This document shows positions 1-64,000 of a DNA stretch of 64,000 nucleotides, piece after piece. The DNA is from Halichondria panicea. Taxonomy: Eukaryota > Porifera > Demospongiae > Suberitida > Halichondriidae. The notes beneath the pieces are model-generated. The model saw only the letters and a list, made by a program, of their open reading frames with translations, was not told the DNA's origin and searched no databases. Made by a program: the position numbers and the translations under genes. Each line of letters starts with the position of its first letter. Positions within the stretch are counted from its first letter, which is position 1. Location: the NCBI RefSeq assembly GCF_963675165.1, contig NC_087377.1, positions 10,898,632 to 10,962,631 of the forward strand, read 5' to 3'.

Positions 1-198
1 TGTAATAAGCAATAATGAAGAATACTGCATGGGAACAGCTACATTGCTATGACAACTTCCCACGTTGCACATGCACATGTTCACAGGTACGTGCATGTCC
101 AACAACTACTTATATATTATCTTTAACAAAAGATTACAGGACGATGACAAATTAATCAACGTCACATTTATCTTATCATTAATTAATGTACTATGTAT

Positions 199-345
199 TG
201 AAAAAGAAAGGGAATCAAAACTAAAAAACATTTGCATTGTGAACGTTGCTATATAGGATTGCCAGGAAAAGAAAAGCGCGAAGAAACAATAAATTCGGTG
301 AGTGCATAACTCCAATCCGTTACAACGTCATGAACATGTACAGCT
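199..345. mobile_element. Single terminal repeat of a long-TIR mini-element
   Basis: This stretch resembles the terminal inverted repeat of the elements at 20931-21430 and 35033-35575, sharing the AACATTTGC, TTGCTA, GGAAAAG and CATAACTCCAATC blocks in the same order. No opposite end was found nearby, so it looks like a solitary arm. The copy in block B is at about 42370-42510. Nothing else is recognisable between 1 and 1030. Confidence 0.5.
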
Positions 346-1036
346 GAGTGGCCTACTATTGATAAGGAATATTAGAATCAAAATACAGGTTGGTTAAAAT
401 GCACAGTCATTGCAATACAATAGGAAATAAGGATTCAGACATAAACGTGACAGTTCTACATAAGAATACACCTTTGGACAGTGAAACAATGGTTTAAAAA
501 TAATTCACTTTCTATACACTATTTGTGTTCCTTTCACTGATAAAAAATAACACAGTATACACAGTTGTTGTAGAAGTAGTTATCTTCTCGAAAGTGGGTC
601 TGGTCAATAGGGTGATTTCCCTATCTGAATTTCATCTTACATTTACATGCATAGTGTTTGTGGTTTGTATATAATTATGTAACAGGAGAAGGTTACAGAA
701 ATTACTTGTATCTATGGTAATTTTTGTACCTATATAATTATGGTTGTAACAATGTGAATTTGCCAAGTTATAGTCAAAACATTCAAACAATGTTGCTGTA
801 CGTAGCAATTGCAGCTTGACGACTGGAGTGCTCCACCTGGCTGCCGATGCCTGCGTAATGTTGAGGCGAAACCTGTCGATCGAAGACGGTCTATGGCTTA
901 GATAACAACAAGGGACCCTGAGATGTGATCAAGAAACTACAGCAGGTGAATGCTATAGCTATACAAACGAAGGCCTATATATTTTACAAACTAAAGATAA
1001 ACATTAGTTTTGCTTGACTGAATGTGTTGCACTATA

Positions 1037-1494
1037 CCGTATTCACCCAAATTACCGGGACATAAAAAAATAATTACGGCTTGCAGTGTCCCTTGGAATA
1101 GAGCAAGAAAAATTACGTTAAAGTCAAAGTGTCCCTTTAGGGTGTCCCGTAGTAATTAGAACCCCATTTAAGGTAAGTACACGGCCTCAATTCCAGGCCG
1201 AGGCTAGCTCTGCAGCTAAAATGTCTTTCGTGCAGTTTAGAAGCTGTGTACGCAGGTTCCATGCATGTCTACAAAGGTGTCTTCAACCGTTAGTGACATA
1301 TTACGGTGCCAGAGAGTAGAATCCAGAGAGTTTTGAGTCTCTATCGAGCTAACATGCTCTTTTTCGTTCTAATTAGATCGGGACGTCTAAAAATATTTAC
1401 ATTTCCTGTTGTTCCTTAATATACAATGAAAAAAATTACGTAAGTCCGAAGTGTCCCTTAGAATAGAGTGTCCCGGTAATTCGGGTGAATACGG
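1037..1494. mobile_element. TA-flanked mini-element, CCGTATTC ends
   Basis: Inverted ends of about 27 bases (left CCGTATTCACCC, right GGGTGAATACGG) are flanked by TA on both sides, as expected for Tc1/mariner-type insertion. No coding capacity was seen. Its right end lies 24 bases before the exon proposed at 1519, so it sits in the presumed intron next to that exon's 3' splice site. It is also present in copy B, so it predates the duplication. Confidence 0.8.
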
Positions 1495-1518
1495 TAGAAA
1501 ACAGTCTTTCTTTTGGAG

Positions 1519-1652
1519 TCTCAGTTGCTCTTGCTATTATTCTGACATTCCTGTTGACTCTGGCTCTGGGAATTTCCATTGGTGTTCTCATTGTACTGGC
1601 AGTAAACAAGTGCAGGAGGTCCGAGAATACAACGCTAGTAAAGCCCAACTGA
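1519..1652 (+). CDS. Orphan terminal exon: transmembrane helix plus short tail
   Basis: After a pyrimidine-rich acceptor ending TTTTGGAG the phase-1 frame encodes a hydrophobic helix of about 27 residues (from GVSVALAIIL to GVLIVLAV). A basic stop-transfer run NKCRR, a tail SENTTLVKPN and TGA follow. The design matches the last exon of the Ig/FN3 receptor at 23558. It is probably the 3' exon of a type I membrane protein whose ectodomain lies left of the window. Copy B (43690-43823) has the same length and open frame, but no ectodomain exon was recognised upstream there, so that copy may be orphaned. The splice site is inferred. Confidence 0.5.
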
Positions 1653-1827
1653 CCATTTATTTTATATAAACAAAAATGTATTAGCTACATATTATAGATC
1701 TAAATAATTATATTGCCTATCCAGAATATTTGCATTAATTTGCACTGTTTAGTTAATTAGTTAGGATATCATGTTTACTACACTTTTGTCTTTGGATCAC
1801 TTTATATTGTGTATATACCGACTTAAA

Positions 1828-2000
1828 ATGAAAGTACCGTGGGTGCTGATGCCTCGATGAAGGTACCAAAACTATACACACAATTATTATAATTATCATG
1901 ATGAATATTTTTGCATACAAACTCAAGGAGTGGGTAATAATCGACCATGATTGTTATTAAAAACGATTGATGCCAAAACAAGTCTAAAATTAATGGCTGC
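1828..2000. repeat. Dispersed short repeat (GGTGCTGATGCCTCG family)
   Basis: The core GGTGCTGATGCCTCG is followed by TGGAGGT-CCAAA and then CACACAATTAT and ATCATGATGA. Related copies lie near 12069, 12508, 26440, 43995, 53398, 54846 and 58945. There are no terminal inverted repeats. The family is unidentified and a SINE is possible. Confidence 0.6.
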
Positions 2001-3996
2001 ATGTGTGATGATGTAGAGCATTTTTGGGGGGGAAGGTTCACCCCTGCACCCCCCCACTAGATAAAATCCTGAGGGAGATGTGTCCATTAGTATACCACAC
2101 CCACTTCACACACGGTATTAGGGTGGAAGTTACAAGAACTAACCTTCTCTTTCTGTGATTTCTTATTCTTATATGAACACCGGCACACACACTTGAGAGT
2201 CCTGAGGAGAGAGAGAAGGAGGTTACAGCTGCACTCACCAATATCCACAACACACTATAAGAAACTTGCTCTCAAAAACAAACTTTCGATTTGGAACAAA
2301 ATGTATACACTATACATGCATGACATAAAAATATGATAACTATAGTTTATAAGTAAAATTACAAGTAAAATTGATTACATTGCTTGTGTCAAAGAGGACT
2401 TGAGGGTGTGGGTGAGTGTATGACGAAGAGAAGGGTGTGGTCTTGTAGTACACATGTCCATATGATCTCCGGAAGACAGGCCACCATCACATTGACTTAG
2501 GGTGAACCCTGCAAGTGATAGGGGAGAGGGAAGGGAGGTAATACTATACGAGTGTTGCCATGACTACATTAAAAGAACGTACCACTCTAACATTCTGAGC
2601 TGTTACAACTAGATTATAACTCATGCACTGTAAGTGAGTCAGCGTGTTGTGGACGGTGGAGGCCACACCCACAAGATAATAACCCACTGAGTCCTTGATC
2701 CTGTGGAATACTAGTCACTGTCTGCGATTGGAACGCCAAGACTGGAACTTAAACCGCCGCTATTATAATACCTCTTTTAGTACTACAGTGGAACCTCTGT
2801 TAAAGGCCAGCTGCTATATAACGGCCAGGGTTAGAATGCTGGCTATTAACTGTAGCTGCAAGAGTGAGAAAAGAGTTCTACAAAATTAACAGCCTTTAAT
2901 TATGGACTTTAAAACTTTTAGCCAAGATTCCCCATACAGTTATAAATGTTCAGGCGCCCTCGCGGTGTTATCATAAGCATTCTAATTAATAACAATGTCC
3001 GATGGTGTGTTGATAATTAATTTTCTCTTTTGCTAATAATTAAACCATATATACCCTATGTATTTTTGTGTAACTCACCAACAGAGCGGAGAAACCAGAG
3101 CATATGAGTGCCATCCTCACTCGTTTCCTGGGAGTCGATCCCTTGGTGCCTCAACTCAGTCATCACCTGCTCACTTCTGTTCATCAAGGCCATTAGTTTC
3201 CCAGACAATTAACACCATGTCCGAGTCTCACTTGGCTAGCTCAAAGCAGCTACATGCATGTACATCTCATCGCTAGCAGGTACTTCAGCTGTGTAGTGTT
3301 TTGCATGAGCTGCCTTTTCCTTCATTTTTGTGGCCATGTTGAAGAAAGTTCTTCACCGTTTTCTTCTCCCGCTTCTCCTAAGACTGCGTCCTCCTGCTCC
3401 GATGTTAATGGTTTGTCATCTGCATCACTTTATACAACACCTGAAACAAAGTTTGTTGTACGTGTCACTTATTCAACTCAGCTAATGAACAGATGGATAA
3501 CACGTACATACTGAATAACATCAGTGTCCCTCAGAACTAAAAACATGTCATCCAGCTTCAGACTGGGGCGGCATATAAAGATCATCACTACTCTTACTCA
3601 AAGATCACCCTATATAATTATGCGTAAGACTTGGGTGTGTCGAAACTTATGATGCACATAGTTACATTTAGGGTAATTCTTAATGCTGACCACACCCACC
3701 TGGTCGGTAATGGCAACAGTGGCATCTTGTCTCGTATATTTCCAAACGGTAGCTCAAAGTAGAATGATGCATGGCCTCACAATATCCACTTTGGTATTGT
3801 ACAAACGTGTCCAACACTTTAGCAGTAGCTCACCACCGTGACCAGGCATCTGAGATAATATGACGTCATATGACATCATAGTATTTGTACTAATTACATG
3901 TGCATAATTTGTACGTATATATAAACTTTAGTGACTGAGTGTCCAATATTTAATTTGCATATCTCTTATCAGAACGGTTTAAAATCTACGTATATA
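2001..3996. other. No recognisable gene
   Basis: This is duplicated, non-repetitive DNA. On the minus strand about 3330-3450 encodes an acidic stretch (ADDKPLTSEQEDAVLGEAG) after a good acceptor (TTTGTTTCAG near 3449). It could be a fossil exon, but a stop lies upstream in the same frame. The segment 2830-3150 recurs at 24190-24500 in block C. Confidence 0.4.
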
Positions 3997-4415
3997 CCGT
4001 ATAGGCGGTAATTTCAGGGGACAAAATATTCGTGGTTCAGCAATATTTAGATATTTCGTAGATACTGTATAGCGCGAAATTTTCGAGGCACTTATATTTC
4101 GTGGATTGGCCTCTAAAAGCCATTTCGTTGCACACTGTTCGCGGAATGACTGCTTACCGGAAGCCACGCCTTTAAATATTTGCATGATAGCAGGTAATTC
4201 TAATTAAAGAACGATTTTCGTAGACTTAATTTTCGTGTAGAATTCTAACCCACGAAATCCGCGAAAACTAAGCCCCTAGAAAATTTCGCGCTATACAGTA
4301 ATATGGTTGCTGATTGCACTGCAGGTAAAGCTAGTCAAGATCGTTTCATTCTTGGTCAGAGCTTCAACCACAAAACCACAAATATTTTGTCCCCCGAAAA
4401 TTACCGGCTATACGG
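3997..4415. mobile_element. TA-type mini-element with CCGTATA ends, split by a younger insert
   Basis: Inverted ends (CCGTATAGGCGGTAATTT / AAATTACCGGCTATACGG) continue inward into GGACAAAATATTCGTGGTT. Relatives lie at 7493-7688, 33249-33430, 40704-40874 and, in copy B, 46154-46337 and 48821-49026. In copy A the element is interrupted by 4065-4298. The right-hand TA has mutated. Confidence 0.75.
4065..4298. mobile_element. Young 234-base TA-flanked mini-element present only in copy A
   Basis: A perfect 20-base inverted repeat starts with CTGTATAGCGCG at each end. Copy B reads GATA-ATATGG across the empty site, whereas copy A has TA on both sides of the element. The insertion and its TA duplication are therefore directly visible. 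It is non-coding and inserted inside another mini-element. Confidence 0.9.
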
Positions 4416-4465
4416 TCGGTATATATATATTTTGTGCAGAAACCTCCGCGATGTCCTTGCTATAC

Positions 4466-4888
4466 TGTCCTCTGGGTAGAGCCTCTTGACAAGCCCAAAG
4501 CAACAGTCTGGTGAAAACGTAGTGCGCCCAACTACGACAAACGAGGGAGTGATGTCAGTGTGGCGGTTGGTAGCAGGTATTGTACCCATGAACAGTTGTT
4601 GGCATGAATATACACACTGTCTTCTCACCTGTAAACAGCATAATTATCTTTACCTTCGTTACAGTTTGACTTATGTGTATAAGAAATCTGAGGATCTCAC
4701 CTAGGCCATGGTTATCAAAGCAGTACCGGTAGTGTAGCTGGCTAACCACGATGTTCACCTCCTTGCCACAGTTTCCTGCCTCGTCACAGAGGAAGTTCAC
4801 TTGGCGGGGGATTGCCTCAAATAAAAAGCATTTCCTTGGTACCAAAAGGTTGATGGGACCAGGTTGGGGGGTTGCTGGGATAGTGTAC
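4466..4888 (-). pseudogene. Decayed transposase-like gene, copy A
   Basis: Two minus-strand exons are recognisable. Exon 4888-4701 follows an acceptor TTTCACAG and encodes VHYPSNP, then after a one-base frame slip in a C-run PINLLVPRKCFLFEAIPRQ and VNFLCDEAGNCGKEVNIVV, ending HGLG at a GTGAGAT donor. Exon 4628-4466 follows TGTTTACAG and encodes GEKTV and, in another frame, NRHTDITPSFVVVGRTTF and SPDCCFGLVKRLYPED. From memory this motif order belongs to a transposase-like family repeated in sponges and cnidarians (NCSGQNKN and HTKF-PDWCFG blocks). Here the GQNKN block is deleted, so the gene is dead. Family identity is from memory, not a search. Confidence 0.6.
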
Positions 4889-5225
4889 CTGTGAAATATT
4901 AAATAGCAACGACATGGTAAATTGCAACGCTTTTAATACATTGTCAAAGAGGAAACGTTATAAACGTACTATGTAAACGGAACGGGAACTTGATATAAAG
5001 CATTTCCTTGGTACCAAAAAGTTGATGGGACCAGGTTGGGGGTTTGCTGGGATAGTGTACCTGTGAAATAATAAATAGCAACGACATGGTAAATTGCAAC
5101 GCTTTTAATACGAGGAAACGTTATAAACGTACTATGTAAACGGAACGGGAACTTGATATTGGGCGCTACTGTGAAAAAGACAACTTGAAATCAGTGTCCC
5201 TCAAAACTAAAAGCCTGTCATTCAC

Positions 5226-5802
5226 TAGCCTCGGTCCCAGGCCGATTGTTTTTTAATAGAACGAAGTTGAAAAATACGGCCTGGTATTGATTGTATCTGG
5301 GCATGGCAGGAACCGGAAACCAAAGCAGAGATTCTTCACACTTTGTTTCCTGTCATATTTCACCGTATAAGTTTAATACCGTAATTTAGCTCCGTGTATG
5401 CTCTGAAGTAACTGAAATCTAGCCATAGATTATCTAGCTAGCTAGCTACTGCAAGTTTAAGTTGTTCAGATTAACGTATACATTGTCTGCTTCACAAGAA
5501 GGCCCCACTCTCATTGCAGAACAGGCCCAGCTCTTGTCAGAAGGAAGAAACGTCTTTGCCATGGTTTTCAACATGGTATGGCAAGTCTCTTGCTTTCACT
5601 CACTGCCCTTTGTGATGGACTACAAACTAGTAGGTAGGACCAACACTGCCGGCCCATGTAGATAGGTGTGTGTTGTTCTTGCAAATCTCTCTGCTTCCGG
5701 TTTTTTGGTTCCTAACCATGCCCAGATACACGCCCAGATACAATCAACACCAGGCCTAGTTGTCGGCCTAGCTAGAAACAACTCGGGCTGGAATCGAGGC
5801 TA
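5226..5802. mobile_element. Mutator-like mini-element with 9-base target duplication
   Basis: This element is present only in copy A. The 9-base GTCATTCAC at 5217-5225 is repeated at 5803-5811, and copy B has it once (47133-47141). Ends are TAGCCTCGGTCCCAGGCCG and its complement ending CGAGGCTA. A longer imperfect inverted repeat (TTGATTGTATCTGGGCATGG) lies further in. A 9-base duplication is characteristic of Mutator-like elements, and the assignment rests on that and on three sister elements here. No transposase was found. Confidence 0.85.
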
Positions 5803-7492
5803 GTCATTCACCAGCTTCAGATTTATTCCAAATACTTAGGAGTTCTCGTCTTTTTCTTACACCACTTTCAAATTAAACGATACGAACATACTTAAAGACA
5901 TACTACGGAAACAGTACGGGAATTTATTTATTTACTGCTAGTGTATGCTAGACAACTCACTATCAGTGTGTCAGAGTAGTCCACCTCTGAGATGGTGTGG
6001 TGTAAGTCGGTCATGGCTTGTCTTATAGCACTGCGTCCAAAACAAGAGGTGTGCATGGTCAACACTGGCGGCAGCCACTGACGATAGCACCTGACTAGCT
6101 AGCAGCTGCATGTGCGGATGGGGACAAGAGAGAAGACCAGGTAGCTCCGTTTTGTAGATCTGCATGTGTGAGTTTGTGTGGATCGTGATTGTGTGAGTGT
6201 GTGTTTGGAAGGGAGGTAGTATAAAGCACAAAGCTAACTGGATTGGATGGAATCGCAAGGCTGCTGAAGCATACTATTTTCAAAAGGAATGTTAAAGGTT
6301 GCTAGTCCAGAAGTTTTGATCTTTTAATTTCTTGACTTGTGGGTAGCTCAGGGAGAGGTGAGAACACTCCCATTTATGCGGAGTCTAGGTGATTGCCAAA
6401 CCATACTCATAGACTCTCTAATTATGGCTACAAACAATTATTATTTTTACCACAAAGCACCCAGTTAAAACAGGAAAGTTAACTGGTTTATATAGTAGAC
6501 ACTTCAATAATTTCAGCTACAGTAGTATTAAGCAAACAATAACCCACATGATTGTGATTGTGATGACGTATTGTCCTTTGACTTCTCTATTCTGAGGATG
6601 CTTTCAGATTCTTGCAGCTCTTTACAGTTTTACAATGTGTTTGGTCCTTGCATGAGGATCATGTGATTCCTCTATCTGGATTTCATCTTACATTTACATG
6701 TAGTCTTGTAGACTTAGTGTTTGTGGCTTAATTGTACAAGTACTTGTAGCATTTCAGAAGCAGATTGCAGAAACTGCTTCTGAATGTGGATTCGCCAATT
6801 CTGCACAAATAATAATGCATGGGTGAATTAAAAAACAGTATCTGGGTAAGGATATCACAATTCGCTAAGAAATTGTTTTAGGCTGTTGCCTGCTTCCAAA
6901 GCTAGATTATAGATTCCAGCTCATCTCTAACAAGGCACATTTTTTGGGTGAAAATTATGCTGGCATAATAGGCAGGTTTTGGAAATACAGGCCAGTACAA
7001 ATCATAGTATAAACATTTGTAGGCCTGATGGAAGTATACAGGTGGATAATTATCTCCTTGGCATTCTACATTAGATAGAGTCGTGTGGCCATTATTTATA
7101 GTTTGATGCTACTTGTGCAACGACATGGTGTATGATGTGCTTTGGAGGGCAATTGAAAAGGCTGTTAACTTGAGCATAAAAGAATAGCGTAATAGGCAAT
7201 ATCTCGAGCATAATCTACCAACCCCTATACACATGAGCGAAGTGTATATACACTGAACACTACTATGCTTATTTTAAAGTGCCTTGAGATATTTGCTCCA
7301 CTGGTAGCTAAGATCGTCACATTTGTACCATTGCATGCTACAGAGAACATCTTCACACTGTCCGAGACTTGATACCCCATAAAAAGTGTGTGTGTTATTC
7401 ACCGCAACTGGGATACTTGAGAGCAGTCCATTTTGCACAGCATTTGTGATTTCACTCACAATTTATTTTAGTCAATGTTGTACCGTATAGCG

Positions 7493-7688
7493 GGTAATTT
7501 TAATGGCGCAAAATATTCGTGGTTTTCGTGGTTGGAGGTCTGACCACGAATATTTTACCCACAAATGAAGCGACCTTGCCTACCTTTACCTGCAGTGCAA
7601 GCAGCTACCACAAAAATATTACCCACGAAATGTCTCAATATTGCTGAACCACGAATATTTTGTCCCCCGAAAATTACCTGCTGTACGG
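7493..7688. mobile_element. TA-flanked mini-element, CCGTATAGCGGG ends
   Basis: Imperfect inverted ends (CCGTATAGCGGGTAATTTT / ...TTACCTGCTGTACGG) are flanked by TA. An internal palindrome CGTGGTTGGAGGTCTGACCACG is visible. It is non-coding and shared with copy B. Confidence 0.8.
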
Positions 7689-8249
7689 TATGCATTATCT
7701 ACTTGATTGGTGGGAATGTTCAGTGAAGCCAAGCTAAGTGTTTTGTGTCTTGACATCACGATGCTTGTGTTGGTTCGGATCATCTTCTGAGCGATCAACA
7801 AAAGGGAACAATCTAATTCCTTTCGTAGCTTATTTGCATTATAGCTCGTTATCTCGGCTATGTCCAAGCAGTCTGCCCTAGACCCCCAGTTTTCAGTAGT
7901 TGACAAAACAGGAAATATGTATTAGCTAACTTTTGTTCTTTACTTCACTCGCAAATGTATGATAAATAAGCATCGAACATCACTTGCCATAGCAAAAGTT
8001 AGTATTCTCTTTTGAAAATGATCGCAGCCTGAAAAGTAGCAATTTAAAAGGCAATAAACGGACAGTGACGACCAGTTTCGGATTTTACAATAGTTGCGAC
8101 TTCAACAGGCTGAAAGATGACACAGCAGAGGTCACTGGCCGGAAATAGCTGGCAACTACTTCCAGATAAAACTATAAGATTCATTTTTTGGCTATGGTCC
8201 GCCTAATACTTTCGTCCGGGAATATTCCCCCAGTACTCTAATGAGATTA

Positions 8250-8415
8250 CCGTATTAGCGGGGAAATGTTCATGGGTGCAAATTTTCGCTATTTGGCTCC
8301 AGAGCCCTCAGCAGAAATGTTCGTGGGTTCTAATATTTGCGTTATAATGCCAGGAAACCACACCCACCAATAGCAAAATACCGGTGCGTGGGAGTTTATT
8401 TTTGTGTCTGTACGG
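8250..8415. mobile_element. TA-flanked mini-element, CCGTATTAGCGG ends
   Basis: The left end CCGTATTAGCGGGG and the short right end CTGTACGG are both bordered by TA. Internal TTTTCG and TTCGTGGGT motifs link it loosely to the other CCGTAT elements. It is shared with copy B. Confidence 0.55.
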
Positions 8416-9649
8416 TATCTCTAGATTCATAATGATGACACCACAACAACCATAAGCGCATGAAGGGTGATTATTTCCGGACTTCCAAAGCTCATAACAC
8501 GGACCATTATTTTACTAAGCTAGAACTTAGATCATAATTATAGATAGAGGGATTGGAAACGGTTAACTAACACGAGGGCTAGCATGAATAGTTGATGAGA
8601 ATTATTCTGCTGTCTGTAAGAAGTCTACGAGCAATTCTACTGCTAAACATCAACTTTCATCCCATACTTGAGGCCATTTGGGACACAGCACACTATTTAG
8701 TAACACAGCTTAGCTATATCATATACGTACAATATAGGAACACATGAAGAGGCGCTCTGTGTACCTCTAGCTACTTCACGACAATCAAGATTATATTTTC
8801 TTCGTTTCCAATGGCATGTGATGGGGTAGCTCTGAGATGTATACATTGGACACAATAAGTTCCTGGACTTTTGCGGGAGTTATGAAGAGATACAAGGATG
8901 GTCCCATGCAGAGCCATACTTCATTGTAAAACATCACGTGAATCATTTCCGTTTGTAATCCCTCTTCTACTCTATCTATGCATGTGGTGGAACTAAATGG
9001 CCCCTACGGGCTTCCGTATAATTATATGCATTATTATCCAATCTAATTATATACCTATACGTAGGCCCCACCGGAAAAATATTGGTGCTCAATTGGAACA
9101 GAATATATTTAGGGCTAAGCGAAAAAATGATGGTACACATAGTTATACCCATACACATGCAGACGCCCTCCTATACTCATGCAACTCACGTGGTTCTATT
9201 CTCTGCATGCATGTGCTCCTACAGTTGATGTGGACAGTACAAGACTGGATCGGATGAGTCATGACACTCATGATTGCCCTACGTACAGCATGAACACATT
9301 ATAACGCTCAACCACATCAAAGGACGACTGGTTACTTTGGTGATGGTCAGAGGAATTGCAGCTTTATCACTAGCAAACACATTGTTCCTTAGCTTCATGC
9401 ACACAGCCTTCAATTACCTATAATTATATACACAAGTGAATCAACGTATTTAAATTGACTCGATATTGTGTCATAAACGCGTGTCTTGCACACGCGGCCA
9501 TCAGAAATGTCACAGAGAGGGCACAAAGTTGCTAAAATCGAAGCATGTAGCAAAGTGTGATTTTTCACCCGGCGCACCCCCTCGCCCAAGGGGGGGCGGG
9601 AAAGCCCCCCTTAACCGGGGTTCAATCCCTTAATTTGTTTATGCACTTT

Positions 9650-9925
9650 TTAAGGTTTCAGTATCCCCAAGATGTCATTTGGCGGTAGCCGAGGGTGTAC
9701 GGTACAGTTTGGTACCAACCTCATCATGCATGTTCTGATATAGGTGTCGTTCTGTACATAGTTCCAATACTTTGAGGCTGCTGAAAACATAAAGAATCCG
9801 CTGCACATTCCGGCCATTATGTAGAAAAAAGAAGTTGTTTCACTAGGGTATTGGGTGTGACTGGATTCAGTTACCAATGGGGAAATAGGTGGACAAAATT
9901 GAGCATGAGAGCTTGTGGCAGAAAT
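9650..9925 (-). CDS. Possible terminal exon, unknown product (copy A)
   Basis: After a strong minus-strand acceptor (ATTTCTCATGCAG) 91 codons are open to a stop. They encode a Ser/Thr-rich start (ISATSSHAQFCPPISP), one hydrophobic stretch (FFYIMAGMCSGFFMFSA) and a tail ending NDILGILKP. Copy B keeps the frame with one obvious replacement (P to S). No upstream exon was found, and the plus-strand TRAF gene starts 309 bases away, so this may be a fossil or a chance open frame. Confidence 0.25.
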   Translation of the reverse strand: MSATSSHAQFCPPISPLVTESSHTQYPSETTSFFYIMAGMCSGFFMFSAASKYWNYVQNDTYIRTCMMRLVPNCTVHPRLPPNDILGILKP

Positions 9926-10233
9926 CTGCATGAGAAATAAATCATTCGGCAGGTAAAGGGTTAAGAGCTATAGTAACATGGCTTCGTGTCAGTGTGTCAA
10001 CAATGAAAGTGTGCATATACAAATTGTGTCAACAATGAGGAGATCACAATGATTTGTTACCTAATATGGGATTAAAAACTAGGATACGTATGTATACATA
10101 TACTATATACTGTGAAACGCAAGAATAACATGCAGCGAGAAGGTTTTTAATATTGAGTATAATTTCAGTGTCAAAAGAGACGACACAGTGACACCCTCTT
10201 CAGGTACGAAAAGACAAGACTATCAAGAAAATA

Positions 10234-11559
10234 ATGGCAGCACTGAACCCCAATAACCAGCAACAAGATGACAAGAGAATAATAGGATTTGATTGTGAGT
10301 TTGTGAAGCCACCATCTTCGGAATTTGTCCAGTCAGAGTGTCCAGTTTGTCTCCAGATCATTCGAGAGCCCCGCCAGGTCACATGCTGTGGAAAGAAGTT
10401 TTGTAAAGCTTGTATTGAACACATCATAGTAATTCGAAAGCTGTGCCCAACTTGCAACGAGAAATTTTCAAGTTTTGCCGACAAAGCTTTGAAACAATCG
10501 CTCTACAGTTTAAAAGTTCATTGCAGTCACCAGAAAGACGGGTGTGAGTGGACGGGGGAACTGAGACAGCTTGATGAGCACCTCAACACAGATCCACAGC
10601 CAAAACGACTCGATAGATGTCAGTTTGTCGAGATCGATTGCATCTTTAATTGTGGGGACAAATTGCAGGTAAGAAACATTGAAAATTACCAAAGTGAGGA
10701 TTGCCCCAAACGACCATTTGGTTGTGAGCACTGCCATAGTTACGAGTCTACCTTTGATGATGTCACCAACAACCACTGGCCTATGTGTGGGTCCTTCCCT
10801 GTCCCCTGCCATAACCAGTGTGGTTCAACTATCCAATGTCAAAATATAGACAGCCATGTTACCGATGAGTGCCTCCTGACCACCATCAACTGTGACTTCC
10901 ACCACGTAGGCTGTGTTATGAAACTTCCTCGACAAGACATGCCAGAACACCTGAGAGAGAACCTACTCATACACATATCTCTATTAGCCACTAGTCATGC
11001 CGAGCAACAAGCGGACATTGCTACTTTAGTAGAAGAGAATAAACAACTAACGATGAAAATTATTGAGTTGATGCCATTGCAACAAATGATCATCGTGAAC
11101 TCCAAACCTCCTCTTGGTGCCCCTGTCCTTACAGTGACCAACTTCCAACAGCACAAGAGAGATGCCGATATTTGGTTTTCCCCTCCAGTCTACACCTACC
11201 ATCAGGGCTACAAGATCTGTCTCTGTGTGTATGTTAACGGTGAAGGCAAAGGTAAAGGAACACATGTCTCTGTGGGTGTGCACTTTATGAGAGGAGAGTT
11301 TGACAGTTCTCTGATATGGCCGTTTCGTGGTGCGATTTCATATCAACTACTGGACCAAGTCAATGGCAAGGATCATAAAACAGGCACACTCACTTATAGT
11401 GACAAAACACATAACAAGTACTGTGGCAGAGTGACAGAGGGAGAGATATCACCAAGTGGGTGGGGAAGACCACAGTTCATTGCTCACTCTGAACTGGAGC
11501 CCAAGTATTTACGAAACGACACCCTTCTTTTTCAAATAAACAAAGTAGAACTTAAGTAG
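10234..11559 (+). CDS. TRAF-like RING/zinc-finger/MATH protein, copy A
   Basis: This is a complete, intronless gene of 441 residues. The N-terminal RING (36-74) has CPVCLQIIREP, CCGKKFCKAC and CPTC. TRAF-type Cys/His fingers span about 97-230, a short coiled coil about 240-285, and a C-terminal MATH/TRAF-C domain about 296-441 carries the hallmark MRGEFDSSLIWPF. The layout equals animal TRAFs, cytoplasmic adaptors and E3 ubiquitin ligases that couple surface receptors to signalling. The RING histidine position (CGHxFC in typical TRAFs) is lysine 54, so zinc site or ligase activity may differ. The ATG is the first in frame and gives the usual short leader before the RING. The downstream Ig/FN3 receptor is a possible partner only by position. 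Confidence 0.93.
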   Translation: MAALNPNNQQQDDKRIIGFDCEFVKPPSSEFVQSECPVCLQIIREPRQVTCCGKKFCKACIEHIIVIRKLCPTCNEKFSSFADKALKQSLYSLKVHCSHQKDGCEWTGELRQLDEHLNTDPQPKRLDRCQFVEIDCIFNCGDKLQVRNIENYQSEDCPKRPFGCEHCHSYESTFDDVTNNHWPMCGSFPVPCHNQCGSTIQCQNIDSHVTDECLLTTINCDFHHVGCVMKLPRQDMPEHLRENLLIHISLLATSHAEQQADIATLVEENKQLTMKIIELMPLQQMIIVNSKPPLGAPVLTVTNFQQHKRDADIWFSPPVYTYHQGYKICLCVYVNGEGKGKGTHVSVGVHFMRGEFDSSLIWPFRGAISYQLLDQVNGKDHKTGTLTYSDKTHNKYCGRVTEGEISPSGWGRPQFIAHSELEPKYLRNDTLLFQINKVELK

Positions 11560-12068
11560 TTACTTAGAAGAGTGATAAATAGTTATACACAAACATATAT
11601 ACCAGACGTACGTGCATGGTATAGAGACAAATTAAAATTATATGTACTGACTATACAATAATATTTTGTACATGATTGTTCTTATTTACAACGTATATAG
11701 GTGCATGGTGGTGTCGGTGGGTGAAGCAATTGGTTGGGATGGCAACTACCTTAATTGAGGTGACACATTTTCGCGGGTATTAATTTTTGCTATTTCTGCA
11801 AATGAGAGTAAAATCGCAAACATCTGTAACTCGCAGATAATTTGAAAATGCAATGAACTCATTAAAACCACTTGCGAGTGATTAGAAACGACGCTATGAA
11901 TAATAATTATTTCACAATTTGAGCAGTAAAGAATTTAAGCTATGATTTCTCGTGGTGCATGGATAGAATATTTTTACAGTTAGGTGCTTATAATTGTAGT
12001 TTTCATAGCTGGCGAAGCTGTTCCCTCTAGTACGTACTCCTCTCTCTTCTATTGGCTCATGTTCTATA

Positions 12069-12400
12069 ACTGAGGAAAGCACCGCAGTCTCGGTGGAGGT
12101 GTCAAAACTACATAACATAAAGCTACTAATAGCTTTTACACACAAATTATCATGATGATGTTGCATTACTAAATTTTGCTGCATACAAAGGCAGAATCCA
12201 GTATCACAGAGAAACTCAAAGAGTCGGTAATGATTTGCAAATCCAAGAAATAAAATCCATGACTAGAAACTCATACTTGCACTTCATTGATCCTTGAGCA
12301 GCTGTATAGCAGTCTACATAGACACATGCACAGACACACAGACAGACTCACACAAACACACTACCATATACCTCGCTTGCATATGCGCACCAAGGCATAA
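12069..12400. repeat. Dispersed repeat of the GGTGCTGATGCCTCG family with CA-rich tail
   Basis: A diverged core (CACCGCAGTCTCGGTGGAGG) is followed by ATCATGATGA, a CATACTTGCAC block and a CACA-rich run ending CGCACCAAGGCATAATTA. The same order is found at 26430-27000 (block C) and 53398-53720 (copy B). Confidence 0.6.
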
Positions 12401-14181
12401 TTATAGTATAATCTATAATTATAGGCAATACCGTTCCTTGAGGTTATAGATAATGGAAATGAAGAAAAGTTCCCAGGCGGGATCGATTCCCACAGAAAGC
12501 ACTACGGGTGCTGATGCCTCGGTGGAAGTTTATGTTATGATAACAGAAAAGCTACTATAGCTATTGTATAGCAATATATATATATAGCTTTTACACACAC
12601 ATTAATTTATCATGATGAACTAATTGCTGCATGCAGAATCACAGAGAAACTCAAGGAGTGGGTAATGATCGACCATTTGTGTCTTCCGTTAGCTAAGCAT
12701 TTCGTGGACCTAATTTTCGTGTAACCCACAAATACAGCGAAAATTAAGCCTCTCGAAATTTCTAACTGTTTCGAAGATCCTGACGACCATATTATTTTTA
12801 GGTAAAATGCAGAGTACTTGTCCAGCTCAAATTACTTGAGCCCTGGTGCCACTGGAACCCCCCTTACAAGAATCCTATTAGATCTACCACTGAATCTTCT
12901 TACACAATTCAATTCAGTAAACATGGCTGATGCACCCACCGCTGCAGTTTAGTGTGTTAGGATTGACTGGCATTACAGTGCAACAGTGAGTAGGCTTGAA
13001 GCAGGGCTCAGGAACCTTGGGAACACATGCATGCTTCATGAATGCAAGTCTGCACTAGACAAAGTGTAACGTGCATTGTAAAATTGAGCGATAATTTAAC
13101 AAACAAGCCATCAAGAGGTGGCAATAATGCTGCTATCCAGATCTCTGCTCTGCATAATTATGATAATTTCTGTTTGTAGCTCTATTCTAACTACCGTATT
13201 TACAAAAATCCCAGGTATTTATCTCCTAGCAACGTCCGTAGAGAGGCAGGGCGTTTAAATGAGATGAGTGATTATTTGAAACGGGCATTTTTTTGTTTAA
13301 ATATGTCTACTCCAAACTCTTGCTCAGTAGTTATTGTTGGTTGCTGTCTCAACTTAAATCTTAAATCATAGAGTGGTGCTTCTGTGTCAGTATCTCTCTC
13401 TCTGCCATCATCTATTATTCTATATGCTTCCATGCTTGCAACTGGTTCCACGTGCTACTTCAGCTCCATTCAATGTTATGTGCATGCACACATGCAGCAT
13501 GATGTATGCAGGCTTTAGACTTGGCCACACCCATTAATAGTGCTTTCTGTAAGGCTATCTTCTTATGGCTAGATGCTGTCGTTAAAAACAAACAGGCAAT
13601 TTAATTTGACTTCAAAAATTGCAGCTTCAGTAGCCAGGAAATGGTAATTAAAGCAAACCATAACCCACATGATCGTGACGACAGTGTTGTTCTTTGAGTT
13701 CTCCATTATAATTCTGAGGAGGATCAGATTCTTGTAGCTCTTTACAGTTTTACCATGTGTTATGTAGACTTTACATGTAGAGTAGGAGCAGATTACAAAA
13801 ATTAATCCTGTATATAGCTACTTGTTGCCTAGTGAGTGGGCAGATCAAAGCAATCCAGTGCTCAGTATATGGCATGTTGCATCACTGCCATGGCTACCAT
13901 ATATTGCACTGCATTATATGGCATAATGCACTGGATTATATGCACTTCCACTGTGTGTAAATGCAGTAGATTTCTTTAAGAGATATCCATTTGGGACTTA
14001 TGCCCCACCATTCCACCCAATACTCATTTGGTCCCTTTTATAGGCTACTACTCTTAATATAGTGGTATAAGAAAACCTAAAAATTTACTATGGAATTCAG
14101 CAAACTTATGAATACACTAACACATGTCTTTTATTACGACTTATATGACCAGTCAGACGAGTTTAATGTCATTGGGCAACA

Positions 14182-14300
14182 AGTTAGTTATTGCAGGCGC
14201 CCTCGTGCAACATGCCATATATTGCACTGGATGACATAATGCCCTCGGGCATTATGTTGCTCCAGTGCGGCATGTTGCACTCTGGCTGGGCAATAACTAA
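14182..14300. repeat. Long hairpin with GC-rich centre
   Basis: Arms beginning TTAGTTATTGC and ending GCAATAACTAA pair with few mismatches through GTGCAACATGCC / GGCATGTTGCAC and GACATAATGCCC / GGGCATTATGTT around CTCG. It has no coding capacity. It resembles the foldback hairpins at 54297, 54432 and 57884 in design. Confidence 0.7.
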
Positions 14301-14306
14301 TACATG

Positions 14307-14671
14307 TAGGCCCTGGAAAAATAATTATGCTCCTTTTTCTGCCTATTAGGCTTATATATGCTTTTGAGCAGTGCCCCAAATTCAGCCTATTATGCTCGTC
14401 GAAAGAACCCATTATGCCCCATATTGACGTCATAAATAATATTTTTTCAGCAGTATAGTAACACCCTTGTGGTATTGTATATTTCAATACAACAAGAGAT
14501 AATTTCATTTGTAACATAACTGAAGACTAAAGATTCTTCTACAGATGTAAAAGAGGCATTTAAAAGAGAAAAACACGTTCAGCAGCAGCAGAGGAACGTT
14601 GCATTTTCACCAAACTGACCAAATTCACCCTATTATGCCCCAATTATGCCGGCATAATTTTCCAGGGCCTA
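14307..14671. mobile_element. Mini-element with TAGGCCCTGGAAAA ends
   Basis: The inverted ends TAGGCCCTGGAAAA / TTTTCCAGGGCCTA enclose several copies of CCTATTATGC and ATTATGC. The target duplication is unclear. It starts only a few bases after the hairpin 14182-14300. Confidence 0.6.
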
Positions 14672-14733
14672 GCTACATGTGTAGACCTAACCTTGTGGAT
14701 TCGCCTTTAGTCAAAACAAATTGATGCCATGCA

Positions 14734-14757
14734 GTGTGTGTGTGTGTGTGTGTGTGC
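14734..14757. repeat. TG dinucleotide run
   Basis: About 23 bases of uninterrupted GT/TG repeat, an ordinary microsatellite. Confidence 0.9.
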
Positions 14758-16506
14758 ATGTGCGTTGGATTGCTTTATCAACACAATACATTTTGCACGT
14801 GTGTGTGGGTAGGGGTGCATGGGGGTGTACAGTCTTGCAGCCAGTTTGGTCACTGGCAGTGAGGGCCGGGAATGAAGACTGTCTGTGGAACTGTTGATCC
14901 CTCTTCTTCTTGTTTTTATTGGCCTTGGTCTGAACCATCTGCAAGTTCTGATAATAGTGATAGGAATCTGGCCACTGGTCGGGACCAAAATAACCCCCCT
15001 CTTAGGCTAGTCTCGCAGGACATACTTTGAATACTGATACTACGTATGGTGACTAGCCAGGTTTTTGTATCACAATGGATTGCGTCCCGTCATGTACTGC
15101 ATTAACCGCAATGTTGCCGCACAAAACCCACTCCACAGAAGAAGTAAGATAGACACTCTACAGCAACTGAAAGTGTTTAAAGTGGAAGAAGTTATTAAGT
15201 GGTGGATGAACATACGTATATAGACAATGGATGATCCATGCATACACAACAATTGTAGATTTAGATCTGTAGAGCTGCACGTCAAGAAACATGTTGTCTA
15301 TTGCACTGATTTCTGTTTCCATATCACACATGTAATGTTCAATATCTCAAGGGGTCTTGGCTTTTTTTGCCTGGAATAATGAAACCATGCATAGTTTGCT
15401 AACTTTTAGGCTCCCTGTTCTTTCTTTTCACTCTTGACTGCAGCTATCCATCAGCTAGATATTCAAGAAAGCAATACAATGATAGTCTTGATCCTTTAGA
15501 GTGCCTGATTGTACAACCAACTGCATGTACTGTACAACTCATTTTTGTGTCCACACATACACACCAATCATTCTTAATTAGTCTATATACCTCTGGCTGC
15601 GCGCTACGCACGCATGGGGTAGTTATACACTATATATTTTGGCATTCTGCTGTGATGCACCTCTTTACCCATGCAATCATAGAAAAGCACTTAAAACTGC
15701 ATCACACCATTCTGTTATACTCACTACTTTGACAAACAACTGTTGATTCAGAAATGTTATTCAGGAAACCATAAAAACAAAAGGGGCATTCAGTCCTATA
15801 TAATTATTCACCACTCAATTGAAACATGTTGTCGATCTGCATTGTCAACTATACATGTATACATATAGCTATAGATCTATTTACAGCTAAGGTTTCTAAG
15901 TATAATTATCGTCTACTTGTCCTCACCTGAAATTTTAGTTATTCTGATTCACAGCTTCGATTGAACTTATTGAGCAGAGTCCCACAACAGGTAGAACGAG
16001 TGATCAAGCTGGTGCTGTGCTAATGCCTCTCCCCATGATACGCTTTCGCTCAAAAAGTATATTAGAGTGTTATAGAAGAGTTTGCTTTTAATACAGAAAG
16101 TATAGTATCTATATAACAATTAAGTAGTCTGTAAAAAAAAAATGAGAAGAAAGTGTATAAAATAATGTATCTATAACTGCATGATTTATGTACACACATA
16201 TAAAATATCTATTGTATATTATGGATCATTGTAGTGTTTTGTGGCTTACCTAGACATCAAGAAAGCAAGCTTTCACTCAAAAAGTATTATAGAGTGTTAG
16301 AAGAAAGTGTATATAATTATCCTTAACCGAGAAGAAAAGACTTGTGTACATGCATCTACTGTTATCTAGAACCAACTGAGAAGAATGCATGCATCTATAT
16401 TGTTTATTATTATAACTGAGAAGACTTGCGTGCATCTATATATTGTATATAATGTATACCCTCAAAATATACCCGCTATATACAGTAGCTAATTAGCTAG
16501 ATTAAC

Positions 16507-17896
16507 AAACTTTTCCTTTAATACAGAAAGCAGTATCTATCGGTGTAGAAAGTCTAGGGAAACATGATGAAATTAAGACTTATTCTTCTCCTATGGACTG
16601 TGCTTTTCTTCTCTGGAAATAGTGCACAAGCACAGACAGCTCCTACTGCTGTCCTCAACCCAGCAGAAGGTGTCAATGCAAGTCTAGGATCCACTGTCAC
16701 CTTCACTTGCATCATTAATGGCACAGAGGATGCTCTGTGGATAGTAGACGGAATGTCAGATCCCACAGTGCAACGTCAGATGGGGATTACTCAAAACAGT
16801 ACATTCAGACAATCTGACGGAACTTTTATCTCTCGCATTTATGTTTCATCCACGATGGAGAATAATGGTATTGAGATTGTATGCCGTGCAATAGGGACCT
16901 TATCGAATGGACAAAGTGAAACAGTCACTCTATTTGTCCAAGGACTGCTGAGCTCTCCAACAGCGCTTGGTATTTCCGACTCAGAGGGACCTACTCGGAG
17001 ATTGAGCTGGACACCACCACCAACACTAGACCTCACCAATGTCCATCCAGACATTAGCCACTACAATGTATGCTCTTCAATCTTGAATGAGGTGTCTTGC
17101 AATGATGTCCAAGGAACAGAATTATCATTTTTAAACATCAGAATTGGGATTGAGTTTTCTGTTGTCGCAGTTAATGTGGTTGGTGAAGGCAATGCTAGCA
17201 CTATCAATCATGAGCCTTGTGACTCTACAACAGGTGAGTTCATGTGTATACTTATGTGTGAAAAGTATAATTATTTCATTCACTTCTATGGAATTTTGAT
17301 GAATGTTCGTTGACCTCTCAATGTAGCACCTACTCAAGTTGATGGAGATCTTGTTACAAGTGATATCTCTCTGCAATCTAGTGGGACTACTCCCTCTGTT
17401 ACTTTCTCTTTTGGAAAAGTGAGTCATTACTAATACATGCCAAAATGTAGAGGTTCCAATCCTCAAAGACGAGATACAAAATTGTATTTTTCTCATGTGC
17501 AGGGAGGTGGAGATGCCAATTGTTTTAACCTGTATCGGATTGAAGCATCACCGTCCAATCAAGGTACTCCCCTCACCCAGGGACCAATGTTCCCAACAGT
17601 GAGTGGAGGGGAGGATAATTCTGTCAGTGTGACTTCTGGCCTTGTGAGAAACACAGTCTACAGCGTCAGCATTGTATCAGTGAACGTCAATGGAGAGAAC
17701 CCCTCAAAGGGAGACATACAATTGAGTAAGTTAGTTAGTAAGATATTGCTAGAGCAGGTCCGGATCTAGGGGGTGGGTTTCAGGGGTTGCAATCCCCCCA
17801 AACACTCACAAAAACTAGCTCAACCAACACTTGTGTTGCTTGTGGCTAAATGAGCAATGTGGTTAACTTAAAAATTGTGAACTATGAAGTATTAGT
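16507..17896. repeat. Second duplicated block carrying receptor exons 1-3 (A side)
   Basis: This matches 56412-57787 from just upstream of the receptor start to about 170 bases after exon 3, ending at the shared AAGTATTAGT. Differences are much denser than in the 1-12557 duplication, particularly in the Ig-coding part. The two blocks thus differ in age or in selection. Confidence 0.9.
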
Positions 17897-20800
17897 ATCT
17901 GTTGGAATGAGGAGAAGTCCAGGACTATATAGGCCTAATTGCCCAATTATGCTAGCATAATTTTGGTGCGGTGGAGCATTGAGCATTATGTCAGCCTAAT
18001 AGGCAAAAAATGTTAGCCTATTAGGTCAAGAAAGTATGATTTTATAGAAGCACTATAGCCTCAATAGCATGAGTATGCTATAATACTGAGTATATAATTA
18101 TGTATGGAAGGTGCTAGTAGTACTACTAGATCAGATATCATGCAGTTAACTCTTTTCTAAGATTTCTTTCACCAATATAGTTCCTTAGAAGATTATGTAG
18201 AAGCGGCTGTGATGTTGCAGTATAATTCTGATTGATGATTTTTAATGGGTAATAATTAAAGACTAATTGGAGACTAATAGGTGCAATGCATGCATGAGAC
18301 TTGGTATCCAGGACACACTAAGTAGTACATTCCACACATACCATTCACATGTGTTATGTATACATGACAATCGAAGGAAGTACATTTCGATTGAAGGTTT
18401 CTAGTCCATCGAATAACATTCTCTGATAGCATTTCATCTCATTTCCAATCGTTTATACTGAAAATCATCATTAAATACGGAAAAATGAGCTGATTAATAC
18501 TGAAAAGAAAAGTTTCTACTTGGAGGCTCTGAGAGCTTATGTGGACAGGCCACGCCCATCTAACACTAACTTTGGTGAAAGTCTACTAATAACTATACTA
18601 CTGCTATACTAACTCTATCAGCAAGAAAAATAGCTGTAACACAAACATACAGCTCTGTCTCTAGCTACAGCTAGCTATATAGCTTTGTGTATGACTTTTG
18701 GCTGATAAATTCTGTATTATAGGACATTAATTTTACGGGGGAAAATATCTGCGCATGCGCAAGCAGTTGATAGCAGGCCTTTTTTTCTCTTCGAAGGCCG
18801 GTGAAGGAGGCTATAGTGTTAACCTTGCATTGTTGTTAGGTATATCACCTCAAATAATAATCGCAAAGAGTGAGGATGGCATGCGCATGCAATTTCCCGT
18901 GCTTTACATGGAATAGAAATGTAATCCAGCTTATATATACATGCAGTGCATGTCACTCACAATTATTCTTGCAATATATACGATGCATGGTAGATTACTT
19001 GTTCATGCGATGCTTTTACATTGAGTGTACACAGATGGGCCTCAGTGAAGCCATCTGTGCTTTGCCCTAAAACTCTTGCGAAAACCCGGGAAACTTATTG
19101 TGTCTAATGCATACTTCTCAAAGACCCCTCCAACACCTAAACACATGCCCCTTGATGGTAGGTATCATTTGGAAATGATAATCTTGATTTCGTGAAGTAG
19201 CTAGACTGAGGTACACAGAGGCATTTTCATGCTTGTGTTCCTATAGCACCCGGCCCTCGATCCCAGGCTGAGTTTTTGTTTTTCCTTTTTTAACGGTTAG
19301 GCGAACAACTAGGCCTGGTACTAATTGCTTGCACATGTGTCAAATTTTCATTGTATTTGTGGTCGGCAAAAATATTTAATTAACCAATAATTGACACAAA
19401 GAGTAAAGATGCACATATACACATGTATATATATATGGAGCTGCCGGTTGTGCTGCAGCATGATTATAGTGACCCAGGGCAACTTTAGGATGATTGAATG
19501 CCTTAAATTACTTTGTTTAGAAGGTTTAGCAGGCTAGGCCCCTATTTAACTCAGGTAAATCGCGCAAAATCCGGTGTCACGCCCCCTTTTGACGTCATTT
19601 TCGGTAGGTGCGGTGTCAACAATGACATTAGAGTCTTTTGCAAGTACGTGTGTGTACTGCACTCTATTAGTTGTCGAGTCTACTAAGTCTGCACTGCTTT
19701 TAAAAGACACTACCGTACTAGATAGGTTTGCAGCTACTCAGCTAGCTAGTACAAAGTCTGAGTGATTTCCATCAGCCAATGAGTGAGACACAAATATATT
19801 AACTTGTCCAAGGTCAGGGGGGTGCTTGAGCACCCGCTACCTGCTAGATCCGCCCCTGGAGTCTACCTACTAAAACACTGCTAAAACTTAATTGTGAACA
19901 TGTGGCATTCAGCTACTGCATGCGCATGCTCAAACCCTTCATTTCTGCGTGAGTGGGTGTATAATCGAGTCAAAATACCCTTGTGCAAGAACTTTGAAGC
20001 AAAAGAGGGGATCGAAGTTTATTCAAGACGGGTTTATTTTCGCGAGGGTACCGCATAACCGTCCGTGTGGTACGGTATAACTGTTTGTGTGCATGCATGG
20101 CATTTATTGCTTCCTTTAAGCCAATTACTCTTCTACGGAAGAGAAAGGGATTGGAAACGATGGGCGCGGTTGAATCCATGCAGGTGCGTTACAGTGATGT
20201 AATTGTTATTCAGTGAGACATCATTGCGCGGGAGATTGGCACATAAATAAGGTACAAGTGAAGATGGCTGTGGAAATTGTCACTGCCTCGCTAGTAGCAG
20301 TAAAACAAAACAGGTCTTTTTGCCATGAAAGGTCTACTAAGGCAAGGCATGCAGCACAACTCATATTGGACAAGCAGAGCTATGGCTTATTTTGAGAATT
20401 TCAGCTCAAAACTCGTAAATAAAGTCTTCCACAGCAAGACTACGATCATTGACCTCGAAGAAGGAAAGGCTATATAATTATGGTCTAGAATAAGAATAAG
20501 AGACACTCCCATGCTCTTCTAAGTAGCTACATCTACAGCATCAGCATCAGCTAAAAAAACATGGGGATGTCATACTATCACATAATTGTACAAGCCATCT
20601 TAATTATACATGCTTCATGGATGCAAGCGGGTCTTTTTTGTGAAAATCTAAAAAAACTCGCAACCACCCATTCCGTACCTTACTTGTGACCACAACTTAC
20701 CAGTGTGGTTTGGGAAGCCTAAGAGTCTATAATTATACATGGAAAAACTTCAATTTTTAATGAGGTTTATTTTTATCACCCGGCCTGGTCTGTAAATTGT

Positions 20801-23800
20801 TGATGAAATTGGCTTGGCCTAATAATACAAATTATGTGTTTATTCCAGTCCTATTCACTCCTTGAACTTCTTTGATTCTTAATTGATGTTCCTCTTAGGC
20901 ATTTCACATTTCATTATTGATATACTGAAAAAATAAAGGAATCGACTTAATGAGAAACGTTGCTAGTACATGTGTGTGTTGGCCAGGAAAAGCACGAAAA
21001 AGCGTAATAACAAAAAAATTCGGCGAGTGCATAACTCCAATCTGCTACAACGTTATCAATAATTATGTACAGTTAGTGTTGATACATTACAAGCACAAAT
21101 TGACAATTGGAATTGTAACTAGGGGCTAGACTGTGTTCCATCCACCAGTCCACATCATCACTTCCACATGTCACCACGCGGATGGACCGTGTATGCTTGT
21201 GCTCAACACTGTATTAGGGAATATATCAGCATGGTCATTATGTCACACAAAATATATCAAAATGTATACTAAATAGCGGCGTGAAAGCAAAAACCTTAAT
21301 TGCGAACAATGTACATATGAATGACGTTGGAGTTATGCACTCGTTGAATTTCTTGTTTCTATATGCTTTTTCGTGTTTTTCCTGGCCAATCCTAGCAACG
21401 TTTCACCATACATTTAATTCGATTGTAGACACAATTAAGGCGTATAGACATATAAAGCACACAACTAACACAAGATATAATTTATTATCTCCAGTCGTAA
21501 AAATTATCAGCTCGTATTTTGTTATTGCTGTGTCAGTTGAAAATAGCCCAGCAGTCTCTGTAGCAGCCTAGACGTAATGCGCTTAGACTTCAAGGGTTTA
21601 TGCCCACACAACGTACAGTTATAGTAAAACGTGACGTCAATGACGTGCATTTCCAATCCCTTTCTCTTCATGATTCTACTATACATGTATACAGGTACCT
21701 ATGATGTCCAGTCTATTCAGAGTTCTACTCGCCCTGGGGTAATAGCCGTCACATGCAGTTTCACAACTGGCTCAGTAGCTAGTAGTTGTATTGTGAGGAT
21801 ATGTGAGGTCATCAATGGAAATGTATCGATGATGTGTCAAGATCTCTCTGTTCCAAGAAGCCCTTCCGCTTCTGAAACAACTCAAGAGCTCAATGATGTA
21901 CAGCCATGGAGGTGTCTATGCGATTGTAAGTGTCACAGTGAATAGTGGTGGGGAAATGATTCCTTTCATTAGTGGAGATTTGAGGTTCCTTCAACTTCAA
22001 AACATAAACGTTACAGAAGAATCACCAACCACCCCCATAATGGCTACTGAAGTCACAGTTGGTAGGTTTACTTGCTGTGCATGTTAAGTTTGTGGGAGTT
22101 ATCATTATATCCATCAGAGGGGCATCGTATGAGATATGGCTTATTACATTAAACAGGTTCCACTATGGATTCTTCAGCCAATGTGGGAGTCATAGCAGGT
22201 GAGTAGTCACAATGATATATTTAAATCTGATTTACAACACTAATTGAAGTTGATATGTTATTTGCCTCGTTTACACAAGGCCTTTAATCTCAGTTGGAAT
22301 CCGGTTAAACCGCTAACCGCGTTTTTGTACATGGCCCTTATCCGGATTAGCCAACCCACCTCTGGAGGTGATGCAGATTGTGTCAGTAAACACAAAGAGC
22401 TAATTCTGAGGTGTTGTACATGTTTGTGGGTGCTATATAAAGTAAGCCTGTAGCTTCCTATCAGCCAATGTTTGTGCAAATGAAGTCAGATTATATTATA
22501 CCCACTTTTTAACTGGATTAGGTGTCGTGTAAACGGGACTATAGTTATAATACGGGCACGAGAGCGAGAGGGATGTATGGCATGTGGGACTCCGCCCAGG
22601 GGGTGGATGTGGGAGGGGGATGGAAATGTTTGCATTAGCAGAGCTTCCTGCGCATGCTCAGTATATATGACAGTCCAGGCCTCGAAATCACTGTCTGACA
22701 CCTGACAAAATCCGGTCATTATGTGCACGTGTCCGATCATTGCACATTTTAAAAAGTCAGACATGTTGTCGGAGCATACATGTAGAGCTAGCCAGAGATC
22801 GCTTATAGGGGTAGCACTACGTAGTATGAGCCCTTGTCAGAATTCTAGTAGCTTAGAACAAGAAGTGTGGATAAATGGATCAGTGAAAATGACCAAGAAT
22901 TACAAATTGCCTCGTGGCTGTACATTGAATAGTTAGCTAGGTAAGCGAATTGTCTGAAGTTCTTAGTTTATTCTCTCTCTCTGGCTGAATGGTCTCTACA
23001 AAGTTTCGCTATCAAACCTAAGAAACTTGAACGAGTTTATTGATGGCTCAAGGAATATTCGAGCATCCAACTTCGAAGATCATGCTGCCAACCTCATGCA
23101 CAAGAACCAATGACTGTGTGCTTATAGAAATTGTATAGCCAACAGAGCAAAATTACATGTTGTCGGATCAAAACATTAATTGGACTGACATTTTAACAAC
23201 CATGCTAATATTATTAGCACGAGCCCTGTAGTCTATACTAGATAATCATCAGATTCTAACTTGAATAGCGGCCAGTTTTTGCAGTAGCTAAGCAGAATTT
23301 AGCTATATAGACAACTACTGCATGGTAGACTATATCTATAAAGACAAGCTACAAATATTGATCAGGCGTTTGCCTTATTGCAGCTCAGGCAAACACTCAT
23401 AAAAAGCACTGGCAGATTTAATAGCACTCGGCTACCCCTCGTGCAATTAGTATCCTTGCCATTGCTTGTTACTCGTGCTATTAATCCCATATTGCACTCT
23501 TAGCCATACTATTAATTATGAGCTTATAATTATAATGCTTTTTACTCGGTTACACAGCTGGAGTTGTTGGAGGAGCCATTGGTGTTGTTTGTATTGGCTG
23601 CATATCCACAGTGACTGTTGGAGCTATCCTCAGAATGCTATCTTCCAAAAGAAGATTGAAAGAACTAGTTGACGATAATATAAATTTTCAACTTCATCCC
23701 AATGAAGCATATTCTCTTCAGTTAAAAAGAAATGAAGCATATTATACAGCAGGCAAACCTCCTGTATCTCAAGAGAACACTGACGCCCATTTGTATGAGG

Positions 23801-23871
23801 AGATGACACTGCCAGCACAAAACGACGAGCCGATGAAAGTAATCGCAAAGTTTTCTCATAGTATAATGTGA
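16564..23871 (+). CDS. Type I Ig/FN3 membrane receptor, six exons, one frame shift
   Basis: Exons inferred from splice sites and phases are 16564-17233, 17327-17418, 17503-17725, 21695-22061, 22157-22198 and 23558-23871. The product starts with a signal peptide (cut near 23). An Ig domain (C49, W59, C107) and two FN3-type domains (about 129-223 and 224-328) follow. After these come a fourth beta-sandwich-like domain in exon 4, a Ser-rich linker (STMDSSANVG), one helix (VVGGAIGVVCIGCISTVTVG) and a basic-anchored tail. The tail holds tyrosine motifs YSLQ, YYTA and YEEM (YxxM is a PI3K-SH2 type site). Domain borders have phase 1, but exon 4 is 367 bases (3n+1) and needs a one-base slip near 21885-21915, so the gene is broken or misread there. 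A cell-surface recognition role is inferred. Confidence 0.75.
20931..21430. mobile_element. Long-TIR mini-element in receptor intron 3
   Basis: Inverted arms of about 120 bases enclose about 250 bases of filler. The left arm has AACGTTGCTAG and GGCCAGGAAAAGCACG, and the right arm has the complements CCTGGCCAATCCTAGC and TTGGAGTTATGCACTCG. It is related to 35033-35575 and 63474-64000. The rest of this 4 kb intron (17726-21694) holds no exon I could recognise, only hAT-type end fragments near 17760 and 19805 and a Mutator-like end near 19250. Confidence 0.75.
22265..22540. mobile_element. Mini-element with CYCGTTTACAC ends in receptor intron 5
   Basis: The left CCTCGTTTACACAAGGCC and right GTGTCGTGTAAACGGG are imperfect inverted ends, with TTGGAATCC / GGATTAG further in. 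It is non-coding. The remainder of the intron (22541-23557) shows nothing recognisable. Confidence 0.5.
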
Positions 23872-23989
23872 TGATTAATAAATTTACTGATTACACTAGC
23901 GCCTATAATTATAATTTCCTGTCTGTATTGTAATGTATTGTATAGCCACATGTGACACACATGCGGCGGACATGGCACCTTCTCGGCCA

Positions 23990-26900
23990 CCGTAGGTACG
24001 TATCCAACTACCACTTATATATTATCTTCAGATTACAGGATGATGACAAATTAATCAACGTCACATTTATCTTATCATTAATTTAAAAAAGAAAAGCGCG
24101 AAGCTAGTTTTTTGCTTACTTTGAAGGCTATTGCAGTCTCTTCATCTGTTGATACTATAATCTACCTATAATGTATAGGTACTGTAGCTCTGCACTAGAA
24201 TGCTGGCTATTAATACAGAACTATAGCTGCAAAAGTAAGAACAAAATTAACAGCCTTTAATCATGGACTATGAACTTTTAGCCCAAGATTCCCCATACAG
24301 TTATAAATGTTCAGGTGCCCTCGCGGTGTTTTCATTTAAGCATTCTAATTAATAACAATGTCCGATGGTGTGTTGATAATTAATTCTAGCTTTTAAACCA
24401 TATATCCTATGTTTTTTTGTGTAACTTACCAACAGAGCGGAGAAACCAGAACATATGAGCGCCATCCTCACTTGTTTCCTGGGAGTCGATCCCTTCAACT
24501 CAGTCATCACCTGCTTAGCTGCATGGTGAAGGTGGGGACATGAGAGGAGACCAGGTAGCTCCGTCTTGTACGTAGATCTGCACGTGTGTGTGAGTTTGTG
24601 TGGATCATGATTGTGTTTGTTAGCCTCCTTCGCAGCCTCTCCTTTTTCTGTTCTTTGTCACAGAAGAGAAATATTGGAGGAACAAAGAAAGAAAGAAGGA
24701 AGCAACTAAGAAAAAGGAGAGCCTGCCTTGCTAAGTCGCGTGATCCCCTACTGACGTAGACAAATTTTAACGAGCGTGGGCGAGAGAAAACCTCAATAAC
24801 TGTCCTCCCACACAGTACTTGGAGCGCATTTACCAGGAACATAATCTGTTATGAACAGTACAGTACAGTGCAGTAGAGTCAGCCTTCGTGAGACCTTTAG
24901 TCAGTAGAGGAAGTATGAAAGACTAGAGTAGAGTAGACTATACTGCTGTAATAATTATATCTACTAATCAAGTGGGTCTGTTCTGAACTCAGGAAAAAAA
25001 ACTGAGCTAAATTTAGATATTTAGTCTCTTTAGTCTTTACTAGGTAAGCCCTCGTCTACGATGTTGATTCTGGCTTACTATCTACGATGCTAACAGCTTT
25101 TATTTAGAGTTTGCAATGCGTAGGCATGCTGTAGCTTTTTGCTCTGTCAGGCTCCGCCCAGCTAGTGATTGCCCACGTTCACTTGTCTACCACTCGTCTA
25201 CCGTCACGCGACTTAGCAAGGCAGGCTCTCCTTTTTCTTAGTCTCTTCCTTCTTTCTTTCTTTGTTCCTCCAATTAGTCCCGTATTTTATCTTATTGAAC
25301 TATGACAAAGAATAGAAAAAGGAGAGGCTGCGAAGGAGGCTATGTGTTTGTTTGGAAGGGAGGTAGTATAAAGTACAAAGCTAACTGGATTGGATGGAAT
25401 CGCGAGGCCGCTGAAGCGTACTATTTAAAAGGAATGTTAAACGTTGCTACTCCAGAAATTTTTATATTTTAATTTCTTGACTTGTGGGTAGCTCAAGGAG
25501 ACTTGAGACCACTCCCATTTATGCGGAGTCCAGGTGGTTGCCAAACCATAGTCATGGACTCTCTAATTATGGCTACAAATATTATCACAAAGCACGCAGT
25601 TAACTTGTTATAGTAGGCACTTCAATAATTTCAGCTACAGTAGTATTAAGCAAACAATAACCCACGTGATTGTGATTGTGATGACGGTATTGTCCTTTGA
25701 CTTCTCTATTCTGAGGATGCTTTCAGATGGAGAACAGCTGGAGCATACCGTTCCTTCCACTTGGTCTGTGGTGGGTTTTATAGGCAGGATTTGGTATCAC
25801 GGCTCTCTGCCAAAAAGCCTGCACATAGCGTTACTTTTCGCCAGAGAAAAACGAACTAAGATGCAGTTCCCTGAGGGTGTCCATCTGCTTCCTAAATCAT
25901 CATTATACTTGGCTGCCGCCACACAGTGGTATAGTCCCTCGAACACTTTACGATGGTGGCCATGTGCATATAATTATGTCATCACCTTTTCTGGGATCGG
26001 CAACATGTCTTCCCCATTGTAACCACCAGCCGGAACAATCATGCCTGAGTCTGCCACACTGGGGTTAGCTACATGTAATTATGAGACATCCATGCAAACA
26101 AAGTGCTATGTTGTAGGAATGGTATGATGTCATTGCGTACTGAGTTAAATTAATGTTATCGACATTAATGTTATCGACATTCAAAATATTTCCATAAAAG
26201 TTAAGCCATTTAGGTGTAAGCGGGGGTAATTGTAAAAGTGTGTAACTATTAATTATCTCCAGAAACTAAAGTCTTTCTAGAGTAATTTTCGAACCTTAGC
26301 CGCTAGATATTCTTCAAATCTCTCCTTAACTAGCAATTTTGAATGTGCAGATATCTAATCACAAGACTAACTAAGTCCCAAAGTTTAGCCAGAAAACGTT
26401 GGTCTTTTCTCTCACACTAAAACTATAACAATGAAAGCACCGCGGGTGCTGATGCCTCGGTGGAGGTGCCAAAGCTACATAAAAGCTAGCTTTTATACAC
26501 ACATTGATTATAATTATCATAATGAACATCTTTTATTTTGCTGCATGCAATCAACCAAATCAACCATGATTGTTGTAAACGATCGATGCCAAAAGTTCAA
26601 GTCTAAAATTAATGGCTGCAAGTCAGCAGAGCCTTGCAGCTCTCTGCTCACTCTTGCAGCTACCAATAGCTAGCGTTCTAGTGCAGAGCTAACTACTAAG
26701 TAGAGTAGTAACACTCGGTGAACAAGTTTTGCTACGGACTCTTCTGAAAACGCTGCAATGGCATTCCAAGTAAGCAAAACTAGGCATAACTCGAGAACGA
26801 AGCATTATTTTGCAAATCCACGAATTAAAATCCAAGTAAACATGACTAGAAGCCTATACTTGCACTTGATTCCTCCTTGAGCAGCTGTAGCGGTCTACAC

Positions 26901-27000
26901 ACACACACATGCACACACACAGACACACAAACACACTATAGTCTACCGTATACCTCGCTTACGCATGCGCACCGAGGCATAATTAATCATCACAAACTCA
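23990..27000. repeat. Old, deletion-ridden copy C of the A/B block
   Basis: Collinear fragments match copy A in order: 23995-24090 with 88-190, 24190-24500 with 2830-3150, 24520-24610 with 6105-6190, 25345-25735 with 6198-6616, and 26800-27000 with 12235-12400. The TRAF gene is missing. The copy starts about 120 bases after the receptor stop codon, so receptor and block are neighbours here too. Apart from a Mutator-like insert no gene was found. Confidence 0.8.
24621..25342. mobile_element. Mutator-like element with 9-base duplication TGTGTTTGT
   Basis: TGTGTTTGT at 24612-24620 recurs at 25343-25351. The ends TAGCCTCCTTCGCAGCC / GGCTGCGAAGGAGGCTA belong to inverted arms of about 130 bases that include CTCCTTTTTCT, CAAAGAAAGAAAG and GCCTTGCTAAGTCGCG. 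It is non-coding and lies inside block C, and copies A and B lack it. Confidence 0.85.
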
Positions 27001-27390
27001 CCACCACAGCTTATGTTGCCATCGAAATATTTTTGGATATGCTGTAGCTTATTCATTCACCTACACAATGCCGGGTATCCAATGCAATCATAGGTTTAAG
27101 TACAATAATAATTATTACTACTAACAAATTGGTGGTAATAATATTATTTACTCTGTATAATTATAGAGACTGAATGTATAACATGTTCACATGGTTGAGC
27201 CCTTGAGCCACTAATAGTCAGCCAATATGAGTGCATGCGTGTGTACTGTAACAGTTAGTGTTTTATTGAGCTTACTTACATGTAGATCTATACATATGCA
27301 TATACATACTAGTTTCTTTATAGCTAGATCTATACTAGGTATGAGTACTATAGTGTGTTATAGATGCTATACAACTGGTTATTTAGAGGT
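27001..27390. other. 3' flank of the minus-strand membrane protein gene
   Basis: AT-rich DNA with no open frame. On the minus strand it would contain the 3' UTR of the 27391-31284 gene. No clear polyadenylation element could be singled out. Confidence 0.4.
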
Positions 27391-30300
27391 TTAACTAGAG
27401 GCCTCTAATAGTGGTTCTTTAAGCTCCACAATAGTGAATGTTGGCTTGCTTGTTGTGTTTGAGCCTGTTAGGATGTATGGGTCCAAATGACATGTTTCTT
27501 TTTGTGGTTTTGAAGATAATGCGCCAGCTCTTTTTATGAGCTTCTTGAAAGCTGGGTACTTTAAGCAGAAATTGTAACAGTGATAAATTAATATCAGTAA
27601 GCATACAGCAAATGCACTGCCGACCATGCAAGACGTAAGAATAGCTTGCCCCTTGATTTTATGTGTTTTGTTTGAAAGAAGAAATTGTGAGGACAATGTG
27701 AGAACTAGCAGATTACCGAGAAAGAATAGTTCGAGACAATTTTGGAGTTTGTTTCGATATACCTTTGTTATTTGGAGCGTCATAGACATTAGCAATACCA
27801 GAGAAAGTACGAGGCTTATTAAGAATAAGTTTACGGCTTTGTTTCTAGTCACATTCAAAGCCACAGCAGTTAGAATAACCAGTCTAATGAGTAGTTGAAG
27901 TCCACTCCAATAGCGAATGTTATTTTTGTATGGTCCCTGATAGGCATCTAATAGAGGTTTCACTTTGTTGACCCATCGCAGTGGCTTGTGGTGTGAGTAT
28001 CGCTGGAGAAATGGTGCCATAAATAGCAAGATGGTGAATGGCAGTATGTGAGCTAATAATGTGACAAGCCCAACAATAAAGAGCAAGCTGTGTGGCCACT
28101 CTAGGAATTGGTACCTGCCATCAAGCAGCCAGAGAGTAGTGGGTGTGCCGTTGACGTTTGTGAGCGTGATTGGTGAAAATGTATCGAATGTTGTTCGTAA
28201 CAGTTTAGCATACGATAGTAGGAAGAGTGTAGCTAGAACTGATACTGTGTTTGAGCCAGTCCATTTAGAAACGGTAATAGAGTATCTACTGATAACAATC
28301 AGTAAACCTACCAATGTCCAAATGTACACAGGGAAGACAAACTGCAACCAAGTTTTGTAGTATGTGTTTAGCCCTTCCACAAAGCATGTTTCTATTCCTA
28401 GGTCGAGATTTAGCCAAGCAACAAAAATGGAGAGAACATATATAGGTTTACTGTTGCTGTTAGCTGGATAGAAAGTAGTTTGTGTTGCTCCTACAATATT
28501 TGCATAGAAGATGAGACCATTGATAGTTCCTGTAGAAACAGTTAGGTTGCATTTAAGCAATACAACAATCAACACAACTCCAGCAAGTGCAAACGGTATG
28601 AGTAGGAGAAGGTAGACATTGGAGCATTTCTTACACTGGGATGTACCTAAAACTAGACTGAGACCTGGTGGACAAGTTCCACACAGGATACCAGTGCGAT
28701 TGAAGTTACACTGCTCGTGCTGATTACGTGGATCAATGGTAGTGTAATTGCTTTTACAGTAGTCAAATGGGCAAGTTTGATGTGCAGTGACATGTCCACC
28801 ATAATTACCAACCCACATTGACAAGGCTTTGTGCAATTGTCCATCAGTTACGCTGCAAGTTACACCCTTTTCAATGAGATGGCTGGTACAAATGCACTTC
28901 CCAGTGTTACTGTCTTGTATAAAGCCAGGCAGGCAAGCTTCTATCCAAACATCAATTATCACTGGAATCACTTTTTTCTCCCAATTATATAGTTCCACAA
29001 TCGAATCTTGAATTGTCAAAAACAATGATACAGTAGCTTCAGTTTCAAATGTATCGATTGAGTAGGATACATTTTTGCACTCTAAACCTAAATCTTTAAC
29101 TTTCCAAGTGTCTGCAATGCTGTTGTTAGTGTTTTTCAAATCTGCTCTCACAATGCAAGGAGAAGAATAATTGTACTGACCAACGCACACAAGTGGGACT
29201 TGAAAAATTTGCCCAGGGAAAGTCCTAATCTTTAACGAGTGTGAGCAACTATGTGTTTGTGGGAAATCTATAGAACAAATGCACACTTTGTTTGGAGGAG
29301 AGGAAATTGCTGAGGATGTGTTTATTTCAGCAATGTAGACTTTCGACCAAAAACTTAATGGGCAATTTTCAAGATTTCCACCAAAAACTGAATTTCCTCC
29401 AAATTTGGCTGTGTTATCCATCATTGTAACTACGGTGTTATCCATCACTTGTGTGCTAATAAAGCATTTGTCTTGTATTCCACAACTGTGCCTGATTGCA
29501 ATACCTCCACCAACACCATCAGCCTTGTTTCCATTAACAATAAGATGATTGAATGTCTGTTCGTCAAATTCGAGAAAACTAGTATGAATTGTTTGTAAAA
29601 CTGAATTGGTAATTTTGATTGAGCAGTCAAAAAAGATTCCACCTCCATCTGATTTTATAGCAGAATTATTTTCGATGTTAACGATGCCAGATATTGTTAG
29701 CCATGATTCAAAAAGGTACAAAGCTCTGCAAGTGTTGTTCACCATACTCACATTACTAAGCAGAAGTCCCTCTTGCCTATGAATAACAATAACACTACCT
29801 TCTGTGTCACCATGGCTGTTTGTTGTAGCAACCTGGAAGATTGAGTTACCTTCAAATTTTGAATTTTTGATTTGACTAGTGTGACGCGTTTTAGATCTAA
29901 AATAAAATGCTGCTCCACTTTTAGCTTTATTTGCTGAGAATATACAGTCCTGGACTTCGTACAAATACTCAACAATGAATATAGCTCCGCCATATTTGGC
30001 AGCTGAGTTAAGTATGAAAGTAGTTTTAGATATGACAATTTCAGTGTCTTTGATGTATGTAGCACCGATATTATCGTCTTCAGACACATACATTGCACCA
30101 CCATCAGTAATTGCTGTGTTGCCAAAGAAAACAGACCTGATAATTCTTACTGTAACACCGTAATTATAATATTGAGAATAAAGATAACGATGGGTAGAGG
30201 TATGAAAACTCGGCCAGTATGAGCTCTGAAATCTAAATGAAGAGAAAAGATTTTGTGAATGTAAGAACTCAGTAAAACTCTTGTAATCCTCTAGTTTCAC

Positions 30301-31284
30301 TAGTACAATCATTCCTCCACCAACAATCGCTTGGTTATTGCTAAATGTGCAATTTTCTATGTCAAGATGAATACTCTGTTGGAATGAATCAATCACGATT
30401 GCCAGACCACCTGAAGTGCATCCATGAAAGTCTTGTGCATTTCTTTCGTGACAGTTTCCAATGCCATTTGAAAAATTGGAATTTACGATTTGAATGCTGC
30501 TGCTGCTGCTTTTTTCTTTGTAGGCGTTAGTGAAGGCGTTAGTGACAAGAATGTATGCATTTCCTCCCATCATCTCTTTGTTCTGTTCATTGTTGCTACC
30601 ATTTATCATAACATGATCAATCTGTAATTTCCACTTTTCATATTCGCCGAAGTTAATTACTAGCAGACCAACTCCTAAACTGTTGCTAATTGTGATGTCA
30701 CTGGCTGCCATCTCTGGTACGTTCATGACACCGATTGAGGTTGTTGTCTCCACTAGTAAACTCATCTCCTTTCTCGGGAGATGGAGGCCATAACCACAAT
30801 TTTGTATCTCAAAGTGTTTCAATGATAGTGACGAGACACGAAAGAACAAGAAACTAATCGCAAATCCTTGTGCACAGTCAATCAGAACTTGCTCTACCCC
30901 TCCTTGAGACACATTGAATTGAGCAGGTAGACCAGTAACAACTGCTGATACATGAACGTCGACGTCTGAATCCTTTCCATTCAGCTCTCCGATGATAATC
31001 CAACCGCTTTCACGAGGAATGTGAATACCTGGCAGAAAATTCAATGTTATGTTTCTGTTTCCATTGATACTTGCATTACCTGTGGTGGCATTTGATACAA
31101 GGTCAGATATAGTCACACACTGGTCTTGGGGTATGGAATGAGGACACACTGACATTGTATCCGGTCTCACCCAGTACTCAATAGCTACTTTAAGCCGACC
31201 ATCATCATCGTAAACCCATGAGGGAAGAGGATATGTTAGAAACAAAAAGATTATTGTCGGCGCAAATAATTTTTTTCCCAGCAT
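27391..31284 (-). CDS. Large secreted beta-helix / multi-pass membrane protein
   Basis: A single open frame of 1297 codons. I start at the ATG at 31284 because it opens a signal peptide (MLGKKLFAPTIIFLFL), although the frame stays open for 48 more codons upstream. Residues about 290-630 carry irregular repeats of the NCTFSNNQA, GGGM and GNTAITDGGAMYV type, typical of right-handed parallel beta-helices. A cysteine-rich stretch (about 780-888: CICTS, CPFDYC, CGTCPPG, CKKC) follows. About nine hydrophobic helices (888-1240) and a cytoplasmic tail ending EPLLEASS come last. There are many N-glycosylation sequons. Proteins of this design are expanded in sponges. The membrane part is only loosely like TRP-type or receptor bundles, so function is unassigned: adhesion, sensing or channel activity are all open. 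Confidence 0.85.
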   Translation of the reverse strand: MLGKKLFAPTIIFLFLTYPLPSWVYDDDGRLKVAIEYWVRPDTMSVCPHSIPQDQCVTISDLVSNATTGNASINGNRNITLNFLPGIHIPRESGWIIIGELNGKDSDVDVHVSAVVTGLPAQFNVSQGGVEQVLIDCAQGFAISFLFFRVSSLSLKHFEIQNCGYGLHLPRKEMSLLVETTTSIGVMNVPEMAASDITISNSLGVGLLVINFGEYEKWKLQIDHVMINGSNNEQNKEMMGGNAYILVTNAFTNAYKEKSSSSSIQIVNSNFSNGIGNCHERNAQDFHGCTSGGLAIVIDSFQQSIHLDIENCTFSNNQAIVGGGMIVLVKLEDYKSFTEFLHSQNLFSSFRFQSSYWPSFHTSTHRYLYSQYYNYGVTVRIIRSVFFGNTAITDGGAMYVSEDDNIGATYIKDTEIVISKTTFILNSAAKYGGAIFIVEYLYEVQDCIFSANKAKSGAAFYFRSKTRHTSQIKNSKFEGNSIFQVATTNSHGDTEGSVIVIHRQEGLLLSNVSMVNNTCRALYLFESWLTISGIVNIENNSAIKSDGGGIFFDCSIKITNSVLQTIHTSFLEFDEQTFNHLIVNGNKADGVGGGIAIRHSCGIQDKCFISTQVMDNTVVTMMDNTAKFGGNSVFGGNLENCPLSFWSKVYIAEINTSSAISSPPNKVCICSIDFPQTHSCSHSLKIRTFPGQIFQVPLVCVGQYNYSSPCIVRADLKNTNNSIADTWKVKDLGLECKNVSYSIDTFETEATVSLFLTIQDSIVELYNWEKKVIPVIIDVWIEACLPGFIQDSNTGKCICTSHLIEKGVTCSVTDGQLHKALSMWVGNYGGHVTAHQTCPFDYCKSNYTTIDPRNQHEQCNFNRTGILCGTCPPGLSLVLGTSQCKKCSNVYLLLLIPFALAGVVLIVVLLKCNLTVSTGTINGLIFYANIVGATQTTFYPANSNSKPIYVLSIFVAWLNLDLGIETCFVEGLNTYYKTWLQFVFPVYIWTLVGLLIVISRYSITVSKWTGSNTVSVLATLFLLSYAKLLRTTFDTFSPITLTNVNGTPTTLWLLDGRYQFLEWPHSLLFIVGLVTLLAHILPFTILLFMAPFLQRYSHHKPLRWVNKVKPLLDAYQGPYKNNIRYWSGLQLLIRLVILTAVALNVTRNKAVNLFLISLVLSLVLLMSMTLQITKVYRNKLQNCLELFFLGNLLVLTLSSQFLLSNKTHKIKGQAILTSCMVGSAFAVCLLILIYHCYNFCLKYPAFKKLIKRAGALSSKPQKETCHLDPYILTGSNTTSKPTFTIVELKEPLLEASS

Positions 31285-31578
31285 ACTTGGTTCAATCGAT
31301 GTACGTTGTCTTGAATAATGTAAAATAACTATAATTATAGTACACCTGTGAATGCAAGCTATCACACAGGACAGTTTAGCTGAAATACAACGAGTTGAAT
31401 TATTACTGTGAATTAAATTAACAAGCACGGGCTATTCACTAGATTCTAAGTCATGACACCATGCATGAAACAAAAGCTATTATGACTGAAAGCATAAGCT
31501 GATAATAACTGATAACTATAAATGTACATGCCATTACTTTCACTTTACAATTGGGCCTTATTCCCAATGCCATTCAAA

Positions 31579-31621
31579 AGCAAGGTATCAAAACCATTGG
31601 CAATGGTTTTGATATCTTGCT
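31579..31621. repeat. Near-perfect inverted repeat upstream of the membrane protein gene
   Basis: The arms AGCAAGGTATCAAAACCATT and AATGGTTTTGATATCTTGCT pair with one mismatch around GGC, about 300 bases upstream of the start at 31284. It could be a cruciform-forming control site or a transposon footprint. Confidence 0.6.
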
Positions 31622-31768
31622 CTTTAAATGTAATTTGGATGTAGGGAAGTTTAATATAGATACTCATGTGTATCATAATTAGCAGGCAGTCCCAAATGAT
31701 ATGCTTAGATTCTATTCTGGGTATGGCCTATAATTATATAACAAAGGTAAATTTCTGGTACCATATCA

Positions 31769-31872
31769 GGATAGTGCAAAATTTCCTGTATATATACTTT
31801 CCTTTATGTGTCCACACATCTCTTGAACTTCTTCAGGATTGGTAAAACTGTACGGGAAATTTTGCACTATCC
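31769..31872. repeat. Short foldback element
   Basis: GGATAGTGCAAAATTTCC at the left is repeated in inverse at the right (GGAAATTTTGCACTATCC), with about 65 bases between. It is non-coding, probably a mini-transposon remnant. Confidence 0.6.
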
Positions 31873-31892
31873 TTCAGTATCTACAGTGCATC

Positions 31893-31936
31893 TAGCCTCA
31901 ATTCCAGGCCGATTAATCGGCCTTGAATCGAGGCTA
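31893..31936. mobile_element. 44-base Mutator-like palindrome with 9-base duplication
   Basis: The whole element is two 22-base arms head to head: TAGCCTCAATTCCAGGCCG and its near-complement ending GAGGCTA. CAGTGCATC at 31884-31892 is repeated exactly at 31937-31945. It has the same end sequence and duplication size as the other three TAGCCTC elements but no interior at all. Confidence 0.85.
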
Positions 31937-32211
31937 CAGTGCATCCAGTCTAAGAGTAGAATACTGAAATAGGTGAGTAGTTGTACTTAAATGTATCTCA
32001 AGATTGAAAAATTTTAAAGAAATTGTGCTGACACCATTGTAGCTACTAATTTTGGCGGATTTGTAGCAAATTCATAACCACAATATATCTCACAAGTGTT
32101 AAGGTTGAATGGAAAGTTTTGAGTGTCAGATACAGATGAAAAAAGGGCTAGCTTGCTTAGCATACTCTCAAAAGTACATTACATTATACAGAAGTACATT
32201 AGAAAAACTAG

Positions 32212-32360
32212 TGGACCTTGTTGTCCCTGTGCACCTGGTGGACCGTGTTGTCCCTGTACTCCAGGTGGGCCTTGTTGTCCCTGTGCACCTGGTGGACCTT
32301 GTTGTCCCTGTGCTCCAGATGGGCTTGTTGTCCCTGTGCACCTAGTAGGCCTTGTTGTCC
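32212..32360 (-). pseudogene. Collagen-triplet exon with a frame break
   Basis: On the minus strand a 27-base unit repeated about 5.5 times encodes GQQGPPGAQ, i.e. Gly-X-Y triplets. It follows an acceptor AAGTCTTAAG. One unit near 32325 lacks a base, which breaks the triplet frame. It could be the damaged end of a short-chain collagen or simply a tandem repeat that resembles one. The Pro-rich exon at 32829-33088 lies upstream on the same strand. Confidence 0.5.
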
Positions 32361-32828
32361 CTTAAGACTTCATAATTTTTTAATTGCGTTTTATTATTAG
32401 TGCGTACTTAATTTAGCATTAATTATACAAATTCACTAAAATTCGCCTGTTTATAATAGTAACAATAAGGTAGTGTATATACACACATGCCGCAATACAT
32501 ATTGTCAAGATTCTTCCTATCACTGGAGGAAATAAGATTATAACAATAGTGCCTGGAGGATAATAATATTAAAATCACTGGACATCACCTAGGATACAGA
32601 GTGAATCCAGAATAAACTATAGTAACCCAACTACCAGCACCAATTAAGAATAAAGAGTGTAATACTCAGCACTCTTACAAGGAGACTACTTCAAGAAATT
32701 CTTAGCAGTCATAAAACCATAACAGTATATTTAACAGATGACCAATACACCACATACATATATATGTACGTGTACATACCGGAGTTAAAGACAGACTTCA
32801 CAGTAACTAAGACTGGCTGCATTCTTAC

Positions 32829-33088
32829 CAGAACACAGTGACCAGAAGTTCGATGAAGAGAGACCCGGTCTCCCACAGCAACCACCACGCTCAAGGAGAA
32901 ACCCCTCTAGCAGCCAATGCCAGGGACGTGGTGGTGAACGTAGTAGTCCTAGTCCTGGTGCTGGTGGCAGAGGAGCTGGTGGTGTTGTAGGTAGCACGGA
33001 GGTGCCACCAGGTCCACTGTAGGAGCTGCCACCAGACCTGGAGGAATTGGAGGTGGTGGAGATAGCAGTCCAGGAGCCGGAGCAGGAG
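32829..33088 (-). pseudogene. Proline-rich exon
   Basis: This lies between a good minus-strand acceptor (CTGTGTGCTTGTAG) and donor (CTG-GTAAGAAT). The reading begins APAPAPGLLSPPPPIPPGL and in a second frame continues LPTTPPAPLPPAPGLG, so a shift is needed. Composition and flanks (CACAGAAAAGAA) resemble the 63-base repeat region at 41627-42085. Part of this surrounding sequence is present in inverted orientation within 53727-54310. Confidence 0.4.
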
Positions 33089-33248
33089 CTACAAGCACAC
33101 AGAAAAGAAACACCTGTGATTTTGTGATGAGATTGTTTATAAGCAACCAACAACTGATTAGTAATACTGCAAAAACAGCAAAACAGTCATTTGAACATCC
33201 ATGAACACATAATTATGCCTCCTCTCAAACGACATTTTAGGAAATCCA

Positions 33249-33430
33249 GTAATTTTCGGGGACAAAATATTCGTGGTTTAGCAATAATTATTTAGACGTT
33301 TCGTAGATAACATTTTAGTGGTTGCTGATTTGCACTGCAGGTAAAGGTAGTCAAAGTCGCTTCATTTGTGGTCAGAGCTTCAACCCACGAAAACGAATAT
33401 TTTGTCCCCCGAAAATTACCGGCTATACGA
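33249..33430. mobile_element. TA-type CCGTATA mini-element, block D copy
   Basis: The right half (TGTCCCCCGAAAATTACC GGCTATACG) is preserved. The left terminus is eroded to CCAGTAATTTTCGGGGAC. It is equivalent to 3997-4415 without the nested insert. Confidence 0.6.
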
Positions 33431-33499
33431 TAATATGACTGAACTGATATATTTTATGCACAAACCTATACGATGTCCTTGAGGCTTCTAATTACCGTC

Positions 33500-33973
33500 C
33501 TCTGGGTAGAGCCTCTTGACAAGCCCAAAGCAACAGTCTGCATAGTGAAAACTTAGTGTGCCCGGCCCAACTACGACAAACAATTAAGGGATTGGTGGCA
33601 GTGTGGCGGTTGGTTGTTGAGCGCCATAGCAGGTATACTGTACCCATGGTGTTGTTCTTATTCTGCCCTGAACAGTTGTTGGCATGAAGACATACTGTAA
33701 CACTGTCTTCTCACCTGTAAACAGCATAAGTATTGGTTCCTTCGTTATTTGACTTAGTATAATTATATAAGAAATCTGAGGATATCACCTAGGCCATGGT
33801 TATCAAAGCAGTACCGGTAGTGTAGCTGGCTAACCACGATGTTCACCTCCTTGCCAAAGTTTCCTGCCTCGTCACAGAGGAAGTTCACCTGGCACCTTGT
33901 ATCAAATAAAGAGCATTTCCTTGGTACCAGAAAGTAGATGGGACCAGGTTAAACGGTTCCTGGGATAGTGTAC
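33500..33973 (-). pseudogene. Decayed transposase-like gene, block D copy
   Basis: This is the most informative of the three copies. Exon 33973-33789 encodes QVHYP and, after a frame slip, VNFLCDEAGN and GKEVNIVVSQLHYRYCFDN. The next exon (33714 down) encodes, in one frame, HANNCSGQNKNNTMGTVYLL then WRSTTNRHTATNP. That block is deleted from copies A and B and allowed the family to be recognised. Several frame changes show it is not functional. A DDE-type transposase is my best guess from memory of the family. Confidence 0.6.
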
Positions 33974-35032
33974 CTGTGAAATAATAAATAGCAACGACAT
34001 GGTAAATTGCAACGCATTGTCAAAAGTAAACGTTATAAACGTACTATGTAAACGGAACTTGATATATTGGGCGCTACTGTACATATACTGAGTAAGATAA
34101 TTTGAAATCAGTGTCCCTCAGAACTAAAAGCCTGTCATTCACCAGCTTCAGATTTAATCCGAATACTTAGGAGTTCCCGTCTTTTTCTTACACCACTTTC
34201 GAATTAGACAATACGAACATACTAAAGATATACTACGGAAGCAGTACGGGAATTTTTTTATTTACAGCTAGTGTATGCTGAACAACTCACTATTAGTGTG
34301 TCAGAGTAGTGCACCTCCGAGATGGTGTGGTGTAAGTCAGTCATGGCTTGTCTTATAGCACTGCGTCCAAAACTAGAGATGTGGTCAACACTGGCAGCCA
34401 CTGACGATTGACGATAGCACCTGACTAGCTAGCAGCTGCATGGTGAGGGTGGGAACACGAGAGGAGACCAGGTAGCTCCGTCTTGTACGTAGATCTGCAT
34501 GTGAGTGCGAGTTTATGTGGAGTGTGATTGTGTGTGTTTGGAAGGGAGGTAGTATAAAGTACAAAGCTAACTGGATTGGCGAGGCCGCTGAAGCGTACTA
34601 CAAAAGAATGTTAAAGGTTGCTAGTCTAGAAGTTTTGATCTTTTAATTTCTGATATGTGGGTAGCTAGCTCAAGGAGAGGCGAGACAACTCCCACGTGGA
34701 GTCCAGGTAATAATAATTATTATCACAAAGCACGCAGTTAAACAGGGAAGTTAACTTATTTTTTGGGTTATAGTAGGCACTTCAATAATTTCAGCTGCAG
34801 TATAGTAGTATTAAGCAAACAATAACCCACATGATTGTGATCGTGATGACGGTATTGTCCTTTGACTTCTCTATTCTGAGGATGCTTTCAGATTATTGCA
34901 GCTCTTTACTGTTTACAGTTTTACCTTGTGTTTGGTACTTGCATGAGAGGATCATGTGATTCCTCTATCTGGATTTCATCTTACATTTATATGTATGTAG
35001 ACTTAGTGTTTGTGGTTTAATTGTACAAGTAC

Positions 35033-35575
35033 ATCCGACTAGAAAAACATTTGCAATGTGAAAAATTGCTAGGATTGGCCAGGGGAACCACAAAAAAGCG
35101 TGGAAACAAGAAATCCGACGAGAGCATAACTCCAATCCGTTACAACGTCAATCACATGTACTGGTAGTTTTCCATGTTTTCCCGGCCAATATAATATAAA
35201 TACGCAATTTTTACTGGTGGGTGATGACCAATCCTTTTATTATACATCCATTTTGGAATGTGCGGGCATATAATCATGATGATTTGTGATGAATTGATGT
35301 TCTAATACATGCAGTGTTGAGCACAGGTACACACAGTCCATCCATGCGTAGTAACATGCACGGACCGTACTGGTGACCTGCATGGAATGATGTGGTGGAT
35401 GGAAGCTGGTAGATGGATCTGGAACACAGTCTATATACTATGTATTGTACATGTTCATGACGTTGTAACGGATTGGAGTTATGCTCTCGTAGGATTTCTT
35501 GTTTCCACGCTTTTTTGTGGTTCCCCTGGCCAATCCTAGCAATTTTTCACATTGCAAATGTTTTTCTAGTCGGAT
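35033..35575. mobile_element. Long-TIR mini-element (ATCCGACTAG ends)
   Basis: Inverted arms of about 125 bases run from ATCCGACTAGAAAAACATTT to its complement ending TTTTTCTAGTCGGAT, with GGCCAGGGGAACCACAAAA in the arms. The centre is unique and non-coding. The element at 63474-64000 is almost identical. Confidence 0.9.
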
Positions 35576-37069
35576 TCCCTTTCTTTTTCAGTACAAGTGG
35601 AACGTCAAGAGGCAGTACAGAAGTTCAAGAAGAGAAGACAGGACTAATCAGATATCTTCTCGAATATCTCTGGACTAATTATAATCATAGTAATGAGTAA
35701 TATTGCTTGATATGTTGAATTTGTGAGTCAGTATTAAATGACAGCCATTTTAAGAGCATGATATATAGCCAGTGCATATAGCATGCTTGTCAGAGAAAGG
35801 GAGCTGGAGCTGAACAGTGTGAAGAAAAGCAACACCTCAGGCTCTGGAAAAGCCTGCACTCATCACCCAGTGATTTTAGGCGCACGGTTTCTTAACCACG
35901 CCTATCTATTATTAATTTTGCAATTGTTGCTGAGTCATTAAAGATGGCGGAATTTTCTAGGTAAGAGAAATAGAGACTGAGAGGTCATCTGCCTCGTGGA
36001 AGCAATCGCAAATCTGAAGAAGCGCTTTGTAATCCAGGTTGTAGTCGTTTGGAAACCCTGTGCAGAATGTCCTGGAGAGGGCTGTACTTGGAGTAAATGC
36101 TGGGCAAGAAACTTACTTACTTACTCACTCACTTACTTAGTCAGACAACAAGAGGTGAAACATAGAAATAGTGCAATTTTTAAAATGACAATATTCATAC
36201 ATTTAAAACGTTCATGGTTATGAAATGAGAGATACAAAGAGAGAAAAGGCTAAATAAACTATCTGTCTATTCAGTTTCTTTATGTGGCCTTTCCCTGCAG
36301 AGATAGAACAGTTTGAACACAAGTCAAAATAAGTAAAATATTGCTAAACACGGGCAAACCCACTGCCAATCCTATGTAAAACCTACTGGTTTTACTAATA
36401 CTTGTAGCATTGCAGAAGCAGATTGCAGAAACTGCTTCTGAATGTAGATTATGTCGCCTTAAGGCAATCAAAATTCTGCACAAATAATAATGCAGGGGGA
36501 AATTAAAAACTGTATCTGGGTAAGGTTATCACAATTCACTGAGAAATTGTTTTAGGCTGTTGCCTGCTTCCAAAGATGATAGATTCCAGCTCATCTAACA
36601 AGGCATCTAACAGCCTTTCTTGAACTGCTCTAACTCCAAAGTTGCATCTAACGATGAGATAGCTTCTCCCTTATCGACACGTTAGGGGATGGAGCGTGCA
36701 GGTTCAGGGCAATGTCGGTGATCATTACCGGCTATCAAAGTCAACACCACGCTGTCAGACAAGCCATTGTAAAGCATATAAATTATGTGTGATTTCCAAC
36801 ATTAATTTGTCAATAATAAACACTGGTTGATGGATGTAGGTTACAATTAATGACATATGGAGTCCTACGTGAAGGACAAGCAAATGGACACAGCATATGC
36901 CTGGGGAACTAACTAGGAGCTCTTTGCATTGGCCCATATCTGCTCGGACGAAGGGTGTTTGTCTGCTCAACAATAGCACGCAATGCATGGCTGTGTCACT
37001 GTCCCAGCAAAATTGACCCCAACATCGCCCCTCCCCGGGACAAAAAGGGTCTGTATATACGTATCACAC
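35576..37069. other. Inserted and unique DNA, no supported gene
   Basis: Up to 36395 this is the rest of the insert in block D. A short plus-strand frame (EVQEEKTGLIRYLLEYLW) near 35615-35690 is open but unsupported. An ACTT/ACTC run lies at about 36113-36140. After block D (36600) nothing recognisable precedes the hAT-like element. Confidence 0.4.
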
Positions 37070-37211
37070 CAGGAGTGTAGCCAGGATTTTTTTGGAAGAT
37101 GGGGCAAACTTATCAGCCGCGCAGCGCCGAAATTTTGATCGGAAGCCACGCCTCTTAATTATGACGTCATAATTATTTAGTTGGGTGTGGCCTGATGCAT
37201 AGAAGAAGCTA

Positions 37212-40200
37212 CACAGCCAAAAATCCACGGGGCGTGTCAGGTCCGTTACATGTCCGTTACAGGACGTTGTGAACTTCCTGATACGGGACCGTTGGGTATA
37301 GACACTACTAAACAGGCCGGCCGTTCTAACAGGTGCTTCACATGCCGTTCTATCAGGTGCTTTACAGGCCGTTCTACAGGTGCTTTACAGGCTGTTGTGT
37401 TACCTATCATGCTATCATGATCATATTCAGCTACTGAATTGAGAAAACAATTGGCACACTTAAAATCTTTGAAGTGGTAATGACAATAGATATAAAAACT
37501 AAATAGGAAAAACTAAATAGAACTCATGCAGTATTGTTAATGCATAATGGTAATCGTGTTGTACTGAGAAGTACTTGTCAGTGTTTATCTCTTCCTTTTC
37601 TTTTGTGACTAAAGCTGTGGTAGTGATGGTGCAATTCTTGTTGCAGTCATGTACAATTGACACGGTCTTGATTAGGGTGAATCTTTATTAAGTGATTGGT
37701 TGTCTCCACTAGCTCACAATTTTGCTCGCTCATTCGTCCCACTTCCTTGTAGGGCAGCACCACCGCTACCTGCGTGTCGTCAGAAAACTTCAAAAGGGTT
37801 GTTAGTAGTCCATATGCAATCTGCAATGAGGAGACTGATGACAATGCAATAGTTAGTTGTGTTTTACCTTGTTATCATTTTCTCTTCTGTATAGGCCACG
37901 CTTTCTCCCAAGCTTCCCAACTTTCCGTCTATAGGTAAACTGATTTGTATATCAGCATCGGGATGTCTCTGTTTACACCTATGAAGAAGACATAGCCAGC
38001 CATTCTTAGTTCTCCTAGTGTTGTTTCCCCTTTCGGTAAACTGAACGTCACTTCTTTCAATGGTACTGCCTTAGACTGTTCCTGTAATGAAAATAATGTG
38101 CATTGAGCAATAGTACTGTATATACACTGTACCTTCCTCAGAGTTCCATGCTGGTAGATCTCCTTGGAAGAGTTGAGTGTGTGAGGGTGAATATTGAAGG
38201 CATACTGCCGCACTTCTTGAGAGGTGAGTAGCTAGATGGACTATAGATCATCTCCAATTCTAAGTGTGTGGGGAAAATAATCCATTTGATTAATTGATTT
38301 TATACTTAGGCCACATAACCCAGGCATATTCTATTAAAAATCGAAGATGGGAGGAGGCTTTTTTTCTTGGTAGGGCAAAAACTTCCGGCCACAACTTGGC
38401 CACTCCTCCTTACATGTCAGGAAAAGTACATACAAAAGTAGAAAAAAGAAAGGCACCATGTGAAGAGATGGTAATTAAACATGGCCATATTAAAGCAAAT
38501 AAAAGGATCCACGCATGTGGCCCATGAGGGGTCAAAAAATTTAGGCGGGAGGGCCTGAGAAACAAGTCATTAACTTTGTGTGGCCTTATGCCCAATAAAA
38601 CTAAAAGGTCCAGCTGTAGTGTATAAAGAGTACAAGTACATAATTATTATACTTTAAATGAATGCGTTATCTAGTCTGTTATACAATGTACCTTACTCTT
38701 ACTGTAGCATCTTCTGGTGCTACACCCTTGTTCACTAGGAAGTAGAGTTGCTCCATTACTGCAAATCTCTTGGCAATGTTACGACTCGATGACTGCCGAT
38801 TGGTGTGCAGGTTGTTGAGCTTCAATGGGGTTTTCTCTTGCATACTTTCTCTGTGCAAAAAGATTATAATTATGATGTTTCTTAAAACCCCTAAAGTCAA
38901 TTAATGTATACTCACTAGCAGGGCTAAATTATGGGTGTATGCTGTCTCGATCTCTCGGTCCATGGGAGCCTTCAAAGTTCTCACAGTCTCTTTGGCTAGG
39001 TTGCTAGGGGAAATCCTTTGTAAGGTTGGCAACCTAGCACCTATATAAAACCATGCTTTTGTGACAGCGTAATATTTTTTGTAACAGAACATATACCTTG
39101 CGCCTTTCATCGATACGCATGTCGCTCAACCTTTTTTGCACCATTTTAGAGTTATTGACAGTACCTCCGTGTCTGTCCTATCATCCATGTCCATACATAC
39201 TCTCATTTGTGCCTAGGTTTGTATAAATAACAATTCTGATTAATAACCTTGATGGCTTCGTCTCCTATTTCTCTACTTTCAGACATTAGGAATAGTTTAG
39301 CCAAATTCGAACTCAGAGAAACCTGCAATTATTGGATTATAATGTCAAGTTTTGAGAATGCTATCATGTACTTACACTCCACGACGTGCTTTCCACGGCA
39401 AAAACGTGAGAGTTTTTCTCAATCATCGTTTTTTAATGTGTCAATGGCCTTCTTGCTGTTTTGTTGTTCTTCTTGAACTTGTCTTAGTTTAGCTTTAATT
39501 TCCTTCAATTCCTTCAGCACTTCCTATGTGTTAGTAAAACTTAAAAATACATCAAATCACTGTCAGAATAGGATTGTGTGAGTGCTTGGTTGGGTGATTT
39601 GTGGAGGGTGCATTGCCTAGATGGTATAACCCCGCCATTAATCAGTTTTGTAGGAGCCAGTATACCCTCTGTATTTAACAAACATGTTGTCGATTGTATT
39701 GTGCACATATAGTTTATACCTTCTTTCTGTCTTGAATGACTTTGCAAGCAATGTCAAAACTTATGCTTGTGCTTAATTCACACAGAGCTCTCTCAACTGT
39801 GGTGGCTTCGATTTTGGCAGGTTCCAAACCCACAAAGTAAATTAGTACCAACGTTTTCCTACATTACGAATGTATTGTGTGCATTTGAGAAGGATACTTT
39901 TGTCACAATAAGCAATAATACTTACTTTCGTTCTTTTGTTTTGACTGTAGGTACGTCTGACGTCTTGAATGGAGCAGCAAATACCTGGCAAATGAATATT
40001 AACTACTGTGTATTCTATCTATAATTTTTACTTTAGATGTACTTGGAATGTTTGTATCCATATTCATTTGATTCATTAATGGTGTGGGTATGACAGCTGG
40101 AACTTGCCTCACCAAAAGTATGCACATGCTCAGTAATTATTATTATTAACGTGCCGTGTACAGGACGTGGTGGGTGCTACACCCTGATACAGGCCCGTAT

Positions 40201-40312
40201 TTACAGGCTGTAAACAGGATGTAGCCCCACGTCCTGATACAGGTCTGTTCACGGGCCTGTAACGGCCCGTTTTAACCTACGGCCTGAAATGGACTAGTGG
40301 ATTTTGGCTGTG
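37212..40312. mobile_element. CACTA/EnSpm-like 3.1 kb element with gene cargo
   Basis: The ends CACAGCCAAAAATCCAC and GTGGATTTTGGCTGTG are inverted. TA lies on both sides, and the related unoccupied site at 62644-62645 has one TA. Subterminal zones are packed with short repeats (CAGGTGCTTTACAGGC, GTCCGTTACA on the left; CCTGATACAGG, CGGGCCTGTAA on the right). CACNG ends, subterminal repeats and a 2-3 base duplication are traits of the CACTA/EnSpm group, so this is the nearest family, not a proven one. The interior carries spliced minus-strand coding exons instead of a recognisable transposase. Confidence 0.75.
37647..40076 (-). pseudogene. Multi-exon coding region inside the CACTA-like element
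   Basis: Candidate exons in reading order are 40076-40032 (MNQMNMDTNIPSTSK), 39984-39926, 39805-39720 (VERALCELSTSISFDIACK), 39523-39376 (coiled-coil EVLKELKEIKAKLRQVQEEQ), 39322-39248 (SSNLAKLFLMSESREIGDE), 39212-39097, 39040-38916 (ISPSNLAKETVRTLK), 38850-38697 (NIAKRFAVMEQLYFLVNKG), 38215-38133 (VRQYAFNIHPHTLNSSKEIY), 38081-37868 with uncertain inner splicing (VTFSLPKGETTLGELRMAG), and 37820-37647 to a stop. Introns are short with good GT/AG borders. A TGA at 39419-39421 interrupts the coiled coil and several neighbouring exon phases do not fit, so it is probably decayed, or I misplaced splice sites. I do not recognise the protein. A captured host gene is one reading. Confidence 0.5.
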
Positions 40313-40703
40313 TAGTTTAGCAAAGAACAAGAACTGTCTATAGATTTAGACCAGAATTGCTCACAGTATAGGGACTAAATCGTTTTGCTTGCCTACTAGC
40401 TAGCTAACTGCAGCAAGATTCGGAAGAAAGGGAGTGCTCAGCAAGATAATCAGCTACACTAACCTGAGCTGAGTATAGTAAAGATCCAGAAAAAGGGGGG
40501 CATTTGCCCCCTTTCCTCCCCCTGGCTACGCCACTGCACACTGGTAACCATTACCAAGTAGTACAATCAGTGACATGTATGTGTAGAACTGTCCCGTTCA
40601 CTGTTTAACACGTACGTATACGTACTCTCTGTGCGTCGGTTGCCCGTGGTTGTTACGTACAGGAGACTAAAAAATCAAAAATGGTTTACTGGCCCATGCA
40701 CTA

Positions 40704-40874
40704 CCGTATAGCGGGTAATTTTCGTGGGGCAAAATATTCGTGGTTGGAGGTCTGACCACGAATATTTTACCCACGAATGAAGCGACCTTGTCTACCTTTC
40801 TGCAGTGCAAGCGGCTACCACGAATATTGCTGAACCACGAATATTTTGTCCCCCGAAAATTACCCGCTATACGG
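40704..40874. mobile_element. TA-flanked CCGTATAGCGGG mini-element
   Basis: Near-perfect inverted ends (CCGTATAGCGGGTAATTTTC / GAAAATTACCCGCTATACGG) lie between two TAs. The internal palindrome CGTGGTTGGAGGTCTGACCACG is kept. It is the best preserved member of the family in the window. DNA from 40875 to 41400 shows no gene. Confidence 0.9.
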
Positions 40875-41391
40875 TATTGCATGCCGAGCCTATAAGAGTA
40901 TCTATTTGTGTCACTGAAAAGCGCGGTAAAAAAAGACTTTAAAGCTAACAAACACACAAACAAATAATCATGGGCAGCCACCTTTTTCATTTCGTTATTA
41001 CTTTTACTTAAACATTTTCTGTTGACTCCTCAATTCGGTAAGTGACAACGCAATTGACTGTGTGTGTTTATCCTCTGCAGGTAATGATGCATGTGAGCGG
41101 GGTGTAGAGCTCTAGGGCGATCATTTCGTTTAATTATCTAAGTAACTTTTAATGGTGGCAGATGTCGCAGCTATAGCTACTGTAGTACATTCAATCGATC
41201 GATCGCAACATTATGTTGTGGCCAATAATTATAATACATTATATAAGACAATAAACATTATAAGACAATATAAACAACAATAAAATAATAAGAATTGTAA
41301 ATGTTCACTTGACCGTGATATAATTATCTGTAAGGAAAGTAATAATTAATAATGCACATGCATGAAACAGATATTCACAAGAGCTAGACAG

Positions 41392-42132
41392 CTAGCTAAC
41401 ATTTACAGTCTTTTCGGGCCAGGGTACCGGTGGCAGCATTTGGGGTGGCCATGGCCCCCTTCCATGTCCTCCGCGGCCAGCTCCACGACGACGTCCACTG
41501 GCACCACCTCCACGCCCACGTCCCCTGGCCCTGCCTGCGCCTCTTCCTGCGGCCCGAGCCCTGGCGGTGAGCTGGAGGTCGTGGCAGTGGTGCAGGAGCT
41601 GCAGGAGGAGGCAGTATAGTCCTGCGGCTGGTGGTGGCAGAGGAGCTTGAGGTCGAGGCAGTGGTGCAGGAGCTGGAGCCAGTCCTGCGGCTGGTGGTGG
41701 CAGAGGAGCTGGAGGTCGAGGCAGTGCATGGTGCAGAAGCTGGAGCCAGTCCTGCGGCTGGTGGTGGCAGAGGAGCTGGAGGTCGAGGCAGTGGTGCAGA
41801 AGCTGGAGCCAATCCTGCAGCTGGTGGTGGCAGAGGAGCTGGAGGTCCGAGACAGTGGTGCAGAAGCTGGAGCCAGTCCTGCGGCTGGTGGTGGCAGAGG
41901 AGCTGGAGGTCGAGGCAGTGGTGCAGAAGCTGGAGCCAGTCCTGCATGCGGCTGGTGGTGGCAGAGGAGCTGGAGGTCGAGGCAGTGGTGCAGAAGCTGG
42001 AGCCAGTCCTGCGGCTGGTGGTGGCAGAGGAGCTGGAGGTCGAGGCAGTGGTGCAGAAGCTGGAGCCAGTCCTGCGGCTGGTGGTAGTGGGTTCATTCTG
42101 TAACAGAGTTGTACAAAATGGTATGCAAGCAC
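41392..42132 (-). repeat. 63-base coding-type minisatellite and Pro-rich / RGG exon
   Basis: About seven copies of a 63-base unit (41627-42085) contain no stop in any of six frames. On the minus strand, after an acceptor CTCTGTTACAG, it reads as 21-residue units (LPRPPAPLPPPAAGLAPASA). A Gly/Arg-rich end (GRARGRGRGGGASGRRRGAG) and WPPQMLPPVPWPEKTVNVS with a stop near 41392 follow. The plus strand reads Gly-rich (GGGRGAGGRGSGAEAGASP). Units with 1- and 4-base indels break any single frame. It is probably part of a proline-rich gene related to 32829-33088; orientation and coding status are uncertain. Confidence 0.45.
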
Positions 42133-43212
42133 AGAGAAAAGAAGTCACCTCTTTCAATTCTCTTTCAACTGTAATAAGCAATAATGAAGAATACTGCATG
42201 GGAACAGCTACATTGCTATGACAACTTCCCACGTTGCACATGCACATGTTTACAGGTACGTGCATGTCCAACAACCACTTATATATTATCTTTAACAAAA
42301 GATTACAGGACGATGACAAATTAATCAACGTCACATTTATCTTATCATTAATTAATGTACTAATGTATTGAAAAAGAAAGGGAATCAAAACTAAAAAACA
42401 TTTGCATTGTGAACGTTGCTATAGGATTGCCAGGAAAAGAAAAGCGCGAAAAAGCGAAGAAACAAGAAATTCGGTGAGTGCATAACTCCAATCCGTTACA
42501 ACGTCATGAACATGTACAGCTGAGTGGCCTACTATTGATAAGGAATATTAGAATCAAAATACAGGTTGGTTAAAATGCACAGTCATTGCAATACAATAGG
42601 AAATAAGGATTCACACATAAACGTGACAGTTCTACATAAGAATACACCTTTGGACAGTGAAACAATGGTTTAAAAATAATTCACTTTCTATACACTATTT
42701 GTGTTCCTTTCACTGATAAAAAATAACACAGTATACACAGTTGTTGTAGAAGTAGTTATCTTCTTGAAAGTGGGTCTGGTCAATAGGGTGATTTCCCTAT
42801 CTGAATTTCATCTTACATTTACATGCATAGTGTTTGTGGTTTGTATATAATTATGTAACAGGAGAAGGTTACAGAAATTACTTGTATCTATGGTAATTTT
42901 TGTACCTATATAATTATGGTTGTAACAATGTGAATTTGCCAAGTTATAGTCAAAACATTCAAACAATGTTGCTGTACGTAGCAATTGCAGCTTGACGACT
43001 GGAGTGCTCCACCTGGCTGCCGGTGCCTGCGTAATGTTGAGGCGAAACCTGTCGATCGAAGACGGTCTATGGCTTAGATAACAACAAGGGACCCTGAGAT
43101 GTGATCAAGAAACTACAGCAGGTGAATGCTATAGCTATACAAACGAAGGCCTATATATTTTACAAACTAAAGATAAACATTAGTTTTGCTTGACTGAATG
43201 TGTTGCACTATA

Positions 43213-43665
43213 CCGTATTCACCCGAATTACCGGGACACAAAAAAATAATTACGGCTTGCAGTGTCCCTTGGAATAGAGCAAGAAAAATTACGTTAAAGT
43301 CAAAGTGTCCCTTTAGGGTGTCCCGTAGTAATTAAAACCCCATTTAAGGTAAGTACACGGCCTCGATTCCAGGCCGAGGCTAGCTCTGCAGCTAAAATGT
43401 CTTTCGTGCAGTTTAGAAGCTGTGTACGCAGGTTCCATGTCTACAAAGGTGTCTTCAACCGTTAGTGACATATTACGGTGCCAGAGAGTAGAATCCAGAG
43501 AGTTTTGAGTCTCTATCGAGCTAACATGCTCTTTTTCGTTCTAATTAGATCGGGACGTCTAAAAATATTTACATTTCCTGTTGTTCCTTAATATACAATG
43601 AAAAAATTACGTAAGTCCGAAGTGTCCCCTAGAATAGAGTGTCCCGGTAATTCGGGTGAATACGG
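43213..43665. mobile_element. TA-flanked CCGTATTC mini-element, copy B
   Basis: Counterpart of 1037-1494. Here the inverted ends are better matched (CCGTATTCACCCGAATTACC / GGTAATTCGGGTGAATACGG) and flanked by TA. Confidence 0.8.
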
Positions 43666-43689
43666 TAGAAAACAGTCTTTCTTTTGGAG

Positions 43690-43823
43690 TCTCAGTTGCT
43701 CTTGCTATTATTCTGACATTCCTGTTGACTCTGGCTCTGGGAATTTCCATTGGTGTTCTCATTGTACTGGCAGTAAACAAGTGCAGGAGGTCCGAGAATA
43801 CAACGCTAGTAAAGCCCAACTGA
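43690..43823 (+). CDS. Orphan transmembrane exon, copy B
   Basis: Same length and frame as 1519-1652: one hydrophobic helix, the NKCRR anchor and a ten-residue tail before TGA. No ectodomain exon could be found between 42170 and 43690 or in the unique DNA to the left, so this copy may have been cut off from its gene by the duplication. Confidence 0.45.
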
Positions 43824-46153
43824 CCATTTATTTTATATAAACAAAAATGTATTAGCTACATATTATAGATCTAAATAATTATGTAGCCTATCCAGAATAT
43901 TTGCACTGTTAGTTAATTAGTTAGGATATCATGTTTACTACACTTTTGTCTTTGGATCACTTTATATTGTGTATATACCGACTTAAAATGAAAGCACCGC
44001 GGGTGATGATGCCTCGATGGAGGTACCAAAGCTATACACATAATTATTATAATTATCATGATGAATATTTTTGCATACAAACTCAAGGAGTGGGTAATAA
44101 TCGACCATGATTGTTATTAAAAACAATTGATGCCAAAACAAGTCTAAAATTAATGGCTGCATGTGTGATGATGTAGAGCATTTTTGGGGGGGAATGTTCA
44201 CCCCTGCACCCCCCCACTAGATAAAACCCTGAGGGAGATGTGTCCATTAGTATACCACACCCACTTCACACACGGTATTAGGGTGGAAGTTACAAGAACT
44301 AACCTTCTCTTTCTGTGATTTCTTATTCTTATATGAACACCGGCACACACACTTGAGAGTCCTGAGGAGAGAGAGAAGGAGGTTACAGCTGCACTCACCA
44401 ATATCCACAACACACTATAAGAAACTTGCTCTCAAAAACAAACTTTCGATTTGGAACAAAATGTGTACACTATACATGCATGACATAAAAATATGATAAC
44501 TATAGTTTATAAGTAAAATTACAAGTAAAATTGATTACATTGCTTGTGTCGAAGAGGACTTGAGGGTGTGGGTGAGTGTATGACGAAGAGAAGGGTGTGG
44601 TCTTGTAGTACACATGTCCATATGATCTCCGAAAGACAGGCCACCATCACATTGACTTAGGGTGAACCCTGCAAGTGATAGGGGAGAGGGAAGGAAGGTA
44701 ATACTATACGAGTGTTGCCATGACTACATTAAAAGAACGTACCACTCTAACATTCTGAGCTGTTACAACTAGATTATAACTCATGCACTGTAAGTGAGTC
44801 AGCGTGTTGTGGACGGTGGAGGCCACACCCACAAGATAATAACCCACTGAGTCCTTGATCCTGTGGAATACTAGTCACTGTCTGCGATTGGAACGCCTAG
44901 ACTGGAACTTAAACCGCCGCTATTATAATACCTCTTTTAGTACTACAGTGGAACCTCTGTTAAAGGCCAGCTGCTATATAACGGCCAGGGTTAGAATGCT
45001 GGCTATTAACTGTAGCTGCAAGAGTGAGAAAAGAGTTCTACAAAATTAACAGCCTTTAATTATGGACTTTAAAACTTTTAGCCAAGATTCCCCATACAGT
45101 TATAAATGTTCAGGTGCCCTCGCGGTGTTATCATAAGCATTCTAATTAATAACAATGTCCGATGGTGTGTTGATAATTAATTTTCTTTTTTGCTAATAAT
45201 TAAACCATATATACCCTATGTATTTTTGTGTAACTCACCAACAGAGCGGAGAAACCAGAGCATATGAGTGCCATCCTCACTCGTTTCCTGGGAGTCGATC
45301 CCTTGGTGCCTCAACTCAGTCATCACCTGCTCACTTCTGTTCATCAAGGCCATTAGTTTCCCAGACAATTAACACCATGTCCGAGTCTCACTTGGCTAGC
45401 TCAAAGCAGCTACATGCATGTACATCTCATCGCTAGCAGGTACTTCAGCTGTGTAGTGTTTTGCATGAGCTGCCTTTTCCTTCATTTTTGTGGCCATGTT
45501 GAAGAAAGTTCTTCACCGTTTTCTTCTCCCGCTTCTCCTAAGACTGCGTCCTCCTGCTCCGATGTTAATGGTTTGTCATCTGCATCACTTTATACAACAC
45601 CTGAAGCAAAGTTTGTTGTACGTGTCACTTATTCAACTCAGCTAATGAACAGATGGATATATACTGAATGAAATCAGTGTCCCTCAGAACTAAAAACATG
45701 TCATCCAGCTTCAGACTGGGGCGGCATATAAAGATCATCACTACTCTTACTCAAAGATCACCCTATATAATTATGCGTAAGACTTGGGTGTGTCGAAACT
45801 TATGATGCACATAGTTACATTTAGGGTAATTCTTAATGCTGACCACACCCACCTGGTCAGTAATGGCAACAGTGGCATCTTGTCTCGTATATTTCCAAAT
45901 GGTAGCTCAAAGTAGAATGATGCATGGGCTCACAATATCCACTTTGGTATTGTACAAACGTGTCCGACACTATAGCAGTAGCTCACCACCGTGACCAGGC
46001 ATCTGAGATAATATGACGTCATAATTTTGACATCATAGTATTTGTACTAATTACATGTGCATAATTTGTACGTATATATAAACTTTAGTGACTGAGTGTG
46101 CAATATTTAATTTGCATATCTCTTATCAGAACGGTTTAAAATCTACGTATATA

Positions 46154-46337
46154 CCGTATAGGCGGTAATTTCAGGGGACAAAATATTCGTGGTTCAGCAA
46201 TATAGAGATATTTCGTAGATAATATGGTTGCTGATTGCACTGCAGGTAAAGCTAGTCAAAATCGTTTCATTCTTGGTCAGAGCTTCAACCACAAAAACCA
46301 TGAATATTTTGTCCCCCGAAAATTACCGGCTATACGG
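46154..46337. mobile_element. TA-type CCGTATA mini-element, copy B (uninterrupted)
   Basis: Matches 3997-4415 but without the 234-base insert. It shows the empty target GATAATATGG that dates the insertion in copy A after the duplication, or polymorphic between alleles. Confidence 0.8.
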
Positions 46338-46387
46338 TCGGTATATATATATTTTGTGCAGAAACCTCCGCAATGTCCTTGCTATAC

Positions 46388-46804
46388 TGTCCTCTGGGTA
46401 GAGCCTCTTGACAAGCCCAAAGCAACAGTCTGGTGAAAACTTTGTGCGCCCAACTACGACAAACGAGGGAGTGATGTCAGTGTGGCGGTTGGTAGCAGGT
46501 ATTGTACCCATGAACAGTTGTTGGCATGAATATACACACTGTCTTCTCACCTGTAAACAGCATAATTATCTTTACCAGTTTGACTTATATGTGTATAAGA
46601 AATCTGAGGATCTCACCTAGGCCATGGTTATCAAAGCAGTACCGGTAGTGTAGCTGGCTAACCACGATGTTCACCTCCTTGCCACAGTTTCCTGCCTCGT
46701 CACAGAGGAAGTTCACTTGGCGGGGGATTGCCTTAAATAAAAAGCATTTCCTTGGTACCAAAAGGTTGAAGGGACCAGGTTGGGGGGTTGCTGGGATAGT
46801 GTAC
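46388..46804 (-). pseudogene. Decayed transposase-like gene, copy B
   Basis: Same two exons (46804-46617 and 46550-46388) and the same defects as copy A: a frame slip in the C-run after VHYPSNP and loss of the GQNKN block. The damage predates the A/B duplication. Downstream the block RLYPEDSIAR is followed by the mini-element at 46154. Confidence 0.6.
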
Positions 46805-48820
46805 CTGTGAAATAATAAATAGCAACAACATGGTAAATTGCAACGCTTTTAATACATTGTCAAAGAGGAAACGTTATAAACGTACTATGTAAACGGAACG
46901 GGAACTTGATATAAAGCATTTCCTTGGTACCAAAAAGTTGATGGGACCAGGTTGGGGGGTTGCTGGGATAGTGTACCTGTGAAATAATAAATAGGAACGA
47001 CATGGTAAATTGCAACGCTTTTAATACGAGGAAACGTTATAAACGTACTATGTAAACGGAACGGGAACTTGATATTGGGCGCTACTGTGAAAAAGACAAC
47101 TTGAAATCAGTGTCCCTCAAAACTAAAAGCCTGTCATTCACCAGCTTCAGATTTATTCCAAATACTTAGGAGTCCTCGTCTTTTTCTTACACCACTTTCA
47201 AATTAAACGATACGAACATACTTAAAGACATACTACGGAAACAATACGGGAATTTTTTTATTTACTGCTAGTGTATGCTAGACAACTCACTATCAGTGTG
47301 TCAGAGTAGTCCACCTCTGAGATGGTGTGGTGTAAGTCGGTCATGGCTTGTCTTATAGCACTGCGTCCAAAACAAGAGGTGTGCATGGTAAACACTGGCG
47401 GCAGCCACTGACGATAGCACCTGACTAGCTAGCAGCTGCATGTGCGGATGGGGACAAGAGAGGAGACCAGGTAGCTCCGTTTTGTAGATCTGCATGTGTG
47501 TGTGAGTTTGTGTGGATCGTGATTGTGTGAGTGTGTGTTTGGAAGGGAGGTAGTATAAAGCACAAAGCTAACTGGATTAGATGGAATCGCAAGGCTGCTG
47601 AAGCGTACTATTTTCAAAAGGAATGTTAAAGGTTGCTAGTCCAGAAGTTTTGATCTTTTAATTTCTTGACTTGTGGGTAGCTCAGGGAGAGGCGAGAACA
47701 CTCCCATTTATGCGGAGTCTAGGTGATTGCCAAACCATACTCATAGACTCTCTAATTATGGCTACAAACAATTATTATTTTTACCACAAAGCACCCAGTT
47801 AAAACAGGGAAGTTAACTGGTTTATATAGTAGACACTTCAATAATTTCAGCTACAGTAGTATTAAGCAAACAATAACCCACATGATTGTGATTGTGATGA
47901 CGTATTGTCCTTTGACTTCTCTATTCTGAGGATGCTTTCAGATTCTTGCAGCTCTTTACAGCTTTACCATGTGTTTGGTCCTTGCATGAGGATCATGTGA
48001 TTCCTCTATCTGGATTTCATCTTACATTTACATGTAGACTTAGTGTTTGTGGCTTAATTGTACAAGTACTTGTAGCATTTCAGAAGCAGATTGCAGAAAC
48101 TGCTTCTGAATGTGGATTCGCCAATTCTGCACAAATAATAATGCATGGGTGAATTAAAAAAGAGTATCTGGGTAAGGATATCACAATTCGCTAAGAAATT
48201 GTTTTAGGCTGTTGCCTGCTTCCAAAGCTAGATTATAGATTCCAGCTCATCTCTAACAAGGCACATTTTTTGGGTGAAAATTATGCTGGCATAATAGGCA
48301 GGTTTTGGAAATACAGGTCAGTACAAATCATAGTATAAACATTTGTAGGCCTGATGGAAGTATACAGGTGGATAATTATCTCCTTGGCATTCTACATTAG
48401 TGTTAATAGATAGAGTTGTGTGGCCATTATTTATAGTTTGATGCTACTTGTGCAACGACATGGTGTATGATGTGCTTTGGAGGGCAATTGAAAAGGCTGT
48501 TAACTTGAGCATAAAAGAATAGCGTAATAGGCAATATCTCGAGCATAATCTACCAACCCCTATACACATGAGCGAAGTGTATATACACTGAACACTACTA
48601 TGCTTATTTTAAACAAGTGCCTTGAGATGTTTGCTCCACTGGTAGCTAAGATCGTCACATTTGTACCATTGCATGCTACAGAGAACATCTTCACACTGTT
48701 TGAGACTTGATACCCCATAAAAAGTGTGTGTGTTATTCACCGCAACTGGGATACTTGAGAGCAGTCCATTTTGCACAGCATTTGTGATTTCACTCACAAT
48801 TTATTTTAGTCAATGTTGTA

Positions 48821-49026
48821 CCGTATAGCGGGTAATTTTAATGGGGCAAAATATTCGTGGTTTTCGTGGTTGGAGGTATGACCACGAATATTTTACCCAC
48901 GAATGAAGCGACCTTGCCTACCTTTACCTGCAGTGCAAGCAGCTACCACAAAAATATTACCCACGAAATGTCTCAATATTGCTGAACCACAAATATTTTG
49001 TCCCCCGAAAATTACCCGCTGTACGG
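48821..49026. mobile_element. TA-flanked CCGTATAGCGGG mini-element, copy B
   Basis: Counterpart of 7493-7688, with the ends and internal palindrome preserved. Between 46805 and 50970 there is otherwise only the duplicated intergenic DNA described for copy A. Confidence 0.8.
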
Positions 49027-49587
49027 TATGCATTATCCACTTGATTGGTGGGAATGTTCAGTGAAGCCAAGCTATAAGTGTTTTGTGTCTTGACATCACG
49101 ATGCTTGTGTTGGTTCGGATCATCTTCTGAGCGATCAACAAAAGGGAACAATCTAATTCCTTTCGTAGCTTATTTGCATTATAGCTCGTTATCTCGGCTA
49201 TGTCCAAGCAGTCTGCCCTAGACCCCCAGTTTTCAGTAGTTGACAAAACAGGAAATATGTATTAGCTAACTTTTGTTCTTTACTTCACTCACAAATGTAT
49301 GATAAATAAGCATCGAACATCACTTGCCATAGCAAAAGTTAGTATTCTCTTTTGAAAATGATCGCAGCCTGAAAAGTAGCAATTTAAAAGGCAATAAACG
49401 GACAGTGACGACCAGTTTCGGATTTTACAATAGTTGCGACTTCAACAGGCTGAAAGATGACACAGCAGAGGTCACTGGCCGGAAATAGCTGGCAACTACT
49501 TCCAGATAAAACTAAGATTCATTTTTTGGCTATGGTCCGCCTAATACTTTCGTCCGGGAATATTCCCCCAGTACTCTAATGAGATTA

Positions 49588-49753
49588 CCGTATTAGCGGG
49601 GAAATGTTTATGGGTGCAAATTTTCGCTATTTGGCTCCAGATCCCTTAGCAGAAATGTTCGTGGGTTCTAATATTTGCGTTATAATGCCAGGAAACCACA
49701 CCCACCAATAGCAAAATACCGGTGCGTGGGAGTTTATTTTCGTGTCTGTACGG
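49588..49753. mobile_element. CCGTATTAGCGG mini-element, copy B
   Basis: Counterpart of 8250-8415, with the same short ends and TA borders. Confidence 0.55.
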
Positions 49754-50970
49754 TATCTCTAGATTCATAATGATGACACCACAACAACCATAAGCGCATG
49801 AAGGGTGATTATTTCCGGACTTCCAAAGCTCATAACACGGACCATTATTTTACTAAGCTAGAACTTAGATCATATAGATAGAGGGATTGGAAACGGTTAA
49901 CTAACGCGAGGGCTAGCATGAATAGTTGATGAGAATTATTCTGCTGTCTGTAAGAAGTCTACGAGCAATTCTACTGCTAAACATCAACTTTCATCCCATA
50001 CTTGAGGCCATTTGGGACACAGCACACTATTTAGTAACACAGCTTAGCTATATCATATACGTACAATATAGGAACACATGAAGAGGCGCTCTGTGTACCT
50101 CTAGCTACTTCACGACAATCAAGATTATATTTTCTTCGTTTCCAATGGCATGTGATGGGGTAGCTCTGAGATGTATACATTGGACACAATAAGTTCCTGG
50201 GCTTTTGCGGGAGTTATGAAGAGATACAAGGATGGTCCCATGCAGAGCCATACTTCATTGTAAAACATCACGTGAATCATTTCCGTTTGCAATCCCTCTT
50301 CTACTCTATCTATGCATGTGGTGGAACTACGGGCTTCCGTATAATTATATGCATTATTATCCAATCTAATTATATACCTACGTAGGCCCCACCGGAAAAA
50401 TATTGGTGCTCAATTGGAACAGAATATATTTAGGGCTAAGCGAAAAAATGATGGTACACATAGTTATACCCATACACATGCAGACGCCCTCCTATACTCA
50501 TGCAACTCACGTGGTTCTATTCTCTGCATGCATGTGCTCCTACAGTTGATGTGGACAGTACAAGACTGGATCGGATGAGTCATGACACTCATGATTGCCC
50601 TACGTACAGCATAAACACATTATAACGCTCAACCACATCAAAGGACGACTGGTTACTGTGGTGATGGTCAGAGGAATTGCAGCTTTATCACTAGCAAACA
50701 CATTGTTCCTTAGCTTCATGCACACAGCCTTCAATTACCTATAATTATATACACAAGTGAATCAACGTATTTAAATTGACTCGATATTGTGTCATAAACG
50801 CGTGTCTTGCACACGCGGCCATCAGAAATGTCACAGAGAGGGCACAAAGTTGCTAAAATCGAAGCATGTAGCAAAATGTGATTTTTCACCCGGCGCACCC
50901 CCTCGCCCAAGGGCGGGCGGGAAAGCCCCCCTTAACTGGGGTTCAATCCCTTAATTTGTTTATGCACTTT

Positions 50971-51246
50971 TTAAGGTTTCAGTATCCCCAAGATGTCATT
51001 TGGCGATAGCCGAGGGTGTACGGTACAGTTTGGTACCAACCTCATCATGCATGTTCTGATATAGGTGTCGTTCTGTACATAGTTCCAATACTTTGAGGCT
51101 GCTGAAAACATAAAGAATCCGCTGCACATTCCGGCCATTATGTAGAAAAAAGAAGTTGTTTCACTAGGGTATTGGGTGTGACTGGATTCAGTTACCAATG
51201 GGGAAATAGGTGGACAAAATTGAGCATGAGAGCTTGTGGCAGAAAT
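50971..51246 (-). CDS. Possible terminal exon, unknown product (copy B)
   Basis: Counterpart of 9650-9925. The acceptor CTCATGCAG, open frame and stop are all retained. Retention in two nearly identical copies is weak evidence for coding because little time has passed. Confidence 0.25.
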   Translation of the reverse strand: MSATSSHAQFCPPISPLVTESSHTQYPSETTSFFYIMAGMCSGFFMFSAASKYWNYVQNDTYIRTCMMRLVPNCTVHPRLSPNDILGILKP

Positions 51247-51552
51247 CTGCATGAGAAATAAATCATTCGGCAGGTAAAGGGTTAAGAGCTATAGTAACAT
51301 GGCTTCGTGTCAGTGTGTCAACAATGAAAGTGTGCATATACAAATTGTGTCAACAATGAGGAGATCACAATGATTTGTTACCTAATATGGGATTAAAAAC
51401 TAGGATACGTATGTATACATATACTATACTGTGAAACGCAAGAATAACATGCAGCGAGAAGGTTTTTAATATTGAGTATAATTTCAGTGTCAAAAGAGAC
51501 GACACAGTGACACCCTCTTCAGGTACGAAAAGACAAGACTATCAAGAAAATA

Positions 51553-52878
51553 ATGGCAGCACTGAACCCCAATAACCAGCAACAAGATGACAAGAGAATA
51601 ATAGGATTTGATTGTGAGTTTGTGAAGCCACCACCTTCGGAATTTGTCCAGTCAGAGTGTCCAGTTTGTCTCCAGATCATTCGAGAGCCCCACCAGGTCA
51701 CATGCTGTGGAAAGAAGTTTTGTAAAGCTTGTATTGAACACATCATAGTAATTCGAAAGCTGTGCCCAACTTGCAACGAGAAATTTTCAAGTTTTGCCGA
51801 CAAAGCTTTGAAACAATCGCTCTACAGTTTAAAAGTTCATTGCAGTCACCAGAAAGACGGGTGTGAGTGGACGGGGGAACTGAGACAGCTTGATGAGCAC
51901 CTCAACACAGATCCACAGCCAAAACGACTCGATAGATGTCAGTTTGTCGAGATCGATTGCATCTTTAATTGTGGGGACAAATTGCAGGTAAGAAACATTG
52001 AAAATCACCAAAGTGAGGATTGCCCCAAACGACCATTTGGTTGTGAGCACTGCCATAGTTACGAGTCTACCTTTGATGATGTCACCAACAACCACTGGCC
52101 TATGTGTGGGTCCTTCCCTGTCCCCTGCCATAACCAGTGTGGTTCAACTATCCAACGTCAAAATATAGACAGCCATGTTACCGATGAGTGCCTCCTGACC
52201 ACCATCAACTGTGACTTCCACCACGTAGGCTGTGTTATGAAACTTCCTCGACAAGACATGCCAGAACACCTGAGAGAGAACCTACTCATACACATATCTC
52301 TATTAGCCACTAGTCATGCCAAGCAACAAGCGGACATTGCTACTTTAGTAGAAGAGAATAAACAACTAACGATGAAAATTATTGAGTTGATGCCATTGCA
52401 ACAAATGATCATCGTGAACTCCAAACCTCCTCTTGGTGCCCCTGTCCTTACAGTGACCAACTTCCAACAGCACAAGAGAGATGCCGATATTTGGTTCTCC
52501 CCTCCAGTCTACACCTACCATCAGGGCTACAAGATCTGTCTCTGTGTGTATGTTAACGGTGAAGGCAAAGGTAAAGGAACACATGTCTCTGTGGGTGTGC
52601 ACTTTATGAGAGGAGAGTTTGACAGTTCTCTGATATGGCCGTTTCGTGGTGCGATTTCATATCAACTACTGGACCAAGTCAATGGCAAGGATCATAAAAC
52701 AGGCACACTCACTTATAGTGACAAAACACATAACAAGTACTGTGGCAGAGTGACAGAGGGAGAGATATCACCAAGTGGGTGGGGAAGACCACAGTTCATT
52801 GCTCACTCTGAACTGGAGCCCAAGTATTTACGAAACGACACCCTTCTTTTTCAAATAAACAAAGTAGAACTTAAGTAG
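51553..52878 (+). CDS. TRAF-like RING/zinc-finger/MATH protein, copy B
   Basis: An intact 441-residue intronless paralogue or allele of the gene at 10234. About six base differences were seen, five of which change residues: S28P, R47H (inside the RING), Y152H, C202R (zinc-finger region) and E257K (coiled coil). The remaining one, in codon TTT/TTC of the MATH domain, is silent. The RING again has lysine 54 instead of histidine. Domain order is as in copy A: RING 36-74, TRAF-type fingers 97-230, coiled coil 240-285, MATH 296-441. C202 is probably not a zinc ligand by spacing. Both copies could be active; expression cannot be judged. Confidence 0.93.
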   Translation: MAALNPNNQQQDDKRIIGFDCEFVKPPPSEFVQSECPVCLQIIREPHQVTCCGKKFCKACIEHIIVIRKLCPTCNEKFSSFADKALKQSLYSLKVHCSHQKDGCEWTGELRQLDEHLNTDPQPKRLDRCQFVEIDCIFNCGDKLQVRNIENHQSEDCPKRPFGCEHCHSYESTFDDVTNNHWPMCGSFPVPCHNQCGSTIQRQNIDSHVTDECLLTTINCDFHHVGCVMKLPRQDMPEHLRENLLIHISLLATSHAKQQADIATLVEENKQLTMKIIELMPLQQMIIVNSKPPLGAPVLTVTNFQQHKRDADIWFSPPVYTYHQGYKICLCVYVNGEGKGKGTHVSVGVHFMRGEFDSSLIWPFRGAISYQLLDQVNGKDHKTGTLTYSDKTHNKYCGRVTEGEISPSGWGRPQFIAHSELEPKYLRNDTLLFQINKVELK

Positions 52879-54296
52879 TTACTTAGAAGAGTGATAAATA
52901 GTTATACACAAACATATATACCAGACGTACGTGCATGGTATAGAGACAAATTAAAATTATATGTACTGACTATACAATAATATTTTGTACATGATTGTTC
53001 TTATTTACAACGTATATAGGTGCATGGTGGTGTCGGTGGGTGAAGCAATTGGTTGGGATGGCAACTACCTTAATTGAGGTGACACATTTTCGCGGCTATT
53101 AATTTTTGCTATTTCTGCAAATGAGAGTAAAATCGCAAACATCTGTAACTCGCAGATAATTTGAAAATGCAATGAACTCATTAAAACCACTTGCGAGTGA
53201 TTAGAAACGACGCTATGAATAATAATTATTTCACAATTTGAGCAGTAAAGAATTTAAGCTATGATTTCTCGTGGTGCATGGATAGAATATTTTTACAGTT
53301 AGGTGCTTATAATTGTAGTTTTCATAGCTGGCGAAGCTGTTCCCTCTAGTACGTACTCCTCTCTCTTCTATTGGCTCATGTTCTATAACTGAGGAAAGCA
53401 CCGCAGTCTCGGTGGAGGTGTCAAAACTACATAACATAAAGCTACTAATAGCTTTTACACACAAATTATCATGATGATGTTGCATTACTAAATTTTGCTG
53501 CATACAAAGGCAGAATTCAGTATCACAGAGAAACTCAAAGAGTCGGTAATGATTTGCAAATCCAAGAAATAAAATCCATGACTAGAAACTCATACTTGCA
53601 CTTTATTGATCCTTGAGCAGCTGTATAGCAGTCTACACAGACACATGCACAGACACACAGACAGACTCACACAAACACACTACCATATACCTCACTTGCA
53701 TATGCGCACCAAGGCATAATTATAGTTTATTTACTGATTCAGTCCGTATCCTAGGTGATGTCCAGTAATTATATTATATGGTAATTACTTCCCCCAGGCA
53801 CTATTCTTATAATGTACTTCCCCAGCAGATTTGAATTGCATCTTGACAAAATTTGGTACATGCAAGCAATAAAATTCAAAAATGTTGTGTAAGCTTGACA
53901 GTATTGAACTGAGCTAGCTGAATCTTGTAGTTAAATTCTTGCTCTGTGCTTTCTTAGTAGTCAAGGCTGTGACTCAGAAGTAGAGGATTACAAGCATACT
54001 GTGGTGTTGTTGACAATAACAGACTAGTTCAGAGCTACAGTATAGTACAGCTAGCTAGCTAGCTACATGTACAAACCTCAGCAAAGTGCAGCTGCATTTA
54101 GTGGTGGGCGGGTCTGGTCAAAGTTTATGCATGGCTTCCAGCTAGCTGAACCTAGCTAGTTAGCTAGCTCATGTAGCTCCAGCTCCACAGTAGTACTGCT
54201 AGTTCTGTGCCTGTAAAACTGCGCTGTGAGAGCAAGTTTGACTGTCTCCACTGATGTTCAAATGACTGTTTTGCTGTTTTTGCAGTAAATAAATCA

Positions 54297-54407
54297 GTTG
54301 TTGACTGGTTGCCTAGTAATTATGGTTTATAAACAACCTCAGCCTCGGGCTGCGCCCTCGGCATTGGTTGTTTATAAGCCATAATTACTAGTCAACCAGT
54401 CAATAAC
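54297..54407. repeat. Foldback hairpin 1 in the copy-B insert
   Basis: GTTGACTGGTTGCCTAGTAA and GGTTTATAAACAACC pair with GGTTGTTTATAAGCC and TTACTAGTCAACCAGTCAA around a GC-rich loop (CCTCGGGCTGCGCCCTCGG). It is non-coding. Confidence 0.85.
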
Positions 54408-54431
54408 TATAACATAATCTATAAATAATAG

Positions 54432-54564
54432 TTAGACACTGTTTAGGAAGTTTCTACATGATTTAGAAGCCCAAAGGGCTGGTTGTAGTATCCCGAACGC
54501 AGTGAGGGTTCTACTAGCCCTGAGGACTTCTAAATCATGTGGAAACTTCCTAAACAATGTCTAA
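54432..54564. repeat. Foldback hairpin 2 in the copy-B insert
   Basis: Arms TTAGACACTGTTTAGGAAG and CTTCCTAAACAATGTCTAA continue through TACATGATTTAGAAG / CTTCTAAATCATGTG. The centre holds CCCGAACGCAGTGAGGG. Three copies of GAAGTACATGATTTTCTA-like sequence follow at about 54640-54690. Confidence 0.85.
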
Positions 54565-55135
54565 GCATTTTAGATCATAGCAACCATGAGTATTTAGCCA
54601 ATCAGATTTGAATGTTCTTATCTAATCTTTGCTACATGATTTTCTAAGTGAAGTACATGATTTTCTATTGAAGTACATGATTTTCTAAATTGGATAGAAC
54701 ATTTCCTCTAACCAACCAGATTGCAGTATTTTTATGACAAACATGATCTAATTATAGGCAATACCGTTCCTTGAGGTTATAGATAATGGAAATGAAGAAA
54801 AGTTCCCAGGCGGGATCGATTCTCACAGAAAGCACTACATTTACGGGTGCTGATGCCTCGGTGGAAGTTTATGTTATGATAACAGAAAAGCTACTATAAT
54901 ATGACTGCTATAATATCTCTGCTTTTGAGAAACTAAAATTTGACCCCTGTGTTTTTTAAGCTCTTAAAGTATATGTAGTAGAGTCTGCAAGAGAAGTACG
55001 TTGATTAGCATGCAGAAAAGATTTTTTTGAAAACAACACCATTATATATGGTGGAAGCAAGTAGATGATAGGATTATAATAAAAAAAGAACAGTGTATGT
55101 AAAATAGTGTGTACATGAAGTAAACAGTTAGTTTG

Positions 55136-55921
55136 CTAGTTTTGCTGCAAGCTGCTATAACCAGGTCCAGGTGACAGCTTCATAGCGTGGCCTCTTGATG
55201 AACGAGCGCCACGTATGCACTGAATGGCGGACCTGAGCAGGCTGAAAGAGAGGGAGCATCTCAGCCAGTGCAGAGTGGTGCTGTAAGGTTGGTCCCATTT
55301 GTCTGCTAGCAGGGAGGCCAGTCGTTTGTAGAAGTTTGTAGCTTGTTTTGAAAGGCCGCCTGTCGCAGACATCACAATGGGGACGAAAGTAGCATGCTCC
55401 ACTTCTCTCACCCTTTGTCCGTATGCACGGATCTTTTCCCTCTCGTGCTTCCTGAAGCATTGGTCTAGGGTTGTGTTGCGATTTGAGGGAGCAAAAGGGT
55501 TGAAGACTCTGACGTCCACCAGAGTTTTCTCACGTCTGCCTCCCCAGAGACCACTGGCAGCAACATCAAGCCTAGCACCTATGGTAGTATTTGCGCTTCT
55601 CCCGGACATGGTCTCTGTGGTGATCTCCTGAAGCTCTGGTTCAATTTGCACATCATTGCATACTTCAGTTAAGAGTATCGCTGTTAAATCTCTTATTTCA
55701 TTGTGACGCAGGGAAGGAAACCCACCACGTGGGCAAGAAAGTATATGATCCACAACAAACGCGGCTCCACAGGCACAGTGTGTGGGGGTCTTGATGGGTG
55801 TCCAGCCATAGCGTAGGGCCATGGCATCAACAAAGGCACCCTTGTGGAGACAGAAGCCATGTTCCTTGATTGGCAGTGAGGTCAGCCAGCTTGAGGCACC
55901 TGATTGGCTAGCGAGGTCCAT
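55136..55921 (-). mobile_element. C-terminal piece of a retrotransposon-type protein
   Basis: An open frame of 261 codons. It contains a C-x-C-x8-H-x4-C knuckle (HCACGAAFVVDHILSC), then SLRHNEIRDLTAILLTEVC and a segment ARLDVAAS...TLVDVRVFNPF. The D-x16-D spacing there resembles the restriction-like endonuclease that follows a CCHC knuckle in R2-type non-LTR elements. From memory, proteins with this module are repeated many times in sponge and cnidarian genomes next to reverse transcriptases. No reverse transcriptase domain is present upstream, so this is a 5'-truncated copy. GC content is higher than the surroundings. It lies in DNA private to the B side (54897-56411). The endonuclease reading is inference. 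Confidence 0.6.
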
Positions 55922-56080
55922 AGTGTCTACTGTGTACTTCTGCTAGTCTCTATTTTAGCCGCCCTCTAAAAGTTGGGCGACGTAATCACGAGTCTATGTT
56001 ATAGAGGGCGATAGATTGATGAGACAATATTTTTCTGTCGCTGAATCTGTTGACAGCTAGTTGTGTTTGGTCTATGATGG

Positions 56081-56218
56081 TAGCCTCGATCCCAGGCCGA
56101 TCCGTCTCTAATTGAACGCTAGGTCGAGGCGACCTAGCGTTCAATTAGAGACGGATCGGCCTGGGATCGAGGCGACCTAGCGTTCAATTAGAGACGGATC
56201 GGCCTGGGATCGAGGCTA
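56081..56218. mobile_element. Mutator-like palindrome with one arm doubled
   Basis: CTATGATGG at 56072-56080 is repeated at 56219-56227. The left arm starts TAGCCTCGATCCCAGGCCG and runs to CGCTAGGTC. The complementary right arm (GACCTAGCGTTC...GAGGC) occurs twice in tandem before the final CTA. It is non-coding and of the same family as 5226, 24621 and 31893. Confidence 0.85.
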
Positions 56219-56411
56219 CTATGATGGTTACTGAATATTTGGCCTGGAATGTCATTAAAAGGTCATAATTAGAGTGATGTCCTACCTCTGGCCGCTCCCC
56301 CTCTGGTTTCAATCGCTCGATGGGCCATAATTTAGCGCATGTGCATAGAATGTCTATCTATTATTAATTAATTTTTGTTAGCTTCCTGTGATGTGGTTTA
56401 GTTACACAGCC

Positions 56412-57787
56412 AAATAGAGAGCTTTAATACAGAAAGCAGTGTCTATCGGTGTAGAAAGTCTAGGGAAACATGATGAAATTAAGACTTATTCTTCTCCTAT
56501 GGACTGTGCTTTCCTTCTCTGGAAATAGTGCACTAGCACAGACAGCTCCTACTGCTGTCCTCAACCCAGCAGAAGGTGTCAATGCAAGTCTAGGATCCAC
56601 TGTCACCTTCACTTGCATCATTAATGGGACAGAAGATGTTTTATGGACAGTAGACGGAATCTCAAATCCCTCAGTGCAACGTGAGATGGGGATTACTCAA
56701 AACAATACAGTCGGACAACCTGACGGAACTTTTATCTCTCGCATTCATGTTTCATCCACGATGGAGAATACTGGTATTGAGATTCTATGCCGTGCAATAG
56801 GGACCTTATCGAATGGACAAAGTGAAACAGTCACTCTATTTGTCCAAGGACTGCTGAGCTCTCCAACAGCGCTTGGTATTTCCGACTCAGAGGGACCTAC
56901 TCGGAGATTGAGCTGGACACCACCACCAACACTAGACCTCACCGATGTCCATCCAGACATCAGCCACTACAATGTATGCTTGAATGAGGTGTCTTGCAGA
57001 AATGTCGAAGGAACAGAGTTATCATTTTTAAACATCAGAATGGGGATTGAGTTTTCAATTGTCGCAGTTAATGTGGTTGGTCAAGGCAATGCTAGCACCA
57101 TCAATCATGAGCCTTGTGACTCTACAACAGGTGAGTTAATTCATATAATTATGTATGTGCGAAAAGTTCATGCACTTCTATGGACTTTTGATGAATGTTC
57201 GTTGACCTCTCAATGTATAGTACCTATTCAAGTTGATGGAGATCTTGTCATGAGTAATGTCTCTCTGCAATCTAATGGGACTACTCCCTCCGTTACTTTC
57301 TCCTTTAGAAAAGTGAGTAATACATGCCAAAATGTAGAGGTTCCAATCCTTAAAGACGCAATGAAAAATTGCCATTTTTCTCATGTACAGGGAGGTGGAG
57401 ATGCCAATTGTTTTAACCTGTATCGGATTGAAGCATCACCGTCCAATCAAGGCACTCCCCTCACCCAGGGACCAGTGATCCCAACAGTGAGTGGAGGGGA
57501 GGACATTTCTGTTAGTGTGACTTCTGGCTTTGTGAGAAATACGGTCTACAATGTCAACATTGTATCGGTGAATGTTAATGGAGAGAATTTCTCAAGGGGA
57601 GACATACAATTGAGTAAGTCAGTTAGTAAGATATTGCTAGAGCAGGTCCGGATCTAGGGGGTGGATTTCAGGGGTTGCAATCCCCCCAAACACTCACAAA
57701 AACTAGCTCAACCAACACTTGTGTTGCTTGTGGCTAAATGAGCAATGTGGTTAACTTAAAAACTGTGAACTATAAAGTATTAGTGCT
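56412..57787. repeat. Second duplicated block carrying receptor exons 1-3 (B side)
   Basis: Partner of 16507-17896. The alignment stops at AAGTATTAGT, about 170 bases into intron 3, beyond which the two sides are unrelated. Confidence 0.9.
56470..57613 (+). CDS. Ig/FN3 receptor paralogue, 5' half only
   Basis: Exons are 56470-57130, 57221-57312 and 57391-57613, with phases identical to the first receptor. It encodes a signal peptide, one Ig domain and two FN3-type domains. Both introns (90 and 78 bases) are multiples of three without a stop, so the genomic frame stays open through them to 57657 and intron retention would still give an open message. Compared with the first receptor, about two dozen residues differ, concentrated in the Ig domain and the end of FN3-1, while a run of about 50 residues at the Ig/FN3 junction is unchanged. 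Three residues (SSI) are missing. Exon 4, the membrane helix and tail were not found before 64000. It may end as a secreted form, continue outside the window or be truncated. Confidence 0.7.
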
Positions 57788-57883
57788 GATCACATGATCT
57801 CCAGCCAATCAGCTTATCTGAAAGTAGTCAGGTGACCATGGATTAAATAACTTAATCCACACGTAAGTGTGCTTTAAGTTATA

Positions 57884-58022
57884 GTTGTGACACATGCACA
57901 AGTGCCACATGGGATATATTGGCTCAGTAGTGACTTAGGCCCGAGGGCCGCAGGCCTCGAGGGCAAAGGCACTATACTGAGCCAATATATCCAATGTGCG
58001 CACTAGTGAGCTGTGTAACAAC
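57884..58022. repeat. Foldback hairpin with GC-rich loop
   Basis: Arms GTTGTGACACATGCACAAGTG... / ...CACTAGTGAGCTGTGTAACAAC and GGATATATTGGCTCAGTA / TACTGAGCCAATATATCC surround CCCGAGGGCCGCAGGCCTCG. It is located just where the two receptor loci stop matching. Confidence 0.8.
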
Positions 58023-59370
58023 TGATTTGTTGCATTCCTTGTGCATTCCTTTCCGTGTACACATCACTCGTTTTATAGGACAACTAGTTTCAACTACTTG
58101 TGGTGGCTGTGGAATGCACCCAGACGCATGAAAAATGTTTTTTGCCTACCACTGAATCTGTTGACAGTGTTATACTATAAAAGGGACCGTTTCTTCAGCC
58201 ATACTATGCCAGTATCTAGATAGTGGCACAGTTCAAGGCTTGACCTGTGCCATATGGCAGATATTGGCACAGTGTTTCCTTTGATCTGCCCACTCAAAAT
58301 GCAACAAATATATATATATTATTATAATATACTATACTAGACTATGGGTAAGCAGCTCCTATACTTTGGGTATAAGCACTTTATGAGATTCAGTCAGCAA
58401 GGGACATCTAGATTTTACTCACAGCCTGAGCTGAGCGGGCAAACATAAAAATTACTATAGTGGGGCCCTACTTCACTAGCACTTTGAGGCCCCTCCATGC
58501 AGCGATATGGGGCCCAGAGGACGTTAATTAGAAGGATGTTGTAGCTTAATTGATTTTTTCGCACATGATCTCAACATCCTTCCAACTCTGTCGGGGCCCC
58601 AGTCATAATTTGCTAGTCTCGGGTCCAGGCCGCGTTTTAGTCTTGCACCATATCCCTGAAAGAGAATTTTTTATCAACGAGTTGTGTACTAAGGCCATTG
58701 CAATGAGATACGTTGTTTCTCATCACTTGTGAACTATAAAAAGGCATGAGGGGGCGAGGGTGCACTCATTACTCAATTAAAATTCCACTAACAACAGACA
58801 TTTATAGTAATAAAAAAATGACTGTGTTAGCTATCTCTTTTTGATTCTAGCCTGGGTTTTATGCCATTAGTTACTGTTGCACTCACAAAACAAGCCATTG
58901 ATCTATCAACATTTTAACAAATAGAAGCTGTATAAATGAAAGTGCTGATGCCTCGGTGGAGGTGTCAAAGCACATATCCTGCATAACAATATAGCTTTAA
59001 TACACACCTCAGGGGCGTAGGCAGGGGGGGACTCATGGTACTCAAGCACCCCCTTTCTATCTGAGATTGTACACAAAGTGTACCTGATTGCACCCCCTTC
59101 TCTTCCAGATCTTGCTGCAGTTAGCTAGCTAGTATAGGCACAAGCACAAGGCCTAGGGGAATTAAATCTACTATGACTTGAGGGATAGGTTGAAAACCTT
59201 GATAGTCTCCTATCATCTCATCTCAAAGCAAAGCCAAAGGCCATGCACTGTTAGACTTGGTACACGTAGATATATTATATTCAAAAGCTTCTAGTATATA
59301 AGTGCAATTAATGCAGCAAGAAAATATGAGCACTATATACATCAAACAGAACATTTGAAAGGGGGGTGAG
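58023..59370. other. Intergenic mosaic, no gene supported
   Basis: It contains a GGTGCTGATGCCTCG-family fragment (about 58939-59010), a GGGGCCC-rich palindromic stretch (58480-58610) and a hAT-type end (CAGGGGCGTAGGCAGG near 59010). No exon of the receptor was found. Confidence 0.5.
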
Positions 59371-59552
59371 CAGGGGCGGATCCAGGATTTAGGGAAGGGG
59401 GGTTCTTACTTCTTGGCCGCGCAAAGCGCGGACAAGAAGTGTCACTCGGCGCATAGCGCCGAAATTTTTGGCTGACCACGCCCCCTTTTACATGCCACGC
59501 CCATTAATTAACCACATTCCCCTTCAACAAAAACATTATACAAAAACATAAA

Positions 59553-60043
59553 TTATATAATATCTGAAAGAACACAAGGCAAAGCCATTCTCATGCTCTG
59601 GGATAGTGATTGCACTTTCTTCTCTTTCAGGAGAGCACCAATGTCCATTGGCTGATCCTCAGCGGAAGATCTCGTTGCTTGCTTCGATGAACATGGAGGG
59701 GTGATGGAGGTGGCTGGTGGTTCCAGTGGAGAGATAGTTGTGACTGGAGGAGATATGGTTGTGACTGGAGGAGAGACGGTGGTGGCTGGAGGAGAGACGT
59801 TAATGACTGGAGGAGAGACGGTGGTGGCTGGTGGTTCTCTTGAAGAGGAGACTGGCTGTAGACTTGACGCATCATCTAGATTATTATATTAGTGAATATA
59901 ATTATTATAGCAATTATAATTAATCTATACAGTGTCTATCATTCAGTATGCAGTGCCATGAACTCTCCCTTACCTGAAACTTTACTCTTCTTAAACCAGG
60001 AGTCAATGGAGGGTTGCAATCTAGACCTTTTGTTAGGATTCAT
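59553..60043 (-). CDS. Truncated hAT-type transposase N-terminus, two exons
   Basis: Exon 60043-59974 (23 codons plus one base) ends at a GTAAGG donor. Exon 59875-59553 starts after ATAATCTAG, and the phases fit exactly, giving 130 residues. It starts MNPNKRSRLQPSIDSWFKK, like the leader of zinc-finger (TTF-type) hAT transposases. A Pro/Ser/Thr linker with five seven-residue repeats (SPPVTTI / SPPATTV) follows. The end is QPMDIGALLKEKKVQSLSQS...LPCVLSDII and TAA. No zinc finger or catalytic domain follows. It may be a decayed gene or a short regulatory product. Confidence 0.6.
59708..59830. repeat. 21-base tandem repeat
   Basis: About five units of the GAGACGGTGGTGGCTGGAGGA type, encoding the Pro/Thr repeat in the minus-strand exon 59875-59553. 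Confidence 0.85.
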
Positions 60044-60196
60044 GGCCAGGCTCAATTATCACTGTGACCATGGCTGGACAAGTCAATATAGCCAGCCCCA
60101 CCCTCATATTATGCAGAGAGTACCAGCCCCACCCTCACATTATGCAGAGAGAACTTTGTACCCTATTGTCATGACAGTAAGCTAGCTAGCTAGCTT

Positions 60197-60488
60197 AGAC
60201 TCGCAAGCCCTCACTGTTGCAGGCAAACAGTAGACTGGTCAAACTCCGTGTTGAGACTCGTGTAACGTTTGCCACGATATTTGTGGCAACTAACCGCATG
60301 CGGTTACCACAAGATCAATGATAGTGACGTTTCACTAGAAAATTCTACGTATCACATGCAGTATACTGACGTCACGAAAACCGCAGCCACTTAAAATATT
60401 TTCTGATATGCTGACTGTGCAACACGAGTCTCAACACGGAGTTTGACCAGTCTACTGTTCGCCTGCAACAGTGACGGTTTGCGAGTCT
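60197..60488. mobile_element. Palindromic mini-element with about 65-base arms
   Basis: AGACTCGCAAGCCCTCACTG... and its complement ...CAGTGACGGTTTGCGAGTCT match over about 65 bases, including GTAGACTGGTCAAACTCCG and TGTTGAGACTCGTGT. GCTAGC repeats lie symmetrically outside (CTAGCTAGCTAGCTT / AAGCTAGCTAGCTAG). It is nested in the hAT-like element. Confidence 0.85.
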
Positions 60489-60583
60489 AAGCTAGCTAGC
60501 TAGCCAGGTTGTAATATAAAGTATCAACTTAGTGGAAGGGTAGTTCGTACGAACCCAACGAACTACCTCTGGATCCGCCCCTG

Positions 60584-62097
60584 GGTGAGGGGAGTTAGTT
60601 TTTGAGTGCACAATTCCACAGATACAGATGACAGTCGCCCACTGACTCTTCTGGAATCGTGGACGGATGGAACGGAATAACATCACTGTTATGCATTGCT
60701 GAAACTCGGCAGTTGAATTGTCAGTTTGGTCATAATACTACAAAAAGAAAAATTAAACACGAATATTAGTCAATGGTAGTAGGAAATAGGGAATACGCAT
60801 ACGCATACATGCTATGCACACATTACATCAAAAAATACAACTTCGAGTATATACAAAGTTGAGCGGTAACTAAAGTGTACGATTTGCGACAAGAAAATGT
60901 TTGATGGAAACTGACAGTGTGTAACAACATGTACCCTCTATTTTGTTTCACTGCTAACAGAAGAATGCCACACTGGTCATCCTATACAGGGGTAAGAGAA
61001 TAGATAAACGACGGGTAGCTGCAGAATTAGTGAGTGAAGAATCACAGAATCACAAAAGTTCGAAGAACGACATTTTTAATGAAAAATCTATGTAGAGAAT
61101 GCATTCCAGACCCCAATGACACAGTTTTACTATCGACAATGACCTATACTCAGGGGCATTAAGGACTGTCCAAATTAAAATTACAAGGAATTTTGTTATA
61201 ATAATATTCATACACAAGTGTCATCGCATTGGAATGTTTATCACGTGCGTGGGTGGAAAACATCTGCAATTACTAGTGGGGGTGGAGCTTCGGTCACATG
61301 ACACTGTACTTAGCTTTCTGAAGTTGACCGTAGCTAGTTGATCGTGTAGAACCCTGAAAAACTATTTGTTGTAAGCTACCTAGTAGTTATTAAAGGCCTT
61401 AACTAAGACTATTAGATAGTAGAGAACTTGTTTCCTGCTGCGCAAGACAGAGTGCAACCAAACAAGAATGTTAGGAGGAGATCTCGGGGACAATTCAGGT
61501 AAATCTTAGCATGTTGTTTGTGTAGACCATGATTACCTATGAATCTGCTTTTGCGCAGCAGGATTTCATCAGTATATGATATGTGCATCAGGATTCCAAG
61601 AAAAGATAGGATCTAACTAAGCTGGAACAAATAGTTTTTTTATAATTTAGTTTTACAAGGAAATTTCATGTTAATTGGTCACATGATAGTCACATGATCT
61701 GTTTTTTCATTAAGGAAACTTAAATTATTATGACAAAACAAAATGTGCAATTACTATGTTTAATATTGAATACTTTTTGATATATGTGACGTTGGCTGTT
61801 CTTGATTCTGGACGTGCCTTAATACACCTGAGTAAAGAATCATATTTAATATTTACTTGCAATTGGCTAAAAGAGCCCTTCAATTTATCCATACAGGCTT
61901 GAAGCTGGGTACGGGTACCGGGTAGCAATGCTACCCGCTTAGTACACATGCTTGTACACTACTTGTACACTATAATAATATAGTAAATAGGCTCTGGATC
62001 AAACTATATCTGGCTACTCAGTACTTTAAGTCAGTCAGTGACACCACACTCTCTGCTAGCCTAAGACTATATGTATATACCTGCTATCAATACATTA
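60584..62097. other. Mostly featureless; one possible first exon
   Basis: The only candidate is 61468-61498 (+), an ATG giving MLGGDLGDNS followed by a GTAAAT donor. No continuation was found, so I do not call it. The rest shows no open frame or repeat of note. Confidence 0.3.
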
Positions 62098-62363
62098 GGC
62101 CACTCCAAGTGACACTCTGGTTTCTGGTCCTGAAGTTTTTCTAATTGCATGCGGGCGGGCGGCTTTTCTCATTATGTCATTATCAATTTCACCTCATTAT
62201 TTTGCAAATGAATATCATTATCACACTATTTTGTACCACATGGACCATTCTGCGCATGCGTAGTAGAAATAATGAGATAGAAATCCAATAATGAGATAGA
62301 AATCCAAGAATAAAATCTGATGCGGGCGGTGGACCAGAAACCAGAGTATCACTTGGAGTGGCC
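62098..62363. mobile_element. Harbinger-like mini-element with TTA duplication
   Basis: Inverted ends GGCCACTCCAAGTGACACTC / GAGTATCACTTGGAGTGGCC continue through TGGTTTCTGGTCC. TTA lies directly outside each end, and a 3-base TWA duplication is typical of PIF/Harbinger. The interior has a direct repeat (AATAATGAGATAGAAATCCA, twice). No coding was seen. Confidence 0.75.
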
Positions 62364-62498
62364 TTACTAGTCCTACCCTCACAAAAGTGAGCAAGTTCCT
62401 CCAGTGAGCAAGGTCCTCCAGCTAGGCGTAAGCATCCCTCTGAGTCTCTACTGGCCCTGTATGAGAGCTCGAGACTGTATAATTATTATATCCGACTT

Positions 62499-63473
62499 AG
62501 GAGCGTAGCCAGGATTTTTGGAAGAGGGGGCAAAACGTAGCAGCCGCGCAGCGCCGAAATGTTGACTGGAAGCCACACCTCTTAATTATGACGTCATAAT
62601 TGATTTCTCTATTTAGTTGGGTGTGGCCTGATGTTTAGAAAGCTAGTTTAGCAAAGAACAAGAACTGTCTATAGATTTAGACCAGAATAGCTCACAGTTT
62701 AGGGACTAAATCGTTTTGCTTGCCTACTAGCTAGCTAACTGCAGCAAGATTGGGAAGAAAGGGAGTGCTCAGCAAGATAATCAGCTACACTAATCAGGGG
62801 CGTAGCTACCATTGTTTCCTGGTTGCCCAGAAACCCCCCCAGGAGCTGCTGAGAAAATTGGGCAGGGCTCCCCAATAATTGAAATCAAGCAGCCCTGCCC
62901 ATCTTTTCATGCACGTGGCTGCAAATCATGTAGAGATAGCACCGTGAATCGTTTCACGTTGGCTAGCTTTGTCTCAGCTAGCTAGCTAGCTACCTCAAAC
63001 AAAGAAGACCAAGACTTAAGTTCTAGTATCAATCCTGCATGCTCCAGTATTCTCAGACTCAGCTCTAAGCACAACTTTATTCGATATTCAGGAAGGACAA
63101 GTTTAGAACAATCTCAGCCACATGAAACCTCTCAGGTAAATGTAATGGTGCTCAGCTAGACTAGCAATACACAATTGACACCTGCCTTTTAGAATGTCTA
63201 TAGCTAGCTAGACTAGCTAGTCTAGCTAGCTTCTCACAAACAAGTAAAAAAGTCATTACAAACAATGAGCAGTAGGTGTGCCCCAATCAAGAGGGTGTGG
63301 CACAGGAAGTGGGCGTGGCTAAAATTTCCCGGCGCTACCGCGCCGCTGGTTTTTCAAAGGAAACCCCTATGTCAAAAGTCTGGCTACGCCCCTGACTAAC
63401 CTGAGCTGAGTAGTAGAGATCCAGAAAAAGGGGGGGCATTTGCCCACTTTGCCACCCCCTGCCTACGCCACTG
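62499..63473. mobile_element. hAT-like element, relative of 37070-40536
   Basis: AGGAGCGTAGCCAGGATTTT at the left and CTGCCTACGCCACTG at the right match the split element at 37 kb. It lacks the CACTA-like insert but is itself interrupted by 62795-63394. It serves as the empty site (TA at 62644-62645) for the 3.1 kb element. Confidence 0.8.
62795..63394. mobile_element. hAT-like mini-element nested in a hAT-like element
   Basis: Ends CAGGGGCGTAGC / GCTACGCCCCTG, with ACTAA bordering both sides. The uninterrupted reading is CTACACTAACCTGAG at about 40458-40472. The interior has an AGCTAG-rich stretch and GGCGCTACCGCGCC near the right end, and no gene. Confidence 0.8.
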
Positions 63474-64000
63474 CGACTAGAAAAACATTTGCAATGTGAA
63501 AAATTGCTAGGATTGGCCAGGGGAACCACAAAAAAGCTTGGAAACAAGAAATCAGACGAGAGCATAACTCCAATCCGTTACAACGTCAATCACATGTACT
63601 GGTAGTTTTCCATGTTTTCCCGGCCATAAATACGCAATTTTTACTGGTGGGTGATGACCAATCCTTTTATTATACATCCATTTTGGAATGTGCGGGCATA
63701 TAATCATGATGATTTGTGATGAATTGATGTTCCTAGTACATGCAGTGTTGAGCACAGGTACACACAGTCCATCCATGCGTAGTAACATGCACGGACCGTA
63801 TATACTGGTGACCTGCCTGGAATGATGAGGTGGATGGAAGGAACCTGGTAGATGGATCTGGAACACAGTCTATATACTATGTATTGTACATGTTAATGAC
63901 GTTGTAACGGATTGGAGTTATGCTCTCGTCTGATTTCTTGTTTCCAAGCTTTTTTGTGGTTCCCCTGGCCAATCCTAGCAATTTTTCCCATTGCAAATGT
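63474..64000. mobile_element. Long-TIR mini-element, second copy (runs off the window)
   Basis: Nearly identical to 35033-35575, starting at CGACTAGAAAAACATTTGC and reaching the complementary arm at the window end. It abuts the right end of the hAT-like element, with no sequence between. Confidence 0.9.

Follow-up and report, generated by a model that had tools for sequence, protein, structure and literature searches.

An element at 37212–40312 of a 64,000-nucleotide window from the sponge Halichondria panicea raised the question of whether an animal transposon has captured a host gene. The original prediction, made from the sequence alone, described a CACTA-like transposon enclosing about a dozen minus-strand exons that were not recognized as a transposase. 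We compared the element with the genome (131 Mb, 39 contigs) and conclude with high confidence that it is a non-autonomous, internally deleted CACTA/EnSpm-like (CMC-type) DNA transposon, which has lost the core of its transposase and retains decayed terminal exons.

Boundaries and copies of the element

The exact ends and TA duplication first proposed for this element are supported by its inverted termini, with TA on both sides (Table 1). The empty relative noted near 62644 is also real. The joined flanks of the element (37060–37211 plus 40313–40560) align over 301 bp with 62499–62793 (90% identity), where only one TA stands at the junction. The flanks belong to a dispersed repeat and this site is a paralogous copy of it, not an allele; it demonstrates the TA duplication. 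The repeat that hosts the element has AGGAGNGTAGCCAGG-type inverted ends (37070–37211, 40313–40536 and 62499–62793), and a second repeat with similar ends of this type has apparently inserted into a repeat copy near 62.8–63.4 kb.

A 20-base end of the element has 91 exact occurrences genome-wide, some of them at the termini of related elements, L068 (described below) among these, compared with 0 for the pattern read backwards. TA directly precedes 80 of the 91, against an expected 1/16 (p ~1e-83). A DNA search with the window element gave at least 48 matches in the genome; a search of a phage collection gave none. A longer copy, L009 (C7:1959048–1963608, 4561 bp), has the same ends as the window copy and its own TA duplication, as do a deletion copy of 1522 bp on contig C12 (L010) and, with matching ends, a short copy of 1851 bp (L013), in which a check for genes found no convincing coding unit. 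A spacing of about 1.9 kb between ends on opposite strands recurs at several places in the window family and marks a non-autonomous subfamily, of which L013 is an example. A further locus on C3, L011, comprises the right half of the element. Tested as a full-length candidate, it contained e2–e8, and the zinc-finger, first-D and core segments were unmatched in about 3.1 kb beyond e8. No complete copy of the exact window family was seen among the best-scored candidates of the genome DNA and protein searches.

The window copy has a near-complete counterpart about 42 kb upstream, L012 (C1:10893732–10896774, 93% identity). An alignment of 4834 bp at 95% identity runs from the left end of the element on into the right flank, and two stretches of the left flank are also shared, of 515 bp (94%) and 326 bp (93%). 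Since they share these flanks and also the internal deletion junction, the two copies derive from one insertion followed by segmental duplication. Just inside its left terminus (~3947–4731 in L012 coordinates), L012 has an insertion of about 790 bp with CAGAGGAGGTTGG ends, apparently hAT-like.

An intron of the window copy contains a nested MITE, which we take to be PIF/Harbinger-like. Of four further MITE copies, two in L015 and one each in L016 and L017, three are flanked by matching TTA or TAA and the fourth by TTA and TCA. The MITE in the element is common to the window copy, L009, L010 and L012, and thus its entry preceded the split of these copies.

Table 1 Features of the element and its empty relative, in window coordinates
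Feature	Position	Strand	Remarks
TA target-site duplication, left	37210..37211		single TA in empty relative
Left terminal inverted repeat, CACAGCCAAAAATCCAC	37212..37228	+	17 bp, CACAG start
Left subterminal region	37229..37400		short ACAGGCCGTT-type repeats
Exon e16, C-terminal part of transposase unit	37544..37820	-	tblastn 91–94% to L009, split frames; frame broken
Exon e15	37881..38081	-	match to L009 exon peptide
Exon e14	38136..38231	-	32/32 residues identical to L009
Nested MITE	38309..38585		ends GGCCACA..TGTGGCC; 277 bp; flanking TTA duplication; in e13/e14 intron
Exon e13, from residue 8	38697..38814	-	E side of catalytic motif lost
Deletion junction	38810..38815	-	6-bp microhomology ACAACC; 1434 bp of L009 absent
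Exon e8, first part only	38815..38850	-	fused out of frame to e13
Exon e7	38916..39040	-	10-bp deletion relative to L009
Exon e6	39097..39212	-	1-bp deletion
Exon e5	39248..39322	-	
Exon e4	39379..39523	-	1-bp insertion; coiled-coil-like segment (judged by eye)
Exons e2 and e3, N-terminal part	39720..39983	-	short intron between; splice borders by eye; start codon tentative
Right subterminal region	40140..40295		short repeats
Right terminal inverted repeat, GTGGATTTTGGCTGTG	40297..40312	-	16 bp, one A fewer than left arm
TA target-site duplication, right	40313..40314		single TA in empty relative
Empty site (paralogous host-repeat copy)	62499..62793	+	90% over 301 bp

The exon remains and the transposase core

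Comparison with L009 points to the origin of the exons. Ten minus-strand blocks of the window copy match exon peptides of this longer copy; the exons first noticed are real, but the gene is not intact and its frames are broken. The window copy retains, in order, e2–e7, the beginning of e8, e13 without its first seven residues, and e14–e16, and lacks the end of e8, the core, e10–e12 and the start of e13. L009 has all the exons of the window copy, in unchanged order, together with 1434 bp of additional sequence, and the two copies are about 88% identical on both sides of this stretch.

Read on the minus strand, the additional stretch and its edges give IHFITCSN...CDNPRASELTSHLGSAAKHYCRICM...KPKFHLFLHLHESM...NTERCESFNGLM. 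Transposases of the CACTA/EnSpm-Mirage-Chapaev type are characterized by D, D, C(2)C, H(3–4)H and E (PMC12730594). L009 has candidates, by motif only, for the second D (DNPR), C(2)C (CRIC), H(3)H (HLFLH) and E (ERCE), while none of the set is found in the window copy itself. The first D (YTDDTSGN or like) was seen only in the relatives L068, L024–L028, L030 and L033. In this family and its nearer relatives, the three matches to Pfam Transposase_21 were all under the curated cut-off of 28.6 bits, for the L009 core (E 1.6e-5, 24.7 bits), the L068 core piece (E 0.001, 18.7 bits) and the L027 reading (E 0.0065, 16.1 bits). The L009 core as a query matched C6:6795667–6796644 (E 2.4e-9, 25% identity), and the open frame of 793 aa at this locus passes the Transposase_21 cut-off with 64.5 bits. 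A PHROGs scan of the core found nothing. On motifs and homology, the additional stretch of L009 is predicted to encode a divergent CACTA-type transposase core.

The zinc-finger and first-D pieces had no match in L009, and the full-length gene of the window family is therefore modelled on a relative of 30–66% identity, L068/L069. This element occupies C7:6357246–6365632 including its TA flanks (~8.4 kb) and has TA-flanked CACAGCCAAAAATCCAC ends; the L069 left end is paired with the far right L068 end from the anatomy, and a second right end lies inside. It contains a nested element of the same kind. By tblastn, 10 of the 14 queried exon peptides matched L068 in order (e4, e6–e8, core, e10–e13 and e16; 30–66% identity), whereas e2 (with e3), e5, e14 and e15 had no significant match, e2 reaching E 0.41 in L069. 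The first-D exon of L068 reads VPLMLYTDDTSGN, and a C2H2 (zf-met) segment with a Met start is located between e8 and the core. Counterparts of the window exons stand on both sides of the catalytic core in L068, and e13 comes after the H(3)H motif in both L068 and L009. Exon e16 is also downstream of core-region exons in L043, L047, L046, L024 and L032, these being e10–e13 only in L046 and e12 and e13 only in L032. Because these five loci span only about 1.5 kb per side, the link between the N-terminal exons and the transposase comes from L009 and L068.

Thus, the view that the exons are not a transposase did not hold, since L009 and L068 have them flanking the catalytic core, in a unit common to the family; a match to a family-wide transposase or accessory protein is the outcome that the original prediction itself named as refuting it. 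The window exons are most readily read as what remains, 5′ and 3′ of the deletion, of a transposase unit that belonged to the element itself. With the exons as the broken ends of this unit and its catalytic middle deleted, the element is an ordinary defective transposon rather than a case of gene capture.

Five frame breaks were counted in the window copy, in e4 (+1), e6 (-1), e7 (-10), the e8/e13 fusion and e16. Adjacent +2/-2 gaps in e5, e15 and e16, possibly alignment noise, and an insertion in e15 are outside this count. Given the out-of-frame e8/e13 fusion and the other frameshifts, the window copy should make no transposase. The ten exons e3–e8 and e13–e16 (e2 was left out) differ between the window copy and L009 at 55 sites, distributed over codon positions 1/2/3 as 17/10/28 (28/55 third, p = 0.005), and vary less than the rest of the element (55/1319 vs 130/1664, p = 3e-5). 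This third-position bias and lower divergence indicate that the transposase unit was once under selection. That the truncated exons still yield a protein, for example a transposition repressor, could draw on the same bias (28/55) as a sign of constraint at some time, yet the five frame breaks, including the out-of-frame fusion, make it highly improbable.

We propose that the longer member of the family had a transposase unit of several exons, encoded on the minus strand. In the window lineage the catalytic core was lost through a deletion of at least 1434 bp, joined at the 6-bp microhomology. What was left of the unit, its N- and C-terminal exons, then decayed through small indels. The deletion may have originated by abortive repair after excision or by slippage. 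The resulting copy would be mobile only in trans, using transposase from other copies, as is presumably the case for many shorter copies with the same ends.

Accessory gene or captured gene

Two further readings concern where the exons came from. The better of them is compatible with an internally deleted CACTA-type element and assigns e2–e8 to an ancient accessory gene, the second gene of the element, leaving only the core and the C-terminal exons to the transposase gene. The TnpA gene of plant En/Spm occupies a comparable position. The zf-met segment of L068, with its Met start between e8 and the core, could start a separate transposase gene, and one locus (L056) has N-terminal exons without a significant core match; against this, strand and order are the same in L009 and L068. 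The gene structure of L068 between e8 and the core is blurred by the nested element in that interval. We regard an accessory gene as possible, though on balance not the probable arrangement. A CACTA-type lineage in which CACAG ends and TA targets are combined with a second conserved, coiled-coil-like gene (e2–e8) of no known domain is a tentative suggestion that we consider rather doubtful.

Gene capture, by which the element would have acquired its exons from a host gene, would fit the multi-exon structure, the lack of significant L068 matches for e2, e5, e14 and e15, and a Pfam scan in which six window exon peptides gave matches below the cut-off only (some of these were assembled by eye, and in the first two incompatible frames are combined). 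It is opposed by the collinear unit of exons and core in L009, by the L068 counterparts of exons from either side of the deletion, which flank the core, and by the position of e16 after core-region exons in the five additional loci. A donor gene carrying the same exons outside transposon ends was also sought in the genome. The N-terminal query gave 31 matches and the C-terminal query 23, and among the best candidates, which alone were scored, there were element copies, core-bearing relatives and fragments, and no donor gene.

Three loci among these matches have no nearby core. L063 (C1:5682446–5682614) is only a fragment of about 170 bp of e8 with an intron edge (95–96% protein identity), and no transposon ends were seen within 3.1 kb of it. 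L056 (C16:2716222–2716759) contains e4–e7 at 52–77% identity, beside one transposon-type end on the N-terminal side; the other end was not seen within 3.3 kb. L070 (C1:9030372–9030593) has e16 only, and an L046-type transposon end follows 291 bases downstream. None of the three looks like a host donor gene. We therefore consider capture very unlikely, and return to the element as a CACTA-type transposon broken by internal deletion.

Relation to known CACTA-type elements

Plant CACTA elements (En/Spm) have CAC ends, subterminal short repeats, internally deleted non-autonomous copies and 3-bp target-site duplications. The window family shares the first three of these features, but has TA in place of the 3-bp duplications, and its transposase is only distantly related. 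Its terminal repeats start with CA(C) and end with TG, as in CMC/CACTA-type transposons, and the 2-bp TA duplication of the window copy, L009, L010, L013 and L069/L068 is within the range of 2–5 bp for this type. The CACTA-like classification first suggested was upheld by the CACAG..CTGTG ends, the TA duplication and the divergent Transposase_21/CMC-type transposase in the family, and we file the element as CACTA-type (CMC) in the broad sense, with TA target sites. PIF/Harbinger and Tc1/mariner elements, considered from the TA target, were dropped given the transposase core. Of 26 frames listed from this genome, 24 pass the Transposase_21 cut-off on their own, among them open frames of 793 and 864 aa and two each of 546 and 601 aa. 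Other CACTA-type families are thus present in this genome, and some may be intact or domesticated.

The TRC elements (SmTRC1 and relatives) make up the branch of the CACTA superfamily found in animals and fungi (PMC1636069). By that description, the window family resembles TRC in its Transposase_21-like core with CXXC after D, 2-bp duplications and several exons (PMC1636069). Box A, reported in the same source as [LVI]-D-x-[LM]-H-x3-L-G for eumetazoan and most fungal TRC, is exact in L068 (IDCLHTILLG) and has E for D in L009 (IECLHTILLG), whereas box I is only partially matched, the first-D exon of L068 having VPLMLYTD followed by DTSG instead of G (PMC1636069). The ends of the present family start with CACAG, and the CCC core suggested for animal TRC in that text is absent from them (PMC1636069); for this reason we do not file the element as TRC proper.

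Within the CMCT clade (ESTA, Plavaka and EnSpm), as described in PMC12730594, the likeness is in the CA..TG ends and in the TA duplication, a feature of ESTA. Both ESTA and Plavaka are fungal families in this account (PMC12730594). Plavaka differs by its TGT..ACA or CATCA..TGATG ends, and EnSpm by 3-bp duplications in contrast to TA here, again by the descriptions given there (PMC12730594). The TA targets of the window family thus resemble those of the fungal ESTA lineage, compared by description. In a literature search we noticed no paper on the exact window family, which does not prove that none exists.

With these results, one candidate case of an animal CACTA-type element capturing a gene falls away. 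For annotation, they provide a family with TA targets and many short non-autonomous copies, whose divergent transposase exons are left unnamed by a plain Pfam scan and may be mistaken for host exons.
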